A DNA stretch of 43,049 nt from Polyangiaceae bacterium (GTDB lineage Bacteria > Myxococcota_A > Polyangia > Polyangiales > Polyangiaceae), in NCBI GenBank assembly GCA_020846005.1, contig JADLEQ010000018.1:1-43049 (forward strand). Reading direction: 5' to 3'. The translations under genes and the position numbers were made by a program. This document shows, piece by piece, positions 1-43,049 of the stretch; the stretch's first letter is position 1, and each line of letters begins with the position of its first letter. Below the pieces are notes generated by a model. The model worked only from the letters and a program-made list of their open reading frames with translations, had not been told where the DNA came from and searched no databases.

Positions 1-1
1 C

Positions 2-541
2 CTGTGGAAGGCGGGGCACCGTCCGCCAGCGCTGTGCATCGAGGTGGTGAGCGCGGGGCACCCGAGCAAGGACTACGAGGACATCCCGGCGCGGTGCGCG
101 GCGGCCGGGGTTGCGGAGCTGTGGGTGTTGGATCCGAAGCTGGCGGGCCCGCGGGCGCCGTCGGGGCCGCACCGGGTGCAGGTGTTCTCGCGGCAGGAGG
201 GCGGCGCGCTGCTGCGGGTGCACGCCGGGGACGGCGCGGGGTGGTCGCCGCTGCTGCGCGCGTACGTGGTGCCGAGGGAGGGCGCGTTCGTGATCGCGGC
301 GGACGCGGGGGGCGAGGAGGCGTGGCTGACGGGGGAGCAGGCGGCCGGCGCAGCGCAGCGGGCGGCGCTGGTGGAGCAGCGCGTGGCGCTGGAGGAGAAG
401 CGCGCGGCGCTGGTGGAGAAGGAGCGCGCGCTCGAGATGGCCGCTGCGGAGCGCCGGGCGCGCGAGGAGGAGCGCGCCGCCAAGGAGGAGGCGCTCGCGC
501 GAGTCGCTGAGCTGGAGGCCGCGCTTCGACAGCACGGCTGA
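2..541 (+). CDS. Uma2-family (DUF820) endonuclease-like protein, 5' partial
   Basis: The reading frame is open from the left edge, so the N-terminus lies outside the window; 179 residues are visible. The segment PALCIEVVS, then a KDY, then AGVAELWVLDP is the C-terminal half of the Uma2/DUF820 fold, a PD-(D/E)XK nuclease-like family in which the Glu of the EV-S strand is an active-site residue. About 60 residues at the end are a highly charged Ala/Glu/Arg heptad-like coiled coil, a tail often added to this family in myxobacteria. Uma2 proteins are abundant and mostly uncharacterised; some are suspected mobile nucleases. Family assignment is by recall of the motif, and function is not known. 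Confidence 0.8.
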   Translation: MWKAGHRPPALCIEVVSAGHPSKDYEDIPARCAAAGVAELWVLDPKLAGPRAPSGPHRVQVFSRQEGGALLRVHAGDGAGWSPLLRAYVVPREGAFVIAADAGGEEAWLTGEQAAGAAQRAALVEQRVALEEKRAALVEKERALEMAAAERRAREEERAAKEEALARVAELEAALRQHG

Positions 542-667
542 AGGAGCGGCGGTGCGAGCAGTCGTCTGTCCGCGCCGGCCAGCGCCCGGCGCGGCGAACG
601 CAACGGCCGCCGCGGCCGGCCCGAGGGTGGGTAGCGCGTCGCCGAGCGGCGTCGCGAGCGGGGGTGC

Positions 668-683
668 TACGCTCGAGCCCGTG
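668..683 (+). promoter_or_regulatory. Leaderless promoter -10 (TACGCT) of the WXXGXW lipoprotein
   Basis: TACGCT at 668-673 is preceded by TGC (extended -10) and ends 7 bases before the GTG at 681. No Shine-Dalgarno site lies between. This places the expected transcription start at or next to the start codon. No convincing -35 is visible. Confidence 0.5.
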
Positions 684-992
684 CAGTCGCAGAAGGTCCG
701 GGCGCTGGCGCGGCTCGCCGGCGCGGGCGCGCTCGTGGGCATGTTCGCGGGGTGCGTCGTCGGTCGGGAGCCGCGGGCGTCGGTCTCGGGCGCCGCCGCC
801 GCGCGCCCTCGCACGGGCCCACCGAGCGCGCTCGGCGGCGTCGACCCTCAGCCGACGGCGCCGGCCGAGCCGGCGCCGTCGGCGCGCGCCGGCTGGGTGT
901 GGCTCCCCCCCTACTGGCACTGGGACGGCGTCCGCTTCCGCCGGGTGCCCGGCCGGTGGGAGCGCGAGGGGGCCGGTTACCGGCGAAGGTAG
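681..992 (+). CDS. Small WXXGXW-repeat lipoprotein
   Basis: A 103-residue predicted lipoprotein. The GTG start is chosen because it opens directly on a signal peptide (Arg/Lys-containing N-region, then an Ala/Gly/Leu hydrophobic core) ending in MFAGC with Cys25 as the lipidation site, and because a -10 box sits 7 bases upstream. The frame is open further upstream, to an ATG at 552, but that part has no signal-peptide logic. A Pro/Ala linker leads to a C-terminal block WVWLPPYWHWDGVRFRR followed by VPGRWE, which matches the short W-x-x-G-x-W repeat found in secreted proteins of Proteobacteria. The role of the repeat is unknown. It stands alone between the Uma2 gene and the peptidase unit. Confidence 0.7.
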   Translation: MQSQKVRALARLAGAGALVGMFAGCVVGREPRASVSGAAAARPRTGPPSALGGVDPQPTAPAEPAPSARAGWVWLPPYWHWDGVRFRRVPGRWEREGAGYRRR

Positions 993-1076
993 GGCCTATG
1001 GGGCGAGCCAGGGGGGGGCAATGTTTGGATGGAGGTAAGGGGTAGCGGCGGGTGGGTGAGCCCCGTAGGATTTCTC

Positions 1077-1104
1077 TTGACCCGAGGTCGTCCTCGACTA
1101 CTCT
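1077..1104 (+). promoter_or_regulatory. Sigma70-type promoter of the peptidase/SUMF1 unit
   Basis: TTGACC (1077-1082) and TACTCT (1099-1104) are separated by 16 bases. The -10 runs into the first unit of the CTCTCG tandem repeat, so transcription would start inside the repeat and the mRNA leader would consist mostly of it. Inferred from sequence only. Confidence 0.5.
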
Positions 1105-1142
1105 CGCTCTCGCTCTCGCTCTCGCTCTCGCTCTCGCTCTCG
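1101..1142 (+). repeat. (CTCTCG)7 hexanucleotide tandem repeat in the leader of the peptidase gene
   Basis: Seven perfect copies of CTCTCG. The array overlaps the -10 box at its left end and stops 20 bases before the ribosome-binding site at 1163. Being hexameric and upstream of the start codon, copy-number change would alter leader length but not reading frame. Confidence 0.9.
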
Positions 1143-1162
1143 CGGGGGCGCGAAGCGCGAGG

Positions 1163-1177
1163 AAGGAGCGAGCGATG
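1163..1177 (+). promoter_or_regulatory. Ribosome-binding site deciding the peptidase start
   Basis: AAGGAG at 1163-1168 lies 6 bases before the ATG at 1175. This supports 1175 rather than the in-frame ATG at 1052, which would translate the hexamer repeat as Leu-Ala dipeptides. Confidence 0.8.
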
Positions 1178-3115
1178 GGAAGCACGAGCGGGAAGCGATG
1201 GGTGGCCGGTGGGTTCCGTATGGCCGGCGTGATCGGAGCCGGATGCATGGCCGCCGCGTGCGCGGGCCACTCGGAGCCGGGCACACCCGGGGAGGCGGTC
1301 GAGCCCGCCTCGGCGGCGGTGGAAGGCGCGGGCTCTCCGCCGGTCGGTCCGGTCGATCCGGTCGCGCACGGCGTGACGGCCGCGGAGATCGCGTGGGCCG
1401 ACCTCCCGACCAACGGTGCGAGCACGAAGACGCTCGCGTTCGAGCTGGCTCGCGCGCAGAAGGGGAAGGTCGAGGTGCGGCCCGTAGTCGTAGCCGCGGG
1501 GCTCGACGGCCGCGTCGCGCGCGAGCCGCTCGAGCTCGTAGAGGTCACGAGCGGCTCGCCTCGGCGCCTCGCGGTCGAGGTGGGTTCACTCCCCATCCAG
1601 GCGCAGCGCGGGCTCGTACAGGTGGCGATCGAGCTGGAGCTCCCAGGTGGTGTCGTGGTCTCGACCGCGCCCCTCTACCTGGAGCACGCTCCGGGCTACG
1701 CCGAAGCGAAGGTGTTCGATGCCGCGGGCGGGCTGGGGCGCGGCGGCGCCGACGCGGCGGGTCGCCTGAGGGGCCCGACCGGGTGGGTGGAGTGGGCCGA
1801 CCCGGCGTCTCCCGCAGGCGCTGCCGGGCGCCGCGGAGTGCCGTTCGCCGTTGGGGCGAGCCGGGCAGAGGCGGTCAGCCCAGAAGCCGAGGCCGATCGG
1901 CTCTCTGGCGGGGAGGGAGCCGCCGCACCCGCGCCGGCCGGTCCCACGGCCGTGACCGTCAAGCTCTGCACCCGGTGGCGCGTTCAGTATGCGGACACCG
2001 GCCAGGGCGAGGACGTCTGGACCTCGGCCGGGTGGCAGAGCGTGCAGGCACCGTTCGCGCTCGCGTCGGTGTTCACCCAGGGCGGTGGCACCCTGAAGTG
2101 GCTCGGCAACCTGGACGCCTCGGGGTGCACCCCCGCGCTGACCCTGCCGGCCGGGACCTACGAGTTGCGCCAGTCGACCGGCTCCACCACGCTGAGCGGC
2201 CGGGCATTCAACGTGTACCAGGTGACCGGCGGCACGCCCGCCCTGACGGTGGTCACCACCAGCTTCTACTGGGCGAACACCACCACCAGCACCATCCAGA
2301 TGTACCCGGCGTACAACAACCAGGCGGTCCAGGCCGCGCCGATCGTAGGCCGGCTGCTCCTCGTCAACGCGTTCACCGACCTCGGGGTCAACGCCGGGAC
2401 CTACACGCTCAGGATGAACCAGGAGTGCCCGTCCGTGCCGGGGAACGGCTGCGTGTCGGGCGGCGTGGTCTACGTTCCCGCCGCGCAGGCGTCGTGGAAG
2501 AACATCATCGCCCACGAGATCGGTCATCAGATCCAGGGCGCCGCGATGGGCGCGCCCTATTACGACTACAGCCAGGACGCGACCGAGGCCTACTGCCGCT
2601 GCGACCACGTCACCTCCGCGAACCAGCTCCACTGCCTCCAGTCGCGAGAGCAGACGGGCGCGGCCCAGATCGAAGGCTGGGCTCACTTCGTCGCCGCGCG
2701 GCTCTTCAACAACAAGTCGGAGTCGAACTGCACGTACGTGTACTACAAGGAGTTCCTGGAGTCCGGCGATGAGTTTCCGGCTATCCTGCCGCCTCCGCTG
2801 GGCCGATCTTGTTGGAACCCAATTCGCTGGATGGAGAGCTACTGCGTCGCGAACAACCGGGGCGTCGAGTGGGACTGGCTGAACTTCTACTGGAAGGTGA
2901 ACAGCACGGGCGGCACGGCCACCATCAGCGTCTCGCAGCTCTACGACATCTACCGCCGCGCGTGCGGCACCTACCCCGCGAGCTGCAACTCCTCCAATAC
3001 GGTGAACTGGACGCAGGCGTTGGCGGGCGCGTACGTGCACTTCGGATCCAACCAGTACAACGCATCATACCTCCACTTCCTGAACCGCGGCATGGATCAT
3101 GGGGTCGACAACTAG
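1175..3115 (+). CDS. HExxH zinc metallopeptidase lipoprotein
   Basis: A 646-residue secreted protein. The N-terminus has a Lys/Arg region, a hydrophobic stretch and candidate lipobox cysteines (Cys24, Cys29). About 200 residues of Pro/Ala-rich, beta-type sequence precede a Thr/Asn-rich region and the catalytic part. HEIGH at 447-451 is a zinc-binding HExxH helix, and the Glu of EGWAHF near residue 500, about 50 residues further on, is a good third ligand, as in gluzincin-type peptidases. Several Cys residues (YCRC, HCLQ, SNC, YCV, CGTY, SCN) suggest an extracytoplasmic disulfide-bonded domain. The gene is first in a unit of three overlapping reading frames, followed by two SUMF1-like lipoproteins. 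Specific family and substrate were not recognised. Confidence 0.8.
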   Translation: MGSTSGKRWVAGGFRMAGVIGAGCMAAACAGHSEPGTPGEAVEPASAAVEGAGSPPVGPVDPVAHGVTAAEIAWADLPTNGASTKTLAFELARAQKGKVEVRPVVVAAGLDGRVAREPLELVEVTSGSPRRLAVEVGSLPIQAQRGLVQVAIELELPGGVVVSTAPLYLEHAPGYAEAKVFDAAGGLGRGGADAAGRLRGPTGWVEWADPASPAGAAGRRGVPFAVGASRAEAVSPEAEADRLSGGEGAAAPAPAGPTAVTVKLCTRWRVQYADTGQGEDVWTSAGWQSVQAPFALASVFTQGGGTLKWLGNLDASGCTPALTLPAGTYELRQSTGSTTLSGRAFNVYQVTGGTPALTVVTTSFYWANTTTSTIQMYPAYNNQAVQAAPIVGRLLLVNAFTDLGVNAGTYTLRMNQECPSVPGNGCVSGGVVYVPAAQASWKNIIAHEIGHQIQGAAMGAPYYDYSQDATEAYCRCDHVTSANQLHCLQSREQTGAAQIEGWAHFVAARLFNNKSESNCTYVYYKEFLESGDEFPAILPPPLGRSCWNPIRWMESYCVANNRGVEWDWLNFYWKVNSTGGTATISVSQLYDIYRRACGTYPASCNSSNTVNWTQALAGAYVHFGSNQYNASYLHFLNRGMDHGVDN

Positions 3116-4331
3116 GCGTCGCCCCGCGCGAGCGCTGGCCGGGTGGGTAGCCCTCTCGGCTACCGCGCTCGGGGCGGTCGCGCACGCGTGTGCGCGTGGT
3201 GGGGAGGGCACCGCGCGCCCCGGCGGCGTCGCGCCGCCGGCGAGCGGGGCGGCCGGCGCCGGCGCGGGCGCGGGCGGCGCCACCGGCGGGCAGGGCGGTG
3301 GTGGCGGCGAGAGCTCGGCCGGCGCGGGCGGCGGGTCGAGCGCCGGCGCCGCCGGCTGGGGTGGAGACGCCGGGTGCTGGCGGGATCCGCTGCAGCCGAA
3401 GGTCTCCGCCCTCCCCTGCGATCAGCCCGCGCCGAGCCCGCGCTGCGAGGGCGGGTTCTGCCGCGTCGAGCCCGGGTGCTTCGTCATGGGCGCGCCCTGG
3501 TGCGAGTGGGGGCGCGCCAAGTACGCGGAGGACCCTGTGCAGGTGACGCTCACGCGCGCCTTCTACCTCGGCCAGTACGAGGTCACGCAGGCCGAGTGGG
3601 AGTCACTCGGGTTCGTCAACCGGAGCGGCGTCTTCCCGGACGGCGCGTGGGCGGGGCGGGGCGACTGCATCGCGCCGGACTGCCCCGTCGGGAACGTGGC
3701 GTGGCTTGAGGCGCTCACGTACGCCAACGCGCGCTCGCGCGCGGAGGGGCTCGCGGAGTGCTACGAGCTGATCGGGTGCAAGGGTGAGATCGGCGTGGAC
3801 TATCTCTGCCAGGGCGTCCGCAGCACGGGCGAGTCGATCTACGCCTGCCCCGGCTACCGCCTCCCGACGGGAGCGGAGTGGGAGTACGCGGCGCGCGCCG
3901 GCACGCGGACGGCCACCTACGGCGGCGACCTCACGCCCATCCCCGACTCGGCGCTGTGCGCGCTCGACCCCGCGCTCGAGCCGATCGCCTGGTACTGCAA
4001 CAATTCGGGCGGGATGACGCATCCCGTCGGTCAACTCCTACCCAATGGGTGGGGACTATATGATATGCTGGGGAACGCCATGGAAGTCGTGAACGACGCG
4101 GACCAACCTCGCTATGGAGACGGGCCGCACGTTGACTTCAACCATGTCGTTAGCTGGGATGGCGGGCCGTACGACTTCCGGCAAGGGCGCGGCGGCACCG
4201 CCCTGCTGTGGGCTGAGGCACTGCGCGTGGCTGACCGCTGCCCCGCGGCTCCGCCCGATGCGACGAGCCCCACGGGCGGCTTCCGCCTAGCTCGCACGGT
4301 CCCACCCGCTCCAAGAGACGCCTCACCATGA
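3099..4331 (+). CDS. SUMF1/FGE-like domain lipoprotein, first copy
   Basis: A 410-residue exported protein starting 17 bases inside the end of the peptidase gene, so probably translated by coupling. A twin-Arg-containing hydrophobic signal ends at a possible lipobox Cys31, followed by a Gly/Ala/Ser linker to about residue 90. From about residue 120 it has the formylglycine-generating-enzyme (SUMF1) fold signature: VMGAPW, an EVTQAEW block, LPTGAEWEYAARAGT, and a final GGFRLAR. The conserved catalytic segment near the C-terminus (GGS followed by active-site Cys in true FGEs) is degenerate here, so sulfatase activation is unlikely. Such domains also serve as binding or structural modules. Extra Cys pairs are consistent with export. 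Confidence 0.82.
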   Translation: MGSTTRRRPARALAGWVALSATALGAVAHACARGGEGTARPGGVAPPASGAAGAGAGAGGATGGQGGGGGESSAGAGGGSSAGAAGWGGDAGCWRDPLQPKVSALPCDQPAPSPRCEGGFCRVEPGCFVMGAPWCEWGRAKYAEDPVQVTLTRAFYLGQYEVTQAEWESLGFVNRSGVFPDGAWAGRGDCIAPDCPVGNVAWLEALTYANARSRAEGLAECYELIGCKGEIGVDYLCQGVRSTGESIYACPGYRLPTGAEWEYAARAGTRTATYGGDLTPIPDSALCALDPALEPIAWYCNNSGGMTHPVGQLLPNGWGLYDMLGNAMEVVNDADQPRYGDGPHVDFNHVVSWDGGPYDFRQGRGGTALLWAEALRVADRCPAAPPDATSPTGGFRLARTVPPAPRDASP

Positions 4332-5524
4332 TGCTGGCCCGGTTCCCTTCAGTCCCGTCCTCCCGTCCCGCTCGCCGGCGCGAGGCGCTGCGCTGGCTCA
4401 TCGCGCTGGCGTCGGCCGTCGCGAGCGGCGCCGCCGGCTGCGCCGAGTCCCCTGCGCCGGGGAGCACCACGAGCGCGACCGGGGGCGGAGCCGGAGCCGA
4501 TGGCGCCGCTGGCGTTGGCGGCGCGTCCCCGGACGCGGCCTCGGACGTCGGCGCGTCCGAAGCCGGGGGGTGCTATCGCGAGCCGGATCTGCCGGAGCGG
4601 TGGTCGCCGCCGTGCGAGTTCGTGCCGGGCCACAACGTCTGCGAAGCGGGGCGCTGCGGGCTCACGTACGGGTGCATGGTGTTGGGCGCCGGCTGGTGCG
4701 AGCCGGGGCGCGCCGCGTCCGGCGAGGACCCGGTCCAGGTGTACATGACGCTCGCGCCGCAGGTCGGCGAGCGCGAGGTGACGCGCGCCGAGTGGGTGGC
4801 CGCCGGACTCACGCTCCCGGCGGTGGCCGGCGGCGACGCGGGCGCGGGCGTGGACGCGGGCGACGTCGGCTGCGCCGGGATGGACTGCCCGGTGACGGGC
4901 GTGAGCTGGGTCGAGGCGGTCGTGTACGCGAACGCCCGGTCGGACGCCGAGGGTCTCGGCCAGTGCTACCAGGTGAACGGGTGCTCGGGTACGGCCGGGG
5001 TCGATCTCGAGTGCCAGTTCGTCACCGCCGCGACCTCTCCCTCACAGCGGTGTGAGGGCTACCGCCTGCTCACCGCCGCCGAGTGGGAGTACGCGGCGCG
5101 CGCCGGCACACGCACCGCGTACTGGTCCGGCCCGGCGACGCAGGCCGCCGCCGCGACGACGTGCGAGGTGGAGCCAGCGCTGGCGGGCTCCGCGTGGTAC
5201 TGCGCGTCGGCAGGCGGCGCGCTGCACCCCGTCGGGCAGCTCCCCGCGAACGGCCTCGGGTTCTTCGACGTCCTCGGCAACGCCGCGGAGTGGGTCGAGG
5301 ACGAGCTCGCGTTCGATCCGGGGGCGGGCCCGCTGGAGAACCCCGGCGGCGACGTGCAGGTCGACGTGGGCGCGGGCGCACCGCGCCAGATCCGGGGCGG
5401 CTCGTACGCCGATCGCGCGGGCACGCTGCGCGCCGCCGCCAGGCGCTCGGCCCCGCCAGCCGCGAGGCTCCCCGACGTGGGCTTCCGGGTGGTGCGCTGG
5501 GTGTACTGGGTGGGCGGGGGCTGA
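4328..5524 (+). CDS. SUMF1/FGE-like domain lipoprotein, second copy
   Basis: A 398-residue lipoprotein whose ATG overlaps the preceding TGA as ATGA. The signal peptide ends in SGAAGC (Cys38), followed by a Gly/Ala/Asp linker. The SUMF1 fold is clearer than in the preceding copy: EVTRAEW, CPVTGVSWVEAVVYANARS, LLTAAEWEYAARAGTRTAY, LGFFDVLGNAAEWVED, IRGGSY and DVGFRVVR. After IRGGSY there is Ala-Asp-Arg where catalytic FGEs carry their first active-site cysteine, so it should not make formylglycine. The two copies share layout and Cys pattern and look like a tandem duplication that has diverged. Last gene of the unit; a role with the peptidase in a surface assembly is inference. Confidence 0.85.
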   Translation: MMLARFPSVPSSRPARRREALRWLIALASAVASGAAGCAESPAPGSTTSATGGGAGADGAAGVGGASPDAASDVGASEAGGCYREPDLPERWSPPCEFVPGHNVCEAGRCGLTYGCMVLGAGWCEPGRAASGEDPVQVYMTLAPQVGEREVTRAEWVAAGLTLPAVAGGDAGAGVDAGDVGCAGMDCPVTGVSWVEAVVYANARSDAEGLGQCYQVNGCSGTAGVDLECQFVTAATSPSQRCEGYRLLTAAEWEYAARAGTRTAYWSGPATQAAAATTCEVEPALAGSAWYCASAGGALHPVGQLPANGLGFFDVLGNAAEWVEDELAFDPGAGPLENPGGDVQVDVGAGAPRQIRGGSYADRAGTLRAAARRSAPPAARLPDVGFRVVRWVYWVGGG

Positions 5525-5594
5525 GCGTCGGCGCCGGAGCGGCTCGCGATGTTCGTGCAGCGGCCGCGGCCTCGTCACTCGCCGCGCGGAGTGT

Positions 5595-5608
5595 CATGCT
5601 TCGGCATG
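5595..5608 (+). promoter_or_regulatory. Possible leaderless -10 (CATGCT) of the metallophosphoesterase
   Basis: CATGCT at 5595-5600 ends 5 bases before the ATG at 5606. It is a weak match to the TA(C/G)GCT box seen before other genes here, but has the same position and there is no Shine-Dalgarno site. Confidence 0.3.
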
Positions 5609-6307
5609 CGCGTCGCGGTGATCTCCGACCTCCACCTCGGTGCGGGCGACGTCTGCGACTCCTTCGGGCACGACGACGCGGAGTTCCTCCGGTTCCTCCG
5701 CTTCCTCGAGCGCGAGTTCCAGCAGATCGTGCTGCTCGGCGACATCTGGGAGACGCTCACCGCGAGAGCGCTCGGGCGCCCGCGCGCGGCGCTCGCGGCC
5801 GCGAGGCGTGCGCACCGCGAGATCGCCGCGCGCCTCGCCGGGCCCCGCTACGTCTACGTCCACGGCAATCACGATGTCGCGGCGCGCGCCGAGGGTGCGC
5901 TGGAGCGCCACCTCCTCGTGGCGGACGGCGCCAGGCTGCTCTTCACGCACGGGCACCAGGGGGACGCGCTGGTGCGCTACGCGCGGCCGCTCTCCGAGCT
6001 CGGCGTCTGGCTGGGCGCAGGGCTCCGCCGATCGGGGCTCACCGCCGTCCACCGCCGGCTCGCCGGGCTCGACGTGAGCTCGAAGGGCCTCACCGATCCG
6101 GACCGGTGTCCGTTCCAGCGCTGGGCGATGGCCGTCGCGACGGACCGCCGTGTCGACGTGATCGTGACCGGCCACACCCACCTCGCGACCCGCGCCTCCC
6201 ATGGCGAGCGGCTGTTCATGAACAGCGGATCGTGCAGCGAGGGGCGGACGAGCTTCCTCGCGATCGACACCCGGAGAGCGGCGTTCGAGGTCCACGACCG
6301 CTGGTGA
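5606..6307 (+). CDS. Calcineurin-like metallophosphoesterase
   Basis: A 233-residue cytoplasmic-looking protein with the full binuclear-metal motif set of the calcineurin-like phosphoesterase family: DLH at 8-10, GD at 45-46, GNHD at 87-90, a later TH-GH segment (LLFTHGHQGD) and GHTH near residue 186. The start at 5606 is chosen because the first strand MRVAVISDLH begins there; an in-frame ATG at 5549 would add 19 residues with no family counterpart. Size and the H-rich middle resemble UDP-2,3-diacylglucosamine hydrolase (LpxH-like) and related small phosphoesterases, but substrate cannot be assigned. It is convergent with the next gene. Confidence 0.85.
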   Translation: MRVAVISDLHLGAGDVCDSFGHDDAEFLRFLRFLEREFQQIVLLGDIWETLTARALGRPRAALAAARRAHREIAARLAGPRYVYVHGNHDVAARAEGALERHLLVADGARLLFTHGHQGDALVRYARPLSELGVWLGAGLRRSGLTAVHRRLAGLDVSSKGLTDPDRCPFQRWAMAVATDRRVDVIVTGHTHLATRASHGERLFMNSGSCSEGRTSFLAIDTRRAAFEVHDRW

Positions 6308-6311
6308 TCGG

Positions 6312-6336
6312 GGGCGCGCGCCGCCGGCCCGCGCCC
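6312..6336. terminator. Candidate bidirectional terminator hairpin
   Basis: GGGCGCG (6312-6318) pairs with CGCGCCC (6330-6336) over an 11-base loop, in the 47-base gap between two convergent genes. There is no T-tract, and such stems are common by chance at this GC content. Confidence 0.3.
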
Positions 6337-6354
6337 GCTCCGCCCCAGCGAGCG

Positions 6355-7203
6355 TCACTGGGTGATGTCGCAGCCGAGCTTCTCGCACACGCAGGCGGGC
6401 GAGCCGGGGTCGTCCATCATCGGATCCGCACCCCACCGCATGCAGCTGTAGCCCGCGGCGCAGGGTTCGCACTTGGTGGGATCGCTGCTGTAGACGGCGA
6501 GGCCGTGGGGGCACGCCTTGCTGCACGGCTCCCCCAGGCCGCCCCCCTGCTGGGCGCCGCCGCCCGCAGTGGCGCCGCCCTTCTTCTGGAACGCTCCCCA
6601 GTCGGATCCGTCGCACTCGGGCCCCTTCCCCAGGGCGACGTGCTTCGGTCGCTCCGCCCCGGACGGCCAGCTCACGAAGAGCGACGCGCGTGACCCTTCG
6701 CGGCAGATGCGGATCGCCTGTGTCTTGCCCTTCTTCAGTCGCAGGACGAACGACGCGTACTTCCCCGGCACGACCTGCTCGAAGTAGTCGGAGGTCTTGA
6801 CGCCGAAGTTCTCCATCTTCTCGTACCCGACGATCTTGCCGTCGCAGTAGACCCGGAGCCACTCGCGCAGCACGGTGAGAGAGCAGCCATCCGGCTGCGA
6901 GTTCGCGGCCTGCGTGTTCACCTTCTTGCCCCGATCCCACTCCGCTCCCACGGGCGGATTGGACTTCTTCGACGGCATCTTGGGGATGGGCTGGCCGTCA
7001 TCGAGGTTCTCCTCCGGCGGTGGCGGCGCCGTCGGGGTGGCGGCCGCCGTCGGCGCCGCCCCTGTCGGAACCTCGGCGACCGGCGCCGCCGTGCTCGCCC
7101 CTCCCGTCGGCGCCGCCTCGTCCCCCTTCTTGCATGCCAGGAGCGCCGCCCCCAACGCCAGCACCACGATCCCACACGCAGCTGTTTGCTTCCCGACCGC
7201 CAT
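6355..7203 (-). CDS. Lipoprotein of unknown function with Cys-rich C-terminus
   Basis: A 282-residue predicted lipoprotein. The ATG at 7203 is chosen because it opens a compact signal peptide ending in AALLAC (Cys24); reading further upstream would enter the tandem-repeat spacer. A Pro/Ala/Thr linker of about 45 residues follows. The middle domain (about 95-200) contains a CSLTV-LRVYCDGKIVGYE strand pair, probably disulfide linked, and ends near CDGSDWGAFQK. The last 60 residues hold ten cysteines (CSKACPHG, CEPCAAGYSC, CVCEKLGC) in a compact, probably disulfide-rich module. No named family was recognised. The upstream region has no clear -10 or ribosome site. Confidence 0.7.
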   Translation of the reverse strand: MAVGKQTAACGIVVLALGAALLACKKGDEAAPTGGASTAAPVAEVPTGAAPTAAATPTAPPPPEENLDDGQPIPKMPSKKSNPPVGAEWDRGKKVNTQAANSQPDGCSLTVLREWLRVYCDGKIVGYEKMENFGVKTSDYFEQVVPGKYASFVLRLKKGKTQAIRICREGSRASLFVSWPSGAERPKHVALGKGPECDGSDWGAFQKKGGATAGGGAQQGGGLGEPCSKACPHGLAVYSSDPTKCEPCAAGYSCMRWGADPMMDDPGSPACVCEKLGCDITQ

Positions 7204-7252
7204 CCAACAATTCTCGCCCCCTTCGCCCCCCGCCGTCAACAGCCCGCCCCCC

Positions 7253-7320
7253 GCGCCAGCACTCGCCCCGCGCCAGCACTCGCCCCGCGCCAGCACTCGC
7301 CCCGCGCCAGCACTCGCCCC
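7253..7320 (+). repeat. 17-bp tandem repeat, four copies
   Basis: Unit GCGCCAGCACTCGCCCC, four perfect copies, followed directly by the truncated variant GCGCACTCCC. Not a CRISPR: there are no spacers. Confidence 0.9.
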
Positions 7321-7362
7321 GCGCACTCCCTCGCCCCCGCTCTCCCGGTCGCCCTCGCCCCC

Positions 7363-7470
7363 GCCCTGCCTCTCGCGGTCGCCCTGCCTCTCGCGGTCGC
7401 CCTGCCTCTCGCGGTCGCCCTGCCTCCCGCGGTCGCCCTCCCTCTCGCGGTCGCCCTCGCTCTCCCGCTC
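7363..7470 (+). repeat. 18-bp tandem repeat, six copies
   Basis: Unit GCCCTGCCTCTCGCGGTC. The first three copies are perfect; copy 4 has one change, copy 5 one change and copy 6 several, so the array decays towards the downstream gene. A degenerate half copy precedes it. The unit shares the CTCGC core of the other arrays in this window. Confidence 0.9.
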
Positions 7471-7543
7471 GCCCCCGCGGCCTCCGGGCCGCCCCGCGCG
7501 CGTCGGTGGGCCGCGCGCGCTTCCCTCGCCTCGAGCGCCCGCC

Positions 7544-7558
7544 TAGGCTGCCGCCATG
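7544..7558 (+). promoter_or_regulatory. Leaderless promoter -10 (TAGGCT) of the CBS-type enzyme
   Basis: TAGGCT at 7544-7549 ends 6 bases before the ATG at 7556, exactly the spacing expected if the start codon is +1. No Shine-Dalgarno site. A TTCCCT at 7521-7526 is a poor -35 at 17-base spacing. Confidence 0.55.
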
Positions 7559-8944
7559 GACGTGAAGGACTCCGTGCTGGACGCCGTCGGCCGCACCCCG
7601 CTCGTGCGGCTCTCGAGGATCGGGCGAGGGCTCCCGGCCGAGCTCTTCGGCAAGCTCGAGCTGATGAACCCGGGCGGGTCGGTGAAGGACCGGATCGGAG
7701 TCCGGATGCTGCTCGAGGCCGAGAAGAGCGGGCGCATCCAGCCGGGCGACACGCTGATCGAGCCGACCAGCGGCAACACGGGCATCGGCCTGGCGCTGGC
7801 GGCCGCGATCCGCGGCTACCGCATCATCATCACGATGCCGGAGAAGATGAGCCGCGAGAAGCAGGTCGTCCTCGAGGCGCTCGGCGCGGAGATCATCCGC
7901 ACCCCGACCGAGGCGGCGTGGGACTCGCCCGAGAGCCACATCGGTGTCGCCCGGCGGCTGCAGGAGGTCATCCCGCGCTCCCACATCCTCGACCAGTACG
8001 CCAACCCGGACAACCCGCTCGCCCACGAGACGGGCACTGGCAAGGAGATCCTCGAGCAGCTGGACGGCCAGGTGGACGCGCTCGTCGCGACCGCGGGGAC
8101 CGGCGGCACCATCTCGGGCATCGCGCGGCTGTTCAAGCGGGAGTGCCCCAGGTGCCAGATCATCGGCGTCGACCCCGAGGGCTCCATCCTCGCGGGCCCC
8201 GGGCCGATCCACTCCTACAAGGTGGAGGGCATCGGCTACGACTTCATCCCGGACGTGCTCGATCGCTCGCTCGTCGATCGCTGGATCAAGACGAACGATC
8301 GCGACAGCTTCCGCGTCGCGCGCCAGCTCATCCGGAAGGAGGGGCTGCTCGTCGGCGGCTCGGCGGGCGCCGCGACGTGGGCCGCGCTCGAGGTGTGCCG
8401 CGAGCTACCTGTGGGCGCCCGAGTCGTCGTGATCCTGCCGGACTCCGTCCGCAACTACATGACGAAGTTCGTCGACGACGGCTGGATGCGGCAGAGCGGC
8501 TTCGTCACCACGGAGTGGGACTTCGGCAGCATCGAGGACGTGCTCCGCACGCTCTCCGCGCGCACCGTCATCACCATCGAGGACGATCGGACGCTCGGGG
8601 ACGCGGTCGAGCTCTTCAAGAAGTACGGGATCTCCCAGCTGCCCTGCACCTCGGGGGGGCGCCTCTCCGGCGTGATCACCGAGACGGACGTGCTCGATCT
8701 GTTGGTGCAGGGGCGGCGCCGCGAGACGCCGCTGGCCGAGGTGATGGTGCGCCGTGTGTCGACGGTGGCGCCGCACGGGCCTGCGGCGCTCCTGCCGCAG
8801 ATCTTCGAGCGAGGCGAGGTCGCGATCGTCGTCGACGAGCAGCACCAGGTCCGCGCCGTGCTCACGAAGATGGACCTCATCGAGTTCCTGTCGAAGCAGC
8901 GTCGCCTGGGCGACCGGCTCGACTCTACGCAGCGTCCGAGCTGA
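7556..8944 (+). CDS. Cystathionine beta-synthase-type PLP enzyme with CBS domain pair
   Basis: A 462-residue cytoplasmic enzyme of the fold-type II PLP family. GGSVKDR carries the Schiff-base Lys44, TSGNTG (71-76) is the substrate/Asn loop and GTGGT (181-185) binds the PLP phosphate. GSAGAA and ILPDSVRNYM are typical of cystathionine beta-synthases and related cysteine synthases. A tandem pair of CBS domains occupies about 345-455 and would bind adenosyl ligands to regulate activity. The whole length matches bacterial CBS proteins (about 455-465 residues). Known reaction: serine plus homocysteine to cystathionine; an O-acetylserine- or other activated-serine-dependent reaction cannot be excluded. 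No partner gene (cystathionine gamma-lyase) is adjacent. Confidence 0.92.
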   Translation: MDVKDSVLDAVGRTPLVRLSRIGRGLPAELFGKLELMNPGGSVKDRIGVRMLLEAEKSGRIQPGDTLIEPTSGNTGIGLALAAAIRGYRIIITMPEKMSREKQVVLEALGAEIIRTPTEAAWDSPESHIGVARRLQEVIPRSHILDQYANPDNPLAHETGTGKEILEQLDGQVDALVATAGTGGTISGIARLFKRECPRCQIIGVDPEGSILAGPGPIHSYKVEGIGYDFIPDVLDRSLVDRWIKTNDRDSFRVARQLIRKEGLLVGGSAGAATWAALEVCRELPVGARVVVILPDSVRNYMTKFVDDGWMRQSGFVTTEWDFGSIEDVLRTLSARTVITIEDDRTLGDAVELFKKYGISQLPCTSGGRLSGVITETDVLDLLVQGRRRETPLAEVMVRRVSTVAPHGPAALLPQIFERGEVAIVVDEQHQVRAVLTKMDLIEFLSKQRRLGDRLDSTQRPS

Positions 8945-8949
8945 GCCCG

Positions 8950-8968
8950 GCGCCGCTTCAGCCGGCGC
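8950..8968. terminator. Candidate terminator hairpin between convergent genes
   Basis: GCGCCG (8950-8955) pairs with CGGCGC (8963-8968) around a 7-base loop. It lies just after the stop at 8944 and spans the stop of the minus-strand gene ending at 8958. No T-tract. Confidence 0.28.
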
Positions 8969-9437
8969 GGTCGCGCTCCTCGCGTTCTGCCCGCGCGAGC
9001 GCGCCCCGCACACCGTAGAGCGTGGAGCCATCGGTCGGGAGCACGGGCCCGAGGGCCGCGGACGCGAGCGCGCCGAGCAACCGCTCGACGACTCCGGCGG
9101 CGGTGTCCGATCCCGCCTCCACCGCCCACACGCGGGGGCATCGATCGGCGAGGCTCGACATCCCCGCGGCGCGGCCCAGGCGCTCGGCGTCGGCGGCGCG
9201 CGACCGATCGTCGATCGTCGCGCGACGGGTCGTCACGGAGACGCGACCCCGTCTGCCCGTTCGCCGGCAACGGAGCGCGAGCTCACAACGGGTCGCCTCC
9301 GGCGCCGGTCCCTGCGGGTCGACGCCCTCCTCCCGCAGGACGTCGACGTCGAGCGCGAAGAAGCGCGTGGCGTTCGCGACGATCGTCGCGAGCGGGAGCC
9401 GACCGTCGCCAGCCTGGGAGAAGACGAGCGCGTCCAC
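8958..9437 (-). CDS. Conserved-looking protein of unknown function
   Basis: About 159 residues. This frame is chosen over the opposite strand because its composition is that of a real protein: VDALVFSQAGDGRLPLA, then TRFFALDVDVLREEGVDP, and a final DGSTLYGVRGAL, with balanced Asp/Glu/Arg and hydrophobic residues. The opposite frames are Arg/Ser/Pro-rich noise. The GTG at 9437 is a conservative start; the frame stays open to 9638 but that extension has non-coding composition. No signal peptide, membrane segment or known motif was found. It is convergent with the CBS-type gene (13-base gap) and divergent from the DGC gene. The start is uncertain. Confidence 0.5.
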   Translation of the reverse strand: MDALVFSQAGDGRLPLATIVANATRFFALDVDVLREEGVDPQGPAPEATRCELALRCRRTGRRGRVSVTTRRATIDDRSRAADAERLGRAAGMSSLADRCPRVWAVEAGSDTAAGVVERLLGALASAALGPVLPTDGSTLYGVRGALARAEREERDRAG

Positions 9438-9620
9438 TCGCGGAGCGGACCACTGTCTCAGGCCCGCCGCAACGCGGTCCCGTCTCCGGACCGTCGCGGG
9501 GTCGCCTCGGAGCCCGCCGCCCCACCGCCGTCGGGGCTTCGGGCAGCCGCCCGGCGGCGACCGCCGGACGCCCTGCCCGAGCGCCGGAGGCCATCCGCTC
9601 GCCCCGGCCCTCTCGCACGC

Positions 9621-9639
9621 TATCCTCCGCCGGGTCATG
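9621..9639 (+). promoter_or_regulatory. Candidate short-leader promoter -10 (TATCCT) of the DGC protein
   Basis: TATCCT at 9621-9626 ends 10 bases before the ATG at 9637. If used, the leader would be only about 4 bases. No Shine-Dalgarno site is visible. Confidence 0.45.
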
Positions 9640-10041
9640 CCGGTGGCGCTCCCGATCGTCTACTCGTGCTCGGGCTGCTCGAGCGCGGCGCAGATGGCGA
9701 ACCAGCTCGCGCTCTGGCTCGACCGCGACGGGTACGCGCAGATGTCGTGCATCGCGGGCGTCGGCGGCGGGGTGCCGGGGCTCGTGCGACTCGCGAGGAG
9801 CGGCCGGCCCATCGTGGCGCTCGACGGCTGCCCCCTGCAGTGTACGGCGGCGTGTCTCCGGGGGGCGGGCGTGCGCGCCGACGTGCAGGTGACGCTCTCC
9901 GACTTCGGCGTGAAGAAGCTCCAGCACGCCGACTTCGATCCCGCGCAGGCGCGCCAGCTCTACGAGCGCGAGGTCGCGCCTCCGGTGGCGGCGGCGCGTC
10001 GCGCGGAGTCGGCCGCTACCGAAGCGATCGCGCGCAGGTGA
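9637..10041 (+). CDS. DGC-domain putative zinc-binding protein
   Basis: A 134-residue protein matching the DGC family named after its Asp-Gly-Cys motif. Visible metal-ligand candidates are CSGC (Cys11, Cys14), SCIAGVGG (Cys38) and the DGCPLQC block (Cys65, Cys69) with Cys73 following. Residues 1-105 are the conserved domain; the last 25 are an Ala/Arg-rich tail. The family is found near redox, thiosulfate or metal-handling genes in many Proteobacteria and is described only as putatively zinc-binding. The ATG at 9637 is chosen because the family begins immediately with the PIVYSCSGCS strand. No functional partner is adjacent. Confidence 0.85.
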   Translation: MPVALPIVYSCSGCSSAAQMANQLALWLDRDGYAQMSCIAGVGGGVPGLVRLARSGRPIVALDGCPLQCTAACLRGAGVRADVQVTLSDFGVKKLQHADFDPAQARQLYEREVAPPVAAARRAESAATEAIARR

Positions 10042-10066
10042 CGCGCGGAGTCGCGCCCCGCTCGAT

Positions 10067-10095
10067 TTGCCGCTCCAGGGTGCGCGCGGTATGGA
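10067..10095 (+). promoter_or_regulatory. Possible sigma70 promoter of the Cys-rich lipoprotein
   Basis: TTGCCG (10067-10072) and TATGGA (10090-10095) are 17 bases apart. The predicted leader would be about 38 bases and contains GGAGG at 10130-10134, 5 bases before the ATG at 10140. Confidence 0.38.
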
Positions 10096-10129
10096 CCGTC
10101 GGCGCGGGGCTCGCTCCGCGCTTCTACTC

Positions 10130-10142
10130 GGAGGACGCGATG
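10130..10142 (+). promoter_or_regulatory. Strong ribosome-binding site before the Cys-rich lipoprotein
   Basis: GGAGG at 10130-10134, 5 bases before the ATG at 10140. It fixes the start at 10140; the same frame is open much further upstream without coding character. Confidence 0.75.
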
Positions 10143-12134
10143 GTCCGGACTGCTCTGTTGGCGTGGCTTGCGGTGGGCGCTCTCGGTGGGGCGATCGCCG
10201 GGTGCGGCGGGAGCGGCTCCGGGGGCGGCTACTTCCCCACGGACGACGGCGGGGCCGACGCCGCGGCGGGCGGCACCGCCGGTACGGGAGGCGGGGCGAG
10301 CGGCGCGGGCGGCGTCGGCGCGGCGGGGGCCGGCGGGGCGAGCGGGGCGAGCGGTTCGGCCGGGGACGGTGGCGCAGCAGGTGGCGCGGGGGCGGGCGGC
10401 GTCGGCGCGGCGGGCGCTGGCGGCGGCGCCAGCGGCACGGGCGGCGGCGGCACGGGCGGCGGCGGCACCGGCGGCGGCGGCACCGGCGGCGGCGGCACCG
10501 GCGGCGGCACCGGCGGCGGCGGCACCGGCGGCGGTGGCGGCGCGTGCACGAACAGCCTGTCCTGCGTGGGCTCGCCGTTCGGCACGATCTGCGATCCGAT
10601 CACCAAGACGTGCGTCGAGTGCGCGCAGCCCGCGGACTGTACCGGCACCGCCGACTGCGTCTCGAACACCTGCGTGCCGTACACGACCTGTCAGAACTCG
10701 CTCGACTGCCCGCTCGGTCAGGTGTGCGACCCGGCGGCGCAGCGCTGCTACCCGTGCCTGGGCGATCTGGACTGTGCGGGCGGCGCGAAGTGCATCGCGC
10801 ACCAGTGTGTCTCGCTGACCTCGTGCCAGAGCGACAACCAGTGCACGCCCATCGGCAAGCTGTGCGACCCGGGGCTCGGGTACTGCGTCGATTGCCTCGG
10901 CGACCCGGGGTGCTCCCCCGCCGAGCACTGTGCGCTCGGGACGTGCGCGCCGGACGTGTGCGCGACCGGCGCCTCGCGCTGCGAGGGCAACGCGCGGGCG
11001 AGCTGCCTGGCGAACGGCGGCGGGTGGGGCTCGGCGGTCGCTTGCCCGTCGCAGACGACCTGTACCGAGGGCGGCGGCGGCGCGACCTGCTCGCCGTGGT
11101 CGTGCACGGCCGGGCAGACGTACTGCGAGGGCTCCACGCTGGTGACCTGTTCGGCGGACGGCCTGCAGCGCGTCTCGGAGGTGGACTGCGGCGCGACGAG
11201 CCAGATCTGCTCGGCGGGCGCCTGCACGAGCCAGGTGTGCACCCCGTACTCGATCTACTGCGACGGCGCCCAGGTCCGGGAGTGCGACTCCACCGGCACG
11301 AGCGCGGTGGTCCTCGACTTCTGCGGGTTCGACGAGTACTGCCGCGCGCTGCCGACGCCGGCCTCCTGCGTGCCGATGGTGTGTGCCCCCGACCAGCCGG
11401 CGTGCGACGGCGACGTCCTCCGGACGTGCAACTCGACCGGCTCCGGCTTCCTCTCCGGCGGGACGAGCTGCGCGCCGTACGCCTGCGTGTCCGGGGCGTG
11501 CGCCGCCTGCCCGACGAACCCGGTCGAGGATCTGCGCCTCGTGGAGGTGTTCCTCGGGGCGACGGACCACATCGTCATCGAGAACACCGGCACCTGCCCC
11601 GTGGACGTGGCCGGGCTCCGGCTCGTCGTGCGGACCTCGGCGGGCACCGCGGACGATCTCTCCTACCTGCTCCCGTCGCGCGTGCTCGCCGGCGGCGAGC
11701 AGGTCTACGTGACGGACGACCAGAGCACCCCGACGGACATCGTCCCGTCGTCGAACATCTACTTCACCGCGTCGACGGGCGAGAACGTCCTGCTCTGCGA
11801 CGGCCTCTGCACCGCCACCACCGTGATCGACGCGTTCCGTCACGCCTCCGGCGCGGCCCCGCCGGCGCTCCCGGCGGGCATCACGTTCGTCTCCGCCCCG
11901 GAGACGGGCATCACCTCGGCGAACGTCGAGACGAGCGCCTACGTCCGCGTGGGGTACTCGGGCTCCGCCCCCGCGTTCAGCGCGGCCGACTGGGCCGTCG
12001 GCGCGGCGTCGAGGATCGTCTCGGACTGCCCCGCGACCGCTCCCGCCGACGGATCGGCGTGCTCTTCGCTCGGGACGACCTGCTCGTACGGCGCGATCAC
12101 CTGCAGCTGTCTCTTCACGTGGAGCTGCAGCTAG
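10140..12134 (+). CDS. Cys-rich lipoprotein with Gly-rich linker and lamin-tail-like domain
   Basis: A 664-residue lipoprotein. The signal peptide ends in GAIAGC (Cys22). Residues about 25-135 are a Gly/Ala/Ser/Thr linker ending in repeated GGGGT units. Residues about 136-460 contain some 45 cysteines in short repeated units (for example CVECAQPADC, CYPCLGDLDC, CVDCLGDPGC), reminiscent of secreted disulfide-rich modules in myxobacteria. From about 460 the sequence LRLVEVF-DHIVIENTG-PVDVAGLRLVV and later GGEQVYVTDD fits a lamin-tail (LTD)-type immunoglobulin-like fold, a domain often used in secreted bacterial proteins. Likely an outer-surface structural or adhesive protein. The methyltransferase begins one base after its stop. 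Confidence 0.82.
   Translation: MVRTALLAWLAVGALGGAIAGCGGSGSGGGYFPTDDGGADAAAGGTAGTGGGASGAGGVGAAGAGGASGASGSAGDGGAAGGAGAGGVGAAGAGGGASGTGGGGTGGGGTGGGGTGGGGTGGGTGGGGTGGGGGACTNSLSCVGSPFGTICDPITKTCVECAQPADCTGTADCVSNTCVPYTTCQNSLDCPLGQVCDPAAQRCYPCLGDLDCAGGAKCIAHQCVSLTSCQSDNQCTPIGKLCDPGLGYCVDCLGDPGCSPAEHCALGTCAPDVCATGASRCEGNARASCLANGGGWGSAVACPSQTTCTEGGGGATCSPWSCTAGQTYCEGSTLVTCSADGLQRVSEVDCGATSQICSAGACTSQVCTPYSIYCDGAQVRECDSTGTSAVVLDFCGFDEYCRALPTPASCVPMVCAPDQPACDGDVLRTCNSTGSGFLSGGTSCAPYACVSGACAACPTNPVEDLRLVEVFLGATDHIVIENTGTCPVDVAGLRLVVRTSAGTADDLSYLLPSRVLAGGEQVYVTDDQSTPTDIVPSSNIYFTASTGENVLLCDGLCTATTVIDAFRHASGAAPPALPAGITFVSAPETGITSANVETSAYVRVGYSGSAPAFSAADWAVGAASRIVSDCPATAPADGSACSSLGTTCSYGAITCSCLFTWSCS
10441..10542 (+). 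repeat. 15-bp in-frame repeat coding GGGGT units
   Basis: Unit GGCGGCGGCGGCACC and close variants, one 12-bp shortened copy included, coding the end of the Gly-rich linker of the lipoprotein. Copy-number change would lengthen or shorten the linker without frameshift. Confidence 0.85.
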
Positions 12135-12135
12135 C

Positions 12136-12834
12136 GTGGGCGCGCATGGAGCGGCGCGGGTCGCTCGAGGCGCTGGGGTGCCCGACGTGTCGGTCGCGAG
12201 CGCGGCGCGGCGTTACCGGCGCTGTGAGCCGCGCCACCGGTGGTACGCGAGGTGCAAGTACCACCTCGACCCAATCTATGCGGTCGCGGCCGGCCACGCG
12301 CGCCCCGGTACGCGGACGCTCGACCTCGGAGCGGGGCTGAATCTGCTCGCGGTGCTCCTGCACGAGCTCGGCGAGGGGCGCCGCGCCGAGGGGGTCGAGC
12401 GCGACGGCGCGAAGGTCGGCGCCGCGCGGCGGGCAGCTCCCGAGGTGCCGATCGTCGAGGCGGATCTCGTCGACCTCCCGCCGCTCGAGCCGGCCGACTT
12501 GGTCACGCTGATCGACGTGCTCCACTGCTTCCCCGCGGCCGCGGTCGAGCGAGTGCTCGACGCCGCGTGCGCGCTCCTCGCGCCGCGCGGCACGCTGCTG
12601 GTCCGCGAGACGACCGCCGACTCGCGCGCCGGCTGGACGCGCACGCTCGAGAGGGTCGCGATCGCGGCGGGGTGGAACGCCGCGGACGAGGTGCGGTTCT
12701 TCGAGGCGGGCGAGCTCTGCGCGCGGCTCGAGAGCCGCGGGCTCGTCGTCTCCGAGCGCGACGTGTCGGGGCCGCTCCACCCGGGGAACCGGCTGTACGT
12801 CGCGCGGCGCAGGGCGAGCGTCAGCGCGGCGTGA
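12136..12834 (+). CDS. Class I SAM-dependent methyltransferase
   Basis: A 232-residue protein with a Rossmann methyltransferase core: motif I TLDLGAG (61-67), an acidic strand end at VERDGAKVGAARRAAP, motif VEADLVDLP and the strand LVTLIDVLHCFP, then LAPRGTLLVRET. N-terminal ARRYRRCEPRHRWYARCKYHLDP may be substrate-binding. The GTG at 12136 is used because it gives the longest frame directly after the lipoprotein stop; GTG at 12178 or 12187 would remove 14-17 residues of weak composition and is equally possible. A TAGCGT at 12132-12137 is too close to serve this start but fits the later ones. The substrate is unknown. Its 3' end overlaps the GH3 gene by 14 bases. Confidence 0.82.
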   Translation: MGAHGAARVARGAGVPDVSVASAARRYRRCEPRHRWYARCKYHLDPIYAVAAGHARPGTRTLDLGAGLNLLAVLLHELGEGRRAEGVERDGAKVGAARRAAPEVPIVEADLVDLPPLEPADLVTLIDVLHCFPAAAVERVLDAACALLAPRGTLLVRETTADSRAGWTRTLERVAIAAGWNAADEVRFFEAGELCARLESRGLVVSERDVSGPLHPGNRLYVARRRASVSAA

Positions 12835-14896
12835 CGGCGGCCGAGACGGGGCGCTCGGCCGCGGAGGGGCCGGCGCTGAGGACGATGCCCGCCGGCTCGA
12901 GGACGAACGCTTGCGCCGCGGCGTCCCAGTAGGCGAGGTCCCGACCGCGCAGCGGGATCTCCACGGTGGCGGCCTCGCCCGGCGCGAGCTCCACGCGCGC
13001 GAACCCCACGAGCCGGACGGGCGCGCGCTCGATCGCGGACTCGACCACGCTGGCGTAGAGCTGCACCACCTCAGCCTGCGCGCGCGCGCCCGTGTTGGTC
13101 ACCGTCACGCTCGCGGTGAGCGAGCCGTCCGCGGCGATGGAGCTTCCGTCCAGCCCGATCGCGTCGTACCGGATCGTCGAGTAGCCGAGCCCGAAGCCGA
13201 GCGGGAAGGCCGCCTCGGTGCCGCGCGCGTCGAGCCAGGCCTGGCCGTGGAGCAGCCCATACGTGACCTGGTCGCTCGTGGCATCGAACGGCGGCAGGTC
13301 CGCTTCCTGCACGGGGAAGACCGCCGGGAGCCGGCCGCTCGGGGCGTGGTCGCCAAAGAGGATCTCGGCGAGCGCGTGCCCGCCCTCCATCCCGGGGTAC
13401 CACGCCATGAGGACGGCCGCGGTGCCGCTGATCCACGGCTCGGTGAGCACGGGGCCGCCCGCCTCGAGGACGACCAGCGTCCGCGGCTGACGCGCGGAGA
13501 CCGCCTGGAGGAGCGCTACGTCCTCGGCGGGCAGCGCGAGGCTCGATCGGTCGCCGCCCCCGCCAGGGAGCTTCTCGCCCTCGTCGTCCGGCTCGAGCGC
13601 GATCACGACCACCGCGGCGTCGGCGCCCGAGATGGAGTCGAGCTCGGCGCTGCTCGGCGCGCTGGTGAGGAACGACTCCACGCTGATCCCGCCGGCGCCC
13701 GCGACGATCCCCGCGAGCGGAGACACCGCCCGCGTCGGCTGGGCGTTGCTGCTCCCCTCGTCGCCGAGGCGCGGCACGTCCGCGAGCCGGCCGACGACCG
13801 CGAGGCGGCCGATCGCGGCGCGGTCCAGCGGCAGCGCGCCCCCGACGTTGCGCAGCAGCACGATCCCCTCTCGGGCCGCGCGCCGCGCCAGCTCCACGTG
13901 GGGAGCGCTCTCCACGACGGCGGGGTCGCGCGCGGCGGGCGTGTCCAGCGAGTACTGGAGCTTCCTCCGCAGGATCCGTCGGACGGAGTCGTCGATCGTC
14001 GCCTCCGGGACCTCACCCGCCTGCACGGCCGCCACCAGGCGGAAGCCGTAGTGATTCGAGACGGGCATCTCGATGTCGAGCCCGCCGAGGGCCGAGCCCA
14101 CGGTGCTCCGGGTCCCCGCCAGCCAGTCCGACTCGACGAACCCGTCGAAGCCCCAGCCGTCCTTCAGGAGGGTGCGGAGGAGCACCTCGTTCTCGGCGCA
14201 GTACTCGCCGTTCACCCGATTGTAGGCGCTCATCACGCTCGCGACGTTGGCGTCGCGGACCACCCGCTCGAAGTGGGGCGTGTAGATCTCGCGCAGGGCG
14301 CGCTCGTCGAGCTCGACGCTCACGCTGAGGCGCGTGTTCTCGATGCTGTTGGCCGCGAAGTGCTTGGCGCTCGCCAGCACGTGCCGCTGGACGCCCTCGA
14401 CGAACGCGACCCCGAGCGCGCCGAGGTGCGCCGGATCCTCGCCGTACGTCTCTTGCGCGCGGCCCCAGCGCGGGTGGCGCAGGACGTTGATCGTCGGCGC
14501 GAGCAGGACGTTGCCGCCCTTCGCTGCCGTCTCTCGGCCCATCGCCTCGCCGATCTCGCGCTCGAGGTCGACATCCCACGTCGCGCCGCGGGCGATCCCG
14601 ACGGGGAACGTCGTCGCTCTCCCGGCGCGCACGCCGCGCGGGCCATCCACCATCCAGAACGAGGGGATGCCGAGCCGGGCGTTCTCCGCGGTGCCGTACA
14701 GATCGTCCACCGGCGCGAAGCCCGACCCGTGCATCTGCTCGACCTTCTCCTCGAGCGTCAGCTCGGCGAGCCACTCCTCCACCCGGCGCTCGACCGCATC
14801 CTGCGGGCTGGGCCTGGCGCGCTCCGCTGTCGATCCGCAGGCGCAGGCACCGAGGCCGGACACGATCGCGACGACGCTCGACCAAGCGTGAGCCAT
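12821..14896 (-). CDS. GH3 family beta-glucosidase-like lipoprotein
   Basis: A 691-residue exported glycoside hydrolase. The N-terminus is a short signal peptide with lipobox SGLGAC (Cys18). The family 3 N-terminal barrel runs from LTLEEKVEQMHG; conserved segments include GPRGVRAG, LLAPTINVLRHPRWGRAQETYGEDP, ASAKHFAAN and FVESDWLAG, whose Asp257 is the expected nucleophile. The C-terminal sandwich (GIVLLRNVGGALPL) and a fibronectin-III-like tail (VTVTNTGARAQAEVVQLY) complete the usual three-domain layout. Expected activity is release of terminal beta-linked glucose or xylose from oligosaccharides at the cell surface; the exact sugar is not deducible. No polysaccharide-utilisation cluster surrounds it. 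Confidence 0.9.
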   Translation of the reverse strand: MAHAWSSVVAIVSGLGACACGSTAERARPSPQDAVERRVEEWLAELTLEEKVEQMHGSGFAPVDDLYGTAENARLGIPSFWMVDGPRGVRAGRATTFPVGIARGATWDVDLEREIGEAMGRETAAKGGNVLLAPTINVLRHPRWGRAQETYGEDPAHLGALGVAFVEGVQRHVLASAKHFAANSIENTRLSVSVELDERALREIYTPHFERVVRDANVASVMSAYNRVNGEYCAENEVLLRTLLKDGWGFDGFVESDWLAGTRSTVGSALGGLDIEMPVSNHYGFRLVAAVQAGEVPEATIDDSVRRILRRKLQYSLDTPAARDPAVVESAPHVELARRAAREGIVLLRNVGGALPLDRAAIGRLAVVGRLADVPRLGDEGSSNAQPTRAVSPLAGIVAGAGGISVESFLTSAPSSAELDSISGADAAVVVIALEPDDEGEKLPGGGGDRSSLALPAEDVALLQAVSARQPRTLVVLEAGGPVLTEPWISGTAAVLMAWYPGMEGGHALAEILFGDHAPSGRLPAVFPVQEADLPPFDATSDQVTYGLLHGQAWLDARGTEAAFPLGFGLGYSTIRYDAIGLDGSSIAADGSLTASVTVTNTGARAQAEVVQLYASVVESAIERAPVRLVGFARVELAPGEAATVEIPLRGRDLAYWDAAAQAFVLEPAGIVLSAGPSAAERPVSAAVTPR

Positions 14897-14908
14897 CGCC
14901 CCAGAGTA
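14894..14908 (-). promoter_or_regulatory. Leaderless promoter -10 (TACTCT) of the GH3 gene
   Basis: On the minus strand TGATACTCT ends 6 bases before the ATG at 14896 (-10 at 14908-14903, extended by TG). Spacing is exactly that of a leaderless transcript. It lies in the 68-base gap after the upstream lipoprotein gene, so GH3 need not depend on read-through. Confidence 0.55.
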
Positions 14909-14964
14909 TCACCCGTCCTGGTCGATCGCTCGCGCGCGAGCGGCGCGCCCGCGACCATGGTCGC

Positions 14965-15660
14965 TCACGGCCCGACGATGGTCCACGCGCAGTGGGCGTC
15001 GGGGCCGCAGTACGGGAGGACGTACGGCGGGTACGGCGGAGGTGCGCAGGGTGGGCAGGCGCCGCCGTTCGGCGGGCACACCTCGGCCTCGAGGTTCGCC
15101 CGCGCGCTGTAGGCGACGAGGCGATCCGTGGGCCCACCGCCGCAGTCCTCGCAGCAGTCCGTGCCCCAGCGTACGCGACAGTCGGAGTCCGACTGACACT
15201 CGCTCAGCTGGTCGTGCCTCAGGTCGAGCGCGCGACACTCCCCGTCGCGGCACGCCGCGAAGAAGGAGGGGTCGTCGGCGGACACACATCCAGGGCACGC
15301 GATGTCGAACCGGCAGAGCTGCGCCTCCAGGTCGTTTACGTGCTCCATGTTCACCGGCTGGTACCGGTCGATGGGGGTCGAGGGGTCGCAGTAGCCGCCG
15401 CAGCAGTTGGTCGCGAACAGCGTGCAGGTGCCGGGGGCGTCGCACTCCGTCAGGCTCGGCGAGGCGCCGCTGCCCCCAGCGCCGCTCACCCCGGCGCTCC
15501 CGCCGCCGTGTGCGCCGCCCGTCCCGCCTCCACCCGCGCCGGCGGCGCCGCCAGCGTCCGAGCCCTGCGCCGCGCCGACGGCAGAGCCGCCGCAGCTGAT
15601 CGAGAGCCCCGCGACCACCCACAGCCATGGCGTCACGCCGCGCCCGATCAGCTGCCTCAT
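14965..15660 (-). CDS. Lipoprotein with duplicated Cys-rich domain
   Basis: A 231-residue predicted lipoprotein (signal peptide to Cys23 in LSISC) with a Gly/Ala/Ser linker to about residue 68. Two related Cys-rich domains follow, about 73-144 and 155-227. Both show a CC-x-x-C element (NCCGGYC; DCCEDC), a Tyr-containing segment, LEA followed by a Cys, an ACPxC element (ACPGC; ACPPC), and a final C-x(2-3)-C (CRDGEC; CGPDAHC). The arrangement looks like an internal duplication. No named family was recognised. It is followed on the same strand by the GH3 gene after 68 bases. Confidence 0.72.
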   Translation of the reverse strand: MRQLIGRGVTPWLWVVAGLSISCGGSAVGAAQGSDAGGAAGAGGGGTGGAHGGGSAGVSGAGGSGASPSLTECDAPGTCTLFATNCCGGYCDPSTPIDRYQPVNMEHVNDLEAQLCRFDIACPGCVSADDPSFFAACRDGECRALDLRHDQLSECQSDSDCRVRWGTDCCEDCGGGPTDRLVAYSARANLEAEVCPPNGGACPPCAPPPYPPYVLPYCGPDAHCAWTIVGP

Positions 15661-15672
15661 CCCGTGACTCTA
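15658..15672 (-). promoter_or_regulatory. Leaderless promoter -10 (TAGAGT) of the duplicated Cys-domain lipoprotein
   Basis: On the minus strand TAGAGT (15672-15667) ends 6 bases before the ATG at 15660; no Shine-Dalgarno site. Confidence 0.5.
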
Positions 15673-16053
15673 GCGCGCCTCGGCGCGGCGCGCCGGGCGC
15701 CGCGCCACGCGGGGCCCACTCGGGCGTCGTCGCCCCGCGGCCGACCGGTGCTCGGGCGTAGCCGATCCTCTGCGTCGTGATCGGGGATCCGCGTCGGGCG
15801 ACCTCGGTCATCCGCTCGCGCGTGCGGCGCAGCCACGAGGACGCCCGGGAGCTCACGCCAGGAGCGCGCCTCGCGATCGCGCGCCGCCTGCCCCGCCTGG
15901 CCCACGCGTCGAGGCTCGCGAGCCGACGCGCTGGCGCTCCTCGACTCCGATACCTGGAGAGGATCCCTCGGCGCGCCCGCCGCGGTTCGGCCGCGGGCCG
16001 GCGCCCGGCGGCGCCGTCGACACCGCGGGCGCGGGCGCACTACGCTCACCCTC
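15661..16053. other. Divergent intergenic region, no gene supported
   Basis: 393 bases between divergent genes. -10 boxes lie at both ends (15667-15672 minus, 16041-16046 plus). Open frames crossing it are Arg/Pro/Ala/Ser-rich and lack start signals or recognisable domains. Nothing else was seen. Confidence 0.6.
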
Positions 16054-16056
16054 GTG
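16017..16056 (+). promoter_or_regulatory. Leaderless promoter (TCGACA - TACGCT) of the GH2 gene
   Basis: TACGCT at 16041-16046 ends 7 bases before the GTG at 16054. TCGACA at 16017-16022 is a one-mismatch -35 with an 18-base spacer, the best -35 among the leaderless genes here. Confidence 0.6.
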
Positions 16057-18495
16057 GAACTTCGCATCGTCGACGAGCGGCTGCCCGGCGCAGCGCCGGT
16101 GAGCGAGCACTCCCTCTTCGGCCCCGTCGCCGGCGCGTGTCCGGTCGCCGCCGAGCCGACCGCGCTCCCCACGGGGGCGCCTGCCGGGTGGACGCGGCTC
16201 CGCCTCGGCGGCGAGTGGTCGCGGCTGCCCCTCGCCGAGGATCCCCACGCGGTGGCCGCGCTCCCGCCGCTCGGCGACCCCGCCTGGCAGCGCGCCTTCG
16301 TGCCGGACTGCTTCGGCGAAGAGGCGGCCCTCTCGGCGCATTTCGGGCCCGTTTACTACCGTCGCCGGCTGCCCGGCGTGGCGTCACCCCGGGCGCGGCT
16401 CGTCTTCCCTGCCGTCGACTACCTCTGCGACGCGTGGCTCGGCGAGTCGCACCTCGGCCGCCACGAGGGGTACTTCGCTCCGTTCGCGTTCGAGCTCGGC
16501 GCCGTCCCCGCGCGCGCGGAGCTCACCGTACGCGTGCAGGATCCGCTCGAGGAGCTCGATCCCACGCTGCCGTTCCTCCTGCACGCGAAGCGCGTGATCA
16601 AGGGCGTGCTCAAGTACCACGACTCGCGCCCGGGCGGCCTCCCGGGCCTGCACACGCCGGGGTGGACCTCGCGCGAGGGTCAGTCGAGGACGACCGCGGG
16701 GATCACCGGGGAGCCCTGGCTCGAGACGACCGGCCCAGCGCGTCTCGACGCGGTGTTCGTCACGCCGCTGGACGCTCCCGCCGGCCGGGTGCACGTGGCG
16801 GTCGTCTTCTCGTGGCTCGAGCCGAGCGACGGCGAGGTCGTCCTCGAGCTCGAGCTCACCCCCCCCGAGGGCGCCGCCGATCGCGCCGCCGTCCGCGTGA
16901 TCGCCGCGCCCGGGGCGTCGCGCGTGGACCTGGAGCTGGTGGTGCCCGCCCCGCGTCTGTGGTGGCCACGGGCGCTCGCCGAGCTCGGGCTGCCGGCGCT
17001 CTACTCCCTCCGCGTGCGGGCGCACGGGGCCGGGGTCGTCTCGAGCGAGCGCGCGACGCGCTTCGGGCTGCGCACCGCGCGGCTCGCCGGAGAGCCGAAG
17101 CAGCTGCTCGTGAACGAGCGGCCCGCGTACGTGAAGGCGGTGAACTACATCCCCGTCCAGCACTTCGCGCGGGTGGACGCAGCGTTCTACGCGCGCGACC
17201 TCGAGCTGGCGGCGGCGGCGCACCTCGGCTCGATCGGCGTGCATGGGCACGTCCAGGCGCCGGGCTGCTACGACGCCGCGGACGACGCCGGCTTCCTGGT
17301 GTTCCAGGACTTCCCGCTGCAGTGGCACTACGCCGCGGGGAAGGTGAACGGCCCTGGCTTCGTCGAGCGCGCGTGCGCGCAGCTCGCGGAGATGATCTAC
17401 CTGCTGCACAATCACCCGAGCGTCGTCTACTGGGCCTGCCACAACGAGCCGACGGCGCTCTTCGTCCCCGGCATGCCGCCCGACGCGGATCAGGATCCTG
17501 ACAACCAGCTCCTCGACGAGGCGCTCGAGCGGACGGCGCGAACCGTCGAACGCCACCGGCACGTCCACCGCGCGTCCGGCATCGGGGACGACCTGCACGT
17601 GTACGACGGCTCGATCCTCGGGGGCGACCTCTTCGACGTGCGCAAGCACGTGACGTGGTTCGTCTCGGAGTACGGCTTCTGGACGCTCGGCGACCAGGCG
17701 TGTCGCTGGGGCCTCACCGGCTGGCCACCGGACGACCACGAGCTGACGGAGTGGGTGAAGCGCCTGTCCTTCGGCGGCTCCACGCTCGCGTACGTCGGGC
17801 TGCCGGAGCGCTTCGCGAGCTTCGACGAGTGGCGGTTCGCCACCGAGGCGTACGGCGCCCAGCTCGCCAAGATCCACACCGAGTGGTTCCGTATGCAACG
17901 CGGTACCGTGAACGCGTGGCGCTGGCACTTCTTCGCTGACTGGTGGGGCTGGGCCGGCGGCGGCCTCGTGGATCGCGATCGCCGGCCGAAGGCGACGTAC
18001 CGCGCGCTCCAGGCGGCCGCGCGACCGCTCCTCGTCGCGAGCGCGCAGAGCCGATCCGCGTACCCGCCGGGGACGCGCCGCGAGCTGCCGATCGTCGTCT
18101 GCAACGACCGCCTGGAAGCGCGTGAGATCCGCGTGCGCTGGCGCTGGCGTCGGGTGGAGGAGGCGCTCGTCCTCGGCGCAGATCCCGACGCCGCGGCGCG
18201 CTTCCACGTGCCGGCGCCCGCGGCCGGCCATTTCGTCGCGATGCCCGGCGAGCCCTTCGGCCACGTCCACTCCGAGGCGGGGACGATCGCCGAGGGGGAG
18301 CTCCTGGGCGTCGCCGAGGCGGAGAGCGCCGTGCTCCTCGACGCCGTGAACGTCCGACTGCCCGACGAGCCGCTCGCGGCCTGCGTGCTCGAGCTCGAGT
18401 GGGACGGCGACCAGCGCAACGAGCTCCTGCTCCTCGCCGCGCCAGGCTCCTGGTCGCCGGGGCCGGGGCTTCATCGGGTGAGGCCGGGCGCGTGA
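16054..18495 (+). CDS. GH2 family glycoside hydrolase (beta-mannosidase-like)
   Basis: An 813-residue protein without a signal peptide, so probably cytoplasmic. An N-terminal jelly-roll (VYYRRRLPG, VFPAVDYLCDAWLGESHLGRHEGYF) leads to immunoglobulin-like and barrel domains typical of clan GH-A family 2. The acid/base Glu465 sits in ACHNEPT and the nucleophile Glu539 in FVSEYGFW, both at the expected strand ends. WWPRALAELGLPALYSLRV is a signature of the beta-mannosidase/beta-galactosidase group. The likely role is hydrolysis of terminal beta-mannose or a related sugar from imported oligosaccharides, but the specificity is inferred from resemblance only. Its TGA overlaps the GTG of the following thioredoxin-like gene (GTGA). 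Confidence 0.85.
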   Translation: MELRIVDERLPGAAPVSEHSLFGPVAGACPVAAEPTALPTGAPAGWTRLRLGGEWSRLPLAEDPHAVAALPPLGDPAWQRAFVPDCFGEEAALSAHFGPVYYRRRLPGVASPRARLVFPAVDYLCDAWLGESHLGRHEGYFAPFAFELGAVPARAELTVRVQDPLEELDPTLPFLLHAKRVIKGVLKYHDSRPGGLPGLHTPGWTSREGQSRTTAGITGEPWLETTGPARLDAVFVTPLDAPAGRVHVAVVFSWLEPSDGEVVLELELTPPEGAADRAAVRVIAAPGASRVDLELVVPAPRLWWPRALAELGLPALYSLRVRAHGAGVVSSERATRFGLRTARLAGEPKQLLVNERPAYVKAVNYIPVQHFARVDAAFYARDLELAAAAHLGSIGVHGHVQAPGCYDAADDAGFLVFQDFPLQWHYAAGKVNGPGFVERACAQLAEMIYLLHNHPSVVYWACHNEPTALFVPGMPPDADQDPDNQLLDEALERTARTVERHRHVHRASGIGDDLHVYDGSILGGDLFDVRKHVTWFVSEYGFWTLGDQACRWGLTGWPPDDHELTEWVKRLSFGGSTLAYVGLPERFASFDEWRFATEAYGAQLAKIHTEWFRMQRGTVNAWRWHFFADWWGWAGGGLVDRDRRPKATYRALQAAARPLLVASAQSRSAYPPGTRRELPIVVCNDRLEAREIRVRWRWRRVEEALVLGADPDAAARFHVPAPAAGHFVAMPGEPFGHVHSEAGTIAEGELLGVAEAESAVLLDAVNVRLPDEPLAACVLELEWDGDQRNELLLLAAPGSWSPGPGLHRVRPGA

Positions 18496-19025
18496 GGGCG
18501 GGGAGGGCGCCGCGCCGCCTCGTGCGGATCGCCTTGCTGCTCGCGCTGTCGGCCGGCGCTTGCGGGGGTGGCGCGGTCGCGCGAGGCGGCCCGATGCCTC
18601 CGAGCGCGCCCCACCAGCTCGCCGGTCGCCCGCTCCCGGCCTTCGCGAGGCCGGCGCTCAGCGGAGCGCGCTTCGACCTCGCGGCGACCCGGGGCCAGGT
18701 GACGATCGTGAAGTTCTTCGCGCGCTACTGCGAGCCCTGCAAGCGCACGCTCCCCGCCGTGCAGCGGCTGCACACCGAGCTCCCCGAGGTCGCGCTGGTG
18801 GGGATCTCGGAGGACGAGTCCGAGGAGGACGCCCGCGCGCTCGTCGCCGCGTACGGCCTCGCGTTCCCGGTGGTGTTGGACCGCGGGAACGTGCTCGCCG
18901 GACGCTACCGCGTGACGGACCTGCCCGTGACGTTCGTCGCCGACCGCGCTGGCAACCTCGCCTGGGTCGGGGGTCCCGACCAGAGCGAGGCCGATCTCGA
19001 GGCTGCGGTCCGCTCCCTGCTCTGA
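18492..19025 (+). CDS. Thioredoxin-fold (TlpA/redoxin-like) lipoprotein
   Basis: A 177-residue exported thiol-disulfide protein. The GTG overlaps the GH2 stop by GTGA, implying coupling. The signal peptide ends in LSAGAC (Cys24), then a short linker, then a redoxin domain: PAFARPALSGARFDL, KFFARYCEPCKRTLP with the active-site CxxC at Cys80/Cys83, and the cis-Pro segment VTDLPVTFV. Such proteins reduce or isomerise periplasmic disulfides or serve cytochrome c maturation. A role in handling the many Cys-rich lipoproteins encoded nearby is attractive but is inference; co-transcription with a cytoplasmic GH2 enzyme gives no hint. Confidence 0.88.
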   Translation: MRAGRAPRRLVRIALLLALSAGACGGGAVARGGPMPPSAPHQLAGRPLPAFARPALSGARFDLAATRGQVTIVKFFARYCEPCKRTLPAVQRLHTELPEVALVGISEDESEEDARALVAAYGLAFPVVLDRGNVLAGRYRVTDLPVTFVADRAGNLAWVGGPDQSEADLEAAVRSLL

Positions 19026-19028
19026 CTC

Positions 19029-19045
19029 ACCGGGGCGACCCCGGT
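19029..19045. terminator. Candidate bidirectional terminator hairpin
   Basis: ACCGGGG (19029-19035) and CCCCGGT (19039-19045) form a 7-bp stem with a 3-base loop, in the 60-base gap between convergent genes. CCCCGG can alternatively pair with CCGGGG just downstream. No T-tract. Confidence 0.38.
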
Positions 19046-19085
19046 CCTCGGCCGGGGCGCGCGATCCTGGCCCACTCGCTCGGGC

Positions 19086-22000
19086 TCACCGCGAGCGCGA
19101 CGCGCCGCCACGCCGCCGGCGCGCCGCTAGCGCCGCGATCCCCACGAGCGCCAGCCAGCCCGCGCGACCCGGAGCCGGCGAGCCCGGGACTCGGCAGCCG
19201 CAGCCGCCGTCGTCCGCGGCGGCGGCCCCACCGCCGGTCGCGACGCACGTGCTCGTCCCCGTGTCGCAGACGAAGCCCGTCACGCAGTCCTCCGTCACGG
19301 TGCACGACGCCTTGCAGCTCCCGTCGGCCGAGCACAGGTACGGCGAGCAGTCGGTCGTCGTCCCGTCGACGCCCGTCACCGTGTGATCGCCGTCGCAGGT
19401 CGCGCCGGAGACGCAGCGCCCCGTCGCGACCTCGCACCGCGCGCCGCCGCGGCACTCCGCGTCCGCCGCGCAGCGCGTGAGGCACGCCGTGGCGCCGCAG
19501 GCGTACGGCTCGCACTCCTTCGTCCGCTCGGCCGGGCACACGCCCGTGCCATCACAGGTCGCGCCCGACGTCTCGACGCCGCCCGCGCACGACTCGGCGC
19601 GGCACTCGACCTCGATCCCGACGAACCCCGCGCACGTCGTCGTGCTCTTGGTGCCGTCGCAGGTCCGCGCCTCGCAGGGGTCACCGCCTGCCGCGCCGGG
19701 GCAGGCCACGCGGGCGCCGTGCGGCGCGCCGTTGATCGGCGAGCACGTGCCGAGCTTCGTCGCCACGTCGCACGCCTCGCACTGGCCGTCGCAGGACGCG
19801 TCGCAGCAGACGCCGTCGACGCAGTTGCCGCTCGAGCACGTGCGCGCCTCCGTGCACGTCTCGCCGTTCGGGCGCTTCTGCGTGCAGGTGCCCGAGGTGG
19901 CCTCGCAGAAGGCGGCGCCGGCGCAGTCGTCGTCCACCGCGCACGTGGATCGGCACGAGCTGCCGAGGCAGGCGTACAGGCCGCAGTCGACCTGGCTCTG
20001 CGCGTTGCACGTGCCGGCGCCATCACACGAGAAGCCCGTCTGCGTGTTGCCCTGGCAGGTCGTGAGGCCGCACGGTGCGCCGTTCGCGTAGACCTGGCAC
20101 TGCCCGGCCCCGTCGCAGAGGCCGTTGCGATCGCAGCTCGGCGCGCCGTCATCCGGGCAGTCGTCGTGCGGGTCCTCGCCCTCCTGGGCGGGGCCGCACG
20201 CGCCGTCGGCCCCGGTCGTCTTGGTCGCCGCTGCGCACGACTGGCACGTCCCGTTGCAGGCGGTGTCGCAGCAGACCCCATCCACGCAGAAGCCGCTCGC
20301 GCACTCCAGCGCGGCGCTGCAAGCGGTGCCGTCGGTCACCTTCGCGACGCAGGTCGAGCCCGCGCAGTAGTGACCGGGCGCGCAATCCGACTGCCCGGTG
20401 CAGCTCGCGCTGCAGGTCGTCCCGGTGCAGAGGTACGGCGCGCAGGAGCTCGACTGGCCGTCCACGCACGCGCCGAAGCCGTCACACAGCCGGCCGGTGA
20501 CGGTGAGCGTGTCCGTGCAGACGGTGCCGCTGCCGCACGCCGTCGACGTGCCCCACTTGGCGCAAGCGCGCGCGCCGTCGCAGGCGCCCGTCTGCCCGCA
20601 CGTCTCCGGGAGGTCGGCCGCGCAGTCGTTGTCCGGGTCGTCGCCGGAGACGACGGCGCCGCAAGCGCCGTCCGCGCCGCCGCCCTTCTTCGCCGCGGAG
20701 CACGCCTCGCAGAGGCCGTCACAGAGCTGGTCGCAGCAGAAGCCGTCGACGCAGTTCCCGCTCGTGCACATCGAGTCCTTGGTGCACGCGACGCCGTTGG
20801 CTTCGTCCGGCGTGCAGGCGTTCGCCGAGCTGCAGTACGCCGACGCGACGCAGCCCGCGTCGTCTGCGCAGCTCGTCCCGCACGCGTTACCGCTGCACAC
20901 GTACGGCGCGCACGGGGTCGTCTGCGACGGCACGCAGGCGCCCGCGCCGTCGCAGGAGGAGCCCGTCTGCGTGCCGCTCGTGCAGGTCGTCGTGCCGCAG
21001 GCGGTCCCGCTCGCGTAGTACCCGCAGCTCCCGACGCCGGAGCACGTCCCGTTGAAGCCGCAGCCGGAAGCGCCCTGGTCGGCGCACTCGGAGTCGGGGT
21101 CGGTGTCCGCGGTGACGCTCGCGCACTGGCCGTTCGGCTGCCCCGTCTTGGCGTTGCTGCACGCCTGGCAGGTCCCCGTGCAGGGGCCGTCGCAGCAGCG
21201 GCCGTCGACGCAGTTGCCGCTGGTGCACTCGGCCGCGCCCCCACACGTCTGGCCGATGGACTTGTCCGGCGTGCAGGTCGTCCCCGCGCAGTGGTAGCTG
21301 CTCACGCAGTCGTTGTTGCTGGCGCAGGAGGCGCCACAGGTGGTGCCCGCGCAGACGTACGGATGGCACTGCGTCGTGTTGCTCGGCGAGCAGGTGCCGA
21401 AGCCGTCACAGCCGTAGCCCGTCTGGGTGCCGCCGGAGCAGGTCGACGCCCCGCACGCCGTGCCGGCGGCGTAGAGCTGGCAGGCGCCGGCGCCGTTGCA
21501 GGCGCCGTTGCGGTCGCAGCCGGCCGCGCCGTCGTCGGGGCAGTCGCCGTCGGGATCGCTCCCGGCGACGATGTTGCCGCAGACGCCGTTGGCGCCGGCG
21601 CCCTTCTTCGCGCTCGAGCAGGCCTTGCAGCCCTCGTCGCAGAGCTGGTCGCAGCAGTAACCATCGGCGCAGTGCCCGCTCACGCACTGGTCGCCGGCGG
21701 TGCACGCAGCCCCGTTCGCCTGGTCGGCCTTGCACTGGGAGTCCGTCGTGTCGCAGTAGCTCGAGGCGACGCAGTGGGACGTGAGCGTGCAGCTCGTGCG
21801 GCACGCCGAGGTGTTCAGGCAATTGTACGGTGAGCACGACACGGTCGACGACTGGCAGGTGCCGAGGCCGTCGCACGCGTACGACGTCAGGGTCGTGCCC
21901 GAGCACGAGTTCGGCTGGCAGCTCGTCGCCGCGGCGTAGAGCTGGCACGCGCCAGCGCCGTCGCACACGCCGCTTCGGTCGCAGGTGGCCGCGCCGTCGT

Positions 22001-24008
22001 TCGGGCAGTCGCTGTCCGGGTCCGTCCCGGCCTGCACGTCGCCGCACGCGCCGTCGGCGCCGCCGCCCTTCTTGGCGGCGGTGCACGCGCGGCACCCGCC
22101 GGTGCACGCCTCGTCGCAGCAGACGCCGTCGACGCAGAAGCCCGTCAGGCACTGGTTCGTGGCGGTGCACGCCTGCCCGTCGCCGCGCTCGACGTAGAGA
22201 TCTGCGCCGGCCGAGGAGCCGTAGCCGCACGAGCTCGTGGTCGCGCCTCCGGCCATGAGGATGTCGCCGTTCGCGAGCGCCACGGCCGCGTGCAGCATCC
22301 GCCGCGACGACATGGAGCCGACCGACGGCGAGAGCGTGGAGCCGGGATCGTAGAGTTCGGCGGTCGTCAGGATCCCGGACCCGCTGCAGCCCCCGCTGAC
22401 GAAGACCTTGCCGTCCTGCGGGCGGAGGGTCGCGGTGTGCGAGTACCGGGCCGAGCTGAGGTTGCCCGCGGTGGTGAACCCGGTGCCGTACGCGTAGTTG
22501 AGGATGGAGGTGACCGCGGAGGCGGTGGTCTGGCCTCCGAGGATCGCGACCGAGCCGTTCGGCAGCAGCGTCGAGGTGTGGTGGCTGCGCTTGAAGGCGA
22601 ACGTCCCCGCGGACGCCCAGCTCCCGATCCCGGCGCTGGGCGTGTAGAGCTCCGCGGAGTCGAGGTAGTCGCTCGGGCCGATCCCGCCGGTGACCAGGAC
22701 GCGCCCGGCCGCGGGCATCCACGTCGCGGCCGCGCCCGCGCGGGCGGCGGACATCGACGGCCCCGCCACCCACGAGTTCGAGGACTCGGTGTAGATCGCC
22801 GTGGTCGCGGTCATCGTGGCTGTCGACGAGGTGTCGTATCCGCCAGCGATCAGCACGCGCCCGCCGCTGAACGGCGCGGCGACGTGCTGGCGACGGGTGC
22901 CGGCGAAAGACCCGGCGGAGCTCCACTTCCCCGTGCCAGGGTCGTATCGCTCGGCGCTCGTCTGGACGACCGAGGTCGAGCTCGACCCGCCGGCGACCAG
23001 CACCTGGCCGTCCGAGAGGAGGGTCGTCGAGTGGTCCCACCGACCGGTCGCGAGCGCATAAGTCGCCGCGAAAGTGCCCGAGACGCGGTCGTAGAGCTCG
23101 CACGACGAGACGACGAAGCCGGGCCCGCTCAACGAGAACCCGCCGGTGATGAGCGCGAGCCCGTCGGCCAGCAGGACGGCCCCGTGCGCCGCCCTCGCGG
23201 TCGCCAGCGAGTCCGTCGCCTGCCAGACGGGATCGACCACCAGCGGGTACTCGAGCCCCGCCGGCCACGACACCTCCACCGTGCAGCTCCCCTTGCCGGG
23301 TGGCGTCACCGGGCGGCCCCACGGCGCGGCGGGCGACCGATCCGCGGCGCAGTCGACCACCCGGATCGACGCCGCGCGCCTCTCCCCGCGGGCATCCATC
23401 ACCCACGGCGCGAGCGCCCGCAGCCGCGGCGCCCCGCTCGCGTCGAGCAGCTCCACGACGGCGTCGACCTGCCGGAGCCCGGCGACCCCCCGCTCGAGCT
23501 CGACCACGTAGGCGAGCCGCTCCGCGGCGGGCGGGCGCGCGAGCGTCACGTAGTCCTCCGTCCCGCGGGCGTCGGCCCGCTGCACGACGCTCGAGCCCTC
23601 CCCGAGCGCGCCCAGGTAGGCGGCGTGGTCGGCGTCGACCTCGGCCGCCGCTGGCGCCACGCCGACGCGGCGGACCTCGACGCTCGCGCCGCTCCGCGCG
23701 TCCTCGATGCGGAACGCGCCGTCCGCCGATCGCGGCAGCCACACGCGCGCCGTCGGCTCGACGTTCGCCGCCACGACGCCGCGCAGGCGCCCCGCGTCGG
23801 GCTCGAGCGTGGCCACGTCGGGCGGCGCCGGGGCGAGCTCGCGGATCGTCGCCGCCGCGCGGCGAGCGGCGTCGCTCACGTGCGCCGCGGCCGCGCTCGC
23901 CGGCGGCGACGCGTCGGCGTCGCCGGGCGCGGCGCCACGATCTCCGCACCCTGAGGTCACGAGGACGAAACCCAGCACGACCGCCGCGCGGCGGGACACC
24001 CGATGCAT
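19086..24008 (-). CDS. Giant kelch plus Cys-module surface protein with lipobox and MYXO-CTERM tail
   Basis: 1640 residues. The N-terminus is a signal peptide ending in LVTSGC (Cys21). Residues about 40-260 look like a beta-type N-terminal domain. About 265-605 is a kelch-type propeller with repeated HSTTLLSDGQVLVAGG-like blades. About 608-1590 consists of six Cys-rich modules of roughly 150 residues plus a half module, each with SGNCVDG-CCD, an AKKGGGADGACG-like segment, DPD-DC, GTQTG-CDG and PY-C elements. The end has the MYXO-CTERM layout: GCGC, a Pro/Gly spacer, a hydrophobic helix (WLALVGIAALAA) and RRRR. MYXO-CTERM is the proposed sorting tail of myxobacterial surface proteins. Both ends therefore carry processing signals, which is odd. 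Likely an adhesive or receptor-like surface protein. Confidence 0.9.
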   Translation of the reverse strand: MHRVSRRAAVVLGFVLVTSGCGDRGAAPGDADASPPASAAAAHVSDAARRAAATIRELAPAPPDVATLEPDAGRLRGVVAANVEPTARVWLPRSADGAFRIEDARSGASVEVRRVGVAPAAAEVDADHAAYLGALGEGSSVVQRADARGTEDYVTLARPPAAERLAYVVELERGVAGLRQVDAVVELLDASGAPRLRALAPWVMDARGERRAASIRVVDCAADRSPAAPWGRPVTPPGKGSCTVEVSWPAGLEYPLVVDPVWQATDSLATARAAHGAVLLADGLALITGGFSLSGPGFVVSSCELYDRVSGTFAATYALATGRWDHSTTLLSDGQVLVAGGSSSTSVVQTSAERYDPGTGKWSSAGSFAGTRRQHVAAPFSGGRVLIAGGYDTSSTATMTATTAIYTESSNSWVAGPSMSAARAGAAATWMPAAGRVLVTGGIGPSDYLDSAELYTPSAGIGSWASAGTFAFKRSHHTSTLLPNGSVAILGGQTTASAVTSILNYAYGTGFTTAGNLSSARYSHTATLRPQDGKVFVSGGCSGSGILTTAELYDPGSTLSPSVGSMSSRRMLHAAVALANGDILMAGGATTSSCGYGSSAGADLYVERGDGQACTATNQCLTGFCVDGVCCDEACTGGCRACTAAKKGGGADGACGDVQAGTDPDSDCPNDGAATCDRSGVCDGAGACQLYAAATSCQPNSCSGTTLTSYACDGLGTCQSSTVSCSPYNCLNTSACRTSCTLTSHCVASSYCDTTDSQCKADQANGAACTAGDQCVSGHCADGYCCDQLCDEGCKACSSAKKGAGANGVCGNIVAGSDPDGDCPDDGAAGCDRNGACNGAGACQLYAAGTACGASTCSGGTQTGYGCDGFGTCSPSNTTQCHPYVCAGTTCGASCASNNDCVSSYHCAGTTCTPDKSIGQTCGGAAECTSGNCVDGRCCDGPCTGTCQACSNAKTGQPNGQCASVTADTDPDSECADQGASGCGFNGTCSGVGSCGYYASGTACGTTTCTSGTQTGSSCDGAGACVPSQTTPCAPYVCSGNACGTSCADDAGCVASAYCSSANACTPDEANGVACTKDSMCTSGNCVDGFCCDQLCDGLCEACSAAKKGGGADGACGAVVSGDDPDNDCAADLPETCGQTGACDGARACAKWGTSTACGSGTVCTDTLTVTGRLCDGFGACVDGQSSSCAPYLCTGTTCSASCTGQSDCAPGHYCAGSTCVAKVTDGTACSAALECASGFCVDGVCCDTACNGTCQSCAAATKTTGADGACGPAQEGEDPHDDCPDDGAPSCDRNGLCDGAGQCQVYANGAPCGLTTCQGNTQTGFSCDGAGTCNAQSQVDCGLYACLGSSCRSTCAVDDDCAGAAFCEATSGTCTQKRPNGETCTEARTCSSGNCVDGVCCDASCDGQCEACDVATKLGTCSPINGAPHGARVACPGAAGGDPCEARTCDGTKSTTTCAGFVGIEVECRAESCAGGVETSGATCDGTGVCPAERTKECEPYACGATACLTRCAADAECRGGARCEVATGRCVSGATCDGDHTVTGVDGTTTDCSPYLCSADGSCKASCTVTEDCVTGFVCDTGTSTCVATGGGAAAADDGGCGCRVPGSPAPGRAGWLALVGIAALAARRRRGGASRSR
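19240..22185 (-). repeat. Six and a half ~450-bp coding repeats (Cys modules)
   Basis: Protein-level tandem modules of about 150 residues, best seen from the recurring CVDG-CCD and DPD-DC elements. They are diverged in DNA but recognisable, with the last (C-terminal) module incomplete. Confidence 0.8.
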
Positions 24009-24020
24009 GGCGCGAGTCTA
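24006..24020 (-). promoter_or_regulatory. Leaderless promoter -10 (TAGACT) of the giant surface protein
   Basis: On the minus strand TAGACT (24020-24015) ends 6 bases before the ATG at 24008; no Shine-Dalgarno site. The promoter is divergent from that of the gene at 24091. Confidence 0.55.
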
Positions 24021-24077
24021 CCCGAGCGCACGCCGGGGGCGAGCGCGAAGGCCGAGCCCGCCAGCCGGTCCCTCTGC

Positions 24078-24093
24078 TAGGCTCCCGCGCGTG
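24078..24093 (+). promoter_or_regulatory. Leaderless promoter -10 (TAGGCT) of the phosphatase-like lipoprotein
   Basis: TAGGCT at 24078-24083, extended by TGC, ends 7 bases before the GTG at 24091. No Shine-Dalgarno site. Confidence 0.55.
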
Positions 24094-25212
24094 AAGCACC
24101 TCCAATCCTTGGGCTGGGCGGCTGTGGCGGGGCTCGCCTGCGCGTGCGGGACCAGCGGCGGCGCCGATCGCCCGGCGAACACGGGCGGCGCCGCCGGCAC
24201 CGCGGGCGCCGCCGGCGCGGACGCGAGCGCGAGCGGCGGCGCCGGCGGGGGCGGCACCACCGACTCCGGGCCGCCCCTCGGAGATCTCGTGGGTCCCGAG
24301 CCGGGGTTGAAGCTCGCGCTGTTCGGCGACCAAGGGAACAACGCGAACTCGCGCGCGCTCCTGAAGCTGATCGTCGATCAAGGCGCGGACGCCGTCGTCC
24401 ACCTCGGCGACTTCGACTACGCGGACGATCCGGTGGCCTGGGGCGCGCTCATGGCGGAGCTCGGAGACATCCCGTGGCTCGCCGTGGTCGGCAATCACGA
24501 TACCGACGCTTGGACGGGCTACCGGGAGGTGATCGATCAGCAGCTCGCGAAGTTCACCGCCGCGACCTGCACGGGCGAGCCCGGGGTGCAGCACGCGTGC
24601 ACGTTCCGTGGCGTCCACGTGATGCTGAGCGGGATCGGGCTCATGGGCACCGGGCACGAGGCCTTCCTCGAGGGGCAGCTCGCGTCGAGCAAGCACGTGT
24701 GGCGCCTCTGCGGTTGGCACCTGAATCAGCGTGACATGCAGCTCGGCGACAAGGGGGACGAGACGGGCTGGGACGTGCACGAGGTCTGCCAGGCGCGGGG
24801 GGGCATCATCGTGAACGGCCACGAGCACTCGTACGGCCGCACGCTCACGCTCACGGATGTCGGGAACTCCGCGAGCGGTCACGGGGCGACCGGGCCGTGG
24901 GACGAGCTCCGGGTCGCGCTCGGGTCGACGTACCTGATCGTCAGCGGGGCGGGTGGACAGAGCCTCAGGATGTACGACGCCGCCGAGCACGACGACGACA
25001 CGTGGTGGGCGGGCGGCTACGCGAGGGATGTCCGCATCGACGACGGCGTCCGCACCGACGGCCTCAACCTGCCGGCGGCCGGCGTCGTCTTCCTCGAGCT
25101 GGGGGTGGATGGCAATCCGCGCAAGGCGCGCGGCAAGTACCAGCTGGTCGACGGCTCGGTCGTCGACGAGTGGACTACGTACGTCGACACGACCGGGTTC
25201 AGCGGCGGCTGA
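24091..25212 (+). CDS. Purple-acid-phosphatase-like metallophosphoesterase lipoprotein
   Basis: A 373-residue exported protein. The GTG start opens a short signal peptide with candidate lipobox Cys17/Cys19, followed by a Gly/Ala/Ser linker to about residue 60. The phosphoesterase domain has FGDQG (Asp80), LGDFDYADD (about 105-113), GNHDTDAW (134-141) and GHEHSYGR (243-250), the metal-binding set of secreted purple acid phosphatase-like enzymes. Late residues (IVSGAGGQSLR) are also usual for that group. Expected activity is phosphomonoester or diester hydrolysis outside the cytoplasm; the substrate is unknown. It is transcribed divergently from the giant surface protein and convergently with the kinase pair. 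Confidence 0.87.
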   Translation: MKHLQSLGWAAVAGLACACGTSGGADRPANTGGAAGTAGAAGADASASGGAGGGGTTDSGPPLGDLVGPEPGLKLALFGDQGNNANSRALLKLIVDQGADAVVHLGDFDYADDPVAWGALMAELGDIPWLAVVGNHDTDAWTGYREVIDQQLAKFTAATCTGEPGVQHACTFRGVHVMLSGIGLMGTGHEAFLEGQLASSKHVWRLCGWHLNQRDMQLGDKGDETGWDVHEVCQARGGIIVNGHEHSYGRTLTLTDVGNSASGHGATGPWDELRVALGSTYLIVSGAGGQSLRMYDAAEHDDDTWWAGGYARDVRIDDGVRTDGLNLPAAGVVFLELGVDGNPRKARGKYQLVDGSVVDEWTTYVDTTGFSGG

Positions 25213-25246
25213 GTCGGTGGGCGGGGCGGCAGCTCGACCGCGCGTG

Positions 25247-28200
25247 TCAGGAGGGGGCCGGGTTCCCGGTGGGCGCCGGGTCCGAGGAAGCCTGCGGCTC
25301 TTCGCCCTCCGTGGGCTCCAGCAGGTCGTCGATCTCCCGCTCCAGCTCGGGCTGGCGAGCGCGCTCCGGCGCCAGGGAGCGCGGCGCCGGGATCGCGGCG
25401 CCCAGGACGCGGGCCACCAGCGGCCGCTCGCGGAAGAGCGCCCGCAGCTCGGGGCTGCGGATCGAACGCTCCAGGCGCCCCGCATAGCCGGCGGTCCGCT
25501 CCGCCATCGCTCGAGCCTGCGGCGACTGCGCGCGTGTCACCGCCTCGCACGCGAGCGCGCGGGTCTCGAGCCCGTACTCCGAGCCCTGGATGGTGTCGAT
25601 GGCGCCGAGCGCCGTGGTCGCGAGCAGGATCCCGGTGTGGTTCTCGCCGATGTCGACGCGGGCTGCCGCCTCGACCGCCATCGCGTAGAAGTGGAACGCG
25701 ACGTACGCCTGCGCCTCGGCGGACTGCCGCGCGTCGAAGGCGTGCATCACCGCCGCGCCGGCGTCGCCGGACGCGCGGTACAGCAGCGCGCGCAGGATCT
25801 TCTCGTGCACCGAGTCGTACGCGCTGCCGGTCACCTGCGTGAGCGCGCTCGCGTCGCCGACCAGCGCCTCGGCGGGCGCGAGGTCGCCGAGCTCGAGGAG
25901 CACCTCGGCGGTGCCGAGCAGCGTGTCCGCCCGTGAGTCCTGATCGCCGTACCGCTCGTGCGCGTCCCGCGCGCGCCTCAGGTAGGCGAGCCCGCGCGGG
26001 AAGTCCCCCAGCCGGCTGTACGACTGGCCGATGTTGCTCAGCGTCTTTGCCATCTGGAACCGCCCGCCGATGGCCACGTCGATCCGGATGGCGTCGAGCG
26101 CGAGCGCGATGGCGTCCTCGTAGCGCCCGAGGACGAACATGGCGAAGGCGAGCGCGTTCTTCGCCCGCGCCTCCAGCCGCCGGACGCCGCTCGCCCGGAA
26201 CATCGCGATCGCCTCCACGTGAGCCTCGATGGCCTCCTCGACGCGACCCACGCGGCGCAGGAGGGTGCCGCGCGTCCGCAGCACGTCCGCCTTCACGCGG
26301 CTCGGCACGTTCGCGCGGGTGGCCGTCTCGAGCGCGCGGTCGCACGCGGACAGCGCGCCCTGCATGTCCCCGAGATCGCGGAGCATCTCCGCCGCCATGC
26401 TCTGCGCTTGGACCTCCAGCTCGGGCACGCCGCCCTGGGCCGCCGCCCGCTCCGCTCGCTCGACCGTGGTGAGCCCCTTCGAGAGGTGGCCCATGTCGAG
26501 CTCGTAGCGGGCCGAGCGGACCAGCGCCATCGCGACCCAATACGGCTGGCCGCTCTTGCGCGCGAGGCGCCGCAGCGTCTCGAGGTGGCGCCTGCGAGCC
26601 GGGCCGCGGCCGAGGATCCGACACAGCGCCTCGAGCGCCTCGTGCGCCTCCAGGGCCCGCAGGTCGTCCTGCGGCAGGAGCGTGATCGCGCGCCGGTAGT
26701 AGCGCGTCGCGAGCGGCATCTGGTAGCTCGCGCGCGCGGCCGACGCCGCCTCGAGGTAGAGGTCGGCCGCAGCTTCGCGCTCGTTCCCTCGTGTCAGGTG
26801 GGTCGCCACCAGCGCGGCGTTCAGCCCGCGGGACATCGGCGTGGACGCGAGGCGCTGGCCGAGCGCCCGATGCATGCGGACCTTCGTCGGGCCGTCGATG
26901 GCGCCGTACGCCACGTCGCGCAGGAGCGGGTGGCGGACGTCGACCTCCTCGCCCCGCCGGTCGCACACGCCCCGGGCGCAGGCGCGGGTCAACGGCTCGT
27001 CGATGTCGCCGCCGACGAGCTCGGCGAGCACCGACTCCTCGAGCGGGCCGCCGGCGACCGCGAGCCACTCCACGAGCTGCTGCTCGGCGGCGGGCAGATC
27101 GACCATCCGGTCCGCGAGGAGCTGCTCGAGCGTCGAAGGGAGCACGAGCCCGGCGTCCCCCGCCGTCTCCGTGCGGACGAGCTCCTGCGTCCCGTCGGGT
27201 CGCTCCCGGATCGCGAGGTCGCCGCGCTCGAGCAGCGAGTCGACCATCTCCAGGAGGAAGAACGGGTTGCCGCCGGCGCGCGGGAGCACGTCCTGGCACG
27301 CCGCCGCCACGCCCGCCCCGACCCCCAAGCGCGTCTCGAGCAGGCGGACCTGATGCTCGGCGCTGAGTCGCTTGAGCTCGATCCGGACCAGCCCCTCCAA
27401 GAACGGCGCCGCGCGGTCGTCCGGACGGCTCACGAGCACCACCAGCACCGGCACCGGATCCTGACGGGTAGCGAGCTTGACGATCAGCTCGAGGCTGGGC
27501 CGGTCGACCCACTGCACGCCGTCGACGATCACGATGAGCGGCGCCTCGAGCGCCGCCTTGGCGATGAACCGGCGCACGCCGGCCGCGACGAGCCGCTTGT
27601 GGTGGGCCGCGTCGGCTTCGTCGGCGGCGGCCGTGACCGTCCCCGTCGCGAGCTCGGCCAAGCGCTGGGCGAGCTCGGCGCCGTGTCGCCCCGCGGCGAG
27701 CGACCCGAGCGACTCGAGCACCGCGGCCCGCGCCTCTGCGAGCGGCTGATCGGCTCGGATCCCCGTGAGCTCGCGCACCCAGTCCGCGACCGCCGCGAAC
27801 GGCAGCTCGCTCCGCGCCGGCGAGGACTCGAGGCGGAGCACGCGCGCATCCGGTCGTACGTCCGCGAGGAAGGCGTTCACGAGCGCCGTCTTTCCGATCC
27901 CCAGCTCGCCGAACACGACCCGCGTCACGACACGTCCGGCGCCGCCGCCGGGCGCCGCGCTGGTCGCCGCGTGGAACGCCGCGTGCAACTCGGCGACCTC
28001 CGCGTCCCGCCCGACCAGATCGGTGGGCGCGAGCGCGGCCTCGTTCGCGCGCTCGTCGCGCGTGAGGGGTCGGACCAGCCCGTAGACGCGCATGTCCCTC
28101 GGCAGGCTCGCGTCGCTCGGCCCGTCGAGCGAGATCGTGGGCGCGTCCTCCCAGACGAATTCCCGCCGCACCAGGCGGTAGAGGCCGCCAGCGACCCACG

Positions 28201-29734
28201 TCGCGCCGCGCGGCGCGTGCGTCCCCAGGACCTCCGCGAGGTGGGTGGCTGGCTCCGCCAGCTCGTGGTCCACGAGGTGCCCGGCGGCGTCGCGGAGCCC
28301 GCTGGCGATCCCACGCACGATCCCGATGCAGCACCCGAGCTCGACGGGCATGTCGCCGGAGAACCCCTGCACGGCCTCGTGCACGTCGATGGCGAGCCAC
28401 GCCGCGTCGACCGCGGCGCGCGACGGGTTGGCGAGCAGCCCCACGATCGCGTGCGCCACGGCCGCCCCCCCTCCGGGCGCGCGCTCGTGCCACACGAGCC
28501 GCGCGCCTCGCTTGTACGCGATCTCGTCCAGCGTCGTCCGGAGGCGGTCGAGGAACGCGGAGCACGGGAGCACGCCGATCTCGCGCTCGAGCTCGTCGAG
28601 GCCCTGCAGGTGGATGTCGGCGACCGCGACGTGCCGGACCTCGCGCCCCGACTGCCGATCGAGGGCGCGCCGGCGGTGGCCCGGGCCGGTGTCGGCGGCC
28701 TCCGCCTCGGACGGATCGCGCTCCGCGTCGCTGTCGCTCCCGGCGCCCGAGCTCATCGCGACGCTCGCTTCGGGCGGCCCCGCGACCCCCGGCGACGTGT
28801 GCTCCCGGCTGACGAGCCCGCCGACGACGCCCTCGAGGACGTGCGCGTCGACGAGCTGCTGGTGCTGGAAGAGCGCGTGCGTCACCGCGTGCGCGAGCTC
28901 CCGGGCCGACTGGAAGCGGGCGGCGGGATCGCGCGCCAGCGCCTTCATCACGATGGCCTCGAGCGTCGGCGGGACCTCACGCGCGTACGTGCTCGGCGGC
29001 TCGATGTGGCACGCGCGGACGGCCTCGAGCAGCTCCTGCCCATCCAGCCCCGCGTGCATCGGGCGCCCGGTGAGGAGCTCGTGCACGACGACCCCGAGCG
29101 AGAACACGTCGGTCCGCCGATCGACGCGATCCCCCGCCGCCTGCTCGGGCGACATGTAGGCCGTCTTGCCCTTGAGCACCCCCGGCTCCTCGCGGAAGAG
29201 GTTGGCCGTGGCGATGCCGAAGTCAGCGATCTTCACCGCGCCGTCGTACGAGAGCAGCACGTTCTGCGGGGACACGTCACGATGGACGATGTCGAGCGGC
29301 GCGCCGCCCTCGTCCTTGCGCTCGTGCGCGTAGTGGAGCCCCTTGGCGACCTCTCCGGCGATGTACGCGACGACCCACGGCGGCAGGCGGGTCGAGCGCG
29401 CGGCCGCCGCCTTGGCGAGCTTGCGGAGATCCGGCCCCTCGACATACTCCATGCTGAGGAGCTGGCCCTCGTCGCCGTAGTCCTGGAATTCGTAGACCTG
29501 GACGATGTTCGGGTGGTTGAGCCGCGTGGCGAGCTGCGCCTCCTCGGCGAACATGGTGCGGAAACGGCGCGACGAGCCGTGCGCGGGCAGGACCCGCTTC
29601 AGCACCAGCAGCTTGTACGTCCCCTCGGCGCCGCGCTTCTTCGCCAGGAAGACCTCGGCCATGCCGCCCACGCCGAGGCGGCGCACGATCTCGAACTCGG
29701 CGATCTGGCGGGGGACGGCCTCGGGCGTCGTCAT
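25247..29734 (-). CDS. Ser/Thr kinase - cyclase-like - STAND ATPase - TPR signalling protein
   Basis: 1495 residues, cytoplasmic. Kinase domain about 14-290: catalytic Lys46, HRDVSPQN (Asp153), DFG (171-173), MSPEQ. After a linker, about 368-556 resembles a class III nucleotide cyclase fold (start VADIHLQG, end MRVYGLVRPL) but lacks the second metal-binding Asp, so it is probably regulatory. An AAA/STAND-type ATPase follows: Walker A GELGIGKT (609-616) and Walker B LIVIVDGVQWVD (733-744). From about 1000 to the end are TPR-like helical repeats. This order is a known multidomain kinase type in myxobacteria (PknK-like). Its ATG overlaps the stop of the upstream kinase as ATGA, implying coupled, stoichiometric translation. 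Confidence 0.9.
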   Translation of the reverse strand: MTTPEAVPRQIAEFEIVRRLGVGGMAEVFLAKKRGAEGTYKLLVLKRVLPAHGSSRRFRTMFAEEAQLATRLNHPNIVQVYEFQDYGDEGQLLSMEYVEGPDLRKLAKAAAARSTRLPPWVVAYIAGEVAKGLHYAHERKDEGGAPLDIVHRDVSPQNVLLSYDGAVKIADFGIATANLFREEPGVLKGKTAYMSPEQAAGDRVDRRTDVFSLGVVVHELLTGRPMHAGLDGQELLEAVRACHIEPPSTYAREVPPTLEAIVMKALARDPAARFQSARELAHAVTHALFQHQQLVDAHVLEGVVGGLVSREHTSPGVAGPPEASVAMSSGAGSDSDAERDPSEAEAADTGPGHRRRALDRQSGREVRHVAVADIHLQGLDELEREIGVLPCSAFLDRLRTTLDEIAYKRGARLVWHERAPGGGAAVAHAIVGLLANPSRAAVDAAWLAIDVHEAVQGFSGDMPVELGCCIGIVRGIASGLRDAAGHLVDHELAEPATHLAEVLGTHAPRGATWVAGGLYRLVRREFVWEDAPTISLDGPSDASLPRDMRVYGLVRPLTRDERANEAALAPTDLVGRDAEVAELHAAFHAATSAAPGGGAGRVVTRVVFGELGIGKTALVNAFLADVRPDARVLRLESSPARSELPFAAVADWVRELTGIRADQPLAEARAAVLESLGSLAAGRHGAELAQRLAELATGTVTAAADEADAAHHKRLVAAGVRRFIAKAALEAPLIVIVDGVQWVDRPSLELIVKLATRQDPVPVLVVLVSRPDDRAAPFLEGLVRIELKRLSAEHQVRLLETRLGVGAGVAAACQDVLPRAGGNPFFLLEMVDSLLERGDLAIRERPDGTQELVRTETAGDAGLVLPSTLEQLLADRMVDLPAAEQQLVEWLAVAGGPLEESVLAELVGGDIDEPLTRACARGVCDRRGEEVDVRHPLLRDVAYGAIDGPTKVRMHRALGQRLASTPMSRGLNAALVATHLTRGNEREAAADLYLEAASAARASYQMPLATRYYRRAITLLPQDDLRALEAHEALEALCRILGRGPARRRHLETLRRLARKSGQPYWVAMALVRSARYELDMGHLSKGLTTVERAERAAAQGGVPELEVQAQSMAAEMLRDLGDMQGALSACDRALETATRANVPSRVKADVLRTRGTLLRRVGRVEEAIEAHVEAIAMFRASGVRRLEARAKNALAFAMFVLGRYEDAIALALDAIRIDVAIGGRFQMAKTLSNIGQSYSRLGDFPRGLAYLRRARDAHERYGDQDSRADTLLGTAEVLLELGDLAPAEALVGDASALTQVTGSAYDSVHEKILRALLYRASGDAGAAVMHAFDARQSAEAQAYVAFHFYAMAVEAAARVDIGENHTGILLATTALGAIDTIQGSEYGLETRALACEAVTRAQSPQARAMAERTAGYAGRLERSIRSPELRALFRERPLVARVLGAAIPAPRSLAPERARQPELEREIDDLLEPTEGEEPQASSDPAPTGNPAPS

Positions 29735-31734
29735 GCCCGGCCTCTTCGCGCCGTGTCCCCGGGCGCCGCCCCCGCGCCGATCTGCGACTGCGAGGCGCGG
29801 CACTCGAGGACACCGCCGTCCGCCGTCATCGCCGTCGTGCTCGCCACGTCGGCCAGGATGCTGACGAACGGCGCCGTCCAGCGCGGATCGCGCCACACGC
29901 GCGCCCAGCGCGTCCCTTGCGCGGTGCCCATCCAGAGCTCCCCAGCCCCCCCCACCCATTCGCGGTCCAGTACGTCGAGCGCGGCCGAGGCGAGCGCGGG
30001 GCTGCCCTCGATCGTAGGGTGCGTCACCCCGGTCGCCGTCGCGCGGAGCACATAGCCGCCCGCCCCGACGGCGAGCGCGATCCCGCGCTCCGGGCGCCCC
30101 GCGCACGCGACCACCGGGCGGCCGGGGGGCGGCTCCAGCGGCTGGACGTGCCACTCGAGCGGCGCGTAGAGCGCGACGTACCCCCGCCCGTCTTCGCGGC
30201 GACCGACGACGAGCCAGCGGGAGTCGTCCAGCCGCGCGACGCCCGCGACGCACGCGACGCCAGGCAGCGGGAGCGGCTTGAGCCAGCGCGTCCCCACCAG
30301 CCCGTAGAGGAGCGGCGGACGCCCAGGCCCCATCGCGACGACGACCGCGAGATCTCCGAGATCGCCGCTCGCGTCGACGAACGACACGGACTCGTCCGGC
30401 CCGCGGAGCACCCGCGAGACGCCGCTCCGGGAGTACTCGGCCAGCGTCGCCCGATCGCTGCCGACGAGCCAGCGGCCGGAGGCGATGCGGCGCACGAACC
30501 TCGCGCCGTTCGCGACCGGGAGATCCCCCGCCGGCGCGGGAGTCCACGTGGTGCCGTTCCAGTGCTCGAGCCCGTGGCTCGTGAGCGCCAGGCACTGGCC
30601 GTCACCGTCCCAGCCCACGCTCGCGATCACGCGGCCGTCGCCCGGCGGGTGCCGCACCGTCCACGTCCAGCCCGGCGTCGCGTCGGCGACCTGGAGCTGC
30701 ATGAAGCTCCGCAGGTGGCGTCGCGAGGGGCCGCCCGGGCGGTGGCCGGCGAGCCACGGGAGGACGCTCGCCGCGAAGGCCTTGGCCGTGGCCGGCCGCC
30801 GCTTGGGATCGATCGAGGTCGCGCGCGCCAGGGCGTCGTCGATCGCGGCGCACGCGGGGGGGCTCTCGCGGAGCTCGGGGCACAGCGTGCGGGTCTCGAG
30901 CAGCGTGCGGCGCTTCTCCGCGCGGACGGCCATCAGCGCCTGCACGGGGTTGCTCACCTCGAAGTACTGCTGGCCCGTCAGCACGAAGTACGTGACGACG
31001 GCGAAGCTGAAGATGTCCGACCAGGGGCCGACGCCCACGCCGTCGCCCGCGAACGCCTGCTCCGGCGCGATGTACCCGGGCGTGCCGAGCATCACCTCGC
31101 CGAAGGTGTTGCCGACGCCGAGCGGCCGCGCGATGCCGAAGTCCGAGATCTTGAAGACCTCGTGGTCGTCGAACCCGCAGCAGAGGACGTTGTTGGGCGT
31201 GATGTCCCGGTGGATCACGCCGACCTCGTGGATGTCGGTGAGGCCCTCGGCCACGTGGGTGAGGCAGCGGCTGACGCGCTCCGGCTCGAACGCGAACTGG
31301 GTCGTGCGCACCGAGTAGGCGACCCGGTCCTCGAGCGTGGTCCCCTCGAGCCCGCCGTGGACGTACTCGACGGCGAGCCAGGGCAGCGCGAGCTGCCTCG
31401 ACGCGTGGACGTGGTCGAGGCGGCCAGTGTCGATCAGGCGTACGACGAAGGCCGTCGGCGGGACGCGCTCGTTCAGGCGCCCGAGCGCCACGGCCTCCTT
31501 CTGCACCACGCGGTCGGCGGTCTCGCCGGCCTCGAGCACCACCCGCGGCAGGATGATCTTGACGACCACCGGCGAGGCGCCCACCGGCGACTCGCGCAGG
31601 GCGAAGTACGCTGCGGCCGTGCCGCCGACGCCCAGCTTGCGCTCGATCCGATACGACACCTCCGCGTGCACGTCGGACCGCAGCGACGCGCCGAGGAACG
31701 GGTCGGTCGTCGAAGGAGGTCCGCTCAGCGACAT
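29731..31734 (-). CDS. Ser/Thr protein kinase with C-terminal propeller-like region
   Basis: 667 residues, cytoplasmic, no obvious transmembrane helix. Kinase domain about 28-330: glycine loop LGVGGTAAAYF, catalytic Lys59 (VVVKII), HRDITPNN (Asp177), DFG (198-200), APEQ (224-227). The remaining 330 residues are rich in short beta strands with Trp and Gly (SVGWDGDGQCLALTSHG, RWLVVGRR, VVACAGRP, GGYVLRAT), suggesting a beta-propeller-like sensor. ATG at 31734 is preferred to an in-frame GTG at 31746 because the -10 box TATCGT overlaps the latter. Probably a two-kinase signalling operon with the following gene. Confidence 0.87.
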   Translation of the reverse strand: MSLSGPPSTTDPFLGASLRSDVHAEVSYRIERKLGVGGTAAAYFALRESPVGASPVVVKIILPRVVLEAGETADRVVQKEAVALGRLNERVPPTAFVVRLIDTGRLDHVHASRQLALPWLAVEYVHGGLEGTTLEDRVAYSVRTTQFAFEPERVSRCLTHVAEGLTDIHEVGVIHRDITPNNVLCCGFDDHEVFKISDFGIARPLGVGNTFGEVMLGTPGYIAPEQAFAGDGVGVGPWSDIFSFAVVTYFVLTGQQYFEVSNPVQALMAVRAEKRRTLLETRTLCPELRESPPACAAIDDALARATSIDPKRRPATAKAFAASVLPWLAGHRPGGPSRRHLRSFMQLQVADATPGWTWTVRHPPGDGRVIASVGWDGDGQCLALTSHGLEHWNGTTWTPAPAGDLPVANGARFVRRIASGRWLVGSDRATLAEYSRSGVSRVLRGPDESVSFVDASGDLGDLAVVVAMGPGRPPLLYGLVGTRWLKPLPLPGVACVAGVARLDDSRWLVVGRREDGRGYVALYAPLEWHVQPLEPPPGRPVVACAGRPERGIALAVGAGGYVLRATATGVTHPTIEGSPALASAALDVLDREWVGGAGELWMGTAQGTRWARVWRDPRWTAPFVSILADVASTTAMTADGGVLECRASQSQIGAGAAPGDTARRGRA

Positions 31735-31750
31735 GGGGCCCCTCACGATA
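31732..31750 (-). promoter_or_regulatory. Candidate short-leader promoter -10 (TATCGT) of the kinase pair
   Basis: On the minus strand TATCGT (31750-31745) lies 10 bases before the ATG at 31734, giving a leader of about 4 bases. The G-rich GAGGGG inside could double as a weak ribosome site. Confidence 0.4.
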
Positions 31751-31825
31751 CCAAGAAGTCGCCCGAGCGCGCCGCGCTCGCGTCCGGAGGCTCCGCCGCG
31801 GCTGCCGCCACGCTGGCCTTTCGGC

Positions 31826-31841
31826 TAGGCTCTCGACGATG
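31826..31841 (+). promoter_or_regulatory. Leaderless promoter -10 (TAGGCT) of the multiheme lipoprotein
   Basis: TAGGCT at 31826-31831 ends 7 bases before the ATG at 31839; no Shine-Dalgarno site. It is divergent from the kinase promoter. Confidence 0.55.
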
Positions 31842-33446
31842 CGCCCCGCTCTGCGCCCCGTGCTCGTCGCCGCGGCCGCCGTGTTCGCGTCGTTCGGCTG
31901 CGGGAGCTGCCGCCGGACGCGCCCGCCGGAGGCGGCGCCGCCCCCCCCTCCCGCCATCCGTCTCTTCGTGCTGGGTGGGGTCGCGGGAGCCCTCGAGCCG
32001 TGCGGGTGCCAGAAGGACATGCTGGGTGGCCTCGACCACGTCGCGGCGCTCGTCCGCGCGCGGGGAGGCGAGGCGGCGGGGTGGGCGACCGTCGCGGCGG
32101 GGCCGCAGTTCTTCATGGAGCCGCGGCTGGAGCCGGCGCGTCGGCAGCAGGACGAGTGGAAGGCGGGTGCCATCGCGGACGCGCTCCGCGCGATCGAGCT
32201 GCGCGCGTGGGCGCCCGGGATGAACGACTGGGCTGCCGGCGGCGTGGCGCTCGGCGAGCTGCGCGAGCGCTCCGGTGGGGTGGCGCTCGCGGCCAACCTG
32301 ACGGCGGCGCCCGCCCTCGAGGGCGTCCGGATCGCGGAGGTCGGCGGCGTGAAGGTGGGGTTCGTCGGCCTGAGCCTCCCGCGCTCGCCGCTCGGGTCGC
32401 CGGACGGCGTGGCGATCGCGGAGGCGCGCCCGGCGCTCGGGCGGGGGATCGCGGAGCTCGAAGAGCGCGGCGCTCGAGTCCGGGTGGCGCTGCTCGCGAT
32501 GCCGCGGGGCGAGGCGCTGCGGCTCGCCGAGGCGGAGCCCACGCTGGATCTGGTCGTCATCGGGAAACCCTGGGACAAGGGCGAGGGGAACGACGCGCCC
32601 ACGCCCGCCGTGCTCGTCGGGTCGACGCTGGTCGTCGAGCCGCCGAACCACGCGCAAGCGGTCGCCATCGTCGACCTCCACCTCCGTGGGCCGGGGCCGC
32701 TCGCGGACGGCCACGGGCTCGAGGCCGGTGAGCGGCGCGCGTCGCTCGAGCGGCGCATCGCGGAGCTCGAGCAGCGCCTGGCCACGTCGGCGGACCCGGC
32801 GTCCGGGGCGCGCGCCGAGGACGTCGCCGCGCGCAGGGTGGACCTCGAGCGGGCGCGCGCCGAGCTCGGCGGGCTCCCGGCGGGTTCGCCGCCCGCGGCG
32901 GGCAACTACTTCCGCTACGAGCTGGCGCTGGTCCGTGAAGCAGCCGGCGTCGATCCTACCGTGGCCGCGGCGATGGGGACGCTCTACCGCAGGATCAACG
33001 AGCACAACCGCGAAGCGTTCCGCGACCGTAAGCCGGCGGAGGTGCCCGCCGGCGAGAGCGGGTTCGTGGGAGTCGAGCGGTGCGCGACCTGCCATGCCTC
33101 TGCCGTCGAGTTCTGGCGGCGTACGCCCCACTCCCGCGCGTACGCGACGCTCGAGAGCCAACACAAGCAGTTCAACCTCGAGTGTGTGGGTTGCCACGTG
33201 ACCGGCTACGATCGACCCGGCGGCTCCACGGTGACGCACGTCGCCGGGCTCGAGGCGGTGCAGTGCGAGAACTGCCATGGTCCCGGGTCGCGCCATGTAG
33301 GCAACCCGGGCAGCTCCGCGTACATCACCCGACGCCCGGCCGAGAACCTCTGCGCAGGCCAGTGCCATCACTCGCCGCACGTGTTACCCGACTGGAACGC
33401 GGCAGACGCGCTGCGGAAGGTCGTGGGCCCCGGTCACGGGGGATGA
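31839..33446 (+). CDS. Multiheme cytochrome lipoprotein with UshA-like N-terminal domain
   Basis: 535 residues. The signal peptide ends in FASFGC (Cys21). About 45-290 resembles the UshA/5'-nucleotidase-like phosphoesterase fold (GALEPCGCQKDMLGGLDHV, a feature of the UshA-like cytochrome-fusion family), but the usual Asp/His metal ligands are missing, so it may be inactive. A charged helical stretch leads to the heme part: CATCH (415-419), CVGCH (449-453), CENCH (476-480) and CAGQCH (505-510). Three are canonical CxxCH sites; the fourth is a CX3CH variant. The C-terminal part resembles cytochrome c-554-type multiheme proteins. Expected role: electron transfer at the cell envelope. The MglA-like GTPase gene follows after 37 bases. 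Confidence 0.85.
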   Translation: MRPALRPVLVAAAAVFASFGCGSCRRTRPPEAAPPPPPAIRLFVLGGVAGALEPCGCQKDMLGGLDHVAALVRARGGEAAGWATVAAGPQFFMEPRLEPARRQQDEWKAGAIADALRAIELRAWAPGMNDWAAGGVALGELRERSGGVALAANLTAAPALEGVRIAEVGGVKVGFVGLSLPRSPLGSPDGVAIAEARPALGRGIAELEERGARVRVALLAMPRGEALRLAEAEPTLDLVVIGKPWDKGEGNDAPTPAVLVGSTLVVEPPNHAQAVAIVDLHLRGPGPLADGHGLEAGERRASLERRIAELEQRLATSADPASGARAEDVAARRVDLERARAELGGLPAGSPPAAGNYFRYELALVREAAGVDPTVAAAMGTLYRRINEHNREAFRDRKPAEVPAGESGFVGVERCATCHASAVEFWRRTPHSRAYATLESQHKQFNLECVGCHVTGYDRPGGSTVTHVAGLEAVQCENCHGPGSRHVGNPGSSAYITRRPAENLCAGQCHHSPHVLPDWNAADALRKVVGPGHGG

Positions 33447-33483
33447 CGAACGACTCTCTCCCTCGCGAGCCACGAGCCGATCC

Positions 33484-34248
33484 ATGCCGAGCATCAGTCA
33501 CCAGAAGCGCGAGGTGCTGCTGAAGCTCGTGTATTACGGCCCCGGGCTCGGCGGGAAGACGACGAACCTCGAGTGGATCCATGCCCGCGCGAGGCCCGAG
33601 CACCGCGGCAAGCTGCTCAGCCTGAACACCGACGCGGAGCGGACGCTCTTCTTCGATCTGCTCCCAGTCGATCTCGGGAGGTTCAAGGGCTACGCGATCC
33701 GGCTGCACCTCTGCACCGTGCCCGGCCAGATCGCGTACGACCGCACGCGCCAGCTCATCCTGAAGAACGTCGACGGCGTCGTGTTCGTCGTCGACAGCCA
33801 GCTCGAGCAGCTCGAGGCGAACGCGGAGAGCCTGATCAACCTGCGGAACAACCTCCGGCTCCAGGGCGTGGATCCCGATCGCCTCCCCGTGGTGGTGCAG
33901 TACAACAAGCGCGACGTCCCGGGCGTGCTCGCGCCGGAGGAGCTGCGGGCGGCGCTCGGCGTACCGCCGGGGGTCGTCGAGCGCGAGGCGGTCGCCACGC
34001 GCGGGGTCGGCGTGTTCGAGACGCTGAAGAGCGTCGTCACCGAGTGCCTGAAGCTCGTCGGGGATCCGGCGGCCGCGGCGGAGGGGCGCACGCCGTCGAT
34101 CCTGCCAGGCCAGCGGGCGAGCATGTACCCCGGCGCGCTCGCGCCCGTCGCGCCGCGCGCGGCGGCGCCCGCCGGCGACGGCGCGGACACCTCCGGCGTG
34201 CCGCGCGCGCCCCGCCTCCCCACCCTCGCCGACGACGACGGCACCTGA
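33484..34248 (+). CDS. MglA-type small GTPase with disordered C-terminal tail
   Basis: 254 residues. The N-terminal 190 are an MglA-family Ras-like GTPase: P-loop GPGLGGKT (19-26), TLFFDLLPVDLG, the MglA-specific PM3 motif TVPGQ (78-82) with Thr replacing the usual Asp, and NKRD (141-144). MglA proteins control cell polarity and gliding motility, with MglB as GAP and RomR as effector. This protein carries about 60 extra residues, Pro/Ala/Gly-rich and probably disordered, absent from canonical MglA (about 195 residues), so it is likely one of the paralogs. No mglB gene is next to it. It follows the multiheme lipoprotein closely and may be co-transcribed. Confidence 0.87.
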   Translation: MPSISHQKREVLLKLVYYGPGLGGKTTNLEWIHARARPEHRGKLLSLNTDAERTLFFDLLPVDLGRFKGYAIRLHLCTVPGQIAYDRTRQLILKNVDGVVFVVDSQLEQLEANAESLINLRNNLRLQGVDPDRLPVVVQYNKRDVPGVLAPEELRAALGVPPGVVEREAVATRGVGVFETLKSVVTECLKLVGDPAAAAEGRTPSILPGQRASMYPGALAPVAPRAAAPAGDGADTSGVPRAPRLPTLADDDGT

Positions 34249-34350
34249 CCGGAGGCGTCCCGGCCAGCCGACCGCGGCCGCGGAGAGAGGGCACGCGCGC
34301 CCGCCCGGCCGCGCGCGCCGCGTTCGGTTGACGCGCGCGAGCGAGGGCCC

Positions 34351-34367
34351 TATGCGACCGCTCCTTG
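34351..34367 (+). promoter_or_regulatory. Possible leaderless -10 (TATGCG) of the small lipoprotein
   Basis: TATGCG at 34351-34356 ends 8 bases before the TTG at 34365. Weak match, but no ribosome site is present. Confidence 0.3.
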
Positions 34368-34820
34368 GCTGCGTTCCTCTCGAGTGGGGCAGGGTCGGTA
34401 CGCGCGCTCGTCTTCGTGCTCGCGAGCGCGGGGCTGCCGCTGGTCGCGTGCGACGACGAGAGCTCCTCGAAGTCTCGGCGGGGTGGCGGCGCGGGGGACG
34501 CGGCCGCCGAGGGCTCCCTCGGTGGGAACGCGGGCGCGGGGAGCGGCGGGTCCTCCGGGGCCGGCGGCAGCGCCGGGCTCGCGGGCGCGGGTGGCGCCGC
34601 GGGCGCGGCGGGTGCCGACGCCGGGCCGGCGGACTCCGGGCCCGATGCGCCGGTCCCCGAGCCCGGCCAGCCCGGCGTCGACCTGGTCGGCGGCGGGGTG
34701 ACGATGTCGAGCGCGAACCATCGCGCGATCGTCACGCTCGGCCAAGCGCCGGGCGGGAACGGTGTGAGCACCTCGGCGGGCCACCGCTTCGTCGGGGGCG
34801 TCGTGGGCGCGACCCAGTGA
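34365..34820 (+). CDS. Small Gly-rich lipoprotein with GQ-type C-terminal motif
   Basis: 151 residues. The TTG start is chosen because it opens a signal peptide ending in LPLVAC (Cys29); the nearby ATG at 34352 is in another frame. Asp-Asp after the lipidated Cys would, by the E. coli rule, favour inner-membrane retention, but that rule is unproven here. A Gly/Ala/Ser linker of about 70 residues leads to a short conserved-looking end: [13 protein letters not shown] and [12 protein letters not shown]. From memory, a similar S-x-x-Y-x-L-x-x-x-x-G-Q pattern occurs in many secreted bacterial proteins of unknown role. It lies 49 bases before the collagen-like gene and is probably its operon partner. 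Confidence 0.65.
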
Positions 34821-34850
34821 GATCGAAGCCGGCGCCGCGAGCGCCCACCA

Positions 34851-34872
34851 GAAGAGGACGACGACCATCATG
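34851..34872 (+). promoter_or_regulatory. Ribosome-binding site of the collagen-like gene
   Basis: GAAGAGGA at 34851-34858 lies 11 bases before the ATG at 34870. Spacing is slightly long but no other site is visible. Confidence 0.45.
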
Positions 34873-36435
34873 ATTCGCAAGCTGGAGAGGAGCGTTTCCA
34901 CGGTCCTGGCGGCCCTCGCGCTCGCCACGTCGGCCTCCGCCGCGGTCCCCCCCTACTTGACGCAGCAGGGCCGGCTCTTCGATTCGGGCGGCGCGCCGGT
35001 CGACGGCGTGGTCACCGTCGTGTTCTCGTTGTACGACGCGCCGGCGGGCGGGGTCCCGCTGTGGACGGAGACCCACTCCCTCACGCTCGACTCGGGGTAC
35101 TTCTCGGCGCAGCTCGGCAGCGTCACGCCGCTCGACGCCGCGCTGTTCGCTACCCAACCCCGGTATCTTGGGATGCAGGTCGGGGCGGACGCGGAGATGA
35201 CCCCGCGGCAGCCCGTCACCAGCGTGCCGTACGCGCTCCTCGCCGGCGCCGCGGACGACGCCGTGGGCGACATCCACCCGCTCACCGTGACGGTCGGCGG
35301 CGTGCTCGTCATCGACGAGAACGGCAACTGGGTGGGGCCGTCGTCGGGGCTCGTCGGGCCGACGGGCCCCGCGGGGCCACAGGGAGACACCGGCCCAGCC
35401 GGCGCGACCGGCCCTGCGGGCGCCGACGGCGCGACCGGCCCTGCGGGCGCCGACGGCGCGACCGGCCCTGCGGGCGCCGACGGCGCGACCGGCCCTGCGG
35501 GCGCCGACGGCGCGACCGGCCCTGCGGGCGCGGCAGGTCCCGCCGGCGCGCCGGGCGCGACCGGCCCCGCGGGCGCGACGGGCCCCGCCGGCCCCGCGGG
35601 CGCGACGGGCCCCGCCGGCCCCGCGGGCGCGACGGGCCCCGCCGGCCCCGCGGGCGCGACCGGCCCCGCGGGCGCGACGGGCCCCGCGGGCGCGACGGGC
35701 GCGACGGGCCCGCGCGGGCTCACGGGTCCCGCCGGCCCCGTAGGCCCCACGGGCTCCGCCGGCCCGGTCGGCCCCACGGGTCCGGCCGGCGCCACGGGCG
35801 CGACGGGGCCGAGTGGCCTGACCGGGGCCGCGGGCCCGAGCGGCCCCACGGGCGCGACCGGGCCGATCGGTCCCGCCGGTCCGATCGGTCCGACCGGTGC
35901 CGCGGGCGCGACGGGCGCCACGGGGCCGCGCGGGCTCACGGGCGCTGCTGGCCCCGTCGGTCCCACGGGCGCCGCTGGCCCCGTCGGTCCCACCGGTCCC
36001 ACGGGCGCGACGGGTCCGACCGGCGCCCGCGGGCTCACGGGGTCGGCGGGCGCGACGGGTCCGACCGGCCCCACCGGCCCTACGGGACCGATCGGCCCGG
36101 CGGGCCCCTCGAGCGCCAACCGCTTCGCGGGCGTGACCACCGCCGTCTACTCGGGCGACTTCGGGGCGTCCGGCACCGGGTACCTGAAGGCGGACGAGCA
36201 GTGCCAGTCGTTCTTCGGGGCCGACGCCCTGGTCTGCACGTCCCAGGACGTGATCCGCGCGCTCCGGAGGAACGGCTACTCATTGCCCGGCGGCTGGATC
36301 TTCTCCGGCGCGGGCGACCAGGACTGCCAGGGCTGGGAGATGATGGACGCGTCCGGCACCGTGTGGACGGGCACCTCGTTCTCCACGTCGTACTGCGGCA
36401 GCCAGTGGCCGCTCCTGTGTTGCGCGCCGGAGTGA
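34870..36435 (+). CDS. Collagen-like secreted protein
   Basis: 521 residues. A signal peptide (to about Ala25) precedes an N-terminal domain (about 28-125) with [33 protein letters not shown] and [13 protein letters not shown], a module common in secreted bacterial fibre-like proteins. From Gly160 run 85 uninterrupted Gly-X-Y triplets, dominated by GPT, GPA and GAT. Thr in Y position is a usual O-glycosylation site in bacterial collagens. The C-terminal 105 residues form a Cys-containing globular domain (six Cys, ending PLLCCAPE), likely a trimerisation or binding head. Expected form: a trimeric surface fibre. No transmembrane anchor was seen. Confidence 0.88.
35401..35535 (+). repeat. 27-bp in-frame repeat in the collagen region, four copies plus a variant
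   Basis: Four identical 27-bp copies (35401-35508) coding GATGPAGAD, followed by a fifth that differs near its end. Recent slippage expansion is likely, adding or removing three triplets per unit. Confidence 0.9.
35581..35661 (+). repeat. Second 27-bp in-frame repeat in the collagen region, three copies
   Basis: Three near-identical 27-bp units coding GPAGPAGAT, the last with one base change. Confidence 0.88.
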
Positions 36436-36487
36436 CCCCGCGCCCCCGAGGAGCGCGGACGCGCGTCGCGGCGCGTGGCGCCGGGTC

Positions 36488-37594
36488 GTGACTACCGTAC
36501 GGCCGCCGCTCGTCCTCAGCATGATCGTCAAGGACGAGGCGCACGTCCTCGCCCGGTGTCTCCGCACCATCGAGCCGCTGCTGTCGGCGTGGGCGATCGT
36601 GGACACCGGGTCGACGGACGGCACCCCGGAGGTCGCCGCGCGCGAGCTCGGCCACCTCCCGGGCGCCGTCCACTCGCGCCCGTGGCGGGATTTCGGCACC
36701 AACCGCACCGAGGCGCTGGAGCTCGCCCGCCCCCTCGGTCCGTACGTCGTGTGGATCGACGCCGACGAGGTGCTCGTGCGGGAGGACGCCTTCGAGCTGC
36801 CGGCGCTCGACGCCGACGCCTACCGGATCGAGCACGTCGCGAACGACGACCGCACGCGCTTCTGGCTGCCGCGGATCGTCCGCTCGTCGCTCCCCTTCCG
36901 ATGGGTCGGCGTGCTCCACGAGTACCTGCACTGCACGCGGGAGCACCGCGCCGAGAACCTCTCGGGCGCGCGGACGCTCGGCTTCTTCGACTCCGCGCGC
37001 AACCGCGATCCGAAGGCCAAGTACGCCCGCGACATCGAGACGCTGGAGCGCGCGCTCGAGCGCCAGCCGACCGACGCTCGCTACGTGTTCTACCTGGCGC
37101 AGAGCCAGCGGGACGCCGGCCGTTTAGAGGACGCGATCGCGACCTACGCCCGCCGGGCCGCGATGGGGGGCTGGGAGGAGGAGACCTGGTACGCGCGGTA
37201 CCAGGTAGCGGTCCTCTCCGAGCGAGCCGGGCGCCCGGTAGAGGAGGTGGAGGCCGCGTACCTGGCCGCGTACGAGCTCCGCCCCTCGCGGGCCGAGCCC
37301 CTCTGCGAGCTCGCGCGGCTGCACCGCGAGCAGGGCCGTCACGCGCTCGCGTGGGTGTACGCGAACGCCGCTGTCTGCGCTGCGCGCCCGGACGATCTGC
37401 TGTTTCTCGACGCGTCGGTCTACGAGTGGCGGGCGCTCGACGAGCTCTCCGTGGCGTCCTACTGGACGGGCAGGCTCGAGGACGCGCGCTCGCTGCAGGA
37501 GCAGCTCCTCGGCGGCGGTCGCCTCCCAGCGGGCGAGCGCCGGCGCGTGGAGGAGAACCTCGCGTTCACGGAGCGGGCGCTGGCGGCGCGTTGA
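36488..37594 (+). CDS. Glycosyltransferase family 2 with TPR-like C-terminus
   Basis: 368 residues, cytoplasmic. The N-terminal GT-A fold has LVLSMIVKDEAHVLARCL, VDTGSTDGT and WIDADEVL, the last (Asp91-Ala-Asp93) being the metal/nucleotide-sugar site. Then FRWVGVLHEYL, typical of the group of TPR-fused glycosyltransferases. From about 185 to the end are helical repeats (ARYVFYLAQSQRDAGRLEDAIATYARRA). The GTG at 36488 is chosen because the first strand needs PLVLSMIVKDE; an internal ATG would cut it. Likely transfers a sugar to a surface glycan or protein. It is tempting, given the preceding gene, to suggest glycosylation of the Thr-rich collagen fibre, but that is inference. Confidence 0.85.
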   Translation: MTTVRPPLVLSMIVKDEAHVLARCLRTIEPLLSAWAIVDTGSTDGTPEVAARELGHLPGAVHSRPWRDFGTNRTEALELARPLGPYVVWIDADEVLVREDAFELPALDADAYRIEHVANDDRTRFWLPRIVRSSLPFRWVGVLHEYLHCTREHRAENLSGARTLGFFDSARNRDPKAKYARDIETLERALERQPTDARYVFYLAQSQRDAGRLEDAIATYARRAAMGGWEEETWYARYQVAVLSERAGRPVEEVEAAYLAAYELRPSRAEPLCELARLHREQGRHALAWVYANAAVCAARPDDLLFLDASVYEWRALDELSVASYWTGRLEDARSLQEQLLGGGRLPAGERRRVEENLAFTERALAAR

Positions 37595-38459
37595 GCGCGC
37601 GCCCCGCGCCGGAGGCGCGGTCGACGGCGGCACGGAGCCCGCCCAGCCGGGGATCGCCGGGGGCCGACGCGGCGAGTCGATCGAGGTGGTGGCGCGCCTC
37701 GGCGAGCGCCCCCGCCTCCAGCGTGAGCCACACGAGGTTGTGGCGGGCGTCGGCGCGATCCGGATCGAGCGCGAGCGCGCGCAGGTACGCCTCCCGCGCA
37801 GGCCCGTAGCGCTTCAGCCCCTGGTGGACGACGCCCAGGTTGAAGTGGGCTCCAGAGTCGGACGCGTCCTCCGCCACCATCGCGCGGAAGCTCGCCTCGG
37901 CCGTCACGAGATCGCCCTTCGCGAAGGCGACCAGGCCCGTGAGTTGGTGCGCCGAGGCGCCGCGCCCCGCCTGGATCGCGGCGCGGGCGTGCCGCGCGGC
38001 AAGGTCGAGATCGCCCTGCGCGTGGGCCCGGAGCGCGAGCGCCTGGTGAGCGTGCGCGTTCGCCGGCTGCCGCGCGAGCGTGGCCGAGGCCCATCGCTCG
38101 GCGTCCTCGAGCGCGCCCTCCCTCGCCGCGGCCTCCGCACGGTGGCCGTCGAGCTCCTGCCCGCACGCCTTGCGCGTCGCCGCGATCACGGCTCGAGCCT
38201 CCACGCTCAGGCCCTGATCGAGCGCCGCCGATGCGGCGACCGCCGCGCACGAACAGCCGGCCCGCTGGGCGCAGGCGCGCTCCACGCGCTCGGCCGCGAG
38301 CGGACGACGCGCGCCGCGGAGCGCGCTCGCGATCGCGGCGGCGTCGACGCGCGGACCGCCCCCCCGCCGCGCGACGAGCAGCAGCGCTCCCGCGCCCACC
38401 GCCAGCGCAGTGAGCGCGATCGCGGCCGAGCCGAGCGGCGCTCGGGGGGAGGCGGTCAC
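37566..38459 (-). CDS. TPR-repeat membrane protein
   Basis: 297 residues starting with GTG at 38459. A single hydrophobic helix at about 11-30 anchors it; the rest is outside or inside the membrane depending on orientation (Arg-Arg after the helix favours a cytoplasmic tail). Residues about 125-270 contain TPR units (WASATLARQPANAHAHQALALRAHAQGDLDLAARHARAA-like and HFNLGVVHQGLKRYGPAREAYLRAL, with LALDPDRADARHNLVWL). Two Cys near residue 65 (CAQRAGCSC) precede them. The gene begins 19 bases after asd and overlaps the glycosyltransferase 3' end by 29 bases. Confidence 0.78.
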   Translation of the reverse strand: MTASPRAPLGSAAIALTALAVGAGALLLVARRGGGPRVDAAAIASALRGARRPLAAERVERACAQRAGCSCAAVAASAALDQGLSVEARAVIAATRKACGQELDGHRAEAAAREGALEDAERWASATLARQPANAHAHQALALRAHAQGDLDLAARHARAAIQAGRGASAHQLTGLVAFAKGDLVTAEASFRAMVAEDASDSGAHFNLGVVHQGLKRYGPAREAYLRALALDPDRADARHNLVWLTLEAGALAEARHHLDRLAASAPGDPRLGGLRAAVDRASGAGRALNAPPAPAP

Positions 38460-38478
38460 CTGGCGGGAGCCCTCTCGA

Positions 38479-39477
38479 CTAGAGGATCTCGGCGATCTGG
38501 ACGGCGTTGAGCGCCGCGCCCTTCAGCAGGTTGTCGGCGACGACCCAGAGGTTGATGGCGTTCGGGACGCACAGATCGTCGCGCACCCGGCCGACGAACA
38601 CGGCGTCGCGGCCCGCGGCCTGCAGCGGCTGCGGCTCTCCCCCCGGGGCGTAGTCGCCCTCGCGCAGCTCGACGCCGGGCGCGCTGCGGAGCAGCTCCTT
38701 CGCGCGCGCCGCGCTCATCGGCTCGCGGAACCGGACGTGGACGCTCTCCGAGTGGCCCGTCTCCACCGGGACGCGCACGCACGTCGGCGTGACGCCGATC
38801 GACGCGTCGCCCAGGATCTTCCGGGTCTCGTTCACCATCTTCAGCTCCTCCTCGCTGTAGCCGTCCCGTCCGGGCTTCCAGTCGCTGATCACGTTGAGCG
38901 CGATCTGGCCGGGGAACACGCTGGGCGTCGGCGACTCCCCGGCGGCGAGCTGGCGGAGCTGCGCGTGGAGCTCCTCCACGGCGGCGTGCCCCTTCCCGCT
39001 CGTCGCCTGGTAGGTGGAGACGACGATGTGCTCGATGTGCGCGGCCGCGTGCAGCGGCTGGAGCGCGACGACGAGCTGGATGGTGCTGCAGTTCGGGTTG
39101 GCGATGATGCCCCTCGGGCGGTTCGCGGCCGCTCCCGGGTTGACCTCGGGGACGACGAGCGGCACCTGGTCGTCCATCCGCCAGGCGCTCGAGTTGTCGA
39201 TGACCACGGCCCCCGCCGCGGCGGCCACCGGCGCCCACTCCCGGGACGGCCCCGCGCCGGCGCTGAACAGCGCGACGTCGACGCCGCGGAACGACCCGGG
39301 CCCGAGCGCCTGCACCTGCACCTTCCCGCCCGCGAACGGCAGCTCCACGCCCGCCGAGCGTGGTGACGCGAGCGCCACCAGCCGCGACAGCGGGAAGCGG
39401 CGCTTCTCCAGCGTACGCAACATCTCTCGCCCCACGGCTCCCGTCGCACCGACCACCGCGACCACGCGCTCGACCAT
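38479..39477 (-). CDS. asd: Aspartate-semialdehyde dehydrogenase
   Basis: 332 residues, the usual length. It reduces aspartyl-4-phosphate to aspartate-4-semialdehyde with NADPH, the branch point to lysine/diaminopimelate, threonine and methionine. Signatures: VVGATGAVG (Rossmann dinucleotide site), SAWRMD, PLVVPEVN, and IIANPNCSTIQ with the catalytic Cys130; later TSGKGHAAVEEL, VPVETGHSESVHVRF and DLCVPNAINLWVVADNLLKGAALNAVQI. The ATG at 39477 has a GGAGA ribosome site 7 bases upstream. The TPR membrane-protein gene follows after 19 bases; no other lysine-pathway gene is adjacent. Confidence 0.97.
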   Translation of the reverse strand: MVERVVAVVGATGAVGREMLRTLEKRRFPLSRLVALASPRSAGVELPFAGGKVQVQALGPGSFRGVDVALFSAGAGPSREWAPVAAAAGAVVIDNSSAWRMDDQVPLVVPEVNPGAAANRPRGIIANPNCSTIQLVVALQPLHAAAHIEHIVVSTYQATSGKGHAAVEELHAQLRQLAAGESPTPSVFPGQIALNVISDWKPGRDGYSEEELKMVNETRKILGDASIGVTPTCVRVPVETGHSESVHVRFREPMSAARAKELLRSAPGVELREGDYAPGGEPQPLQAAGRDAVFVGRVRDDLCVPNAINLWVVADNLLKGAALNAVQIAEIL

Positions 39478-39484
39478 CTCTCGA

Positions 39485-39534
39485 TCTCCGTTTCCGTTGG
39501 CTGGCGCGCGCCACGCGCCGCGGCGCGCACCGTA
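39485..39534 (-). promoter_or_regulatory. asd: Promoter and ribosome-binding site of asd
   Basis: On the minus strand GGAGA (39489-39485) lies 7 bases before the ATG. TACGGT (39534-39529), preceded by TGC, is a candidate extended -10 giving a leader of about 45 bases. No clear -35. Confidence 0.45.
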
Positions 39535-39610
39535 GCACCGGCGAGGTCGATCGCCGGCCTCGCGCGGTGCGTCGCGTGCGCGCTGCGCCGCGCGGCGGCA
39601 GGGCGAGTGC

Positions 39611-39625
39611 TACGCTCGCGCCGTG
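39611..39625 (+). promoter_or_regulatory. Leaderless promoter -10 (TACGCT) of the 1014-residue lipoprotein
   Basis: TACGCT at 39611-39616, extended by TGC, ends 6 bases before the GTG at 39623. No ribosome site. Confidence 0.6.
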
Positions 39626-42600
39626 GCCCCGAGCACCCCCCCGCGCCGGGCGGCGGCGATCGCGGAGCTGGCTGCGGCGCTCGGGCTCGGCGCGCTCGCC
39701 GGGGCGTGCGCGCCCGGCGCGGCGCGCGCGCCTCGGATCCCCGCCGGCGACAGCCCGGGCGCGCTCCCGACCCCGGCGAGGGTGCTCCCCAGCACGTCGC
39801 TCACCGGCGCCGAGCTGGCGCTGCCCGGCGGCGACGTCCCCGTCGGCGCTACGTGGGTGCGCGTCGCCCTGCGGCCCGACGGCAGCCTCTGGCGCTCGGA
39901 CGAGGTGTGGCCGACGCAGCGCGCGCCGCGCTGGATGCCCCTCCCCGACCGTCTCGGCGGCGGCGTGCTGTTCCACGTCGCCGGAGAGGGCGAGACCCAG
40001 CTCTGGCGAGCCGAGTCGTTCACGGCGGCGCTCGCGCCGCTCGGGCGGCTCCCGCTCGAGACGGATCTGCCCGTGGCCGGCTTCGATCGGCTGCTGTTCA
40101 CCGAGCGGGCGAGCGGCGAGGTCCTCGGCGTCGACGCGCAGACGGGCGCGTACGTCGGGCCCGGTTCCTTGCCGGCGGCGGCCGCGTATCGCGAGCTCGT
40201 GTTCGCGGACGCCTGGCACGGCGCCGTCGAGGTGCCCCTGCTCGGCGCGCTGCTCACCTTCGACGCGGGCCGCACCTGGCACCAGCCGCCGGGCCTGGCC
40301 TCCGGGCCGTCGCTCGCGGACGGAACCATCACGCTCCTCACCGCCCGCGGGCGAGTCGCCGTGGCGCGCGACGGCGCGCTGACACCGATCGGCGACGGCG
40401 CCGTCCCCGCGCCGCAGCTCGGGCACCACGCGGAGTGGGCGCCCCCACGCCCAGCGCGCCCCGCTTGGCGACCGCCGGAGGACTCGCTCGGTCGGGTGCC
40501 GCTCGAGCAGGCGCTCCGCCGCGGCTGGCCCGAGCGGGGCGGCACCGTCCTCGTCGCCCGGGCGGGGACGCTCACCCGCCTCCGCCTGGCGGACGGCAAG
40601 GTGCTCGAGCGCCGCGCGGGTGCGCTGCCCGGGACGACCGAGTGCGCGGCCGTTCCATGGGGAGCGGGGATGGGGTTTCTCTGCGAGGCCGGCGGCGGCG
40701 CCACCGCGCTCTACGCGTTCGTTCCCCCGCTCGGCGCCGCCCTGGCGCATCGGTGGGAGGACGCTCGCGCCGTCGCGCCGGGCGAGACCGGCGCGCTCGC
40801 GGTGCGCGGCGGCTGTGCGCCGCGTGCGCGCCCCGGCGCGTACTGCGTGCTCGCGCCCGGGAACGAGCGGGAGCTCATCATTCGCGGCGATCCGGGCGCG
40901 GAGCGGGTGGTCGCTCTCGCGGGCGGCCGCGCCGCGGTGCTCGAGCCGCCGCGGCTCGGCGCGTCCGGCCGGATCACCGTGATCCGGGGCGACGGCGCTA
41001 CGCGCACCGTCGGCTTGTCGTTCCCCGGGCACGCCGCCGAGGACTGGCCGCTCGTGCAGCGGGGCCTCTGGCTCGACTCGGCGACCGAGTCGCCCGCGCA
41101 CGGCGCGGTGCACGCATGGATCGCGGGCGGCGACGAGTTCGTCGGCGTCCGGATCGAGCTGGCGACGGGTCGCGCGATCTTGGGGCGGCGCCAGCGCGGG
41201 CTGCCCCACGCGGTCTTCTCCGGCCCGCGCGTCCTCGTCGCGGAGCCCGGGCGGACGGTGCGCGAGAGCGTGGACGGTGGCTTCACCGTACGCGAGGTGG
41301 ATCACCCCGGCGGAGGGCCCGCCGCGGCCGCAGCCAACCCACGCGGTGGCCCGGTCGAGCGCGGCTGCTCCCGGGCCGGCTGCGCGCTGGGCGGGTGGCT
41401 GCGGATCGGGTGGCAGGGCTCGAGCGAGGAGCCCGACGGTCGCCCAGCCCCCGTCCCCCAGCCGATCACCCGCCCGGCCCCGGCGGTCGGGCGCTGGTCG
41501 CTGCGCTGCCACTCGACGGGTGAGGTGTCGCCCGAGCCGCTCCCCGTCGCGGAGGTCCGCGAGTCGGATGACGAATCCCCGGTCCGCGTCGGCCTCCCGC
41601 GGCCGCCCTCCTTGCGTTGGCGTGCGGTACAGGTCCCGAGCCCGACGCAGCCCTTCGCCGAGCTCGCGCCGCCGAGCGTCGGCGCGAGCGACGTCGTGCT
41701 GTCGTTTGGCACGACGTGGCCGTCGCAGGTGCGCGGTTACGCCTGGGCGCCCCCGGGCGCGGACTGGACCCGGGCCGGCAAGGTGGTCGTGCGCGTCGCC
41801 GATCGCTTCCGCGCGGTGGGCGGGGCCTGGTCGAGCGGGCCGTCGCGCAGCCCCTGGGCGAGCCTCGAGGCAGCGCGCCAGGCGTTCGGGGACGATCCGC
41901 TGGCGGGCACGTCGTGGACACCGTTGGTCGACGCGGGGGGCCACGGCGCGCTGGTGTTCGTCCACAGCCGTGGAAACGTCGACGTGCTCCGCGTCGAGGA
42001 GGGGCGAAGCGTCGACGCCGTCCATGGACTGAACGCCCAGGGGCTCCTCTCGGCGACGAGCGCCGCTCGGATCTCCGGGGGGTGGTACGCGGCCGGGCTC
42101 TTCGGCACGACGCACTTCGTCGTCGCGCGGTTGCGGGGCCGGACGGCCGAGCGCGTCGCCGATTTCGATCTGTCGCTCGGCGAGCGGCGGCGCGCGATCC
42201 CGGCGACGCTGGTGCGCAGCACCGGCGGAGATCGACTCGGCGTGTGGCTCGCCGCCACCCGCACGCGCTCCGTCGGGACGACCTGGTACGTGCACCCGCT
42301 GGATCCGGCCACCGGCGAGGCGGGCGATCCGCTTGTGGTCGAGGGCGAGGCGCTGCGGGAGGCGCCGCGCGTGTGCGCGCCGGACGACTCCGGGTTCCTG
42401 CTCGTGGGGGAGCTGCCGATCGCGCCGCGCGTCACGTTCGAGAGCGCGGCCGAGGGCCTGACGGTGCGCGCCATCACGGCGCGCCTCATCGTCGGCGCGG
42501 GGGGCGTGTGCGTCGACGCGGTCGCCGCCCGCGCCGAGCGCCTGGTGCCGGCGGGCGCCGCGCGCTCGTCGGTCGCCGAGGTGGCGCGCTGGGCGCGCGG

Positions 42601-42667
42601 CGCGCCGACGGTGCCGCTCGTGGTCGACGCGGGGCGGCGGTGGGGGTTCAGGTGTGTCGCGGAGTGA
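39623..42667 (+). CDS. Large lipoprotein of unknown function, repetitive beta structure
   Basis: 1014 residues. The signal peptide ends in GALAGAC (Cys29). The rest is dominated by short beta strands with Gly/Asp turns, such as VRVALRPDGSLWRSDEV, LLTFDAGRTWHQP, VRESVDGGFTV and ALVFVHSRGNVDVL; the 'DAGRTWH' and 'SVDGGFTV' pieces recall Asp-box/YCF48-type propeller loops. A Pro-rich segment near 560-630 divides it into two large parts. No catalytic motif was recognised. It stands alone, transcribed divergently from asd and convergently with the minus-strand gene at the right edge. A surface sensor or binding protein is a guess. Confidence 0.75.
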   Translation: MAPSTPPRRAAAIAELAAALGLGALAGACAPGAARAPRIPAGDSPGALPTPARVLPSTSLTGAELALPGGDVPVGATWVRVALRPDGSLWRSDEVWPTQRAPRWMPLPDRLGGGVLFHVAGEGETQLWRAESFTAALAPLGRLPLETDLPVAGFDRLLFTERASGEVLGVDAQTGAYVGPGSLPAAAAYRELVFADAWHGAVEVPLLGALLTFDAGRTWHQPPGLASGPSLADGTITLLTARGRVAVARDGALTPIGDGAVPAPQLGHHAEWAPPRPARPAWRPPEDSLGRVPLEQALRRGWPERGGTVLVARAGTLTRLRLADGKVLERRAGALPGTTECAAVPWGAGMGFLCEAGGGATALYAFVPPLGAALAHRWEDARAVAPGETGALAVRGGCAPRARPGAYCVLAPGNERELIIRGDPGAERVVALAGGRAAVLEPPRLGASGRITVIRGDGATRTVGLSFPGHAAEDWPLVQRGLWLDSATESPAHGAVHAWIAGGDEFVGVRIELATGRAILGRRQRGLPHAVFSGPRVLVAEPGRTVRESVDGGFTVREVDHPGGGPAAAAANPRGGPVERGCSRAGCALGGWLRIGWQGSSEEPDGRPAPVPQPITRPAPAVGRWSLRCHSTGEVSPEPLPVAEVRESDDESPVRVGLPRPPSLRWRAVQVPSPTQPFAELAPPSVGASDVVLSFGTTWPSQVRGYAWAPPGADWTRAGKVVVRVADRFRAVGGAWSSGPSRSPWASLEAARQAFGDDPLAGTSWTPLVDAGGHGALVFVHSRGNVDVLRVEEGRSVDAVHGLNAQGLLSATSAARISGGWYAAGLFGTTHFVVARLRGRTAERVADFDLSLGERRRAIPATLVRSTGGDRLGVWLAATRTRSVGTTWYVHPLDPATGEAGDPLVVEGEALREAPRVCAPDDSGFLLVGELPIAPRVTFESAAEGLTVRAITARLIVGAGGVCVDAVAARAERLVPAGAARSSVAEVARWARGAPTVPLVVDAGRRWGFRCVAE

Positions 42668-42950
42668 CGGGGGAGTAGGGAGAGAGGGATGGGGTAGATG
42701 GCGGGGGCGGGGGCGGGGGCGAGGGCGGGGGCGAGGGCGAGGGCGAGGGCGGGAGCGGGAGCGGGGGCGGGGGCGGGGGCGGGAGCGGGAGCGAGTGCGA
42801 GTGCGAGTGCGAGTGCGAGTGCGAGTGCGAGTGCGAGTGCGAGGGCGAGGGCGGGAGGGCGAGCGAGTGCGAGGGCGGGGGTGCGCGGGGGTGGGCGCGG
42901 GCGCGCGACGGCGGGCGCGGGTGCGCGCGGGGCGGCTGGCGTTCGCGGGG
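42668..42950. other. Convergent intergenic spacer filled with hexamer repeats
   Basis: 283 bases between convergent genes. An open frame from 42698 codes only for Ala/Gly, Ala/Ser and Ala/Arg dipeptides and is judged non-coding. Confidence 0.7.
42701..42862 (+). repeat. Hexanucleotide repeat block (GCGGGG/GCGAGG/GCGGGA/GCGAGT)
   Basis: About 27 related hexamers of the form GCG(A/G)G(N), including eight perfect GCGAGT units at 42791-42838. Same family as the CTCTCG repeat at 1101, which reads CGAGAG on the other strand. Confidence 0.88.
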
Positions 42951-43049
42951 TCAGGCGCCTGGGCGGGAGGCGATGACGTGGACGCCGAGGCGGGAGGCGG
43001 CGTCGCGGGCGGAGGGGTGCACGACGAAGCCGAAGAGGACGGGGACGAG
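42951..43049 (-). CDS. C-terminal end of an unidentified protein, partial at the right edge
   Basis: The minus strand is open from the window edge to a TGA at 42953-42951, giving 32 residues that begin LVPVLFGFVVHPSARD and end RLGVHVIASRPGA. Composition is clearly protein-like (alternating hydrophobic strand, helix, strand), unlike the repeats next to it. This could be the end of a nuclease-like fold, but 32 residues are too few to assign a family. Confidence 0.5.
   Translation of the reverse strand, partial: LVPVLFGFVVHPSARDAASRLGVHVIASRPGA

Follow-up and report, generated by a model that had tools for sequence, protein, structure and literature searches.

A single gene of a Polyangiaceae bacterium encodes a giant protein that carries a lipobox at its N-terminus and a MYXO-CTERM signal at its C-terminus, which raises the question of by which end, or ends, this protein is held at the cell surface. 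The window, meaning the whole stretch of DNA analysed (43,049 nucleotides), corresponds to the complete contig C18, in a draft genome of 5.70 Mb and 119 contigs. The first-pass annotation had placed the gene at 19086-24008, and the open reading frame matches these coordinates exactly, on the minus strand (Table 1). We propose that the product is a giant surface lipoprotein and at the same time a myxosortase substrate, which would cross the outer membrane by type II secretion and stay anchored there at both of its ends; we put the probability of this reading at roughly 45%. The neighbor genes encode a GH2-like hydrolase, a divergent calcineurin-like phosphoesterase and a kinase-AAA-TPR protein, and no operon context linking these three to the giant surface-protein gene was found. 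The phosphoesterase gene (24000-25212, plus strand) apparently has a lipoprotein signal of its own at its start.

Table 1. Features of the giant surface-protein gene, in window coordinates.
Feature	Coordinates	Strand	Detail	Evidence
Giant surface-protein gene	24008..19086	minus	ATG start, 1640 aa	ORF list, translation
Signal peptide with terminal lipobox	23949..24008	minus	residues 1-20; lipobox VLVTSG	translation; PROSITE-like rule
Cys21, predicted Lgt/LspA lipidation site	23946..23948	minus		translation; Cys kept in 53/57 relatives
Short disordered tether	23886..23945	minus	residues 22-41	pLDDT < 50 at 22-26 and 29-40 in model
N-terminal beta-rich domain	23217..23873	minus	residues ~46-264; ends with PLVVDPxW motif	AlphaFold2 model; homologous in relatives
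Kelch beta-propeller	22191..23216	minus	residues ~265-606	Pfam PF13418/PF01344; profile; Foldseek
Six Cys modules	19218..22190	minus	residues 607-1597	Cys signature; two-module model
MYXO-CTERM	19110..19211	minus	GCGC motif, hydrophobic helix, RRRR	TIGR03901

The N-terminal domain (~220 aa, with approximate boundaries) and the propeller were modelled together with AlphaFold2, giving a pLDDT of 90.6 and a pTM of 0.90. PF13418 matched five stretches of the kelch region with 77.4 bits, above the Pfam cut-off, the profile of the region matched solved kelch propellers, and the propeller model matched a designed kelch propeller in Foldseek (E 1.9e-19). The earlier kelch call is thus borne out both by repeats above the cut-off and by a propeller fold in the model. 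Binding of a ligand or partner is probably the task of the propeller.

At the N-terminus, Cys21 stands directly after MHRVSRRAAVVLGFVLVTSG, and the positive n-region, the hydrophobic core and the lipobox plus Cys of a lipoprotein are all present under a PROSITE-like rule. Thr at position -3 is uncommon but does occur: in 400 kb sampled from this genome, 2 of 27 strict lipoboxes have it. Here and below, signal-peptide types were assigned by this home-made rule and without a trained predictor, and starts were picked by the highest signal-peptide score, blind to the Cys; the N-termini of long frames may be wrong. At the other end, the last 45 residues hold GCGC, a hydrophobic stretch and RRRR, that is, the cysteine, helix and arginine cluster of a MYXO-CTERM. 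The curated NCBIfam model TIGR03901 matched residues 1600-1633 with 26.9 bits against a cut-off of 20 (33.2 bits in the genome search), in agreement with the MYXO-CTERM call of the first-pass annotation.

Relatives were gathered from 59 genomes including its own, 37 of which gave a match at E <= 1e-5, as well as from 80 loci in named genomes, the regions being hand-picked from the best matches among the 59 genomes and from the 80 loci. The 181 homologous frames were reduced to 127 complete and 116 distinct ones, 57 of which have the N-terminal domain, the kelch region and a MYXO-like C-terminus, as judged by a pattern looser than TIGR03901. Within named genomes, most of the relatives belong to the Myxococcota, and the kelch part also occurs in a few other phyla. 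Among the 57 relatives, which are not independent of one another, 53 have the lipobox Cys, three have a type I signal (L120, L119 and L078) and one is without a signal peptide. The 53 come under 30 genome labels, or ~28 after merging of records with identical ORFs. A Cys can stand at this position by chance, and composition-keeping shuffles of the 56 scorable relatives gave a lipobox in 16.9; against the 53 observed, the view that the lipobox Cys is coincidental is hardly credible.

The C-terminal Cys is invariant (57/57), and at three columns at least 90% of the relatives retain Arg. At E <= 0.01, TIGR03901 recognised 37 of these C-termini and the other 20 fell short, so that at least 33 relatives have both signals by the curated model. 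Other proteins with both signals, which the first-pass annotation had suggested looking for, therefore exist, and the pair is conserved across the family. Given that relatives in other species keep both signals, the surface protein may be pinned twice. More tentatively, these proteins may form a conserved myxobacterial family in which each terminus receives a covalent lipid by a pathway of its own, Lgt/LspA at the N-terminus and the myxosortase route at the C-terminus, resulting in a doubly anchored surface loop.

The lipobox was less regular among Cys-module relatives without kelch (n = 22; 8 lipobox, 11 type I, 3 unclear) than among N-domain/kelch proteins without MYXO-CTERM (n = 14; lipobox in 7 of 9 scorable), indicating that it tracks the cassette of N-domain and kelch and does not simply come with the stalk. 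Judged from these sequences, the dual-signal form may have arisen by fusion of a kelch lipoprotein with a MYXO-CTERM stalk. That N-domain/kelch relatives can be lipoproteins without a MYXO-CTERM also agrees with an explanation in which only the N-terminal lipid matters: the MYXO-CTERM would retain the chain at the inner membrane and deliver it to type II secretion, and once cleaved the C-terminus would be free or weakly modified, leaving a lipoprotein on a stalk. One paper proposes, rather than measures, that the MYXO-CTERM Cys is lipidated, and names Lgt as the leading acyltransferase candidate (PMC11980579). Yet the C-terminal Cys is invariant in our relatives, and cleavage of TraA by MrtX is reported to require conserved cysteines (PMC11980579), which makes this explanation unlikely.

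Conversely, only the C-terminal anchor might survive, if the lipobox served export and the lipidated tether were then cut, as in the sequential hand-over that the first-pass annotation had offered as one of two readings, or if signal peptidase I cut instead. The short disordered tether behind Cys21 in the model would suit such a cut, and MXAN_4924 is described as combining a type I signal with MYXO-CTERM (PMC3325183). Considering that three relatives have a type I signal, such a signal would be available to the family, yet the lipobox is retained by 53 of 57, and we regard loss of the N-terminal anchor as quite unlikely. Nothing specific was found for the hand-over, and the doubly anchored loop, the other of the two readings, is simpler and appears to be the best explanation.

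We further compared the N-termini of MYXO-CTERM proteins outside the family. The same genome has 27 MYXO-CTERM places above the TIGR03901 cut-off, and 23 N-termini were scored (8 lipobox, 15 type I), four genes being left out because of a contig end or an unrecovered frame. Five of the eight lipobox proteins are homologous by blastp (the window protein, C11:104010, C107:105430, C11:69056 and C84:50427), and three are non-homologous to the window protein (C43:187010, C81:59782 and C54:32396). Outside the family, the lipobox was found in 3 of 18 MYXO-CTERM proteins, as against 30 of the 59 exports sampled as background (Fisher p 0.014), and the true background share is probably higher than 30/59 because, by eye, several of the 'type I' entries seem to be cytoplasmic. 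When all 23 scorable proteins were compared with the same background, the difference was not significant (p 0.22). A phylum sample of MYXO-CTERM proteins, which was a non-random set of 60 high-scoring rows (3 unrecovered, 2 without a start, 55 scored), had 11 lipobox, 37 type I and 7 unclear N-termini; under a looser first rule 13 of 55 had a lipobox, and two of the final 11 (L320 and L329) are doubtful by eye. Given the 11/55 in the phylum and the 3/18 versus 30/59 in its own genome, the two signals seem to be mostly alternatives, with the kelch family as the exception.

Machinery for both signals is encoded in the genome. LspA was found at one place and Lgt-like genes at four (C107, C22, C86 and C81); the C107 Lgt scored 164.7 bits on TIGR00544 (cut-off 118.9) and the other three fell below the cut-off. 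One Lgt-like gene adjoins LspA on C22. At least one Lgt was present in 58 of the 59 genomes, mostly in 2-5 copies. There are seven CPBP proteases, six of which were scanned with NCBIfam, the L212 frame being left out; one of them is the myxosortase MrtC (NF040594, 296.4 bits, cut-off 195). The genome also has two secretins, with a GspN-like place (26.1 bits, below the cut-off of 29.6) ~11 kb from one of them.

Two further candidates concerning this machinery were dropped. The canonical lgt (C107:45287-46246, L219) lies ~110 bases after a MYXO-CTERM gene. An Lgt dedicated to MYXO-CTERM was rejected, since by eye L219 was the only one of 33 lgt loci with a convincing MYXO-CTERM neighbor, and five further neighbor rows, at four loci, looked spurious. 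In A. baumannii, GspN is reported to take lipoproteins through the type II secretion route (PMC12802150). A GspN sorting motif was rejected as a family feature because the post-Cys motifs reported for GspN-dependent lipoproteins were not enriched: among 53 family members, 2 had a Gly/Ser-rich stretch and 0 an Asn/Asp-rich one, and among 30 other lipoproteins encoded in this genome the counts were 4 and 0. The post-Cys GDRGAAP of the window protein is of neither kind, and the rule comes from A. baumannii and may not hold for this host.

The two signals, their joint conservation and the encoded enzymes can be read from the DNA, and on this basis the doubly anchored surface protein would be made as follows. 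Sec would export the giant kelch protein, Lgt would diacylate Cys21 and LspA would cleave before it, while the MYXO-CTERM helix would keep the other end in the inner membrane. Lgt or another enzyme would then lipidate the GCGC cysteine, and MrtC would remove the helix. Type II secretion would carry the folded, disulfide-rich protein over the outer membrane, and two lipid anchors would hold it in the outer leaflet as a loop, with the N-terminal domain and the kelch propeller close to one anchor, from where the Cys stalk would return to the other. TraA reportedly arrives at the surface through type II secretion, and its MYXO-CTERM is reported to be cut by MrtX (PMC11980579). Since two signals could address different membranes and the Cys-module array is long, the two ends of the protein might also be placed in different membranes. 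Given that a myxosortase is encoded in the genome and that the studied MYXO-CTERM proteins go to the surface (PMC11980579), we consider such an arrangement very unlikely.

The closest known systems resemble the window protein in part. TraA and MXAN_4924 of Myxococcus xanthus, the latter described as very similar to TraA, likewise have an N-terminal domain, Cys-rich repeats that are proposed to form a rigid stalk, and MYXO-CTERM (PMC3325183). They differ in that MXAN_4924 has a type I signal sequence where the window protein has a lipobox (PMC3325183), in a PA14 domain where the window protein has kelch, and in their TIGR04201 repeats, a model that at E <= 0.01 matches 2 of the 41 module pairs of our set and does not match the first pair of the window protein. 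Type II secreted surface lipoproteins, such as pullulanase PulA and InvL, share the N-terminal lipobox and surface anchoring after export, whereas a C-terminal sorting tag is not described for them in the available part of the source (PMC12802150), and their post-Cys motif is the one not enriched here. GlyGly-CTERM proteins of Vibrio cholerae, which are processed by rhombosortase, share a C-terminal sorting tag, an intramembrane protease and type II export, but tag and protease are different ones, and the accessible portion of the report mentions no lipobox for them (PMC13393428). The combination of lipobox and MYXO-CTERM was not described in the literature searched, which was covered in part, and it may already be in print. 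MYXO-CTERM, lipoproteins, kelch and Cys stalks are each known; as far as our searches show, a conserved double-signal family is not described in that literature.

Such a family would offer a built-in control, as the N-terminal Cys would report Lgt activity within one molecule. If the proposal is true and both cysteines are Lgt substrates, both modes of action of Lgt could be followed in a single protein. What purpose a double anchor serves is a question raised by the difference between this family, which keeps it in 53 of 57 members, and the other sampled MYXO-CTERM proteins, which are mostly without it (lipobox in 11 of 55).

The presumed stalk consists of six Cys modules starting at residues 607, 762, 915, 1068, 1223 and 1378, so that the signature recurs after 155, 153, 153, 155 and 155 residues; six modules of ~150 residues had been noticed before. 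Modules 1-5 have 24 Cys each, and the stretch assigned to module 6 is longer, with 220 aa and 32 Cys. Any two of the six are 40-55% identical, and Cys positions are nearly invariant across 41 module pairs. A two-module structure model had a pLDDT of 96.1 and a pTM of 0.70. Searches for a solved relative found none by sequence at E <= 1 and none by Foldseek at E <= 0.001, and a second structure comparison had a best Z of 2.8 over 25 residues; these null fold searches are no evidence for a new Cys-module fold. Dickkopf_N (PF04706) scored 19.0 bits on the window protein, under its cut-off of 25, and TIGR04201 (Myxo_Cys_RPT) matched neither the window protein nor its first module pair at E <= 1. 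Across the 41 pairs, PF23416 matched 15, PF04706 11 and TIGR04201 two at E <= 0.01. The 24-Cys, ~155-aa module is thus poorly covered by existing Pfam and NCBIfam models.

The first-pass annotation had attributed the modules to expansion by tandem duplication, which stands in outline. Modules 2, 5 and 6 of the paralogue L032 are nearest to window modules 3, 4 and 5, respectively, and window module 6 is nearest to a module of L044, followed by module 7 of L032. Because modules 3-6 pair in the same order with paralogue modules, the duplication appears to be old. A recent tandem duplication was ruled out by this shared order together with the absence of a long DNA tandem array over the module region. 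Modules 1 and 2 closely resemble one another, so that a later duplication is possible there. In several genomes, kelch/MYXO relatives occur in clusters of two to four genes per stretch (L098, L125, L164 and L109).
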